NCBI GenBank assembly: GCA_002712305.1
Contig: PATE01000085.1
Coordinates: 40,324-80,472 of the forward strand
Direction: 5' to 3'
Source: Gemmatimonadota bacterium
GTDB taxonomy: Bacteria > Latescibacterota > UBA2968 > UBA8231
Length of the DNA stretch: 40,149 bases
Translations under genes and position numbers: made by a program
Notes under the pieces: model-generated
The model's input: only the letters and a program-made list of their open reading frames with translations
Database searches by the model: none
Told to the model about the DNA's origin: nothing
Shown: piece by piece, positions 1 to 40,149 of the stretch
Position numbering within the stretch: position 1 is the stretch's first letter
How the letters are laid out: each line of letters opens with the position of its first letter

Positions 1-59
1 TCACCCGATGGTGGTGCCTCGACAGCGGGAGCTTCTTCGACGGCTGTTTCTTCGGTCAT
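1..59 (-). CDS. rpsA: 5' end of probable 30S ribosomal protein S1 (partial)
   Basis: Only the first 19 codons are inside the window; the gene continues off the left edge. The visible N-terminus begins MTEETAVEEAP and is acidic and rich in Glu, Ala and Pro. The main argument is gene order: the gene lies directly after cmk on the same strand, and cmk-rpsA is a widely conserved pair. Many S1 proteins also begin with an acidic unstructured stretch. A GGAA stretch lies about 10 bases upstream of the ATG. No S1 (OB-fold) repeat can be seen, so the name is an inference from context. Confidence 0.5.
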   Translation of the reverse strand, partial: MTEETAVEEAPAVEAPPSG

Positions 60-305
60 TCGGACATTTCCGTGGTCTGCGAGCTTTGCGAGTACTTCCG
101 CGAAGTGATCGCATCCGAGTCCTGCCGGGCCCGGGAATGAGGATAGTTGTCTCGAGGAACTTCGGGATGGCCTATGCCCCAGCGCAGCCGGAGTTCGGCG
201 CAGTACAGTGCACAGCCTGGCAGGCGAAGGATTCCTCGAAAACGGGAAACTCCAAATATAGGGATAAAGGCCCCAAGACGGTATCCCCGGAGCCGATCCT
301 GAGAA
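60..305. other. cmk-rpsA intergenic region
   Basis: This is about 245 bases without a convincing gene. On the minus strand it contains a TATATT hexamer near position 257, which could be a -10 element for the downstream gene, but no good -35 accompanies it. A small hairpin (CCTGA/TCAGG, loop GAA, 298-310) overlaps the cmk stop codon. The length suggests that rpsA has its own leader or promoter. No riboswitch was recognised. Confidence 0.4.
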
Positions 306-986
306 TCAGGCTCCTCGCAGCCGTGCTAACTCGACGATCTGCTCGATGACGGTCTCGATGCTCAGGCCATCTGTGCGGACCTCCACGACGTCCAGAGGGA
401 GGCCATCAGCCCCGTAGTCGCGCTCCTCGTCTTCTCGATCACGGGTGCGGATATCGGTCCGTACCTGGTCGAGGGTGATGTCGACGCCACCCGCGACGAA
501 CTCCTCGTGTCGCCGGCGTGCACGCTCCTCCAACTCGGCAAGCATTCGGATCTTCAGGTCAGCACCCGGGAAAACAACGGTGCTCATGTCCCGTCCCTCG
601 GCGACAATCCCGCCCTCGGCGCCCATCGATCGCTGTACTTCGACCAGTTGCTGGCGAACGACTGGACGATCTGCATAGGAGCCGACGCAACGGGTGATCT
701 CCGGCCGTCGGATGTCTGCGCTCACATCCTCGCCATTGAGTAGGACCCGCCGCCCCTTATCAAGGGGTGTCAGTTCGATCTGCAGTTCGCCGAGCAGGCT
801 CGACAGCTTCTCGTGATCGGAGGGCGCCACATCGGCGGCGGTCGCCGCCAGGGCAACGGCCCGATACATGGCACCCGTATCCAGGTGACGGTAGTGGAGG
901 GCAATGGCAACACCGCGAGCGGCCGTCGACTTGCCCGCGCCGATGACGCCATCGATGGCGATGACAAGGCCGCCGGGTCCAGGCAC
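306..986 (-). CDS. cmk: Cytidylate kinase
   Basis: Cytidylate kinase phosphorylates CMP and dCMP to the diphosphates using ATP, in cytosolic pyrimidine nucleotide metabolism. The 226-residue product has the usual length. It shows an N-terminal P-loop (GVIGAGKST, about residues 13-21), the substrate-binding segment LDTGAMYRAVAL, the AEGRDMSTVVFPGADLKI region, and the RTRDREDEERD lid, all typical of the family. The P-loop ends in ST, whereas many Cmk proteins have GT. The start codon is GTG and shares one base with the stop of the upstream pseudouridine synthase gene (TAGTG), so translation is probably coupled. The upstream scpAB-rluB group and the downstream rpsA match a common bacterial arrangement. 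Confidence 0.95.
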   Translation of the reverse strand: MPGPGGLVIAIDGVIGAGKSTAARGVAIALHYRHLDTGAMYRAVALAATAADVAPSDHEKLSSLLGELQIELTPLDKGRRVLLNGEDVSADIRRPEITRCVGSYADRPVVRQQLVEVQRSMGAEGGIVAEGRDMSTVVFPGADLKIRMLAELEERARRRHEEFVAGGVDITLDQVRTDIRTRDREDEERDYGADGLPLDVVEVRTDGLSIETVIEQIVELARLRGA

Positions 987-1711
987 TACTTGTCCAATCC
1001 GACCTGTCGACGAAGACGTCGAATCTCATCGATTCGCAGGCGGCGATGCTGTCCGGGGCGTAGGTCGCCGACTTCCATGCTGGCGAAACTGGCTCGGCGC
1101 AGGGAACGCACTTTGTGTCCCACGGCCAGACACATCCGTTTGACCTGGTGTTTACGTCCTTCGTGCAGAATCAATTCGATCCGGGCGCGACGACGATCCT
1201 GTGTGGGCAGCAGGCGGATGTCGGCCGGTGCCGTCGGTCCGTCCTCCAGTTCCACACCTCGCGCCAGCTTGATCACGGCCCCTTCGTTCGGAAACCCCTC
1301 CACCACGGCCACATATCGTTTGGCCACTCCGTACTTAGGATGGGTCAGTCGATAGGCCAGCTCGCCGTCGTCAGTCAGTAGCAACACACCGGTCGTATCT
1401 CGGTCCAATCGGCCCACGGCGACCGTGGCGGGCCTCGAGTCGGGCACATCCTCAAAGACGGTGGAGCGTCCGCGCTGCTCGTGGCGGGTCACGATCGTAT
1501 CGCGGCGTTTGTGCAGCAGGATGTACTCATGGCGCGTGGGCAAGTGGATAGTCTTGCCATCCACTTGAACGCGATCCTGGGTTGAATGGACACGATCACC
1601 GGGCCCGCTGGGAAGCTTCCCATTCACCCGAACCGATCCGGCAGCGATCAATTCATCGCACCGACGACGACTCGCCACGCCAGCGCGAGCGAGAAAGCGG
1701 TTGAGCCGCAT
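986..1711 (-). CDS. rluB: 23S rRNA pseudouridine synthase, RsuA/RluB family
   Basis: This protein should convert a specific uridine in rRNA to pseudouridine. It starts with an S4 RNA-binding domain (RLNRFLARAGVASRRRCDEL). The catalytic domain contains the family signature GRLDRDTTGVLLLTDDGELA, with the catalytic Asp in RLD, followed by YRLTHPKYGVAKRYVA. The final segment contains EGRKHQVKRM. The start is uncertain: ATG at 1711 begins right at the S4 domain, 13 bases after the scpB stop, while an in-frame ATG at 1753 would overlap scpB and add 14 residues. The C-terminus is followed directly by cmk. Order scpA-scpB-rluB-cmk is common. RluB is preferred over RsuA because of this context, but the exact target nucleotide cannot be told from sequence. 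Confidence 0.88.
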   Translation of the reverse strand: MRLNRFLARAGVASRRRCDELIAAGSVRVNGKLPSGPGDRVHSTQDRVQVDGKTIHLPTRHEYILLHKRRDTIVTRHEQRGRSTVFEDVPDSRPATVAVGRLDRDTTGVLLLTDDGELAYRLTHPKYGVAKRYVAVVEGFPNEGAVIKLARGVELEDGPTAPADIRLLPTQDRRRARIELILHEGRKHQVKRMCLAVGHKVRSLRRASFASMEVGDLRPGQHRRLRIDEIRRLRRQVGLDK

Positions 1712-1724
1712 TCTGTCGTTGGGA

Positions 1725-2537
1725 TCAGCTGTCGTCGGGTGCCGCTTGGCCATCTCCCACTTCTGCTTCGCTCTCGGCGGTTGGGGCAGTCTCTTCCGGT
1801 GAATCATCGTTCGACGGAGCATCGTCAGACACATCGTCGTCAGCGCCATCGTCGATGGAGGCACCGTCACCCTCGGAGTCGTGATCACCTGCGCCGTCTT
1901 CTAATTCTTCCTCGGAGGTCTCATCTTCGACGGCCGCATCCACAGCGCCCTCGCCGAGTGTTTGCGCCTCGGCTGCATGCGCTTTACGCTCGCCCTCGGC
2001 CAACAGTTCTTCCAGTTCCTTCGGCCGTGGAAGGTCGGCGAGACTCTTCAGGCCAAAGTGAGTCATGAATTCTCGTGTGGTACCGAACAACATGGGGCGC
2101 CCCACACCTTCGGATCTACCGACGATTCGGATCATGTTCAATTCCAGAAGCGTACGGATGACCCCTCCAGAATCGACGCCGCGGATGCTGTCCACCTCGA
2201 TGCGAGTGACAGGTTGCTTGAAGGCGATGATCGCGAGTGTCTCCAGAGCGGCTTGTGAGACGCGTACCTGACTGCGATCGTGGAACTTGCGCACCCAGGG
2301 ACCGAACTCCTTGCGCGTGACGAACTGGAAGCCGCCGGCGACTTCCGTGATCGTCATGACATGGTCTCCCTCGGCATACAGCTGGTTGAGCTCATCGACG
2401 ACGCGTCGCAGATCTTTGCCCGATGCACCCTTGCACAGAGATGTCAACTTTCCGGGCGATACCGGTTGGCCGGCGGTCATCAAAACGGCCTCGACGATGC
2501 CGCGAAGCTTCTCGGTCTCGGAGTTTTCGGCGCTCAC
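1725..2537 (-). CDS. scpB: Segregation and condensation protein B
   Basis: ScpB is the winged-helix partner of ScpA and Smc in the condensin complex that organises and segregates the chromosome. Residues 1 to about 190 match the family: the first winged helix (KLRGIVEAVLMTAGQPVSPGKL), GGFQFVTRKEFGPWV, and the strongly conserved LETLAIIAFKQPVTRIEVDS with SIRGVDSGGVIRTLLE. The last 80 residues or so are an acidic low-complexity tail rich in Glu, Asp and Ala, so the product (270 aa) is longer than usual. The start is GTG and overlaps the scpA stop by four bases (GTGA), indicating translational coupling. The upstream neighbour supplies the kleisin subunit. Confidence 0.95.
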   Translation of the reverse strand: MSAENSETEKLRGIVEAVLMTAGQPVSPGKLTSLCKGASGKDLRRVVDELNQLYAEGDHVMTITEVAGGFQFVTRKEFGPWVRKFHDRSQVRVSQAALETLAIIAFKQPVTRIEVDSIRGVDSGGVIRTLLELNMIRIVGRSEGVGRPMLFGTTREFMTHFGLKSLADLPRPKELEELLAEGERKAHAAEAQTLGEGAVDAAVEDETSEEELEDGAGDHDSEGDGASIDDGADDDVSDDAPSNDDSPEETAPTAESEAEVGDGQAAPDDS

Positions 2538-3892
2538 GTGCGCTCCTCCGGGCCCACGAGGCCATCAGGACTGGGTGTAGGGGGCGGCGGCAGGTCGGCG
2601 GGCCCTGACGGCTGCGGATCCTCTTCCCACTCGTCGGTTCGACCCTGGGTGGGAGGCCTTGGCTGCCCCTGGTCGAGAGCGTCTGCTTGATCCTGCGTGG
2701 GTGGCGCTGGCCCCACTGCCTCACCGAGGCGTTCGGCGGCATCGACCAGCCTTTGCGCGTCGCTTTCGAGATCATCCGGCTCCTGCGTTGCCAGGGCCGT
2801 CGCAGAGGGTGGATTGGGTTCCTCATCCTGCGTGTCGGATCGCTCGTCGTCATCGGAGGACGGCATCAGGCCCGTTGAGGACGATGTCGTCGGAGAGGAG
2901 GACGCCTGGGTCTCAAATGTTGCGTTGGGCTCCTGATGGCGTGTGTCCTGCGATGGATCTGAGGCGTCTTGCTCGTCTGCGGAGGTCGACGGTGTCCCAC
3001 CGTCCTGTGTCTCAGCATTCTGCGTTTCGTCGTTCAACGCTTCATCGTCCGGCGTTTCTGGCTGCTCTGGCTGGGCGCGGCTCTCGATCCAGATATCGTC
3101 GAAGGGTTGGGCTTGATGAACACGGATCCGTTGTGACTTGAGCAGTTCAAGAATGCCGATGAAAGTTGCCACGAGGGTAACTCGAGACTGCCCCACAACG
3201 AGCTCGTGGAATCTGAGTCGGGAGCGCTGATGGAGCTCGCCCAGAATCCGATCGATGCAGTCCTCGGTGGCGACTTCTTCCTCGACAATCTGATGAACCG
3301 CTGCCTGAGGAACGTGATCGATGACGTGTTTGTACACCTTCAACAGGTCGAACAGTGACACCGGCTGGAGTTCGGCATCTTCGGTGTCATCGGGCAGTCC
3401 ACCCGGTCGCTGATAGACATCGCGCTGTTCGGTACCCTGGTCACTGAGCCAGTCCGCGATCTCCTTGAACTGTTGATACTCGAGTAGCTTGCGGACCAAC
3501 TCCTCGCGCGGATCACCGAGTCCCTCGTCGAGCTCCTCGCCCTCGATGTCCCGCGGCAACAGCATCTGCGACTTGATCTTCATCAGCGTGGCAGCCATGA
3601 GGATGAAGTCGGCGGCACTCTCGAGATCCAACAGGTGAACTTCGCGGAGGAACGCCAGATACTGTGCCGTGATGCGAGCTACGGGGATGTCGTAGATGTC
3701 TACCTCGCTCTTACGAATGAGGTAGAGCAACAGGTCGAGGGGGCCCTCGAAGACATCGAGATTCACCCCGTAGTCGTCGATGAGGGCCTTCGCCTCGGCC
3801 GCTTCGACGCGAGCGGCTTCGTCTGAAACCGCGTCGTCCGGGATGATTGTCAGATCCGGGTCGGGTGTTTCGTTAGGGGGCGTATCAGTCAA
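2534..3892 (-). CDS. scpA: Segregation and condensation protein A (kleisin) with long disordered tail
   Basis: ScpA is the kleisin that bridges the Smc heads in bacterial condensin. The conserved N-terminal region is clear: VNLDVFEGPLDLLLYLIRKS at about residues 43-62, then VDIYDIPVARITAQYL and ADFILMAATLMKIKSQMLLP. The helical C-terminal domain ends near residue 265 (ATFIGILELLKSQRIRVHQ). About 185 further residues are low-complexity, rich in Asp, Glu, Ser, Thr, Pro and Gln, so the protein is nearly twice the usual length. The start used is TTG, four bases before the stop of the HNH gene (8-bp overlap) and without a clear Shine-Dalgarno sequence, so a shorter N-terminus is possible. The gene lies upstream of scpB with a 4-bp overlap. 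Confidence 0.93.
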   Translation of the reverse strand: MTDTPPNETPDPDLTIIPDDAVSDEAARVEAAEAKALIDDYGVNLDVFEGPLDLLLYLIRKSEVDIYDIPVARITAQYLAFLREVHLLDLESAADFILMAATLMKIKSQMLLPRDIEGEELDEGLGDPREELVRKLLEYQQFKEIADWLSDQGTEQRDVYQRPGGLPDDTEDAELQPVSLFDLLKVYKHVIDHVPQAAVHQIVEEEVATEDCIDRILGELHQRSRLRFHELVVGQSRVTLVATFIGILELLKSQRIRVHQAQPFDDIWIESRAQPEQPETPDDEALNDETQNAETQDGGTPSTSADEQDASDPSQDTRHQEPNATFETQASSSPTTSSSTGLMPSSDDDERSDTQDEEPNPPSATALATQEPDDLESDAQRLVDAAERLGEAVGPAPPTQDQADALDQGQPRPPTQGRTDEWEEDPQPSGPADLPPPPTPSPDGLVGPEERT

Positions 3893-4394
3893 GGAAGAGA
3901 TAGGGCTTCCATAGATGGTCGGAGACTCCGACGTGGTTGCGGATAAAGGTCACGTTGTTTGGTCGTCTGGGCTTTCGGATCAACGCAAGCCCAGCCTGTT
4001 CAGGCTGGCGACTCCCCTTGCGGGCGTTGCAGGTGGCGCAGGCGGCAACGAGGTTCTCCCAACTCGATGGGCCGTCGTGCGTCTTCGGTATGACATGGTC
4101 GATGGTCATCTTTCGATCGCGGATACCGCAATACTGACACTCGTAGTTATCGCGGCGCAGGACGTTGCGCTTGGACAAAACAACGCGCCTTCGGGGCGCC
4201 CGGACATATCGCTCGAGGCGGACGACGCTTGGAACCGCGTATGACGCCGAAACCGACCGCACTGCACCCAGCCCCGTCTCCACACTGCTCGCTTTGCCTC
4301 GGAACACAAGGGCCAGAGCGCGACGCACTGAGCAGACATTCAGAGGCTCGTAGTTCTGATTGAGGACCAACACGGAACGGTCCAGCACAATCAT
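3885..4394 (-). CDS. HNH endonuclease family protein
   Basis: This 169-residue protein belongs to the HNH nuclease superfamily with a beta-beta-alpha-metal fold. The visible elements are two structural cysteine pairs (CQYC at 86-89 and CATC at 119-122), the active-site DHVIP at 99-103, SWENLVAAC with a conserved Asn, and CNARKGSR. The N-terminal segment (VLVLNQNYEPLNVCSVRRAL) is typical of stand-alone chromosomal HNH proteins found in many phyla, whose physiological role is unclear. An ATG is used here, but a GTG six bases downstream (4388) is better placed behind GGAG. It overlaps scpA by 8 bp and follows gcvH after 168 bp. It does not look like a homing endonuclease inserted into another gene. 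Confidence 0.88.
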   Translation of the reverse strand: MIVLDRSVLVLNQNYEPLNVCSVRRALALVFRGKASSVETGLGAVRSVSASYAVPSVVRLERYVRAPRRRVVLSKRNVLRRDNYECQYCGIRDRKMTIDHVIPKTHDGPSSWENLVAACATCNARKGSRQPEQAGLALIRKPRRPNNVTFIRNHVGVSDHLWKPYLFLD

Positions 4395-4562
4395 CTCCGG
4401 GCCGTTGACGGGAGCAAGACACCCCCGACAGAGGGCGGTGGCACTCTCATGTGTGAGGCGCCACTCAAAGGTGGCGAAAGCTCAACGAAAGTGGGCGAAG
4501 AAAGAGGGAAATCAAGCCCCTTCGCCTGCACTAGGTCAAGACACCCCCCGGTGGAGGATCTG
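4395..4562. other. gcvH-HNH intergenic region with short repeats
   Basis: This 168-base gap has no gene. It contains a perfect 6-bp inverted repeat (CGCCAC/GTGGCG, loop TCAAAG, 4459-4476) and two copies of CAAGACACCCCC (4415-4426 and 4537-4548), one near each end. The hairpin could end the gcvH transcript, but it lacks a T tract. No convincing promoter for the HNH-scp group was found. Confidence 0.4.
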
Positions 4563-4961
4563 TCAGGCGTCCTCGATCAGCTCCTCATAGTCTTCGGCAG
4601 ACAGCATTGTATCCAAATCGGCCGTATCGGAAAGCCGAACCTTGATCATCCAGCCGTCGCTATAGGGATCGCTGTTTACCTGCTCGGCATCATCTTCGAG
4701 CGTGTCATTGATCTCCAGGACCTCGCCGGCAATCGGTGTGTACAATTCCTCCACCGTCTTGACGGCCTCGATCGTCCCAAAGGATTGCCCCTTTTCCAAT
4801 ACATCGCCTACCTGAGGCAATTCGACGAACACGATGTCACCCAACTGAGACTGGGCATAGTCGGTGACACCGATGGTGCCCACATCGCCATCAAGAGATA
4901 GCCACTCATGCTGCTCGCTGTATTTCAACTCGTCGGGGACTCTGGTTTCGGCCTCTGACAC
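4563..4961 (-). CDS. gcvH: Glycine cleavage system H protein (lipoyl carrier)
   Basis: GcvH carries the lipoyl arm that shuttles the aminomethyl group between the P, T and L proteins of the glycine cleavage system. It can also serve as a lipoate relay. The 132-residue length is typical. The protein shows KYSEQHEWLSLDGDVGTIGV near the N-terminus, DIVFVELPQVGD, and the lipoylation site in EAVKTVEELYTPIAGEV, with Lys68 as the acceptor. The C-terminal region (DPYSDGWMIKVRL) also matches. Translation starts at GTG with AAGGA eight bases upstream. No gcvT or gcvP lies nearby; instead it follows accC by 36 bp, so it is probably transcribed with the biotin carboxylase genes. Confidence 0.95.
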   Translation of the reverse strand: MSEAETRVPDELKYSEQHEWLSLDGDVGTIGVTDYAQSQLGDIVFVELPQVGDVLEKGQSFGTIEAVKTVEELYTPIAGEVLEINDTLEDDAEQVNSDPYSDGWMIKVRLSDTADLDTMLSAEDYEELIEDA

Positions 4962-4997
4962 GGGGCTGTCCTTTCTGCTAATAGTCTTGACTCATCG

Positions 4998-6356
4998 TCA
5001 GCCGACGACGGCGCTACCAAACTCGCTGCGATTGACCCACTCAGTATCGAAATTCCCCTGCACAAAGTCGTCGTTCTCCATCAGCATCTGATGGAAGGGA
5101 ATGGTGGTGGCTACCCCTTCGATGGTGAACTCGGACAGGGCACGCCGCATTCGGGAGATCGCCTGGTGCCGATCTCGGCCGCTGGTGATGAGCTTGGCCA
5201 GCAGGGAATCGTAGTAGGGAGGGACTGAATATCCTTGATACAGATGGCTGTCGACACGGACTCCAGGTCCACCTGGAATATACAGGGCCGAAATCTTGCC
5301 TGCCGAGGGCATGAAGTTCCGCTCTGGATCCTCGGCATTGATCCGGCACTCGATGGCGTGTCCCTCGTTGGGGACATCGCGTTGTTCATACCCGAGTTGC
5401 TCGCCCGATGCGACACGAATCATCTCGGCAATGAGATCGAGACCACTGATGGACTCGGAGACGGGATGCTCCACCTGGATCCGGGTGTTCATCTCCATGA
5501 AGTAGAACTCGAGATTCTCATCCACGAGGAACTCCACGGTTCCTGCACTCGCATAGCCGATACTCCGGGCACCCTCTACAGCCGCTTCACCAAGTCGTTG
5601 CCGTAACCCTTCGTCGACGGCAGGACTTGGGCTCTCTTCCACCAGTTTCTGGTGCCTCCGTTGGATCGAACATTCGCGTTCACCCACGTGAACGACATTC
5701 CCATGCTCGTCACCCAGGATCTGCACCTCGATGTGCCGGGCCGAGTTGATGGAGCGTTCCATGTACAGCGCATCGGAGGTGAATGCCGTACGCGCTTCAA
5801 GGCGGGCAAGATTCCACGCCTCCTCCAACTCCTCGGGGGCATTGACGACCCGCATACCGCGACCGCCGCCTCCAGCACTGGCCTTCAGACGTACAGGATA
5901 CCCAATCTCATCGGCTCGCTGACGGGCCTCCTCGACGTTCGGGATCACCTCTTCGCTACCGGGAATCACGGGCACACCGGCAGCGTCCATCGTGCTGCGC
6001 GCCGTCGCCTTGTCACCCATCTTGTCGATGGCTTCGGCGGGGGGGCCGATGAACTTGATTCCACTCGACCTGCAGACGTCTGCAAAGTCTGCATTCTCAG
6101 CGAGTGGGCCATATCCTGGATGGATGGCATCCGCATTCGTCAACTCTGTTGCTGAGATGATGTTGTTGACGTTCCGGTAGCTGGCCTCGCCCGCCGCGGG
6201 ACCGATACACACATCCTCATCGGCAAACAGAACGTGCGAGGCGTGCGCGTCGGCCTCGGAGTAGACGGCAACGGTACCGATCCCCAAGTCTTTGCAGGTG
6301 CGAATAATCCGCAGGGCGATTTCGCCCCGGTCGGCGATGAGGATCTTTTTGAACAC
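4998..6356 (-). CDS. accC: Biotin carboxylase subunit of acetyl-CoA carboxylase
   Basis: AccC carboxylates the biotin of AccB using ATP and bicarbonate, the first half-reaction of malonyl-CoA formation. The 452 residues match the usual length. The ATP-grasp signature is present: KASAGGGGRGMRVV, QRRHQKLVEESP (the Lys near ADP), FYFMEMNTRIQVEHPVSE with the catalytic Glu, Asn and Arg, and INAEDPERNFMPSAGKI. Several usually conserved positions differ: ADRGEIA instead of ANRGEIA, HPGYGPLAEN instead of HPGYGFLSEN, and SARHIEVQ instead of PRHIEVQ. The key catalytic residues seem intact. The start is GTG, 11 bases after accB. Other biotin-dependent carboxylases contain the same domain, but the stand-alone length and adjacent accB support the name. 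Confidence 0.95.
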   Translation of the reverse strand: MFKKILIADRGEIALRIIRTCKDLGIGTVAVYSEADAHASHVLFADEDVCIGPAAGEASYRNVNNIISATELTNADAIHPGYGPLAENADFADVCRSSGIKFIGPPAEAIDKMGDKATARSTMDAAGVPVIPGSEEVIPNVEEARQRADEIGYPVRLKASAGGGGRGMRVVNAPEELEEAWNLARLEARTAFTSDALYMERSINSARHIEVQILGDEHGNVVHVGERECSIQRRHQKLVEESPSPAVDEGLRQRLGEAAVEGARSIGYASAGTVEFLVDENLEFYFMEMNTRIQVEHPVSESISGLDLIAEMIRVASGEQLGYEQRDVPNEGHAIECRINAEDPERNFMPSAGKISALYIPGGPGVRVDSHLYQGYSVPPYYDSLLAKLITSGRDRHQAISRMRRALSEFTIEGVATTIPFHQMLMENDDFVQGNFDTEWVNRSEFGSAVVG

Positions 6357-6367
6357 GCGTGCCCTCG

Positions 6368-6847
6368 TCAGGCCGGACGAATTCGGAACAGGGGCTGGCC
6401 GTACTCTACGGGGCTTCCGGTCTCGACATCTGCTTCGACGATCTCACCGTCCACGTCTGCTTCGATCTCATTCATGATCTTCATCGCTTCGATGATGCAG
6501 ATCGTCTGATCCGACTTCACCATGTCCCCTACGTTGACGAAGGACTCGGCCTCAGGAGAAGGGGACCGATAGAAGGTTCCGACCATGGGAGAGGTCACCG
6601 CATGAAGTCCATCGCCGACCGCGTCCGCCGCCGCGGGTGCGGCCGCGACGGGGGGTGCAGGGGCAGGTGCCGCCGGTGCCGGCGCTGCCAGGGGGGCTTG
6701 CAGGGCCACTGCAGACCCCGCTTCTACGCGACGACTGCGCGACAGGCGCAGCCGGATTCCACGCCAGAAACTTTCCTGATACTCGAGTTCCTCAACGCCG
6801 CTCTCCTGAAAGATCTCGATGAGCTTGCGGATGTTGGCTTCCTTCAC
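6368..6847 (-). CDS. accB: Biotin carboxyl carrier protein of acetyl-CoA carboxylase
   Basis: AccB carries the biotin that is carboxylated by AccC and then delivers the carboxyl group to acetyl-CoA. The 159-residue product has three parts: an N-terminal helical segment (IRKLIEIFQESGVEELEYQE), an Ala/Pro-rich linker at about residues 45-78, and the biotinyl domain starting at VTSPMVGTFYRSPSPEA. The biotinylation motif EAMKIMNEI places the acceptor at Lys123. Translation begins at GTG with a GGAGG sequence eight bases upstream. The gene lies between efp and accC, an arrangement seen in many bacteria, and the 11-bp gap to accC indicates one transcript. Confidence 0.95.
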   Translation of the reverse strand: MKEANIRKLIEIFQESGVEELEYQESFWRGIRLRLSRSRRVEAGSAVALQAPLAAPAPAAPAPAPPVAAAPAAADAVGDGLHAVTSPMVGTFYRSPSPEAESFVNVGDMVKSDQTICIIEAMKIMNEIEADVDGEIVEADVETGSPVEYGQPLFRIRPA

Positions 6848-6934
6848 CTCTGTCGCCTCCGGTCTGTAGCGAGCCCTTGCGGCCGCTGAATCTGGTTACG
6901 CGGGCCCGCCGCCCAACGCTGAGGTGGAACAGCG

Positions 6935-7492
6935 CTAGACACGTTCGACATAATCTCCCGTGCGAGTATCGATTTTCAACACATCGCCCTGATTGACAAA
7001 CAAGGGAACCGACACGACAGCGCCAGTAGCGAGGGTGGCCGGTTTCACGGCGCCTGTCGCCGTATCGCCTCGAACGCCCGGGTCGGTCTGCGTGACTTCG
7101 ATCTCAACGAAGTTCGGCAGCTCTACGCCGATCGCCTTCTCTTCGGCGACGAGGACGGAAACAGTTTCGTTCTCTTTGAGCAAGCTTGCGCCCTCGCCGA
7201 CCATGGCCAGCGAGATCACACTCTGGTCATAGGTCTCGGCATCCATGAAGTGAAACTGTTCGCCCTCCGCGTAGAGAAACTGGCTCTCGCGTCGCTCGAT
7301 TCGAACCTCCTCGACTTTGTCACCCGATCGAAACGTCCGATCGATGACGGCGCCTGTCTGAACATTCTTCAGCCTTGTGCGTACGAAGGCGTTGCCCTTG
7401 CCAGGTTTGACATGCTGAAACTCGGCGATCGAGAACAATTCACCGTCGAGTTTGATGGTGAAGCCATTACGGAAGTTGGTTGTGTCTGCCAT
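6935..7492 (-). CDS. efp: Translation elongation factor P
   Basis: EF-P binds ribosomes stalled at polyproline stretches and stimulates peptide bond formation. The product is 185 residues, the normal size. Domain I contains the loop HVKPGKGNAFVRTR, with Lys32 at the position that is post-translationally modified in many bacteria. DRTFRSGDKVEEVRIERRE and the C-terminal GDVLKIDTRTGDYVERV signature are also present. An AGGAG lies three bases before the ATG, inside the eight-base gap after the TPR gene, so the two are likely co-transcribed. Nothing in the window tells which modification enzyme, if any, acts on it. Polyproline-containing proteins nearby, such as the TPR gene product, are plausible clients. 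Confidence 0.96.
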   Translation of the reverse strand: MADTTNFRNGFTIKLDGELFSIAEFQHVKPGKGNAFVRTRLKNVQTGAVIDRTFRSGDKVEEVRIERRESQFLYAEGEQFHFMDAETYDQSVISLAMVGEGASLLKENETVSVLVAEEKAIGVELPNFVEIEVTQTDPGVRGDTATGAVKPATLATGAVVSVPLFVNQGDVLKIDTRTGDYVERV

Positions 7493-7500
7493 GGTCTCCT

Positions 7501-9312
7501 CTATGAGGCAGTGTTCAAACTCGCAAGTCCGGCCCTTGCCGCTTCGTTGGAGGGATCGACAGCCAGGATCTGCTGGTAAATCTGTGCTGCTCGATCGCCA
7601 AAACCCTGACGGTTGTACAACTTGGCCAGGGTCACCGTCGCGAACGGTAAGGGATCCTCCTCTTCGGCGCTCTTCAGTTCCTTCTCATCTGCCCCTTGAA
7701 TCTGGGCCACCAGGTCACGAAGGCCATCATCGGCCCGGAGGGCGAAACCCGCCGTCGGCGCTTCATCCACCATCTCGGCGCCCGAAAACTTGGAACCATC
7801 TGGCCCTGGATCGCCGAGATTCGCATCGGCAATGTCGTCCGTGGCCATGACGGATTCAGTCTGGGCCTCGCCTCGGGCAACCACCGCGTCTGGTCCATCT
7901 GCGACTTCATCCGGGTCCACAGGTGATCCATCAGGCCCCTCGGGAATACTCAGTCCAGCCGCTTCCCCCAAGGCCCGACTGTCATCTGACGGCACCGTCT
8001 CGAGGGCTGGCGGCCCATCTTGCACCTGGCGGGCCTCTGGCTGGGACCCGGCTACCTTGGCTGGCGGCGCCTGAGGTGACGAAGGTGGCACGCCAGGGCT
8101 CCGAGGTGGTGCCTTCGAGGGCTCCGGCGCGGATGCCCCTGCAACCTGGCTCGACTTTGTCGAAGAGGCTGGTCGTTTCGGCACGGGTGCCTTCGTCGGC
8201 CTGACCTCCTCTACCTCTTCTTCTTCACTCTCTTCAAATAGACCCTCACCAAGGGCGGCTACTTCACTGCTATCGGGAATTTCCTGCTCGTGCTCGACCA
8301 CTTTGGCGGCCGCCGACACGCCACTATCGGGAGCCCCCACTTCGACCTCATCTGCTTCTACTTCATCAATCTGTATTCCATCGGTTTCTTCTTCTGGCCA
8401 GGCCTCGACGGTGCCAGGTCCGGGCCCCCCCGCATCTGGTGCGGGTGACTCAACAACCGCCTCCGCGACGGTGGCCTCTTCCTGATCTGTGTCCTCGTCG
8501 CTGGCTTCCCGACCGTTAGGCTCTGGCGTGTCCCACTCCGGCAAAGGTTGGACAGCGGAGAAGGGCTCTGCCGCACTCTCGTCCTGGTTCGCCAAGCCGC
8601 TGTCCGGGGCCGGTTCGAAGGGTGCTGCGTCGAATGGGGACGATGGCGCCTGCGGTTCATTCGACGACGTGAGGTGACCGGGCTCCTCTGAATTCTGCTC
8701 TTCGGTGGGCGACTCCGGTTCCGTGGGGCCCATGACACCATGACCCACGACAACGGGAATATCGGCTGATGGATCCGTCGCCGGCCCTCTCTCCGGCTCA
8801 GGAGCTGGCCCATCCCCTGCGCGGGGGGGGGCTGGATTCTCCGTCGGCGGCGGCAGGCTCCTAGACTCGGTGGCTATGGGCTCCGTAGAGACACTCGCCA
8901 TGGACGTAGCTCGCGTCTGGTCTGCCAACCGTCTCAGTTGTGCCGACACAGAGTCGCTCAATGGGTCCAGATGTGCGGCACTCTCCATACACTTCAGAGC
9001 TAGTGTCGGATTGCCCAGTTCGCTGTAGATCCTGGATAGCCGTCTGTAGACGGCGGGTTGATCGGGATCCAGGCGCAGACCCTGGTCGAAGGCAGTCCGG
9101 GCCTCTTCCCACAGCCCCTGCGTCTCGTACACTCGACCGAGAATGACATGCCCCGTGGGGTAGTCCGGAAACCGCTCGCAGCCTTCCTCACACAGAACCT
9201 GGGCTCGCATCAAGCGGCCCTTACGCAGGGCCTGCTCGGCAAGACGAGCAAACACCGGCGCTCCCGGGTGGCGTCGGAAGACCTTCTCGAGTTTGGTTGC
9301 GCGCTCGAACAT
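7501..9312 (-). CDS. TPR-repeat protein with long acidic, Pro-rich middle
   Basis: The function is unknown. The protein (about 603 aa) has an N-terminal set of TPR-like helix pairs (about residues 1-130: GHVILGRVYETQGLWEEART, then PAVYRRLSRIYSELGNPTLA) and a final TPR unit at the C-terminus (LAKLYNRQGFGDRAAQIYQQ). Between them are about 400 residues of low-complexity sequence rich in Glu, Pro, Ala, Ser and Asp. No signal peptide is evident. I chose the ATG at 9312 because a promoter predicted upstream (TTGACA-N17-TAGGTT, 9342-9370) would initiate near 9335, excluding a TTG start at 9342. It is the first gene of the efp-accBC run, only 8 bp before efp. A scaffold role is a guess. Confidence 0.8.
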   Translation of the reverse strand: MFERATKLEKVFRRHPGAPVFARLAEQALRKGRLMRAQVLCEEGCERFPDYPTGHVILGRVYETQGLWEEARTAFDQGLRLDPDQPAVYRRLSRIYSELGNPTLALKCMESAAHLDPLSDSVSAQLRRLADQTRATSMASVSTEPIATESRSLPPPTENPAPPRAGDGPAPEPERGPATDPSADIPVVVGHGVMGPTEPESPTEEQNSEEPGHLTSSNEPQAPSSPFDAAPFEPAPDSGLANQDESAAEPFSAVQPLPEWDTPEPNGREASDEDTDQEEATVAEAVVESPAPDAGGPGPGTVEAWPEEETDGIQIDEVEADEVEVGAPDSGVSAAAKVVEHEQEIPDSSEVAALGEGLFEESEEEEVEEVRPTKAPVPKRPASSTKSSQVAGASAPEPSKAPPRSPGVPPSSPQAPPAKVAGSQPEARQVQDGPPALETVPSDDSRALGEAAGLSIPEGPDGSPVDPDEVADGPDAVVARGEAQTESVMATDDIADANLGDPGPDGSKFSGAEMVDEAPTAGFALRADDGLRDLVAQIQGADEKELKSAEEEDPLPFATVTLAKLYNRQGFGDRAAQIYQQILAVDPSNEAARAGLASLNTAS

Positions 9313-9341
9313 GGCCTCGCAGGGGGGAAAAACAGCCGCCA

Positions 9342-9370
9342 AACCTATGTCCGTTCGCCTCGATTGTCAA
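9342..9370 (-). promoter_or_regulatory. Sigma70-type promoter for the TPR-efp-accBC transcript
   Basis: On the minus strand a perfect TTGACA (9365-9370) is followed after exactly 17 bases by TAGGTT (9342-9347). The -10 is only a moderate match. Transcription would begin near 9335, about 23 bases before the ATG at 9312. Confidence 0.55.
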
Positions 9371-9447
9371 CCCATTGGGCATCGATGGAATCAATCCGAT
9401 GTCCAAAATAAACAGCTACTTGAGAGCGATCGTGCAGCCTCCATTCG

Positions 9448-9476
9448 TTGACATGACGATGGCGTTGACCTATCCT
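9448..9476 (+). promoter_or_regulatory. Sigma70-type promoter for the tRNA-Lys gene
   Basis: TTGACA at 9448-9453 is separated by 17 bases from TATCCT at 9471-9476. The predicted start near 9483 lies about 12 bases before the mature tRNA 5' end, a normal leader length. Confidence 0.7.
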
Positions 9477-9494
9477 CTACCGCCCTGACAAGGT

Positions 9495-9570
9495 GCGCCT
9501 ATAGCTCAGTTGGTAGAGCGACTGACTCTTAATCAGTTGGTCCGGGGTTCGAGTCCCTGTGGGCGCACCA
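9495..9570 (+). tRNA. tRNA-Lys (anticodon CTT)
   Basis: A complete 76-nt cloverleaf is present. The acceptor stem GCGCCTA pairs with TGGGCGC (one G-T pair), the discriminator base is A, and CCA is encoded. The D arm is GCTC-AGTTGGTAGA-GAGC-like, the anticodon arm is ACTGA-CTCTTAA-TCAGT with anticodon CTT, and the T arm contains GGTTCGAGTCC. The gene reads AAG codons. It stands alone with its own promoter upstream and a hairpin terminator downstream, and is divergent from the TPR-efp group. No integrase or attachment-site duplication is seen next to it. Confidence 0.97.
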
Positions 9571-9576
9571 TACCTT

Positions 9577-9608
9577 GAGGGGGTCGCGACTGTCGTCGTG
9601 ACCCCCTC
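9577..9608 (+). terminator. Hairpin terminator after tRNA-Lys
   Basis: A 14-bp stem (9577-9590 with 9595-9608, one G-T pair, loop TGTC) with a run of G-C pairs begins six bases after the tRNA CCA. It is followed by GTTCGTTT, a weak T tract, so it is a plausible intrinsic terminator of the tRNA transcript. Confidence 0.7.
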
Positions 9609-9694
9609 GTTCGTTTGACCATCCCATTGCTTCCATGCCCCCTGGTCAAACTACGTTTCTGGCGTCGAATCCCGGCCTGAACCTCGAGTGTCCG

Positions 9695-12064
9695 ATGGAT
9701 CCAATCCCGACTCACATTCTCGTCGTCGAAGACGAACCGATCGTGGCGCTTCATCTGCAGCAGCGTCTCGAGAGGATGGGATATCGCGTGCCCGACGTGG
9801 TCGCCACGGGGGAGGCTGCCATCGAGACCGCAATGCAGAAACTGCCGCAGCTTGTGCTGATGGACATCAGCCTCGAAGGCGCGATGGATGGTGTGGAGGC
9901 GGCGGAGCAGGTCACCACTCATTTGAGGATTCCTGTGGTTTTTCTGACCGCCTTCTCCAACGACCGTACCCTCGAGCGGGCGAAGGTCACCGAGCCCTAC
10001 GGCTACCTGCTCAAGCCTTTCGAGGAGCGGGAGTTGCAGACGACCATCGAAGTGGCTCTCTACAAACACCAGGCTGAACGAGCGCTCCGCGAGGCGAATG
10101 AAGACCTCGAGCGCCGCGTGGAAGAGCGCACGGCAGAGCTACAACACGCAAACGAGGCCTTGCAGGGCGAGATTGACGAACGGGCTCGGCGAGAGGTTCG
10201 CCGGGCGGCCTTGGCGCGAGTTCGTGAACAGGTCTGGCGCATGCAGACCAGCAGTGATATCGAAAATGTTGTCACGAGTATCTGGGAGGGGTTGGATCGG
10301 CTCGGCGTGCCCTTCCAGAATTGTGTCATCCAGGTTCTCGACCCACAGGCCCCATCGCCCCCGGTCACGGTCTATGACTACCAGAGCTCAGAACCACGGG
10401 TCATGCAAGGTGGCTTGGACGGTGCGGCAGAGGCCGTCATCATCGAGATGTGGCAACGCGGAGAAACAGTCTATCGACGCGACCTCCGCCAGGAAGATCC
10501 TCAAATCGAGCGGGATCGGATGGAAAGATTCTACGGCGAGGTCCGCAGTGTTCTGGATGTCCCCTTTTCCCATGGCACACTCGCCGTCAACAGCAGCGAG
10601 ACAGGTGCCTTCAGCGACGAGCACGTGGCGATTCTGGAGGAATTGGCCGAGGCGTTATCGGATGGTTTCCGGAGGCTTGCCGACCTGCACGAGTTGGCCG
10701 CTGAGCGCGAACGCCTGGCCGTGACCCTGCGCAGCATCGCCGACAGTGTCGTGGCGACTGATGCCGAGGGGAAGATCGTGCTCATGAATCGTGTCGCCGA
10801 GTCTCTCACGGGTTGGAATCACTCAGAGGCGGTGGAGTGTTCCTTCCCTGAGGGATCCAATGTCATCGACGAAGAGACCCGACAGATACAGCAGAATCCA
10901 GTTGACCGGATACTGGGGTCAGGGTCAGCAATCGACCTTGATCTCCACACGATCCTCATTTCCAGCGACGGCAATGAGCGGTTGATCTCAACCAGTACAG
11001 CACCGATTCGCGATGACGAGGGCAAGACGATCGGCGTGGTTCTCGTATCCCGGGACGTGGCAGCGCAGTGGAAGATGGAAGAGGAGCTTCTCAAGACAGA
11101 GAAGCTCGAGTCTCTCGGCGTCGTGGCAGGAGGGATCGCCCACGACTTCAACAACATCCTCACCACCATCATCGGGTATCTCTCCCTGGCGAAAGGACAG
11201 ATCGAGCCGGAGAGTAGGCTCTTCGATCATCTGTCGGAGGTCGAAGCCGCCGCAGACCGGGCGACGGATCTCACCCATCAACTCCTGGCATTTGCCAAAG
11301 GTGGCGCCCCCGTGAAGCAGGCTGCATCGATGGTGGACCTGCTGCGAGACTCTGCGACATTTACGACGCGTGGTTCGAATGTGGCGTGCGAATTTGACAT
11401 CGACGACAATCTCTGGGCAGCTGAGATCGACCGTGGACAGATCAGCCAGGTCACTCAGAATCTCGTCATCAATGCCGACCAGGCGATGCCAGATGGTGGG
11501 AGACTGTTCCTGCAGGCGCATAACCGCGAGATCATCGAAGCCGACGAATTGCCCCTGTCTCCAGGACGATATCTGCATATCGTTGTTCGAGATCAAGGGG
11601 CAGGAATCTCCGACGAACATCTTCAGCGGATATTCGATCCCTACTTCACAACCAAACGGGAGGGCAGCGGCCTCGGTTTGGCCACGGCGTATGCCATCGT
11701 CAAGAACCACGATGGACACGTGACCGTGGCGTCTCGTCTAAGAGAGGGGACGACCTTCGAAATCTATCTGCCGGCGACAATGATGTCCGTAATCGACAGC
11801 TTTGAAGACGAACGTGGATTGATCCTTGGTGAAGGCCCGGGTTCTGGTCGTCGACGACGAAGAGCCCATTCGACGTCTCGTGGGGGAAATGCTGATGCGT
11901 CTGGGGTATGCCGCCGACTTCGCCGCCGAAGGCAGCGAGGCGATCGCGAAGTATCGCTCGGCTCTCGAAGAGGGCGAGGAGTTCGATATCGTGATCACGG
12001 ATCTGACCATCCCAGGGGGGATGGGTGGCCGCGAAGCACTTGGCCATCTGCTGGACATCGATGA
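9695..12064 (+). CDS. Multi-domain sensor histidine kinase (hybrid type, C-terminal receiver out of frame)
   Basis: This is a cytoplasmic sensor kinase without membrane segments. From the ATG at 9695 the order is: receiver domain (ILVVEDEP, phospho-acceptor Asp57 in LVLMDISLEG); a coiled coil (about 125-175); a GAF-like domain (about 185-335); a PAS domain (about 345-460); HisKA with GGIAHDFNNILT (His483); and HATPase_c with NLVINADQA, VRDQGAGIS and GSGLGLATAYAIV. The frame then runs into a non-homologous Arg-rich tail to 12064. In the +1 frame the receiver domain expected in a hybrid kinase begins at once, so the true protein probably ends in that domain, or this gene ends soon after EIYLPAT. 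An alternative start lies at 9635. Signal and output are unknown. Confidence 0.85.
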   Translation: MDPIPTHILVVEDEPIVALHLQQRLERMGYRVPDVVATGEAAIETAMQKLPQLVLMDISLEGAMDGVEAAEQVTTHLRIPVVFLTAFSNDRTLERAKVTEPYGYLLKPFEERELQTTIEVALYKHQAERALREANEDLERRVEERTAELQHANEALQGEIDERARREVRRAALARVREQVWRMQTSSDIENVVTSIWEGLDRLGVPFQNCVIQVLDPQAPSPPVTVYDYQSSEPRVMQGGLDGAAEAVIIEMWQRGETVYRRDLRQEDPQIERDRMERFYGEVRSVLDVPFSHGTLAVNSSETGAFSDEHVAILEELAEALSDGFRRLADLHELAAERERLAVTLRSIADSVVATDAEGKIVLMNRVAESLTGWNHSEAVECSFPEGSNVIDEETRQIQQNPVDRILGSGSAIDLDLHTILISSDGNERLISTSTAPIRDDEGKTIGVVLVSRDVAAQWKMEEELLKTEKLESLGVVAGGIAHDFNNILTTIIGYLSLAKGQIEPESRLFDHLSEVEAAADRATDLTHQLLAFAKGGAPVKQAASMVDLLRDSATFTTRGSNVACEFDIDDNLWAAEIDRGQISQVTQNLVINADQAMPDGGRLFLQAHNREIIEADELPLSPGRYLHIVVRDQGAGISDEHLQRIFDPYFTTKREGSGLGLATAYAIVKNHDGHVTVASRLREGTTFEIYLPATMMSVIDSFEDERGLILGEGPGSGRRRRRAHSTSRGGNADASGVCRRLRRRRQRGDREVSLGSRRGRGVRYRDHGSDHPRGDGWPRSTWPSAGHR

Positions 12065-12209
12065 ATACACGTGTGCGATCGTATCCAGTGGATACTCAGA
12101 CGATCCCGTCATGGCCGACTACGCGAATCACGGATTCGCCGATGTCGTTGCCAAACCCTACGACATCGTCGAGTTGAGCCATGTTCTTGACCGTGTCATG
12201 CAGGCTTGA
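11829..12209 (+). CDS. Response-regulator receiver domain, apparently the frameshifted end of the hybrid kinase
   Basis: This frame encodes a complete receiver domain of about 126 residues. It starts VKARVLVVDDEEPIRRL, with acidic Asp-Asp-Glu near the N-terminus, the phospho-acceptor in DIVITDLTIPGGMGG, Ser-Ser-Gly in AIVSSGYSD, and the conserved Lys in DVVAKPYDIVELSHVL. There is no output domain. It overlaps the kinase frame, being +1 relative to it. Removing one C from the CCC at 11836-11838 would give a continuous GEGRVLVVDDEE junction, which is exactly what hybrid kinases show. It is therefore either a real or artefactual one-base insertion, or a separate protein started at GTG 11829, for which the Shine-Dalgarno sequence is poor. 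Confidence 0.85.
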   Translation: MKARVLVVDDEEPIRRLVGEMLMRLGYAADFAAEGSEAIAKYRSALEEGEEFDIVITDLTIPGGMGGREALGHLLDIDEYTCAIVSSGYSDDPVMADYANHGFADVVAKPYDIVELSHVLDRVMQA

Positions 12210-12269
12210 CCGCACGACACGGTCCTTTCTCCTTACGCCTACATCACCCCGAAACTTCTGAGAACTGGC

Positions 12270-12286
12270 ACCGACCGCAGGTCGGT
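12270..12286. terminator. Inverted repeat between convergent genes
   Basis: ACCGACC-GCA-GGTCGGT is a perfect 7-bp stem located between the receiver-domain stop (12209) and the stop of the convergent small gene (12294). It lacks T tracts on either side, so a bidirectional terminator role is only plausible. Confidence 0.4.
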
Positions 12287-12293
12287 CAGCAGA

Positions 12294-12557
12294 TCAGTTC
12301 GTCGTGGGATCAGCTTCAATCGAGCTGAGATCGGCGTTCTTCAGATAGTCTTGAAGTGCGGCACCATCAGCAGGCAGGTCGAGCACGTCGGAGAAGGGCC
12401 ACATATCGCCCTGAAGAAACTCGGCGGCCGTCTCCTTTTCCTGCGGAGAGGGGCCGCCTGATGAGACGTCTTTGATCGCTTGTAGGATGACGGCAGCCGC
12501 GAGGCGGCGGTGACCGTCGAACTGCGCGCGGTAGGCGGACTTTCGTTCTTTGGCCAT
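12294..12557 (-). CDS. Small protein of unknown function (87 aa)
   Basis: I do not recognise this protein. It is 87 residues, soluble, basic at the start (MAKERKSAYRAQFDGHRR) and acidic at the end. A helical core LAAAVILQAIKDV precedes AAEFLQGDMWPFSDVLDLPA. The pattern 'alanine-rich helix, then AxEFL..D.WPF...LDL' loosely recalls small proteins of phage and integrative-element origin, but this is an impression, not an identification. The start ATG has no strong Shine-Dalgarno sequence. It lies alone, convergent with the kinase gene, and 167 bases separate it from nupC upstream. Amino-acid composition looks protein-like, so I favour a real gene. Confidence 0.6.
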   Translation of the reverse strand: MAKERKSAYRAQFDGHRRLAAAVILQAIKDVSSGGPSPQEKETAAEFLQGDMWPFSDVLDLPADGAALQDYLKNADLSSIEADPTTN

Positions 12558-12690
12558 GGACAGTTTCGTAGCCGCTTTCTAGCGTTTTGAGGTCGTAGAG
12601 AGGTAATCTAAGCACAGTTCAGATGATCCGACAGACACAAAAGATCCCATAGGGCCTACCGGCAAGGTCGAAGTAACCCTCAACCGGCTT

Positions 12691-12725
12691 GCTCCCAACG
12701 GCTTAGGCCAGGGGAGCTTTTTTTT
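12691..12725 (+). terminator. Intrinsic terminator on the plus strand without an obvious upstream gene
   Basis: The structure is GCTCCC-AAC-GGC-TTAG-GCC-AGG-GGAGC with a bulged stem, followed by eight Ts (12718-12725). It reads on the plus strand, although the flanking genes (87-aa ORF and nupC) are on the minus strand. The nearest plus-strand gene ends at 12209. A GGCCTA at 12653-12658 could pair with TAGGCC at 12704-12709 and compete with the inner stem. The last T belongs to the nupC stop codon. Confidence 0.65.
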
Positions 12726-13987
12726 CAGACGAAGAGTCCGACGATACAACCGGTGAGCATCGTCGCCAGAGACCCGGCGATGATGGATCTCAGGCCTAAT
12801 CGAGCGAGGTCACCGCGTCGCTCGGGCGCGATCCCCCCAATGCCGCCAATCATGATCGCAACCGAACCGAAATTGGCAAAGCCACACATGGCATATACGC
12901 AGATCAGGAAACTGCGTGAGCTTAGAGGTGGGGTCTGCTGGGACATGAGCCGAGACAGTTCCACATAGGCGACAAACTCGTTGAGGACCGTCTTGATCCC
13001 CATGAGGCTGCCCACGGTTCCAGCCTCGGCCCATGTAACACCCATCAGCCACGCAGGAATCCGAAACAGCCAGGCCGCCGCGGACTGTAGTGTCCAGCCC
13101 ACTGGCCCGTCTCCATGGACGAGGCCATCGACCCATGCCACGGCCGTGTTGGCCAGGGCGACCAGGCCGATGAAGGCGATCAGCATGGCGAGGATATTGA
13201 TAAACAGCTGCATGCCTTCAGTGGCTCCGCGCGCAGCTGCGTCGAGACCGTTCAAGGTGTCGTCCGGAGGCAGGTCGACATCCTGACCCGCCGTGGCAGG
13301 GACCTGTGTTTCCGGAAGCATGAGCTTCGCCACGGCGATGGCGGCCGGCGCGCTGATGAGAGAGGCTGTGAACAGGTGACCGGCGATCTCTGGATGGACA
13401 CCGGAGAGCATCGACGCATAGACGACCATCACCGTGCCGGCAATCGTTGCCATTCCGGCCACCATCAGGCAGAACAGTTCGCTCTCGGTAAGGCGCTGCA
13501 CATAAGGTCTGATCAACAACGGCGCTTCGGTCATCCCCAGCAGGACATTGGCCGCCACGCCAACCGATTCGGCACCGCTGATCCCCATGAGTCTTTGCAT
13601 GAAGGCGCTGAGCCGCCCGATGAGCCAAGGCAACACCCGGTAGTAGTAGAGAATACGGGATAGAGAGGCGACGAAGATGATGACAGAGGCGATTTCGAGG
13701 GCGATGATCGGCCCATACGTACCTGCGAACTCGGCGTTGGTCACGCCGATGAACAGCAGCGATTCACCCGCTCTCTGAGATGTCGTCTTGAGCAACTCGG
13801 TCAGGGCGCCAACGGCGCCGAAGACGTGCAGTCGCAGACTGGTCAGCAACAGGACCGCTGTCAGGACCAGCTGCAGGACCGAGCCAACCGCCACGGTACG
13901 CCAGGGGGCCGCACCGTGGCGACGACCAAACAGCCAGGCGATCGCGAGAAGAACGACATAGCCAAAGGCACTGTGCAGTATTTCCAT
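12725..13987 (-). CDS. nupC: Concentrative nucleoside transporter (NupC/CNT family)
   Basis: This integral membrane protein should import nucleosides with Na+ or H+. Its 420 residues contain many hydrophobic helices from the N-terminus onward. The CNT signature is clear: GAESVGVAANVLLGMTEAPL followed by LIRPYVQRLTESELF, then MVAGMATIAGTVMVVYA, the NEFVAYVEL segment and CGFANFGSVAIMIGGIG near the C-terminus. All are typical of the transport and gate domains. It is the last gene of a minus-strand group after the P-loop kinase (63-bp gap). Pairing with a kinase suggests uptake followed by phosphorylation, but nothing proves a nucleoside substrate for that kinase. Downstream lies a plus-oriented terminator. 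Confidence 0.93.
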   Translation of the reverse strand: MEILHSAFGYVVLLAIAWLFGRRHGAAPWRTVAVGSVLQLVLTAVLLLTSLRLHVFGAVGALTELLKTTSQRAGESLLFIGVTNAEFAGTYGPIIALEIASVIIFVASLSRILYYYRVLPWLIGRLSAFMQRLMGISGAESVGVAANVLLGMTEAPLLIRPYVQRLTESELFCLMVAGMATIAGTVMVVYASMLSGVHPEIAGHLFTASLISAPAAIAVAKLMLPETQVPATAGQDVDLPPDDTLNGLDAAARGATEGMQLFINILAMLIAFIGLVALANTAVAWVDGLVHGDGPVGWTLQSAAAWLFRIPAWLMGVTWAEAGTVGSLMGIKTVLNEFVAYVELSRLMSQQTPPLSSRSFLICVYAMCGFANFGSVAIMIGGIGGIAPERRGDLARLGLRSIIAGSLATMLTGCIVGLFV

Positions 13988-14050
13988 GATCCAGTTTCGC
14001 TGTCTCGGGTTTCACGCGCAGGTCGGCCTACGTGTGGCCATTGCGGATCG

Positions 14051-14698
14051 TTACTGTAGCACCTCCATGGCAGATTGCAGGATGCGGTGGGGGAACCCCT
14101 CGCTTGACAGTCGATGGGCCCCCGGCCAAACGGTGTAGTCCGTGACCGACCGCGCAAACTCCGTAAACCACGGCTCGTCGCTGCGAGAACCCCGTTGCGC
14201 CATTCGGTCGCGCCAGATGTTGATCGGTGGTGCATCGAGATGGATCACGGTGAGCCTCGCTGGGGCCAACCGCTGAGTCAGGCCCGACCACAGATCGTCC
14301 ACGGACAGTTCAGGACCCCATCCGCCAGACAACACAACAGACCGGCGACCCACCAGATTCGCACAGGCTGTCGTGACGGCACCCGCGTATTCGACAGGCC
14401 GCAATCGTTGCCAGTAGCGGGGCCGGCCATAGGCCTGATCTGGCGAGACGTTCTCCTGTTCAGCCGACTCCAGAATGAAAGCCCCCGCCGTCCAGTCCTT
14501 GTCGATGTGGACAAACCCATTCAAGCGACAAAGACCTGCGGCCAGCAGGCTCTTGCCGACGCCGGGGGGACCGGCAACGATGACAAGGCGGGACGAGGGA
14601 TCTCCAGGTGTTGCCGCTGCTAGGACGGCCTTCACCGTGGGAGCTGCATCGTGTTCGGAGGCCGAGTAGCCACCGCCAAGCCGTGCCACGTCGGTCAC
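14051..14698 (-). CDS. P-loop kinase-like ATP-binding protein (AAA_33 / zeta-type fold)
   Basis: This is a predicted small-molecule kinase of about 215 residues. A Walker A motif GPPGVGKS lies at residues 43-50, followed by NGFVHIDKDW, which resembles the substrate-side Asp of zeta-toxin and chloramphenicol phosphotransferase-like kinases. VVLSGGWGPEL, VIHLDAPPINIWRDRMAQRG and an Arg-containing lid follow. I chose GTG at 14698 because it forms a GTGA overlap with the stop of the upstream dehydrogenase gene; upstream codons in this frame overlap that gene and look non-homologous. The substrate is unknown. Its position between a uronate dehydrogenase-like gene and a nucleoside transporter suggests a sugar or nucleoside substrate. 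A toxin role is unlikely, as no antitoxin is adjacent. Confidence 0.75.
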   Translation of the reverse strand: MTDVARLGGGYSASEHDAAPTVKAVLAAATPGDPSSRLVIVAGPPGVGKSLLAAGLCRLNGFVHIDKDWTAGAFILESAEQENVSPDQAYGRPRYWQRLRPVEYAGAVTTACANLVGRRSVVLSGGWGPELSVDDLWSGLTQRLAPARLTVIHLDAPPINIWRDRMAQRGSRSDEPWFTEFARSVTDYTVWPGAHRLSSEGFPHRILQSAMEVLQ

Positions 14699-15435
14699 GG
14701 AGATGGAGCACCTCGGTCCTGGGGTTCCCAATTCACCAACTGCTTGGCATTGCTCAGATCCCATTTCAGGTCGGCACCTTGCGAGACGGCATAGAAGATC
14801 CCGAACTGGGGGTGTGGTGCCTCGAGGCAGCAATGGACAAGCTCAGAGCAGTCCTTGGACGACAACCACCGATTCTTGCCCGCTTCGTATTCCCGATTCA
14901 CTTCATCCGTGTTAGGGAAATTGGCGATTCGAAGGCAGTAGCAGGACATGCCAAAGGCGTCGTGATAATGTCGCGCCAGAGCCTCGCCGTAGGCCTTGCT
15001 CACACCGTACATACTGTCAGGCCGCACCATCACATCGGCACCAGTGAGAGTACCCTCCTGCTCGTAGAAGCCTGTCACATGATTCGTGCTGGCGAATACG
15101 ACTTTTGGGACCTTGTGAATCCGGGCGGCTTCAAAGACGTTGTAGGTACCCTGGATGTTGGTCTCCATGATCATCTGGTTGTACTTCGTGCGTGGAGTTC
15201 CACGTCCCGAGATGGCGATGCCGAGATGGATCACGGCGTCGACTCCTTCACAGGCCTCGACCATGTTCTCATAGTTGGCCACATCAGAGACGATGATCTC
15301 ATCCTCCGGCTCGGTCTCTGGAATCGTCCGATGGAAAAGCAGTCGAAAGTCGTATCGGTCGCGCAGATACCGACGAAGCGCACTACCCACCAGGCCGGCA
15401 GCACCGGTGATGAACAATTTCTTACGGGAACTCAT
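14695..15435 (-). CDS. NAD-dependent epimerase/dehydratase family enzyme, uronate dehydrogenase-like
   Basis: This short-chain dehydrogenase has an N-terminal Rossmann motif (FITGAAGLVGSALRR, glycines at about 11-17) and a YxxxK pair (Tyr143, Lys147 in SMYGVSKAYGE). The pattern VVFASTNHVTGFYEQ, followed by MVRPDSMYGVSK and a C-terminal WLSSKDCSELVHCCLEAP, closely resembles bacterial uronate dehydrogenase as I recall it. That enzyme oxidises galacturonate or glucuronate to the aldarolactone with NAD+. Its length (246 aa) is also close. The start is ATG at 15435 with GAG about 10 bases upstream. It lies after the WecA-like gene (60-bp gap) and overlaps the kinase by 4 bp. A sugar-nucleotide epimerase is the main alternative, but the protein is short for that. 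Confidence 0.82.
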   Translation of the reverse strand: MSSRKKLFITGAAGLVGSALRRYLRDRYDFRLLFHRTIPETEPEDEIIVSDVANYENMVEACEGVDAVIHLGIAISGRGTPRTKYNQMIMETNIQGTYNVFEAARIHKVPKVVFASTNHVTGFYEQEGTLTGADVMVRPDSMYGVSKAYGEALARHYHDAFGMSCYCLRIANFPNTDEVNREYEAGKNRWLSSKDCSELVHCCLEAPHPQFGIFYAVSQGADLKWDLSNAKQLVNWEPQDRGAPSP

Positions 15436-15495
15436 AACATGATCTCGTTGGTTTTCAGGTGAGCCGCGCAGTATATCCGGTGGCAAACAGAACTG

Positions 15496-16632
15496 TCAAG
15501 CGTCCTGCGATATCTGGCGCATGTCGACGGCGGCGACGCAGATCATCCCGATCAAGACTGCACTCACCGACACCGGAGCCCAAGTGGGATGGATGAGTGC
15601 TACAACCCCCGCAGCGGCAGTCACAGCGGTGCCGGCGAAGATCACAAGGACCGCGTCGACGCGTCCCAGACCTTGGCGGACAAGCCGATGACTGATGTGG
15701 TTCGTGTCGCCATGCCACGGTGGCAACCGTCGTCGTAGTCTCAGCGACACGACGCTGATCAGGTCATAGATCGGGACACTCAGGCACAGCAGGGGCAATA
15801 CGGTGACAAAGACATCGTCACCCCACGACACCTCGCCCAGTCGGTCACAGACCAGCAGGGCAAGACCGCCACTGGAGAATCCGAGAAACAGGCCGCCCGC
15901 GTCACCCATGAAGATGCTGGCTCGCGGGAAGTTGTAGAGCAGGAACCCGCCGGCACCACCGACCACCAGAAGGCCGAGGACGGCGCCGGGCAGGTGGGCA
16001 CTGGCCAGGGCCATGGAAGCGAGCGCGGCGATGGCGATGGCACCGACACCTGCCGACAAGCCATTCATGTTGTCGAGGAAATTGAAGGCATTTGTGAGGG
16101 AGACTAACCAGATCACGGCGATGGTCATGTCGACCCCGGAGAAACCGGTGAGGGCGGGGCGAAAGCCGGGTACAGACCAGGCCAGTACACCGGCAATGCC
16201 CACCTGAATGGCCAATCGCACACCCGCCGAGAGGCGTCGCCAGTCGTCGGCCAGGCCAAGGGCAAACACGGCCAGTGCTGCCAGCAGCAACGCCACGGTC
16301 TGACTCAGTTGCAGGATGGTCGGGCTCAAAGGGGCGAGGGGAAAGAGCGTTTCCTGCGACCACGGGGAGAGAAACTGGTCGCCTTCCCACAGTAGATACG
16401 GACGTACTTCGAGGATCCACCACAGGGCGCCGACAGATGGGAGCAGGACGCCCAGAACAATCGATATCCCACCCCCATAGGGGGTCACCTGTGCATGCGT
16501 CTTGTAGGTGCCGGCCTCGGGGTCGTCAACAAGCCCCAGCCTCAGTGCCAGACGGCGTACGAGAGGCACGCTGAATGAACTGATCACCAGAGCGACGATG
16601 GCCAACAACGGGAATAGAAAAGTCATGGTCAT
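15496..16632 (-). CDS. wecA: Undecaprenyl-phosphate sugar-1-phosphate transferase (MraY/WecA family)
   Basis: This polytopic membrane enzyme should transfer a sugar-1-phosphate (GlcNAc-1-P in WecA) to undecaprenyl phosphate, the first step of an O-antigen, capsule or wall polymer. The motifs appear in order: THAQVTPYGGGISIVLG near the N-terminus, LGLADDWRRLSAG (cytosolic Asp pair), NAFNFLDNMNGLSAGVG, SIFMGDAGGLFLGF, and the substrate loop WHGDTNHISHRL. About ten hydrophobic segments are apparent. The family resemblance is to WecA/WbpL rather than MraY, because of the His loop and the sugar-polymer context. The ATG at 16632 follows GAG loosely; an ATG six bases later is also possible. It heads the minus-strand group udh-like/kinase/nupC and is divergent from the DegT gene. 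Confidence 0.9.
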   Translation of the reverse strand: MTMTFLFPLLAIVALVISSFSVPLVRRLALRLGLVDDPEAGTYKTHAQVTPYGGGISIVLGVLLPSVGALWWILEVRPYLLWEGDQFLSPWSQETLFPLAPLSPTILQLSQTVALLLAALAVFALGLADDWRRLSAGVRLAIQVGIAGVLAWSVPGFRPALTGFSGVDMTIAVIWLVSLTNAFNFLDNMNGLSAGVGAIAIAALASMALASAHLPGAVLGLLVVGGAGGFLLYNFPRASIFMGDAGGLFLGFSSGGLALLVCDRLGEVSWGDDVFVTVLPLLCLSVPIYDLISVVSLRLRRRLPPWHGDTNHISHRLVRQGLGRVDAVLVIFAGTAVTAAAGVVALIHPTWAPVSVSAVLIGMICVAAVDMRQISQDA

Positions 16633-16708
16633 CGGAGCCGCTCGATTGCGAGCAGGTCGTCTACCTTTCACCCTTTCTCGGCAGAGGCTATCCTAAGGAC
16701 GCGGCGCG

Positions 16709-16717
16709 AATATACCA
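16709..16717 (-). promoter_or_regulatory. Possible extended -10 element for the WecA-like gene
   Basis: On the minus strand TGGTATATT (TGN followed by TATATT) lies about 77 bases before the ATG at 16632. No -35 match is present 17 bases upstream, which an extended -10 promoter can tolerate. A single short motif, so low confidence. Confidence 0.35.
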
Positions 16718-16791
16718 CACGTATCACGAGGCTGCCGCGCCTACCGTGATTAAGAGCGAAGCCGCGACGGACATCCAGGAGGACATACGCG

Positions 16792-18024
16792 ATGCTGGCA
16801 GTCGATGGAGGTACTCCAGTCAGGACCACACCCTTTCCAAAACGGGCCCTGTTTGGTGATCAGGAACGTGCAGCGGCCATGGCCCTTTTCGACCACGCCG
16901 TCGAATCGGGGAATCCGATCGGCTACAATGGCGCGGAGGAAACCGCCTACGAGCAGGAGTTCGCGTCGTGGCACGGAGGTGGCATGGCGGACCTGGTCAA
17001 CTCCGGCACGAGCGCATTGTATGTCGCTCTCGGTGGCCTCGAGCTGGCCCCGGCTGGGGAGGTCGTCATCCCGCCCATCACAGATCCTGGTGGTGTGATG
17101 CCTGTGGCACTGCACAACCTGGTTCCCGTTCCTGCCGATGCAGCCCCAGGCACATTCAATGCCGGCGTGGATCAGATCGCCGATGTGATCACCCCCCACA
17201 CTCGCGCCATCGTAGTCGCTCACATTGCCGGTGAGCCAGCAGATATGGATCCAATCCTTGAGTTGGCGGCATCGCGCGATCTGCCTGTTGTCGAAGATTG
17301 CGCTCAGGCCCATGGTGCACGTTATCACGGCAAGCTCGTGGGCACCATGGGGGTCGTCGCTGCCTATTCGACGATGAGCGGAAAACACCATGCCACAGGG
17401 CCTCAAGGCGGGGTCGTGTACACACAAGATGAGGACCTCGGTTGGCGTTGTCGGCGATTCTCAGATCGCGGCAAGCCTTTCGGCCTGGAGGGCCGATCCA
17501 ACGTACGGGCTGGACTCAATCTCAATGGCAACGACCTGGCCGCCACCGTGGGCAGAGTGCAGCTGGCGAAACTGGAATCGATCATCGCCGGTCGACGGCG
17601 TGTTGCCGCTCGGATCGCGAGGGGGTTGGCTGACTGTGATGGACTGGACATCGGTCACGAACCGGAGGGGGCGGAGAGTGTGTACTGGTTTCTCCGCATC
17701 GCCGTCGCAGAAGGCGCATTCTCCCTGTCAAAAGTGGAGATCGCCGCCGCTGTCAGCGCCGAGGGAATCCCCGTCAACCCCACGTACCGGCATCTGCCCG
17801 CTGAGGCCGAATGGTTTCGTGAACGCAAGGTCTTTCCGCCGAGCGACTACCCCTGGGGATTGCCGGACTATGCGGGAGACCGCGACGCCGTTTACCCCTG
17901 TGACAACGCGGTGACGGCCGTCGAGAGCCACTTCATCCTGTCTATCCACGAGAGCTGGTCTGACGCCGATGTCGACGACGCGGTAGCGGCACTGCGCAAA
18001 GTGGCGGACGCCTATCGTGCATGA
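16792..18024 (+). CDS. DegT/DnrJ/EryC1-family PLP-dependent aminotransferase
   Basis: Members of this family transaminate keto-sugars, usually nucleotide-linked, or act on related compounds. The 410-residue protein begins AVDGGTPVRTTPFP, a common N-terminus in this family. It contains SGTSALYVALGGL (phosphate-binding region), VVEDCAQAHGARY (Asp169 contacts the PLP ring nitrogen), and STMSGKHHATGPQGG, where Lys198 is the expected PLP lysine. NLNGNDLAATVGRVQLAKL follows. A strong AGGAGG lies about nine bases before the ATG. The gene is divergent from the WecA-like gene (about 160 bp between starts) and is followed after 55 bp by an epimerase on the same strand. The two probably act in one modified-sugar pathway. 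The sugar substrate cannot be deduced. Confidence 0.92.
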   Translation: MLAVDGGTPVRTTPFPKRALFGDQERAAAMALFDHAVESGNPIGYNGAEETAYEQEFASWHGGGMADLVNSGTSALYVALGGLELAPAGEVVIPPITDPGGVMPVALHNLVPVPADAAPGTFNAGVDQIADVITPHTRAIVVAHIAGEPADMDPILELAASRDLPVVEDCAQAHGARYHGKLVGTMGVVAAYSTMSGKHHATGPQGGVVYTQDEDLGWRCRRFSDRGKPFGLEGRSNVRAGLNLNGNDLAATVGRVQLAKLESIIAGRRRVAARIARGLADCDGLDIGHEPEGAESVYWFLRIAVAEGAFSLSKVEIAAAVSAEGIPVNPTYRHLPAEAEWFRERKVFPPSDYPWGLPDYAGDRDAVYPCDNAVTAVESHFILSIHESWSDADVDDAVAALRKVADAYRA

Positions 18025-18079
18025 GGCCAGGAACCTACCTGGTCCCATGTGCGTCTGATACCTCTTCAGGAGAAAACTT

Positions 18080-18847
18080 GTGAAGGTTGCTGTGTTGGGA
18101 GCCGCAGGCTGGCTCGGTCGTGCCGTGTTGACCCACCTTGAAGAACACGGACACCAGGTGCGTGCCATCGACTACGGTCCAGAGGCTTGGAAGGCATGGG
18201 AGGACGTGGATGGTACGTATGGAGGGGAGATCATCCATGCGGATATCTCCGACTACGATCAGATGGTCAGCGCCCTGGAGGGGCAGGAGGCTATCGTACA
18301 CACTGCCGTGTACTTCGGTCCTGCAGACCCTCAGGAGGCACGAATCGATGACCGCCCTTTCCTCATCAACCTGAAGGGCTTGTGGAACGTCCTCGAGATT
18401 GCCCGCGAGGGACAGATGCGCCGTGTCGTCCACATCGGTTCGTGCCAGACCGTACATCCCCAAGGAGAGTTCTTCACAGCGGACGTGCGTCGCCCTGACG
18501 GTTCACTCTATGCAGTTGCCAAACGTTTGCAGGAGGAGATGTGCCGGCAGTTCTACGATGCCTTTGAACTGCCCATCGTGGTCCTGCGACCTGACTACAT
18601 CGTCGATACACGCATCGGCCTGGGGCGGCAGCGAGAGAAACTTGGGGTGGGAGGGCACGTGGCGCGCAATGGATGGGTTTGCCGGCATGACCTGGCGGAG
18701 GCCTGCTGTCTGTCGATCGCTAGTGACATCGGCTTCGATGTGTTCCACATCGTTGGCACACCCGAGGCGGCCGAGACCTGCAACGTGGAACGATCCAAGT
18801 CGGTGCTGGGGCTTCAGTACGAGGGTGATCTCGAAAAGTATCGATGA
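18080..18847 (+). CDS. NAD-dependent epimerase/dehydratase family protein
   Basis: This is an extended short-chain dehydrogenase of 255 residues. The Rossmann motif KVAVLGAAGWLGRAVLTHL is at the N-terminus, an Asp-Tyr (AIDYG) follows the second strand, as expected for NAD binding, and VVHIGSCQTVHP precedes the catalytic YAVAK (Tyr144, Lys148). The C-terminal lobe is short, as in uronate dehydrogenase-like and small sugar oxidoreductases. The start is GTG with AGGAG about eight bases upstream. It follows the DegT gene by 55 bp. It resembles the minus-strand uronate dehydrogenase-like protein in fold and size but is clearly divergent, so the two are not recent duplicates. The substrate is unknown. 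Confidence 0.88.
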   Translation: MKVAVLGAAGWLGRAVLTHLEEHGHQVRAIDYGPEAWKAWEDVDGTYGGEIIHADISDYDQMVSALEGQEAIVHTAVYFGPADPQEARIDDRPFLINLKGLWNVLEIAREGQMRRVVHIGSCQTVHPQGEFFTADVRRPDGSLYAVAKRLQEEMCRQFYDAFELPIVVLRPDYIVDTRIGLGRQREKLGVGGHVARNGWVCRHDLAEACCLSIASDIGFDVFHIVGTPEAAETCNVERSKSVLGLQYEGDLEKYR

Positions 18848-18956
18848 AGGGTGCCCGTCCGCTGCCAGAGCGGGCTTTGACACTCTATGAGACCCCCGGT
18901 ATCTTTTGCGGGCTACGGTGACTAACTGCAGTAAAACCAGAAAGGTAGGCGATTTC

Positions 18957-21900
18957 TTGCGCCGATACCTCCTGCTTGCGGCGATGGCCTGTCTGACCCT
19001 CGCCGGCACCGCCCACGGACAGGTTCAGACGATTCACCACGGACAGGTTCGGACGATTCACACAGATCATTTCCGTATCACCTACTTCCCCGGTACGGAG
19101 AGCACGGCCCGCCGAGTGGCGGAGGTGGCCGAGGAAATCTTCCCTCATCTGGCAGCATCCTTCGGCTACTACGACGACTACGCACCGATTCACATCGTCG
19201 TGTTCGATGACACCGATTTCGGCAATGGTGCTGCGGACGACTACTCCAACACCGTCTATTTCTGGGCTTCCAATTTAGATTGGGAGATTCGAGGTGATCA
19301 CGACTGGGTGAAGAATGTCCTCACCCACGAGATCACCCACGTTCTGACCATCGACAAGGCCCGCAAGAAGTGGCCATTCCAGTTCGGGCTCATCTCGGTC
19401 AATCGCACGAACTCGAACCCTGACATGACCTTCGATTTCCCACTGTACTATCTGAGCACGCCCAAGTGGTGGGTAGAGGGCATCGCGCAGATGGGACCCT
19501 ATGGTGTCGGTTGGGATACGTGGGATTCGCACCGAGACATGCTCCTGCGCATGGCCGTGCTCGAAGACGACCTGCACACCTACGAAGAAATGGGAACCCT
19601 GAGCAACCGGACGGGCGGTTACCGCGGCGAGATGGTCTACAATCAGGGATTTGGTCTGCTCATCTACATGGCCCAGCAATACGGCCGGGACAAGGTCAAC
19701 CAGCTGCAGGAGCATATCGGCCTGTACAGCTTCGAAGTCGCCATCAAGCGCGTGTTGGGCATCGGCGCCGACCAACTGTATAAGGATTGGGTACGCTTTC
19801 TCAAGGACCAGTACAGTCAGCAAGTCGCCGAGATTCGCTCGGGCGGACACTTTGAGGGGCGCCCTCTCGATGAACTCAACGGCGGTGTTCTCGATTTCCA
19901 TCCCGTCTATTCACCAGATGGCACGAAGCTAGCCTACATCACCAGCGAGAATCGCGACTATCGCATTCCTCACCTGGCGATTTACGACTTCGAAACGGGT
20001 GAGAAGACCGTTCTCGACGATTTCGTCGATACGCGGATTTCCTGGTCGCCCGACAGCGATGAAATCGTGTTCCTGCGGTCCAAGGGCGGCCTCAACGATA
20101 TCTACATCTACAATCTGGAGACGGAGGTCGAACGCAGGGTCAGTGCGAGCCTGCGCGCCCGCGATCCGCACGTATCTCCCGATGGCAAACGGATCGTCTT
20201 TACGCGCAACCGAGACGGCTCGACAAATCTGTGTCTGATCAATCGTGACGGCACCGGTCTGGTGCAGTTGACGGATTACGAAGACGGCGAGCAAGTCTAC
20301 TCGCCGCGATGGTCTCCCGACGGCGAGCGTCTGCTGTTTACAATCTTTGCAGGTGAGGATCGCGACATCGCCATGATGCGCGCCGATAGCCCACCTCGGC
20401 CGAAGGATTGGGGTATTCGCGATCGGGCGGCACGACGGGGATCTGCGTCACGCCTCAAAAATCTCATGGAAGCCGATCAGGATACGGTTGCCAATGTGTG
20501 GCACGACAGCGTCGCATACCCCGCGGCGGACACCTCTGGCTTCCGGGTGGTTCTGGGATCCAACGACGATGAGCGTGATCCCTACTGGTTGCCAGATGGC
20601 ACAGGGTTCGTCTTCGCGTCAGATCCAACGGGGATCTTCAACATCTACAGATACGACCTGGAGGACGCCGGCGTCACGCAACTGACAAACGTGATCGGCG
20701 GTGCCTTCACGCCTTCGGTGGCCAACGATGGTCGGGTCGTCTACGCCGGCTACCACGCCAACAACTACGATCTCTATGAGTTCGATCTGGCCGACTACGG
20801 CAGTGCAACCGCGTGGGAATCACCACTGGAGCGCGACTACCAGACCAAACTCGCCTACCCGAAACTGTCTGAAGAGTATCGTGTTTCTCCGTATTTGGGA
20901 CGGAAACTTTACAGCGTCATTCCCCTTCTTCAGGTGGGCCCCACCTTTGTGGGAAACCAGTTTGGTCTGAACCAGGTCAGCGGTGGGCTCTATGTGTCCA
21001 CGAGGGAAGCCCTCGGTGGCTCGCGCCTCGTCGCCCAGGGAGTCGTGGGCAAGAACTTTCGTGAAGACACCGACCTCAACACGGACTTTCTCCTCTTCTA
21101 TGAGCGGAGTTTTCGTCCCCACGAGGCCAACAACTCAAGACTGACTCCGAGTTTCTTCGCCGCTTTTCGGCGACGCGAGATCGACTTCGTCATCAACAAC
21201 AACACGGTGACCACCGACTCCTTCGCCGTGACGACGCTGTTCCCCGTACCCACAGACACAACTGACCTCCTGGTTCCGGATGCCGAGCAGATTCGCATTC
21301 AAGCAGAAAGTCGCAAGGATCGTTTCAAGGACGTCTACAAGACCATCGCCCTGGGCATCGATGTCCCTTTGGGGCGTCGCAGCAACGCCTTCGTCCAGTA
21401 TGTACGACGAGACTATAACGAAGACTGGATCCTTCCACGTCTGCGTCAACGAACACAGTTCTACGTCATTCAGGACAGCGTCGATATCACAGCGTCCCTG
21501 CCGCCGGATCTGGTCAGCCAGGACACGCTGACCATCGATCCAGCTGAGCCCTTCGCATTCTACGACGGCCTCGACTTCTTCGATTCCCACGACCTGACCT
21601 TCGCTTTCCAGCATCGTCACATGAAGACGACCGAAGATTTCCTGATCAACCCGACGGGCAGATCGATGACACTGATCTACCGTTACTCGAAGTCATCGGT
21701 GGCTGACTCATTGGCCCAGCAGGTTTCACCTGACGGTGTGCCGCGGGACTTCTTCATCGAGGACAAGCGTCCTTTGACGGTGAATGAGTACGTGGGTTCC
21801 TATGTCGAGCGCGTGGGATTGCCCTTCAATAACCGGCTTTCCTTTCAGATTCTGGGTGCCTACCGGAACATCCAGCTGAAAGAGAGTTTTGACCCTGACG

Positions 21901-22427
21901 GTGGTTTCTTTGAAGGCCGATTTTACTGGCCCATGCGCTACTACATCGGTGGTCTGAACCTGCTCAGTGGTTATCCCTACTTCACTCAGTCCGGGTCGAA
22001 ACTGCTCTACACGCGGGTGGGGTACAGCTTTCCCGTTTTTCGTCGGATGAAGTCGAGTTTTCTCAACTTCACCTTCGCCAAGATGTATGCGGAGGTGTTC
22101 GCCGAGGCAGGAGCCGTCGGTAACTTCAGGGAAATCGACTTCGACGACTTCGATACGGACGACTTTCTTACCGACGTAGGCGGCGAACTGCGCATGGAGA
22201 TGTTCACCAACTACCGCATTCCCATGCGCGTGTTTTTTCAGGTCGCGCACCCGCTCAATCGCGTTCGACTGCAGCGCAGAGAGGCACAGGAGTTGGGTCT
22301 CACAGTCGACGATCCCGACGCGCCTGGCAAAATCGACAAGGTTCGCTACTATTTCGGGTTTGGATTCTTTCCCCAGGATCTACTTGGAGCCGTGCAGCAC
22401 ATCGTCCAGCCACGACGTCTTGATTAG
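18957..22427 (+). CDS. Giant envelope protein: gluzincin-type peptidase, PD40 beta-propeller and C-terminal barrel
   Basis: This 1156-residue protein appears exported and anchored in the outer membrane. The TTG start at 18957 is preceded by GGTAGG seven bases upstream and gives a clean signal peptide (RRYLLLAAMACLTLAGTAHG); a longer frame starts at 18906. Residues about 25-275 resemble MA-clan metallopeptidases, with HEITH at 124-128 and a candidate third ligand, Glu174, in WWVEGIAQ. Residues about 313-613 hold TolB-like propeller blades (YSPDGT, WSPDSD, VSPDGK, WSPDGE, WLPDGT). From about 630 on, alternating aromatic/polar strands and an end rich in Phe and Tyr (YYFGFGFFPQD) suggest a beta-barrel. 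It heads an operon with a microprotein and two lipoproteins. The substrate is unknown, and the barrel assignment is inference. Confidence 0.8.
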   Translation: MRRYLLLAAMACLTLAGTAHGQVQTIHHGQVRTIHTDHFRITYFPGTESTARRVAEVAEEIFPHLAASFGYYDDYAPIHIVVFDDTDFGNGAADDYSNTVYFWASNLDWEIRGDHDWVKNVLTHEITHVLTIDKARKKWPFQFGLISVNRTNSNPDMTFDFPLYYLSTPKWWVEGIAQMGPYGVGWDTWDSHRDMLLRMAVLEDDLHTYEEMGTLSNRTGGYRGEMVYNQGFGLLIYMAQQYGRDKVNQLQEHIGLYSFEVAIKRVLGIGADQLYKDWVRFLKDQYSQQVAEIRSGGHFEGRPLDELNGGVLDFHPVYSPDGTKLAYITSENRDYRIPHLAIYDFETGEKTVLDDFVDTRISWSPDSDEIVFLRSKGGLNDIYIYNLETEVERRVSASLRARDPHVSPDGKRIVFTRNRDGSTNLCLINRDGTGLVQLTDYEDGEQVYSPRWSPDGERLLFTIFAGEDRDIAMMRADSPPRPKDWGIRDRAARRGSASRLKNLMEADQDTVANVWHDSVAYPAADTSGFRVVLGSNDDERDPYWLPDGTGFVFASDPTGIFNIYRYDLEDAGVTQLTNVIGGAFTPSVANDGRVVYAGYHANNYDLYEFDLADYGSATAWESPLERDYQTKLAYPKLSEEYRVSPYLGRKLYSVIPLLQVGPTFVGNQFGLNQVSGGLYVSTREALGGSRLVAQGVVGKNFREDTDLNTDFLLFYERSFRPHEANNSRLTPSFFAAFRRREIDFVINNNTVTTDSFAVTTLFPVPTDTTDLLVPDAEQIRIQAESRKDRFKDVYKTIALGIDVPLGRRSNAFVQYVRRDYNEDWILPRLRQRTQFYVIQDSVDITASLPPDLVSQDTLTIDPAEPFAFYDGLDFFDSHDLTFAFQHRHMKTTEDFLINPTGRSMTLIYRYSKSSVADSLAQQVSPDGVPRDFFIEDKRPLTVNEYVGSYVERVGLPFNNRLSFQILGAYRNIQLKESFDPDGGFFEGRFYWPMRYYIGGLNLLSGYPYFTQSGSKLLYTRVGYSFPVFRRMKSSFLNFTFAKMYAEVFAEAGAVGNFREIDFDDFDTDDFLTDVGGELRMEMFTNYRIPMRVFFQVAHPLNRVRLQRREAQELGLTVDDPDAPGKIDKVRYYFGFGFFPQDLLGAVQHIVQPRRLD
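19014..19061 (+). repeat. Tandem 24-bp duplication within the envelope protein gene
   Basis: Two adjacent 24-base units (19014-19037 and 19038-19061) differ at one base and encode HGQVQTIH and HGQVRTIH. They lie right after the predicted signal peptide. It is a simple recent duplication in frame. Confidence 0.9.
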
Positions 22428-22441
22428 AAGGAGGGCACTTC

Positions 22442-22570
22442 ATGCAGCGAGTTGATCTTCGCAAGCTGGCTCTGCGTCTTAAGGTGATCGAGATGCTCAA
22501 GATTCACGCCGAACGAAGACGATTCCACACAGCCGGACAGCTGTGGCGTCAGCGGGTGATGCCCAATTGA
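22442..22570 (+). CDS. 42-residue basic microprotein
   Basis: This short reading frame is supported by a textbook ribosome binding site, AAGGAGGG at 22428-22435, six bases before the ATG. It begins 14 bases after the stop of the giant envelope gene and ends TTGA, where the TTG of the next lipoprotein gene overlaps its TGA. The product begins MQRVDLRKLALRLKVIEMLK and is strongly basic (many Arg and Lys), without a signal peptide or long hydrophobic stretch; an amphipathic helix is likely. I recognise no family. It may be a small functional protein, or mainly a leader that couples translation of the lipoprotein to the upstream gene. Confidence 0.65.
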   Translation: MQRVDLRKLALRLKVIEMLKIHAERRRFHTAGQLWRQRVMPN

Positions 22571-23172
22571 GACGACCCGCTCAAACGCAGTTTCTACCGA
22601 TCCTGGCCGCGGCTACTATCGCGATCTGGGGATGTGGGGATCAGGACGAGCCCCGGGGGGGCGACCCGGTCATGACGCAGGTGCTCCAGGGGTGGCACGT
22701 GGACACCGTTGGCGTCGTCAACATCACCGAAGCGGATACGATCAACACAGACCGTGGACTGCTGGCCGTGGAAACGACGCGGGTTTTTCCACTCGAGGCG
22801 AATGGGGGCGAGGTCTTTGCGTGGGAGTTCAACGCCCTCGAGCTGAATCCGGTCAAGATGTTGATCCTGAGACCCGTGCGTGGCGAGGACAGCTTTGAGA
22901 TCATCGGCGAATCGCCCATGGTCATACCGCGGCACAAAGGGGCAAATCGCTTCGAGCTTCCTGAGCCGATTCCGCTACAGTTTCCCTGCCTGTTGAGTTT
23001 CTATATGCCAGAGGAGGGGACCATCGGCTTTCGCAAGGTTCAAGACTGGAAGATGCTGATCACCACGGCGCCACTGCAGCGTCCTTTCATCTCCCGCGCC
23101 CCCTTCTCCATGTATGGGTGGCGCTATGGGATTCGCGCTTTCTGGCGTAAGAAGCCGGAATCGACGGAGTGA
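22567..23172 (+). CDS. Predicted lipoprotein of unknown function (201 aa)
   Basis: The N-terminus from the TTG at 22567 is MRRPAQTQFLPIL, then a hydrophobic stretch AAATIAIW and Gly-Cys, with Cys23 as the likely lipidated residue. The residue after Cys is Gly, not Asp, which favours the outer membrane in systems that use the Lol +2 rule. The mature domain has no recognised family: it is rich in beta-strand-forming sequence (FAWEFNALELNPVKMLILRP, then a segment from FEIIGESPMV onward) and ends basic. The start was chosen because TTGA overlaps the microprotein stop. An in-frame GTG at 22543 would add eight residues. The gene overlaps the next one by four bases (GTGA), so it is part of the four-gene envelope operon. 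Confidence 0.75.
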   Translation: MRRPAQTQFLPILAAATIAIWGCGDQDEPRGGDPVMTQVLQGWHVDTVGVVNITEADTINTDRGLLAVETTRVFPLEANGGEVFAWEFNALELNPVKMLILRPVRGEDSFEIIGESPMVIPRHKGANRFELPEPIPLQFPCLLSFYMPEEGTIGFRKVQDWKMLITTAPLQRPFISRAPFSMYGWRYGIRAFWRKKPESTE

Positions 23173-23879
23173 AACGACTCGCTTCACTTGTGGTGGCCGT
23201 CATCCTGTCAGGATGTGGCGAGAACGGCGGGGACACGGCACAGAATCGTCCCACGGATCGAATGCACCACGATCTGGCCAAGGTCAGCGGCGAACTCAAG
23301 CAACAACCCAATTCGCCGCTGCTGTACTTCGAAATCGGGCAGATCTACGAGCGATACGGGCTCATCGATTCGGCCCTCGCCTCCTACGACCACAGCGTTT
23401 TGCTGCACGAAGCGTTTCCCGAGGCACATCAGCGTCGCGGTGATCTGCATTTCCACAAGCAGAATCTGGAGCTCTCTGCGGCAGCCTATGAGCAGGCTGC
23501 ACGTTTTGCGCCCAATGCTCCGCAGGTCCACAACAATCTCGGGTTCGTGTATCGACGGCAGAATCGTCTGGACGAGGCGATCGGGGCCTACGAACGAGCT
23601 TTGGCTCTCGATTCTCTGATGGTGGAGGCCATCAACAATCTCGGGCAAGTCTACCGGGAGTCTGGCGACATCTCGTCGGCCATTAGATCCTTCCGTAGAG
23701 CGATCTCCGTAGATGCCGACTTCCGACAGGCTTACGTGAATCTGACGAAGATGCTGGCCGAAGAAGGCGAGCAGGCGCAGGAAGAACGTGACTTGCTCGA
23801 ACAGATGGTCAGTCGGTTCGACCCATCGCGGGAGGCCGACTATGCCCGATCTCGTCTGGCTGAACTGGACGGGGAGTGA
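23169..23879 (+). CDS. TPR-repeat lipoprotein
   Basis: This 236-residue protein begins with a lipoprotein signal peptide (KRLASLVVAVILSGCG, Cys16 after LSG). The mature part is a run of tetratricopeptide repeats: LLYFEIGQIYERYGLIDSAL, then VHNNLGFVYRRQNRLDEAIG, and AINNLGQVYRESGDISSAIR, with a last partial unit. TPR lipoproteins commonly scaffold envelope complexes, as in PilF or BamD; here the partners are probably the other products of this operon. Translation starts at GTG overlapping the upstream stop (GTGA). The 3' end overlaps the convergent pgsA gene by 71 bases. Confidence 0.88.
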   Translation: MKRLASLVVAVILSGCGENGGDTAQNRPTDRMHHDLAKVSGELKQQPNSPLLYFEIGQIYERYGLIDSALASYDHSVLLHEAFPEAHQRRGDLHFHKQNLELSAAAYEQAARFAPNAPQVHNNLGFVYRRQNRLDEAIGAYERALALDSLMVEAINNLGQVYRESGDISSAIRSFRRAISVDADFRQAYVNLTKMLAEEGEQAQEERDLLEQMVSRFDPSREADYARSRLAELDGE

Positions 23880-24444
23880 GGCCCGGACGACTCAAATACG
23901 TTGAGGAGGGGTCGCTTCTGAGCAATTCCACGAGCTGTTGAAGATATCGTCCCGCCGACAGGATCAGCAGAAGGGCACATGCCGTGATGAGGACGATTCG
24001 CATCGTCTCCGGCGTGGGTAGCAGGAAACACACGATCGTGACGCCCATGGTCGCCGTCGATGCCTTGCCCAGCAGATTGGCTCCGATGACTTGCTGCCGC
24101 GTGCGCAGCAACATGGCCCCAATGGCGAGAATCGACGTGTCTCGTACGATCTGCATGACCAACAGCCACAGCGGGAAGCCATGCCAGGCGGTCAGTCCAC
24201 TGCAGACGGACGCGAGGAATATCTTGTCCGCCAGGGGGTCGAGAATCCTGCCCATGCGTGATACCTGATCAAGACGCCGTGCGGCGTATCCGTCGAGCAT
24301 GTCGGTGGCGCCCCCGACGATCAACAGCAGCATGGTTGTGTGGCCACCGCCTTCGCGATGAAGAGACCACAACACCAGGGGAGCCAGCAGCACACGCAGC
24401 ACACTCAGCAGATTCGCCACGATCGCTCGAACCGACCAGATCAA
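23809..24444 (-). CDS. pgsA: CDP-diacylglycerol-glycerol-3-phosphate phosphatidyltransferase-like protein
   Basis: This is a CDP-alcohol phosphatidyltransferase, an integral membrane enzyme of phospholipid synthesis. The signature D(x)2DG(x)2AR(x)8G(x)3D(x)3D is seen in ATDMLDGYAARRL-DQVSRMGRILDPLADK. Several hydrophobic helices follow. PgsA makes phosphatidylglycerol phosphate from CDP-DAG and glycerol-3-phosphate; the family also includes PssA and cardiolipin synthases of the same fold, so the substrate is inferred. About 35 residues after the last helix (from SDPSSTYLSRPG on) look unstructured and are encoded where the gene overlaps the convergent TPR lipoprotein. The ATG overlaps the recN stop by four bases (ATGA), so it is the last gene of the long minus-strand run. 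Confidence 0.88.
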   Translation of the reverse strand: MIWSVRAIVANLLSVLRVLLAPLVLWSLHREGGGHTTMLLLIVGGATDMLDGYAARRLDQVSRMGRILDPLADKIFLASVCSGLTAWHGFPLWLLVMQIVRDTSILAIGAMLLRTRQQVIGANLLGKASTATMGVTIVCFLLPTPETMRIVLITACALLLILSAGRYLQQLVELLRSDPSSTYLSRPGLTPRPVQPDEIGHSRPPAMGRTD

Positions 24445-26168
24445 CGCAGCATCTCCTGAGCCTGCAGCCGGGCAGCTTCTGACACGGTGTCACCTGCCAG
24501 CAGCGAAGCGATCTCCTCCGCTCGCGCGTCTGCATCGAGGGAGGTCACCTCCGTCACCGTTCGATCATCTCGATCCGACTTGCGCACCGACAAGTGGTGT
24601 TCTCCGACGCTGGCGATCTGCGGCAGATGGGTGATCACCAGTGTCTGGCGGGTCTTGGCCAGTGCGCCAAGTTTGCGGCCCACCGCGGCGGCAACGCGAC
24701 CCGAGATACCCGTGTCAATCTCGTCGAAGACGACGGTGGACACGGCATCACGTTCGGCGATGATCTCCTTCAGGATCAGCATGACCCGGGACAGCTCGCC
24801 ACCCGAAGCGACTCTTGCCAAAGGAAGGGGGGCTTCGCCACGATTGGCCGAGACGTGGAACTCTACCTGCTCGACGCCGCTGGCATCGGCCGTGTAACGG
24901 CGTCCATCCTGCTCGTATAGGCCGTCGGGGTCTTCCTGTCGTTCCATATGAATGGCGAACTCGGCGTGCTCCATGCCCAGTGTCCTCAGCCCGTCTCCCA
25001 CCTGTTGGCTCAGCGTCGCGCTGGCGCCCTTCCGCCCCTTCGAGAGGTCGGTGCACGCTGTGTGGAATGCTGCGAGGGCATCTGCTTCGTGCTGTTCAGC
25101 GGTAGCCATTTCACGTTCGAGATCCTGACCTCTTTCGGTGACGGCGGCCATCGACTCTGCACGAGCGAGAACACCAGCCAGGTCGGTCTCGTATTTCCGC
25201 ATGACCCGCCGCAATTCCTGCAGCCGTTCGCGACTGCGTTCCAGACGTTCGGGGTCGGCCTCGAGTTGGTCAGCATAATGGCGTAACTGTCCTGCGAGAT
25301 CCTCCACGCCATACACGAGCTCATTGAGTGACTCCAGATGCGGCCCCAGCGATTCGTCGATTTCAGAGAGGGCTTCCAATTCACGACGAGCGGCACCGAG
25401 TCGATCGATGATCGAGTTCTCATCTGTATACAGAGATGCTTGCAGGGTTCCGGCGGTCTCCACCAACGTTGTCTGATTCTCCAGGCGGCGGATATCAGCT
25501 TCCAGCTGTTCGTCCTCATTCGCCAGGGGTGCGAGAGCTTCGATCTCGGCGAACTGGAATTGCCGCAATTCGGCCTCCTCGGCCAGGCGCCGACTCTCGG
25601 CGCGAAGCTGAGTCCGCGTAGACCTCGCCTGCTCCAGCATGTCGAAGGCATTGCTCACAGCATCGGCCTGCTTGGTGAGCCCTCCACACTCGTCCAGAAA
25701 ACGTGCGTGACTGTCGGGATTCAGCAGCGACTGATGTTCATGCTGTCCGTGAAGATCCACCAGCAATCTACCCGCTTCGCGGAGGCGGCGGACGGGCACC
25801 ATCTCACCGTTGATGAAAGCGCGGGATCTTCCTTCCACCCGAATCTCGCGGCACAGGAGCAGGTGTCCCTCGTCATCGAGTTCGACGCCCGACTCAGCCA
25901 AGCGTCCTGCCGTGGTGCTGTTGGGATCTATTTCGAAGAGTCCCTCGACGCGGCATCGGTCAGCACCACGGCGAACCAACTCGGTCGATACGGAGGCTCC
26001 AAGGATCGAATGCAGGGCGCCGATGAGAATCGATTTGCCCGCACCCGTTTCACCCGTGATCACCGTAAGGCCGGAGCCCAGCTCGATATCGACGGATTCG
26101 ATCAGAGCAAAACTGTCGATTCGGAGTCGCCGAAGGCCACCGGGTAGAGATTTTGACTCAGACGCCAT
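24441..26168 (-). CDS. recN: DNA repair protein RecN
   Basis: RecN is an SMC-like ATPase that acts on double-strand breaks with RecA. The 575 residues fit the family: the N-terminus has RLRIDSFALIESVDIELGSG and the Walker A motif GETGAGKSILI, the middle is a long coiled coil (about residues 170-380), and the C-terminus has LARVASGGELSRVMLILK (ABC signature) and VFDEIDTGISGRVAAAVG (Walker B). RQTLVITHLPQIASVGEHH closes the ATPase. The start overlaps the xseB stop region by 11 bp. The context xseA-xseB-recN is common in bacteria. No LexA box was detected by eye in this region, so damage regulation cannot be shown from here. Confidence 0.96.
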   Translation of the reverse strand: MASESKSLPGGLRRLRIDSFALIESVDIELGSGLTVITGETGAGKSILIGALHSILGASVSTELVRRGADRCRVEGLFEIDPNSTTAGRLAESGVELDDEGHLLLCREIRVEGRSRAFINGEMVPVRRLREAGRLLVDLHGQHEHQSLLNPDSHARFLDECGGLTKQADAVSNAFDMLEQARSTRTQLRAESRRLAEEAELRQFQFAEIEALAPLANEDEQLEADIRRLENQTTLVETAGTLQASLYTDENSIIDRLGAARRELEALSEIDESLGPHLESLNELVYGVEDLAGQLRHYADQLEADPERLERSRERLQELRRVMRKYETDLAGVLARAESMAAVTERGQDLEREMATAEQHEADALAAFHTACTDLSKGRKGASATLSQQVGDGLRTLGMEHAEFAIHMERQEDPDGLYEQDGRRYTADASGVEQVEFHVSANRGEAPLPLARVASGGELSRVMLILKEIIAERDAVSTVVFDEIDTGISGRVAAAVGRKLGALAKTRQTLVITHLPQIASVGEHHLSVRKSDRDDRTVTEVTSLDADARAEEIASLLAGDTVSEAARLQAQEMLR

Positions 26169-26478
26169 CCTCCGACCCCAGCCCGGAATCGTCGTCCCCG
26201 GCTTCTTCTTCGTCCGCGTTCAAGGGCTCCAGGAACTCAAGTTGGAATTCGCCGCCCGTCTTCTCTACCAGGACCTGAACTCGCTTTCGCGTCTGATCCA
26301 GAAGCTTGGCACAATCTCGCGACGCCGAAATGCCGGCTTCGAAGACGGCCAAAGCGTCTTCCAGGCTGAGTTGCTCGGTCTCGAGCCGCTCTACACAATC
26401 CTCAAGGCGCTCCAAGGTGACATCGAAATTCGGCTCATCGCTGGCAGGGGGCGCTATCCGAGAGGTCTCGTCCGTCAT
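26158..26478 (-). CDS. xseB: Exodeoxyribonuclease VII small subunit
   Basis: XseB binds the large subunit XseA to form exonuclease VII, which degrades single-stranded DNA from both ends. The conserved core is residues about 17-75: NFDVTLERLEDCVERLETEQ, LSLEDALAVFEAGISASRDC and AKLLDQTRKRVQVLVE. The last 30 residues are acidic (ADEEEAGDDDSGLG) and extend the usual length to 106. The ATG overlaps the xseA stop by four bases (ATGA). Its 3' end overlaps the start of recN by 11 bases. This small gene is well supported by both its motif and the adjacent large subunit. Confidence 0.93.
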   Translation of the reverse strand: MTDETSRIAPPASDEPNFDVTLERLEDCVERLETEQLSLEDALAVFEAGISASRDCAKLLDQTRKRVQVLVEKTGGEFQLEFLEPLNADEEEAGDDDSGLGSEDGV

Positions 26479-27686
26479 CGTTCGATCTCCTCTACTCGAG
26501 CCGACGCTGCTCCATCCTTGAATCGAAGTCTCAATTGATCGCCCTGCCCGAGGTGTTCGATGCTCGTCACGGGTCGTCCCTCATGTTCACAATATGTAAA
26601 ACCACGGGCCAGACTCGAAAGGGGGTTCACACCCGCCAGACGAACAGCGCCCATGGACAGCCTCTGGCGATGGCGCATCAGAGCATCATCAGCGGCGTCG
26701 ACCAGTGCGGATCGAGCTTCGTCAAGGCGTTGTTCCTGCTGGTCGGCACGATCGCGCAGGCGCTCAAGGCGCCGGAGTGGGTCAAGGTAGGTCAGCTCCC
26801 GTTGCCAGTGATCGAGAAGGCGGTCGATGCCACGGATGAGGCGTTGGCGCAACTGGGCGACGTGTTGCTGCAGCACCTGTGCCTCCTGGGCTACCAATTC
26901 GGCGGCCGCTGAGGGCGTGGGCGCCCGAACATCTGCCACGTCGTCGGCGATAGAACGATCCACCTCGTGGCCCACAGCGCTCACGACCGGGATTCCTGAC
27001 GAGAAGATCGTCCGGACAACCGCTTCATCATTGAAGGGCCACAGGTCTTCGGGCGATCCTCCTCCCCGTCCTACGATCAGTATATCGATGCCACCGAACC
27101 GATTCAACCGTTGGATGGCCGCACAGATCGACGCGGGTGCGCCGTCTCCCTGCACCTGCGCAGGGGAGAGAATGATCTGTAGGCCGGGTGCCCGTCGCGA
27201 CAGGATCTGGACAATATCCCGAATGGCCGCTCCTGTCGGGGAGGTCACCACACCAACACGCTGCGGGTGTCGCGGGAGAGCTCGTTTGCGGGCAACGTCG
27301 AACAGCCCTTCCTCCTCGAGTCGAGCACGTAGTTGCTCGAAGGCCAGGGCCTTATCTCCCACACCAGCCGGCCGCATTCGAACGGCGTAGAACTGGTATC
27401 GACCGCCACGCTCGTAGACGGAGACATTCCCATAGGCGAGGATCTGCGTGCCCACTTCAGGGATGAAACGCAACTGCTGCGCGTAGAAGCGGAACATGAC
27501 ACAGCTGAGTTGGCTGTTGCGGTCTGTGAGCGTGATGTAGCAGTGGCCAGATCCGGGGCGTGTTACGTCCGAAACCTCACCCATCACCCAGCAGTAGGGG
27601 AGCGACTCTTCCAGGGCGCCTTTGATTCTGGCCGTGATATCCGAAACCGAGAGTGGGCCCGGAGGGGAGTCGCTGCCACCACCCAT
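26475..27686 (-). CDS. xseA: Exodeoxyribonuclease VII large subunit
   Basis: XseA is the catalytic subunit of exonuclease VII. The 403-residue protein begins, after a short leader (MGGGSDSPPGPL), with the OB-fold region: LSVSDITARIKGALEESLPY, WVMGEVSDVTRPGSGHCYIT and LSCVMFRFYAQQL. Family motifs follow: VGVVTSPTGAAIRDIVQIL, GGIDILIVGRGGGSPEDLWP, FNDEAVVRTIF and PVVSAVGHEVDRSIADDVAD. The C-terminal coiled coil and GFTYCEHEGRPV complete it. The ATG at 27686 lies four bases after the ymdB stop, with GAGG upstream across that stop; upstream codons in frame are not homologous. It is followed by xseB with a 4-bp overlap. Confidence 0.95.
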   Translation of the reverse strand: MGGGSDSPPGPLSVSDITARIKGALEESLPYCWVMGEVSDVTRPGSGHCYITLTDRNSQLSCVMFRFYAQQLRFIPEVGTQILAYGNVSVYERGGRYQFYAVRMRPAGVGDKALAFEQLRARLEEEGLFDVARKRALPRHPQRVGVVTSPTGAAIRDIVQILSRRAPGLQIILSPAQVQGDGAPASICAAIQRLNRFGGIDILIVGRGGGSPEDLWPFNDEAVVRTIFSSGIPVVSAVGHEVDRSIADDVADVRAPTPSAAAELVAQEAQVLQQHVAQLRQRLIRGIDRLLDHWQRELTYLDPLRRLERLRDRADQQEQRLDEARSALVDAADDALMRHRQRLSMGAVRLAGVNPLSSLARGFTYCEHEGRPVTSIEHLGQGDQLRLRFKDGAASARVEEIER

Positions 27687-27690
27687 GGCT

Positions 27691-28506
27691 CTATTCCTCG
27701 TCACCCAGGTCGGAGGGTGCCGATCCCTGAGCGCGGATCTGCAGTCGTTCGATCGATGTTGCACGACCACTCTGTGCATCAATATCGACGAGGGCACCAC
27801 ACAGCAGCGGAGTTCCGTCGGCGGGCTTGAAGCGTGCCGGAACCCCATCGATGAAGCGCTGGACAGCGATCTCTTGTCGAGTGCCAATGACCGATTCCTG
27901 CACTCCCGTCATACCTGCATCCGTCAGATAGGCCGTGCCTTGGGGGAGCAGTCTCTCATCGGCGGTCTGGATATGAGTGTGAGTCCCAAGCACGGCACTG
28001 ACCTGGCCGTCCAGATGGTAACCGAGGGCAATCTTCTCGGCCGTCGCTTCGGCGTGGAAGTCGACGACGATGCAAGGCGTCTCCTGCCGCAGTTCGTCAA
28101 CCCGCTCGGCGCCGACGCGAAAGGGGCAATCGATGGCGGGCATGAAGGTCCGGCCCTGAAGATTCAGGACACCCACCCGTGTGCCGTCCCGGGCCTCCAC
28201 GACGATGGAGCCATTTCCTGGGGCCTCTACAGGATAGTTGAGGGGGCGAAGGACTCGCTCTGCGCTGTCGAGGCGTCTAGCAAAATCGGCACGATTCCAG
28301 ATGTGATTCCCCGATGTGACCACATCGACGCCGTAGGCGCGCAACTTGCGCACGATGTTGTCGGTCATCCCAAAACCGCCCGCGGCGTTTTCACCGTTGG
28401 CGATACACAGGTCGACGTGACGGTCCTGAATCAGTTGAGGGATGATCTGCGCAGCTGCGCGACGCCCGGGGCGAGCGTAAATGTCGGCGACAAAAAGAAG
28501 ACGCAA
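27691..28506 (-). CDS. ymdB: YmdB-family metallophosphoesterase
   Basis: YmdB (TIGR00282 family) is a calcineurin-like phosphodiesterase active on 2',3'-cyclic nucleotides in Bacillus, where it influences biofilm and motility decisions. The 271 residues show the family core: RLLFVADIYARPGR at the N-terminus (most members have GDI rather than ADI), ANGENAAGGFGM, DVVTSGNHIWNR, VDFHAEATAEK, VLGTHTHIQTADERLLPQGT and TDAGMTG. The start is TTG at 28506, the only start that gives the expected N-terminus. It lies five bases after rny, an association conserved in many phyla, and four bases before xseA. The G-to-A change at the first metal-binding loop is unusual but leaves the Asp ligand intact. Confidence 0.92.
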   Translation of the reverse strand: MRLLFVADIYARPGRRAAAQIIPQLIQDRHVDLCIANGENAAGGFGMTDNIVRKLRAYGVDVVTSGNHIWNRADFARRLDSAERVLRPLNYPVEAPGNGSIVVEARDGTRVGVLNLQGRTFMPAIDCPFRVGAERVDELRQETPCIVVDFHAEATAEKIALGYHLDGQVSAVLGTHTHIQTADERLLPQGTAYLTDAGMTGVQESVIGTRQEIAVQRFIDGVPARFKPADGTPLLCGALVDIDAQSGRATSIERLQIRAQGSAPSDLGDEE

Positions 28507-28511
28507 AGTGA

Positions 28512-30095
28512 TCAGCGTGCGTAGTGGATGGCGCGGATCTCGCGGATCACACAGACCTTGATTTGACCATGCTGGCCCAACTCCTCCTCGAGCAGGCGTG
28601 TGATGTCGTCAGCCAACTGGTCACCATACGCATCGTCCACGGTGGCACTATCAACGAGGACTCGCACCTCTTTGCCGTTCTGTAACGCATAGGCACCATC
28701 TACACCCGGCTGGTTGAGGGCGACCTCCTCGATCTGTCGCATCCGGCGAATGTAGTCCTCGACCTTCTCTTTCAGAGCACCAGGACGATGTGTCGAGATT
28801 TCATCGGCAGCCTGTACGAGAATGGCAACAGCCCTGCGGTTGGGTGCATTCTGCCGGTGGGTCTCAATGACCTCGACCACCTCTGCCGGTTCTCCGCATT
28901 TTCGCGCAAGGGCTGCACTGGCCTGTGAGGCATCGGTGCTGATGTCGTGATCGAGAGCACGAGCAATGTCGTGAAGGAGACCTGCGCGACGAGCAAGCTG
29001 CACATCCATGTCCAGTTCTTCCGCCATCATCCCGGCCAGATAACCGACCTCCTTCGAGTGCACCAGCAGATTCTGTCCGTAGCTGGTACGAAAGCGGAGT
29101 TTTCCGAGGCTTTCGAGCAACGGTTCACCCATATCGTGGATTCCCAGATCGAAGGCAACTTCGGAGCCGGATTCGCGGATCAGTTCCTCCACGTCCTCCA
29201 GACATTTCTCATACACCTCTTCGATACGACCGGGATGAATGCGCCCGTCGACGATGAGTTTCTCCAGCGTATTCTTGGCGACTTCTCGACGCAGAGGATC
29301 GAAGCTGGACAACATGACGATTCCCGGCGTGTCATCGACGATGACCTCCACGCCCGTAATCATGTCAAAGGAGCGGATGTTTCGTCCATCGCGACCGATG
29401 ATCCGGCCCTTCATGTCGTCAGAGGGGAGATTGACGACGGAGACGGTGCTCTCCATCGCCAGTTCGCCAGCAAAACGTTCGATCGATCGGGCGATGATCT
29501 CTTTGGCTTCGCGATTGGCATTGGCAATGCCGTAGTCCTTGATCTCGCGTACCCGCCGAGCGGCGTACTGCCGTGCACTTTCTTCCTGCTGCTCGATCAC
29601 CAGGCGGCGGGCATCGGCGCTGCTGAGGTCGGCCAGCTCCTCCAGCTGGATTCGGCGCTGCCGCAACATGTCTCGCACGCGCTCTTCGTCTCGGCTGATC
29701 TCTTCCTCTCGATTGCCGAGTTCCTGTTCGGTCTTGAGGAGACTACGCTCCTTGCTTTCCAAGACATCCACCTTGCGATCCAGCTGTTGTTCTCGCTCGG
29801 CCAGGCCGGATTCCTGTTGGCGAAGGGCGCGCTTGTTCCGCTCCAACTCCTGCTCGAGAGGCTCTCGCTCTCTGCGCCACTCGTCCTTCGCTTCCAGTGC
29901 TGCTGTCCGCTTGAGTGATTCAGCCTCTTGACGCCCCTCTTCGAGGAGTCGACCGACCTCGTCCTTGGTGGATTCTAACCGATTGCGCCGAATGCGGCTG
30001 TTCATCAGCCATCCGGCAAAAAAGCCGAGTCCCAGCACCGCCAGTGCGAGTCCTACAGCACCCAGGATGAGGGGGATGGTCAACGTCGACTGCAT
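28512..30095 (-). CDS. rny: Ribonuclease Y
   Basis: RNase Y is a membrane-anchored endoribonuclease that initiates mRNA decay. The 527 residues show all expected parts: an N-terminal membrane helix (IPLILGAVGLALAVLGLGFF, then AGWLMNSRIRR), a long coiled coil (about residues 35-190), a KH domain with IIGRDGRNIRSFDMITGVEV, and an HD domain with HSKEVGYLAGMMAEELDMDV and RAGLLHDIARALDHD. The C-terminal region (KVCVIREIRAIHYAR) matches the conserved end. The ATG directly follows the zapA TAG. Rny-ymdB pairing is widespread. Confidence 0.97.
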   Translation of the reverse strand: MQSTLTIPLILGAVGLALAVLGLGFFAGWLMNSRIRRNRLESTKDEVGRLLEEGRQEAESLKRTAALEAKDEWRREREPLEQELERNKRALRQQESGLAEREQQLDRKVDVLESKERSLLKTEQELGNREEEISRDEERVRDMLRQRRIQLEELADLSSADARRLVIEQQEESARQYAARRVREIKDYGIANANREAKEIIARSIERFAGELAMESTVSVVNLPSDDMKGRIIGRDGRNIRSFDMITGVEVIVDDTPGIVMLSSFDPLRREVAKNTLEKLIVDGRIHPGRIEEVYEKCLEDVEELIRESGSEVAFDLGIHDMGEPLLESLGKLRFRTSYGQNLLVHSKEVGYLAGMMAEELDMDVQLARRAGLLHDIARALDHDISTDASQASAALARKCGEPAEVVEVIETHRQNAPNRRAVAILVQAADEISTHRPGALKEKVEDYIRRMRQIEEVALNQPGVDGAYALQNGKEVRVLVDSATVDDAYGDQLADDITRLLEEELGQHGQIKVCVIREIRAIHYAR

Positions 30096-30629
30096 CTAGA
30101 GAGACGACCCTTCGTCCTCATCGGGATCTGAGACGCCATCCAAGGTGGGGACGTCAGCGGGGGGCGAACGGTCGCTGGATGGGCTCTGGGTATCGAGTCG
30201 CGGACCATCGGTCAGCCCCGTCGAATCGAAACGCCGAGTGTGAGATTCCTCCGTGTCCGTCGGCGAAGCATCGCCCGTGTCCGATTCGCGGCCCGAAGAG
30301 CCCAGGTTCGAAGAACCCAACTCGGAAGAACCCAAGTCACCGAGGCGTTGCCCGAGTGAATCAGACAACCGAGACGTGCGCTCTGCAATTTTCTCTTCTA
30401 CCGTGTCGGCCTCGCGCTGAAGTCGGAGAAGCTCGTCAACCAACTCCAGCCCCGTTAGGACAGCCACCTGCAGTGGCCCCTGCCGAGAGGACCGGTGAGA
30501 GACCTCCCGCATGCGTTCGTCGACGAGTTTCGCCACACGACGCACATGGTCATCGGCCTGCTCGCCCTGAGAGGCAAAGGCGTACTCTCGGTCGAGGATA
30601 CTGACCTTCACGACTCGGGTGGCGCACAT
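30096..30629 (-). CDS. zapA: Cell division protein ZapA with an extended C-terminus
   Basis: ZapA bundles FtsZ filaments at the division site. The first 95 residues match the family: VVKVSILDREYAFASQGEQA, DDHVRRVAKLVDERMREVS, then QVAVLTGLELVDELLRLQ and a coiled coil. Most ZapA proteins end there, at about 100 residues. This one continues to 177 with a disordered tail that contains three near-identical LGSS units, then Ser/Thr/Asp/Pro-rich sequence. The ATG is preceded by AGGAGA seven bases upstream. It sits between a small coiled-coil gene and rny. The cell-division name rests on the N-terminal part only. Confidence 0.85.
   Translation of the reverse strand: MCATRVVKVSILDREYAFASQGEQADDHVRRVAKLVDERMREVSHRSSRQGPLQVAVLTGLELVDELLRLQREADTVEEKIAERTSRLSDSLGQRLGDLGSSELGSSNLGSSGRESDTGDASPTDTEESHTRRFDSTGLTDGPRLDTQSPSSDRSPPADVPTLDGVSDPDEDEGSSL
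30295..30339 (-). repeat. Three tandem 15-bp units in the zapA tail
   Basis: Units at 30295-30309, 30310-30324 and 30325-30339 share the plus-strand core GAAGANCCCA and encode LGSSx pentapeptides in the ZapA tail. The repeat keeps the frame and probably arose by slippage. Confidence 0.85.
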
Positions 30630-30676
30630 GCGTCAGTCTCCTGACTCACGGTGCTCAAGCACCGCGCGTAGTGGTG

Positions 30677-30967
30677 TCAGCCTGTGGCGCCGGCGGCGGG
30701 AGCAGGGGAGGCGGCCTCGATGACCCCAATCAGGCGTTCGAGCCGCGTTCTGACTTCGTTTCGGCTCTGCTGCGATTCCTGTAGATCGCCTTCCATCTGT
30801 GACAGGCGGGTCTGCGCATTGGCAAGTTCGGACTGGATGTTCTCCAGTTGCCCAACCCGCTCCTTCAGACCTTGGTTTTCGGAACGCAACTGCTCAAGCA
30901 CCTCAAGCAGCCGATTCACCTCGTCTTCGAGGCGCTTGAAATTTCCATCTACTCCAAGTTCAGACAT
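30677..30967 (-). CDS. Small coiled-coil protein next to zapA (96 aa)
   Basis: The product is 96 residues and nearly all coiled coil: heptads run from about residue 10 to 85 (FKRLEDEVNRLLEVLEQLRS, then GQLENIQSELANAQTRL and a segment from QQSRNEVRTR), followed by an Ala/Pro/Gly tail. No enzyme motif is present. Small coiled-coil proteins between pheT and zapA occur in several phyla and may be ZapB-like division factors, but this similarity is structural and positional only. It begins 12 bases after the pheT stop and ends 47 bases before zapA. It is likely to be co-transcribed with both. Confidence 0.75.
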   Translation of the reverse strand: MSELGVDGNFKRLEDEVNRLLEVLEQLRSENQGLKERVGQLENIQSELANAQTRLSQMEGDLQESQQSRNEVRTRLERLIGVIEAASPAPAAGATG

Positions 30968-30979
30968 GGTCGACTTTCG

Positions 30980-33391
30980 TCAGCGAAGGCGTGCCCCAAA
31001 GGCGTCGCCCAAACGTTTCAGAATGCGGTCGATGACCTGATCGGCGTCACGGTCTTCCAGTGTGCCACTATCCGATCGCAGGCTTAGGGAGAAGGCGAGA
31101 CTGTGCTTTCCTGTCTCGACTTGATCGCCTGTGTAAACGTCGAAGACTTCGACGGTCTCAACCAGCGTAGGGTCTACACGACGGATCTCTTCGATGATCT
31201 GACCCGCTGCGACACCCGTGTCGAGCACGACCGCCAGGTCGCGCTCAATCGGGGGGAACTTGGGGAGAGGCACATAGTCGTTGCCCCATTCAGACCAGAG
31301 GCGGGCAACGCACGTACCTTGAATCTCAAAGATATAGATGTCTCTATCCACATCAAAAGCGGCGCACAGATCTCGATGGGCCTGCCCCCAATGACCGATG
31401 GTTTCGCCATTTCGTAGAATCCGGGCCCCCTGGCCGGCACGCAGGAAACCCACCGACTCGTCTATGGGTTCATACGTCACCTCGGATCCATGCCCAGATC
31501 CGCGTCCAGACTCGGAATCGAGCAGGAGCGCATCCACAACACCCTTGAGGTCAAGCACGTCGACGTCTCGATGATCACCGCGCCAGGCAGATGCGCTGGC
31601 CTGTCCAGCCATCAGACCACCCACGAGCAGACTCTCGTCCGGCAGGGATCCGGGATGAGGTGAGAAGACCCGTCCCACTTCAAACAGTCCAACCCCAGAC
31701 TGCCGTTGATTGAAATTTCGTCTCGCCACATCGAAGAGCCCTGGTAGCAAACTCGTTCGCAGATGCGAGACCCCTTCGGCAGGCGGATTGGCCAGTCGAC
31801 AAGCAGTGGTGCCCATCAGCTGGGTCCATCGATCATCGACAATGCTCGGGGAGATGATCTCGTCGAGTCCCAGTTCCACCAAACCCTCTCGGAGTGATCG
31901 GGCAATGTCGTAGCCGCCTCGGGGCTGTTGGGGAATAGGTCCGCGGACGATTTCGGCGCCCTCTACCTGGTGGTATCCATGGATTCGCCCGACTTCCTCG
32001 ACCAGGTCGACTTCACGCTCCAGATCTGGGCGGAAGGCAGGGACCGTCACGACCAGATCCTGGTCGGGTCCGCGGTCCACGACGCATCCCAGGGCCTGCA
32101 GAATTCGCCGACACTCATCGGAGTCGATATTCGCTGACAGCAACTGACTGGCGCGCTCAGGTCGAAGGGGAATCTGAGGCAGGCTTGTCGGCGCCGGATA
32201 GACATCGATGGCGCCGTCATCGATGACCCCTCCTGTGATCTGAGCGAGAAGGTCCGCCGCCCGTTCAGAGGCGAAGGCCGCCATCGCCACGTCTGCCCCT
32301 CGTTCGAAGCGAGCCGATGCTTCGGTGCGTAGTCCGAGCCGACTCGCGGTCTGGCGAACCGTTCGTCGATCGAAGAAGGCCGACTCGAGCAGAATGTCCG
32401 TCGTCGAATCGTCCACCTCCGAGTTGGCGCCTCCCATGATCCCCGCCAATGCGACAGGACGGACGCCGTCGGCGATGACCAGATCTTCGGGCGTGAGTTT
32501 CTGGTCGGTGCCATCGAGCGTCTGCAGCGGCTCGCCCGGGATGGCACGACGCACGACGATCCGGCCTTCGCGCAGTCGGGCAAGGTCAAAGGCGTGCAAG
32601 GGTTGACCAAGTTCGAGCATGACGAAATTGGTGACGTCCACCACGTTGTTGATCGGTCGCTGTCCCACGGCACGCAAACGGTTCTGTAGCCACGAGGGCG
32701 ACGGCGCTACCTGGATACCGCGGAGGATGCGAGCCACATACCGTGGGCAGCCCACCGTATCGTCGATATCGACGCGGCACGTCGTTTCGACCGGTGGTCC
32801 CTGGGCATCGAGTTCGAACCGAGGAAGGTTGAGGGGCCTCTGAGACAGGGCCGACACTTCACGGGCGATCCCCACGATGCTGAGGCAATCGGGACGATTG
32901 GGTGTTACCTCAAAGTCGATGACGACATCGTTCAGACCCGCCGCATCGGCGTAGGGCGTTCCGACCGAGTAGTCGCTGGGCAATACCATGATTCCGGATG
33001 CGTCCGTGCCCAACTCGAGTTCGGCCTCGGAGCAGATCATGCCACTGGAGGCCACTCCTCGCAACTTCGCCTCACCAATGCGAGTACCATCCGGCAGCGT
33101 GCTGCCCGGCAAGATCACTGCGACTCGCTGGCCGGTGTCCACGTTAAGCGCACCGCAGACGATCGTGCGCGGCGCACTCTCACCTACGTCTACGGTGCAA
33201 ACAGACAGGCGGTCAGCATTCGGGTGCTGAGCACGATCCAGGACGTGCCCCACTATGACCCCATCGAGGCGAGCCCCCAGATCTTCGACCGCCTCTTCCT
33301 CGAGGCCGGCCATGGTCAGGCGTTCGACGAGTTCTTCGATGTCCCAATCGACGTCAACATAGTCGGCGAGCCACGAACGGGTGATTTTCAC
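30980..33391 (-). CDS. pheT: Phenylalanine-tRNA ligase beta subunit
   Basis: PheT forms the (alpha-beta)2 phenylalanyl-tRNA synthetase with PheS and contributes tRNA binding and editing. The 803 residues match the family size. The N-terminus has KITRSWLADYVDVDWDIEEL; a tRNA-binding (EMAP-like) domain spans about residues 40-150 (VIVGHVLDRAQHPNADRL, then TIVCGALNVDTGQ); the editing B3/B4 region includes DFEVTPNRPDCLSIVGIARE; the catalytic-like core has EVDLVEEVGRIHGYHQV; and the FDX-ACB anticodon-binding domain ends with FPPIERDLAVVLDTG and LRSDSGTLEDRDADQVIDR. Translation begins at GTG, four bases after pheS. No truncation is seen. Confidence 0.97.
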   Translation of the reverse strand: MKITRSWLADYVDVDWDIEELVERLTMAGLEEEAVEDLGARLDGVIVGHVLDRAQHPNADRLSVCTVDVGESAPRTIVCGALNVDTGQRVAVILPGSTLPDGTRIGEAKLRGVASSGMICSEAELELGTDASGIMVLPSDYSVGTPYADAAGLNDVVIDFEVTPNRPDCLSIVGIAREVSALSQRPLNLPRFELDAQGPPVETTCRVDIDDTVGCPRYVARILRGIQVAPSPSWLQNRLRAVGQRPINNVVDVTNFVMLELGQPLHAFDLARLREGRIVVRRAIPGEPLQTLDGTDQKLTPEDLVIADGVRPVALAGIMGGANSEVDDSTTDILLESAFFDRRTVRQTASRLGLRTEASARFERGADVAMAAFASERAADLLAQITGGVIDDGAIDVYPAPTSLPQIPLRPERASQLLSANIDSDECRRILQALGCVVDRGPDQDLVVTVPAFRPDLEREVDLVEEVGRIHGYHQVEGAEIVRGPIPQQPRGGYDIARSLREGLVELGLDEIISPSIVDDRWTQLMGTTACRLANPPAEGVSHLRTSLLPGLFDVARRNFNQRQSGVGLFEVGRVFSPHPGSLPDESLLVGGLMAGQASASAWRGDHRDVDVLDLKGVVDALLLDSESGRGSGHGSEVTYEPIDESVGFLRAGQGARILRNGETIGHWGQAHRDLCAAFDVDRDIYIFEIQGTCVARLWSEWGNDYVPLPKFPPIERDLAVVLDTGVAAGQIIEEIRRVDPTLVETVEVFDVYTGDQVETGKHSLAFSLSLRSDSGTLEDRDADQVIDRILKRLGDAFGARLR

Positions 33392-33395
33392 CGCA

Positions 33396-34427
33396 TCAGC
33401 CTCCGAATTGCCTGGTGAACCGTAGATCGCTCTCGAAGAACAAGCGGATGTCGTCGATGCCGTAGCGGATCATCGCAACACGCTCGATGCCAAATCCGAA
33501 GGCGAATCCTGTGTACTTCTCAGCGTCGTATCCGACGGAGCGGAAGACGTTCGGGTCGACCATCCCCGCCCCACCGATCTCGATCCAACCCGTCCCTTTA
33601 CATACCCGACAACGCCCCCCACCGGCATGGCCATCGCCGCTACAGATGCTGCAGGAGAAGTCGAACTCAACGCTGGGTTCGGTGAACGGGAAGAAGTGTG
33701 GTCGAAAGCGGATTTCGGTCTGGTCGCCCATTACCTGTCGTCCGAGGGTTGTCAGGGTCCCCTTCAGTTCGGCCAGCGACACACCTTCATCTACGTAGAG
33801 CCCCTCGATTTGGTGGAAGACCATGTGATGCGTCGCATCGACGGTCTCCTTTCGGTAACAGCGGCCCTGCGAGATGACCCGCACCGGGGGAGGCTGGTTC
33901 TCCATCACGCGAATCTGCACGGTGGAGGTGTGTGTTCGCAGCAGATGGCCATCATCCAGATAGAACGTGTCGTGTTCGTCACGGGCTGGATGATCGGCCG
34001 GGGTGTTGAGGGCATCGAAGTTGTGGAACTCATCGTCCACCTCCGGTCCATCGGCCACAGCGAAGCCCATACTGCGCAAGACGTCGACGAGTTCATCCGT
34101 CATCGCCGTGAGGGGATGTTTGCGTCCGCGATGCCCCCGGCGCCCGGGCAGTGTCACGTCAAGCGCATCGGCCTGCTCGGCCAGATCCTGCAGCGCGAGC
34201 TGGCGCTTGTCGAGGGCGCTGTCGATCTCGCGCTGTGCTTTTCCGGCTGCCTGGCCGACGACCGGGCGTTCCTCGGCCGATAGTTGGCCGATGCCGCTGA
34301 GGATCTCACGGAGCCGACTGCGTCGTCCCGCGTATAACACGCGGAGTTCCTCGAGGGATTTCAGATCGGAGGCGGTGTTGATTGCACCAATCGCCGCCTC
34401 ACGAAGTTCATCGATTTCACGCACCAT
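33396..34427 (-). CDS. pheS: Phenylalanine-tRNA ligase alpha subunit
   Basis: PheS is the catalytic subunit that activates phenylalanine and charges tRNA-Phe. The 343-residue protein has an N-terminal coiled coil (about residues 1-85), then the class II core: HPLTAMTDELVDVLRSMGFA, motif 2 around RCYRKETVDATHHMVFHQIE, and motif 3 in FAFGFGIERVAMIRYGIDD. A Cys-rich insertion (CSICSGDG and CRVCKGTGW) lies before IGGAGMVDPNV, a variant seen in many bacteria that may bind zinc. The ATG is 231 bases downstream of rplT; the intervening hairpin cluster is described separately. Its stop is four bases before pheT, so the two are translationally coupled. Confidence 0.97.
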   Translation of the reverse strand: MVREIDELREAAIGAINTASDLKSLEELRVLYAGRRSRLREILSGIGQLSAEERPVVGQAAGKAQREIDSALDKRQLALQDLAEQADALDVTLPGRRGHRGRKHPLTAMTDELVDVLRSMGFAVADGPEVDDEFHNFDALNTPADHPARDEHDTFYLDDGHLLRTHTSTVQIRVMENQPPPVRVISQGRCYRKETVDATHHMVFHQIEGLYVDEGVSLAELKGTLTTLGRQVMGDQTEIRFRPHFFPFTEPSVEFDFSCSICSGDGHAGGGRCRVCKGTGWIEIGGAGMVDPNVFRSVGYDAEKYTGFAFGFGIERVAMIRYGIDDIRLFFESDLRFTRQFGG

Positions 34428-34448
34428 GAACTACCCCGATCGGCCGTG

Positions 34449-34657
34449 AGGTCGGGAGGGTGGTTCCCGACCTGCAGGTGGAAGAACCCGGCGGCGCGCC
34501 TCGATACGATGAGACGACAAGGGGCTTCAGGAGACGGGTGGCGTCACGTGAGCCAATACAAGCACCCTCGGGGAACGTGGCGTTCCGGGGAAACGATACC
34601 CTACACCTCTCCTGACAGCTCCGGCGGAGCGCCGGGTCACACGCCCTTGAAGGCGTG
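34449..34657 (-). other. Hairpin cluster between rplT and pheS
   Basis: The 231-base gap between the rplT stop and pheS start contains four perfect inverted repeats, in transcription order: CACGCC/GGCGTG (34640-34657, next to the rplT stop), CCGGCG/CGCCGG (34621-34635), GGAACG/CGTTCC (34572-34586), and AGGTCGGGA/TCCCGACCT (34449-34473), the last ending 21 bases before the pheS ATG. None is followed by a long T tract. This could be an rplT terminator, an attenuator or a ribosome-access control for pheST. The inverted repeats are visible in the sequence; their role is inference. Confidence 0.55.
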
Positions 34658-34658
34658 C

Positions 34659-35015
34659 TTACGAGAGGTGGGCCTTTGCTTGCTCGGCGATGGCGGTAAA
34701 GGCCTCTGGGTCACGGACGGCTATATCAGCCAAGACCTTGCGGTTTACATCGATCTCGGCCTGGCCCAACCCGTGAATCAACTGGCTGTACGAGATCCCA
34801 TTGATCCGGGCTGCGGCATTGATGCGAGCAATCCACAATCTGCGAAAGTCTCGCTTACGACGGCGTCGATCACGATAGGCGTATGACTGCGCGCGATCGA
34901 CGGCTTCCTTAGCGGTGCGAAAGAGGCGGCTGCGTGCGCCGAAATAGCCACGAGCCTTCTTGAGGACCTTATTGCGACGTCGACGGGTCGCAACGCTGTT
35001 CCGTGTACGGGGCAT
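34659..35015 (-). CDS. rplT: 50S ribosomal protein L20
   Basis: L20 binds 23S rRNA early in large-subunit assembly. The 118-residue length is standard, and the whole sequence matches the family: [29 protein letters not shown]-like [40 protein letters not shown], and [19 protein letters not shown]. It is preceded by AGGAGG that overlaps the rpmI stop, 11 bases before the ATG. In many bacteria L20 represses its own operon by binding the leader mRNA; here the upstream leader hairpins are described separately. The neighbours rpmI and pheST are the usual ones. Confidence 0.98.
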
Positions 35016-35030
35016 CGGTGGAAGTTCCTC

Positions 35031-35228
35031 CTACTTCAGACCCAGCGAACGCCGGACATTCTTCATGTTGGCGGAAGACACTTCATGACTCTTACGCAAC
35101 TGTCGCTTGCGCTTGGTCGAGCGCTTGCCAAGAAAGTGATCTCCGAAGGCGCGACCCCGCTTCAGGGACTTGTTCCCCCGTTGCTTGATGCGCTTGGCGG
35201 ACGATTTGTGGGTCTTCAGCTTAGGCAT
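35031..35228 (-). CDS. rpmI: 50S ribosomal protein L35
   Basis: L35 is a small basic large-subunit protein. The 65 residues are the normal size: MPKLKTHKSSAKRIKQRGNK, then a basic middle (RGRAFGDHFLGKRSTKRKRQ) and the conserved C-terminus (LRKSHEVSSANMKNVRRSLG). The ATG has no strong Shine-Dalgarno sequence, only GGAA 11 bases upstream. It is the first gene of the rpmI-rplT-pheST run; infC, which usually precedes rpmI, is not between it and the upstream gene. A well-formed promoter is about 137 bases upstream. Confidence 0.97.
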   Translation of the reverse strand: MPKLKTHKSSAKRIKQRGNKSLKRGRAFGDHFLGKRSTKRKRQLRKSHEVSSANMKNVRRSLGLK

Positions 35229-35285
35229 GGTTCACAAGATTCCGGTATGCGTGCCTTGATATCTTGATCCCGGAGAGGAGAGCAG

Positions 35286-35308
35286 CCAGGCTGAAACAGC
35301 CAGCCTGG
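35286..35308 (-). promoter_or_regulatory. Leader hairpin upstream of rpmI (possible L20-type control site)
   Basis: In the predicted 5' leader of rpmI a perfect 8-bp stem, CCAGGCTG/CAGCCTGG with a seven-base loop, lies about 60 bases before the ATG. L20 autoregulates rpmI-rplT in several bacteria through leader helices; whether this one mimics rRNA is not established from sequence alone. No T-box motif was seen. Confidence 0.45.
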
Positions 35309-35364
35309 ACAGGCCGGAATCTGAGAGGACACGCTGAAAATGTCGTGCAGAATTCGAACTGGCG

Positions 35365-35393
35365 AATATAGATGAGGCTCCGGAACCTGTCAA
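35365..35393 (-). promoter_or_regulatory. Near-consensus sigma70 promoter for rpmI-rplT-pheST
   Basis: On the minus strand TTGACA (35388-35393) and TATATT (35365-35370) are separated by exactly 17 bases. Transcription would begin near 35358, giving a leader of about 130 bases before rpmI. It is one of the best promoter matches in the window. Confidence 0.8.
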
Positions 35394-35409
35394 CGCGTCC
35401 CGGAGCCTC
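35374..35409. repeat. 10-bp inverted repeat overlapping the rpmI promoter
   Basis: GAGGCTCCGG (35374-35383) and its perfect complement CCGGAGCCTC (35400-35409) are separated by 16 bases. One arm lies in the promoter spacer and the -35 lies in the loop. It could terminate the upstream surface-protein transcript (no T tract follows) or be a binding site. Confidence 0.7.
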
Positions 35410-35450
35410 GAAAAACGGTGTAGTAGCGCCCAAACTGCTTCAGATACAGC

Positions 35451-38400
35451 CTACTTCAGATACAGCGCCTTGCGCACGATTCGTTCTGTACCGGTGAGCA
35501 ATTCGATCAGATAGACACCTGCCGCAACGGGTTGAGAGCGCTCATCTCGACCCCGCCAGACGAGGCTGTGATGGCCGGCTGTCCGGGTCTCGTCGATGAG
35601 GGTCCGAATGGGCTGACCGAGCAAGTCGAAGATCCGCACACGTACCCTCTGACTCTCGAGAGCCTCCGGCACAAAGAAGGAGATCGTCGTTTCCGGGTTG
35701 AACGGATTCGGATAGGCCGGATACAGCACAAACTCCACCGGGAGGGCATCTACCGTGACATGCTCTGGCGCGGCGATCGAGAGGGCACGATCTGTGCCTG
35801 CATGACCGAGGGCATCACCCAGGCGAAGGGTCATCGCCCCGGGGTAGAGTCGTTCAAAGCGAAGCGTCGGCATGTCGAGGGCAAACGCTTCCTGGTCGAT
35901 ACCACGAGCGAAGGCCAGCTCAATGGACCCGGGGCGTAGATCCCGAGACCAGAGCAGCGAAGCAGCGGTCCCCGGTTGATCGTGAACACCCATGAACCTC
36001 AATTGGCTGGGATCGAACTCCACAACCGTCGCCAGGCCGCGAAGGGGTGGCTCACCCGTCCATCTCAGCGTCGCCTCGACAAAGTCGGTGGCGGATGGTC
36101 TGTCCTCGGTGGACAGGATCAGTCCGTCGAGGCCTGAGTCGTTGGTCAGAGCCACAGGACGTGCACTCGACCCAAAGGTGTCGGCGAAGAAGAAGAAATC
36201 ATCCAGATCGACGATTCCCCCTGAGTTGTTGAAGTCGCCGCGCGCGTCGGTAGTGCCATACAGATCTGCAAAGGCGAAGAAATCGTCGATGTCGACGATG
36301 CCATCATCGTTCAGATCCGTCGGCAGTGGGCTGCGGACACGGACCACAGAGACGGCCTGAATCTGAAGCGTATCCGGTGTATCGAAGCCCTCGCTCAGTA
36401 GCTGAGCCGTCTGTATTACCACTTCCGTCTCTGTATCGGATGCCGCACCAGAGTCGATGACCAACAGGAGTCGTCCCAACGCGCCGTCGCCTGACGAGCC
36501 TTCATCTGTGGCACCCGCCGTCGTGTCCGTGGAGACTTCAATTCGAACCTGACCGGCAGTCGAATCGGTGACGGTGGCTGTCGCTTCCGTCAACAGATTG
36601 GCACCGTCGGCTCCCTCAGTCTCGAAGCCGGCAACCTGCAGAACGGCCGGGTCGAAGGTCAGGTCTACGGTGGCCTGGGTTACACTGATGGCCTCAGTGA
36701 CGTAGATATCCACGCCGATCGTATCTCCCGCAGTGCCACCTCCGGTGGCCGCCTGTTGATTTCCGACCGACGGATCGAGGTCCAGTGAGACGAGGGTTGA
36801 AATCTGTCCAAACCCAGATACGGGGATCGTCACAGTCGAACGATCCGGATCATTGGTGTCGAAGGAGATCGTCGTCGACAGGGCACCGCGGTTTGCCGCG
36901 ACATAACGCACGTCAAGCGTCTGTGTTTCATCTTCCAGGACCTGACTGGCGCTGAACACGCAGGTGAGCTCGAGGTTGCCCACCTGCAGATTGCTGATGA
37001 CGAGTGTCGTGCGACCTGGATTCGACAGAGACAACGTGGCCGACGCTGAATCGCCGAGCGTCACCGTGCCAAAATCGATGCTGTCGGGTTCCAGCAGGGC
37101 GACGGGGATCGCCCGGGCGTCGACGATCCACTGGACGTGGGTCGAATCGGTACCGTCAAGAATCCGCGTGACCACGGTGTCTGCCGTCGTCGTATCCGGG
37201 ACATGAAGGAATTGGTCATCCGTTTCGCCACTCTGAACGACGCCATCTACAAGCCAGCGGAAACTCAGCCCGTCGCCTTCCTCATCGCTGGCCGAGACGC
37301 TGAACACGATTCCCTGTCCCGGATCGAAGAAGAAGAAGGAGTCTACCGGAGCTCGACTGACCAATACGGGTGCATCGTTGACGGCGCTGACGAGGATCGT
37401 GAAAGCCTGCGACACCACATTTCCACCCGGATCGCTGACCTGCACCGTCACATCGTGTGACCCTGTGTCCGCCTGGACCGGTGTCCAGCGGATCGTTCCG
37501 GTCGTGTCGATCGTCATCGATACGGGGGATGTCGTCAATTCGAAGCTGAGCGCCTCGCTTTCCTCATCGGTCGCGATGACACTGTATTCATACAGCGCAT
37601 CCTCGGGGGCTGTCGTATCGGCTGAGCTGGTGATGATGGGATCGTCATCGACTTCGATGACGGTGATACCAAAACTTGTCGAGTCGGTCCCGCCTTGCCC
37701 GTCCTCCACCTTGACGACGACGGAATTCGCTCCGACATCGGTTTGCACAGGCGTCCAAGACACCACGCCGGAAGAATCGACAAGGAGCGAATCTGGGCCC
37801 GAGGTGAGGGTAAAGGTGAGGGAGGTATCTGCCACATCGATGTCGGTGGCGGACAGCTGAAGCGTGAAGAGCTGATCTTCGGCTGTACTCGTGTCGGCGA
37901 TGGACACGAAGCTCGGGGCATCGTTGGTATTGAACACGGTGAGCGCGAAGGACTGCGTCGCCGATTCACCGCCCTCGTCGGTCACCAGAATCTCAACAGG
38001 GGCGGACCCCGTGTCCTGCTGCGTCGGAGCCCAGGTGACGAGCCCGTCTGCATCGATGGTCATGCCTTCGGGCCCACTGACCAGGGTGAAGGTCACGGCA
38101 TCCTCATCCAGTTCCAGAATCTCTACCGTATAACTGAATGCACTGTCTTCAAAGGCTTGTGTCGGTGCCGTACTTGTGATTCGCGGGGACTCGTTGGCTG
38201 GTCTGACGCGCACAGGAATGAAGTGACGGGCATTGGTGCCATCGCCGTTGAAGATCTGCAATCCCAGGAGCCAGGAGCCCGTATCGGCAATGGTCGGCGT
38301 CCAGGTGATGGGGAACTCCCGCACGCCGGGCGTGAGGGCATCGGCGAAACCAGGAGGGTTGTCGTGGCCGGACACCGGATCGACGAGGACGATATTCTTC

Positions 38401-39971
38401 TCTTCGTTCAATGTCGGTGTGTAGGTCCACTCGGCCCCCTGCACTACGAGCGAGTCGGGCAGTGCAGTGGCGCCGATCTCGATGGTCGTGCCCGCTGCGG
38501 GTGCATCTCCATTCGACGGGCCACCGGTATAGCCGATGTCATTGCGAACGCCGCCACCGGATGTCAGAGCGTCACGGAGACCGACAATCGGATTGCCTGC
38601 GTCACGGGCGCCCGAGCCTGACGTAATCTGCCAATTGCTGGTCGCCGTATTCAGAAACAGCGGGTCTGCGTACACGTTGCCACCGGCACTGCTGGCTGAA
38701 GAGAAGGTGGGAACGATTGAATTGAGCGTATTAAGGGCACCTGTCGTATCGACTTCAAAGGTGACGTTCACGATCGGCCATACACGCGTCGTGTCGGGAA
38801 AGTCTGCTTCTGAAAAAACCTCCAACACGTAACTGGCAAAACCCAGATTTCCTGAAGGGGTGTGGATGATCTCTACACGCAGGGCGTTGTTACCCACATG
38901 CGTCGAATCCGGGGTCCAGCGAATGATTCCCGCCTGCCAATCTGCAGTGGCAACTTCCGGAGGCAGATCGCTCGTATTGATCCGATTGAAGCTGTAGTCC
39001 GATTTGTCGCCATCGACTTCGATGACATACTCATACGTCGACCCGACTTTTGCGATCGTATCCGGCCGATTCGTGACGAAGCTGGGCAGAGATATGCCGA
39101 AATCGTCGAGGGTGAGTGTATCGCGAATCGTGCGCTTCACCTTCGTACTGTCTTTCTCTTCAGACAGTTGGAGAATATCCACGTCCCAGAACAAGTTGTA
39201 GCGAACCAGGGGGGCGTCCCCGGAGACCGAGTCGATGATCGCTGGGATCTGGTCGCCGGACTCAGCGAAGAAAATGTTGCTGCTGATATCGGTGCGGTTC
39301 CCCGTGGTCAACACCGCGGGCGCGTTGTTCAGATAGAAGGTGTTGTTGCGAACCACGTCTCTCTGCGAAGTGTCAGAAAACGTGTTGTGCAGACTCAACA
39401 AGGACCGATCTGAGCCTGTCGTGCCATTCACCCGAACCGTGTTGTTGAGAAACTTGAGGCGACCATCTTTGACATAGATCACCTCGCCCGCGTCCGTCGC
39501 CTTGTTGCCGATGATGCGGGTATTGGCCACCCTGAGTGAGCAGGTCTCGCAATAGATCGCGCCGCCCTGATCGGCAGCACCATTGAGCAAGGCCAGGTCT
39601 CGCAGGACGAAGTCGGAGGTGGGGGCCGTGATGGTGAAGATCCGCGAGAGTCCTTGCGCGTCGAGCAGGACACCACCCGGGGAACTCACATAGATCCCCG
39701 ATTGTGTAATCTCGAAGGGGAAGGTCTCACCCGAACTGGGCGAGTACATCCCACTGGTCAGATTGATCACGTGAGGTCGCCCGTCGGTGATCACGTGTGC
39801 GACCTTCAGCGCGTGTGTCAGCGTCTTCCAAGGTGTGGACGCATCCTGCGCGACAATGTGACTGCGACGATTGTCTCCCGTGCTGCTATCGACGTGAAAC
39901 GTCAACGCATCCACAGGGGTGCGCCACAGGATAGAACCCAGTAGGACGAGGGACAGAGTTCGCTGAATCAT
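35451..39971 (-). CDS. Large secreted modular protein: beta-helix, Ig-like repeats, cohesin, dockerin-like repeat, FlgD/T9SS-like end
   Basis: This 1506-residue exported protein is built of modules. After a signal peptide (MIQRTLSLVLLGSILWRTPV) come right-handed beta-helix-like repeats (about 25-260), an Ig-like unit (about 290-385) and a second beta-helix-like piece (about 400-480). Cadherin/Ig-like repeats follow (about 490-870), with WTPVQxD..G signatures, then an abnormal-spindle-like domain (about 955-1055, FGTVTLGDSASATLSLSN). A cohesin-like domain spans about 1060-1210, two dockerin/EF-hand-like loops 1217-1265 (DLNDDGIVDIDD, DFNNSGGIVDLDD), and a second cohesin-like region about 1295-1400. 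The end (YPAYPNPFNPETT, then AGVYLIELLTG) is the FlgD-Ig/type IX sorting-like domain. The ATG at 39971 avoids overlap with the upstream gene. Surface adhesion or polysaccharide-related roles are likely. Confidence 0.88.
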   Translation of the reverse strand: MIQRTLSLVLLGSILWRTPVDALTFHVDSSTGDNRRSHIVAQDASTPWKTLTHALKVAHVITDGRPHVINLTSGMYSPSSGETFPFEITQSGIYVSSPGGVLLDAQGLSRIFTITAPTSDFVLRDLALLNGAADQGGAIYCETCSLRVANTRIIGNKATDAGEVIYVKDGRLKFLNNTVRVNGTTGSDRSLLSLHNTFSDTSQRDVVRNNTFYLNNAPAVLTTGNRTDISSNIFFAESGDQIPAIIDSVSGDAPLVRYNLFWDVDILQLSEEKDSTKVKRTIRDTLTLDDFGISLPSFVTNRPDTIAKVGSTYEYVIEVDGDKSDYSFNRINTSDLPPEVATADWQAGIIRWTPDSTHVGNNALRVEIIHTPSGNLGFASYVLEVFSEADFPDTTRVWPIVNVTFEVDTTGALNTLNSIVPTFSSASSAGGNVYADPLFLNTATSNWQITSGSGARDAGNPIVGLRDALTSGGGVRNDIGYTGGPSNGDAPAAGTTIEIGATALPDSLVVQGAEWTYTPTLNEEKNIVLVDPVSGHDNPPGFADALTPGVREFPITWTPTIADTGSWLLGLQIFNGDGTNARHFIPVRVRPANESPRITSTAPTQAFEDSAFSYTVEILELDEDAVTFTLVSGPEGMTIDADGLVTWAPTQQDTGSAPVEILVTDEGGESATQSFALTVFNTNDAPSFVSIADTSTAEDQLFTLQLSATDIDVADTSLTFTLTSGPDSLLVDSSGVVSWTPVQTDVGANSVVVKVEDGQGGTDSTSFGITVIEVDDDPIITSSADTTAPEDALYEYSVIATDEESEALSFELTTSPVSMTIDTTGTIRWTPVQADTGSHDVTVQVSDPGGNVVSQAFTILVSAVNDAPVLVSRAPVDSFFFFDPGQGIVFSVSASDEEGDGLSFRWLVDGVVQSGETDDQFLHVPDTTTADTVVTRILDGTDSTHVQWIVDARAIPVALLEPDSIDFGTVTLGDSASATLSLSNPGRTTLVISNLQVGNLELTCVFSASQVLEDETQTLDVRYVAANRGALSTTISFDTNDPDRSTVTIPVSGFGQISTLVSLDLDPSVGNQQAATGGGTAGDTIGVDIYVTEAISVTQATVDLTFDPAVLQVAGFETEGADGANLLTEATATVTDSTAGQVRIEVSTDTTAGATDEGSSGDGALGRLLLVIDSGAASDTETEVVIQTAQLLSEGFDTPDTLQIQAVSVVRVRSPLPTDLNDDGIVDIDDFFAFADLYGTTDARGDFNNSGGIVDLDDFFFFADTFGSSARPVALTNDSGLDGLILSTEDRPSATDFVEATLRWTGEPPLRGLATVVEFDPSQLRFMGVHDQPGTAASLLWSRDLRPGSIELAFARGIDQEAFALDMPTLRFERLYPGAMTLRLGDALGHAGTDRALSIAAPEHVTVDALPVEFVLYPAYPNPFNPETTISFFVPEALESQRVRVRIFDLLGQPIRTLIDETRTAGHHSLVWRGRDERSQPVAAGVYLIELLTGTERIVRKALYLK

Positions 39972-40035
39972 TCGTCGTTTTCGGTGGTCAGTCAGGGGAC
40001 TGCGGGGGCACGTCACGGGGCCGATCCGGAGCGAG

Positions 40036-40055
40036 CCTGGGGGGAAGACCCCAGG
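40036..40055 (-). terminator. Stem-loop after the partial gene at the right edge
   Basis: CCTGGGG/CCCCAGG with a six-base loop begins eight bases after the stop of the partial reading frame at 40063. No T tract follows. It is a plausible terminator and supports a gene ending there. Confidence 0.5.
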
Positions 40056-40062
40056 AAATACC

Positions 40063-40149
40063 TCAAAAAGTCCGATCTTCCAGCAACTGGCGAACGACCG
40101 GTCTGACGAAGACACCATCCAATGGCATTTTCGACAGAGCGTCGGCCAT
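40063..40149 (-). CDS. 3' end of an unidentified gene (partial)
   Basis: This minus-strand frame is open from the right edge of the window to TGA at 40063-40065. The visible 28 residues end VRQLLEDRTF and begin with ATG at the very edge, which may be an internal Met. A stem-loop follows the stop, and the next gene downstream starts at 39971. Too short for a family assignment. Confidence 0.4.
   Translation of the reverse strand: MADALSKMPLDGVFVRPVVRQLLEDRTF

What the first reader, a model, noticed from the sequence alone, without database searches (positions are those of the whole stretch)
18957..22427. Fusion of metallopeptidase, TolB-like propeller and barrel in one outer-membrane protein
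The order signal peptide, HEITH peptidase, SPDG-type propeller and a long aromatic beta-rich C-terminus is unusual in a single chain. A surface or periplasmic peptidase tethered to an outer-membrane barrel would be a novel way of processing extracellular or envelope substrates. The peptidase and propeller parts are visible motifs; the barrel is inferred from strand periodicity.
Basis: partly seen in the sequence, partly recalled or inferred. Interest (0 to 1): 0.6.

Follow-up and report, generated by a model that had tools for sequence, protein, structure and literature searches.

The report
Outer-membrane peptidase with propeller and barrel
The gene encodes one protein made of a zinc peptidase, a TolB-like propeller and an Omp85-type outer-membrane barrel; it belongs to a partly known but unstudied family found in nearly every genome of its phylum, in which a peptidase domain accompanies the already named "WD40-Omp85" barrels.

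Summary
Window 18957-22427 (+) encodes an exported 1156-residue protein: a gluzincin-type metallopeptidase (HEITH 124-128, Glu174; fold like M30/M9/M1 peptidases, best Z 15.1), a TolB-like propeller (Z 26.9) and a C-terminal Omp85-type barrel. The fusion is not a local oddity: 60 of 64 genomes of the phylum have a match (19 of 19 good ones), and the host has two more genes of the same architecture. The barrel is divergent here, but Pfam's Omp85 model scores above its cut-off in both paralogues and several homologues, and profile comparison links it to the host's BamA. Heinz and Lithgow (2014) already named a "WD40-Omp85" subfamily; the section I read reports no peptidase in it. Of 20 large Omp85 proteins picked across the phylum by barrel and length, 16 had the propeller, and all 16 also had the HExxH/EGxA peptidase; three others were patatin-Omp85. 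So the peptidase looks integral to that subfamily here. By Omp85 topology it should face the periplasm, not the surface. Most likely it is a barrel-anchored periplasmic protease for envelope quality control, maturation or peptide processing; the substrate is unknown. A new variant of a known kind, not a new system.

The parts
18957..22427 (+). whole gene (TTG start; alternative in-frame TTG at 18906), 1156 aa, peptidase-propeller-Omp85 barrel
18957..19019 (+). predicted Sec signal peptide, residues 1-21 (MRRYLLLAAMACLTLAGTAHG), no lipobox
   Evidence: read from the sequence; no signal-peptide program was run
19032..19841 (+). gluzincin-type metallopeptidase domain, residues 26-295
   Evidence: Peptidase_MA_2 in 27/28 aligned sequences; separate AF2 model matches M30/M9/M1/M61 peptidases, Z 12-15
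19326..19340 (+). HEITH, residues 124-128, zinc ligands and general base
   Evidence: H124, E125, H128 conserved in 27/27 sequences with residues there
19476..19478 (+). Glu174 (WWVEGIAQ), third zinc ligand
   Evidence: 28/28; lies in the next helix of the model
19638..19640 (+). Tyr228 (EMVYNQGF), candidate catalytic tyrosine (inference)
   Evidence: 28/28; role inferred from M1-type enzymes
19848..20816 (+). TolB-like PD40 beta-propeller, residues 298-620
   Evidence: PD40 E 3e-23; TolB structures Z 25-27
20880..22364 (+). C-terminal Omp85-type outer-membrane barrel, residues 642-1136
   Evidence: Pfam Omp85 above cut-off in homologues and paralogues
21948..21974 (+). Omp85 loop-6 motif, GGLNLLSGY here; GG..LRGY in most homologues outside the family, Ser for Arg throughout the host's family
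22543..23172 (+). downstream conserved unknown lipoprotein-like gene (neighbour, not shown to be a partner)
   Evidence: syntenic in many family members; no Pfam family
23169..23879 (+). downstream TPR lipoprotein-like gene (neighbour, not shown to be a partner)

Best explanation
An outer-membrane Omp85-type barrel that carries, on its periplasmic side, a TolB-like propeller and, at the free N-terminus, a zinc peptidase of the gluzincin (clan MA) kind. Shown by computation: the three domains, the conserved active-site residues, Omp85 kinship of the barrel, phylum-wide conservation with paralogues. From established knowledge: Omp85 barrels have their N-terminus in the periplasm, so the peptidase works there. 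Inferred: the propeller is a docking platform, and the peptidase cuts proteins or peptides at the inner face of the outer membrane, most likely in quality control or maturation of envelope proteins (the job that BepA, a separate M48 peptidase, does at the BAM complex in E. coli), possibly also peptide processing for uptake. Confidence is about 0.9 for the architecture and about 0.4 for this function; the figure given is for the statement as a whole.
For: Domains. Barrel profile against the host's own BamA E 1.7e-5 and POTRA-Omp85 E 3e-5, against a FadL/PorV-like outer-membrane protein of the same genome E 0.68 as control. Active-site residues unvaried in all aligned sequences. 60/64 phylum genomes, 19/19 good ones. 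Of 20 large Omp85 proteins, 16/16 with the propeller also have HExxH and EGxA; three of the other four are patatin-Omp85. One paralogue lies next to a BamB-like lipoprotein gene; two homologues (L060, L062) lie by Band_7 (HflK/HflC-like) genes. Periplasmic side of an Omp85-fused enzyme shown for PlpD (PMC11116518); BepA precedent PMC8423444.
Against: No activity, metal binding, location or substrate is shown. No POTRA domain was found and, in the host's family, the loop-6 Arg is Ser, so the barrel may not insert or translocate proteins. Neighbours differ between lineages: OppD/OppF-type ABC ATPases lie directly upstream in the other families of the class, which fits peptide uptake better than quality control.
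Confidence: 0.6

Rival explanations
1. Nutritional or scavenging peptidase: peptides that enter through the outer membrane are trimmed by the barrel-anchored peptidase and passed to an inner-membrane oligopeptide ABC transporter.
For: In the sampled homologues of the class's other families, OppD/OppF-type ATPase genes (with oligo_HPY domain) lie directly upstream on the same strand. Latescibacteria genomes are described as peptide users (PMC4454575).
Against: No such transporter genes are next to the gene in the host's own family or directly next to the homologues from other phyla that were inspected; the permease genes of these loci were not identified.
Confidence: 0.25
2. Surface protease: the barrel exports the peptidase and propeller to the cell surface (type Vd-like autotransport), where they act on external substrates.
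Against: The PlpD enzyme domain proved to be periplasmic (PMC11116518); about 600 N-terminal residues would have to pass an Omp85 barrel.
Confidence: 0.1
3. Outer-membrane protein insertase (BamA plus BamB in one chain) in which the peptidase is a regulator or chaperone rather than the main activity.
For: Heinz and Lithgow suggested a BamA-BamB-like fusion for WD40-Omp85 (PMC4104836); one paralogue lies beside a BamB-like gene.
Against: A normal BamA exists in the genome; no POTRA found; catalytic residues are unvaried, arguing for enzyme activity.
Confidence: 0.2

Closest known systems
WD40-Omp85 subfamily (Heinz and Lithgow 2014, PMC4104836)
   Same: TolB-like propeller followed by an Omp85 barrel, no POTRA
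   Different: The section read reports no peptidase domain for it; here every sampled propeller-Omp85 protein has one
PlpD / patatin-Omp85 proteins
   Same: Enzyme domain fused to an Omp85 barrel; present in the same phylum
   Different: Lipase-type enzyme and a POTRA domain; no propeller
BepA (E. coli M48 metallopeptidase at the BAM complex, PMC8423444)
   Same: Periplasmic zinc metallopeptidase working at an Omp85 barrel; functional analogy only
   Different: Separate protein with a TPR domain, not fused to a barrel
M30/M1/M9/M61 gluzincin peptidases
   Same: Fold and HExxH...E site
   Different: Sequence identity only 8-17%; not assigned to a MEROPS family here
TolB
   Same: Propeller fold, Z up to 26.9
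   Different: Only the propeller; the gene is not in a Tol-Pal operon

Membership tests
Omp85 superfamily | Omp85 barrel recognised by sequence | tested here: met
   Not reported by Pfam in the query itself, but above cut-off in homologues L061, L062, L063 and in both paralogues; hhalign with the host's BamA E 1.7e-5
Omp85 superfamily | 16-stranded closed barrel | tested here: inconclusive
   Model has about 17 strands, five after the LSGY loop; closure not measured and many segments have pLDDT 50-70
Omp85 superfamily | loop-6 RG(F/Y) motif | tested here: inconclusive
   LSGY in the host's family, LRGY/MRGY in most others
WD40-Omp85 subfamily | TolB-like WD40/PD40 propeller N-terminal to an Omp85 barrel | tested here: met
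   PD40 E 3e-23; TolB Z 26.9
WD40-Omp85 subfamily | clusters with the published sequences of that subfamily | not testable with these tools
   The published accession tables were not available
Peptidase clan MA (gluzincins) | HExxH plus downstream Glu ligand | tested here: met
   H124, E125, H128 in 27/27 and E174 in 28/28
Peptidase clan MA (gluzincins) | gluzincin fold | tested here: met
   Separate domain model: lugdulysin Z 15.1, aminopeptidases and collagenases Z 12-13.6, Foldseek E 3e-5
Peptidase clan MA (gluzincins) | zinc binding and proteolysis | not testable with these tools
   Needs the purified protein
Patatin-Omp85 (PlpD) | patatin domain | tested here: not met
   No patatin match in the query

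The most novel reading that the evidence does not exclude
The whole WD40-Omp85 subfamily is in fact a peptidase-propeller-Omp85 family: a self-contained outer-membrane protease machine that joins in one chain what E. coli does with BepA, BamB and BamA, and whose catalytic domain was overlooked when the subfamily was named.
Probability: 0.3. Interest if true: 0.6.

Novelty: new variant of a known kind. Interest (0 to 1): 0.4.

Why it matters
It would put a protease directly on an Omp85 barrel, in a subfamily listed for years without known function, and give a concrete active site to test. If general, it changes the guess for WD40-Omp85 proteins from assembly platform to membrane-anchored protease, in phyla where envelope quality control is unstudied.

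Tried and rejected
Surface display as the default reading: set aside on Omp85 topology and the PlpD precedent. A one-off or mis-assembled fusion: rejected, long homologues in many genomes. A chance HExxH: rejected, invariant together with Glu174 and supported by fold. Pfam on the query's own barrel gave nothing, and hhalign of the barrel against a short Omp85 of the same genome (L085) gave no significant match, so the barrel claim rests on homologues, BamA and the model. The Salinibacter plasmid protein related to the N-terminal half shows no Omp85 match and is followed by an S10 peptidase gene, not a split barrel. Promoter and terminator scans were at chance level. Structure search of the full chain was filled by propellers, so the other domains were barely tested there. 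Literature searches for the combined architecture found nothing specific.

Full report
Observation. Its stated residues (His124, His128, Glu174) are where it says. It begins with a Sec-type signal peptide, read by eye.

Domains. Pfam finds PD40 propeller repeats (E 3e-23) and only a weak Peptidase_MA_2 match in the query, but Peptidase_MA_2 is matched by 27 of 28 aligned sequences. PDB sequence search finds TolB for the propeller. AlphaFold2 on 28 sequences gave mean pLDDT 71, pTM 0.65; the propeller matches TolB at Z up to 26.9, and Fusobacterium BamA appears at rank 50 of Foldseek. The peptidase domain folded alone (pLDDT 76) matches lugdulysin (M30) at Z 15.1, and aminopeptidases and collagenases at Z 12-13.6 (Foldseek best E 3e-5). 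The HExxH helix and the Glu174 helix are consecutive long helices, apart from a loop modelled with low confidence. H124, E125, H128, E174 and Y228 do not vary in the aligned sequences.

Barrel. Pfam does not see it in the query. It is seen above the cut-off in L061, L062 and L063 and in the two paralogues of the host genome. Profile comparison of the barrel gives E 1.7e-5 with the host's BamA and 3e-5 with a POTRA-Omp85, against 0.68 for a FadL/PorV-like control; a short Omp85 of the same genome was not matched significantly. The model has about 17 strands with five after the LSGY loop, the BamA pattern (the strand order of BamA is from my own knowledge). Throughout the host's family the loop-6 Arg is Ser.

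Family. All of the 40 genomes searched first (the host included) matched; 60 of 64 genomes of the phylum have a match at E 1e-30, 19 of 19 good ones. Record titles of relatives point to Latescibacterota as the host phylum, with homologues labelled Zixibacteria, Krumholzibacteriota, Fibrobacter and others. The host genome holds two paralogues with HELVH and HELMH, and genomes of other groups hold several peptidase-profile matches in long frames. To ask whether the peptidase goes with the propeller-barrel, 20 large Omp85 reading frames were taken from a barrel-only search of 31 genomes. Sixteen had the propeller, and all sixteen also had the peptidase profile and HExxH/EGxA; four had neither, and three of those are patatin-Omp85. 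I chose these 20 by frame length (about 850-1155 aa) from the printed list, so they are not a random sample, and a propeller-Omp85 protein too short to hold a peptidase could have been missed.

Neighbourhood. In the host's family the gene sits between a DegT aminotransferase/epimerase pair and an unknown lipoprotein, a TPR lipoprotein, a CDP-alcohol transferase and RecN. In the other families of the class the two genes directly upstream are OppD/OppF-type ATPases. In L060 and L062 Band_7 (HflK/HflC-like) genes are near; in L058, L061 and L063 PorV-like genes lie in the vicinity. No single partner is constant, so function cannot be read from context.

Prior work. Heinz and Lithgow named WD40-Omp85 and likened it to a BamA-BamB fusion. 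Their "Metallo" subfamily is defined by PF00149, which the tool names Metallophos, a phosphoesterase family by my own knowledge. The patatin domain of PlpD stays in the periplasm. BepA works on LptD at the BAM complex.

Verdict. Architecture firm; function a reasoned guess. A new variant of a known kind, interest 0.4.

Noticed in passing
window 35451-40118 (-): 1555-aa protein with Ig-type repeats and a C-terminal FlgD_ig/Por_Secre_tail region, probably a type IX secretion cargo.
   Followed up: partly
window 22543-23172 (+): Conserved lipoprotein-like gene without a Pfam family, next to the focal gene across the host's family.
   Followed up: partly
L083 894-4918 (-): Paralogue overlapping a BamB-like PQQ_2 lipoprotein gene by about 30 bases.
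   Followed up: partly
L050, L051, L052, L059 and similar, about 3600-5750: OppD/OppF-type ABC ATPase pair directly upstream of the homologue in the class's other families, together with a DUF6754 protein and unknown membrane proteins.
   Followed up: partly
literature: PMC4104836 (no window coordinates): The published Omp85 'metalloprotease' subfamily is defined by PF00149, which Pfam names Metallophos; the label may be wrong.
   Followed up: partly
window 21948-21974 (+): Loop-6 Arg of the Omp85 motif is replaced by Ser throughout the host's family.
   Followed up: partly
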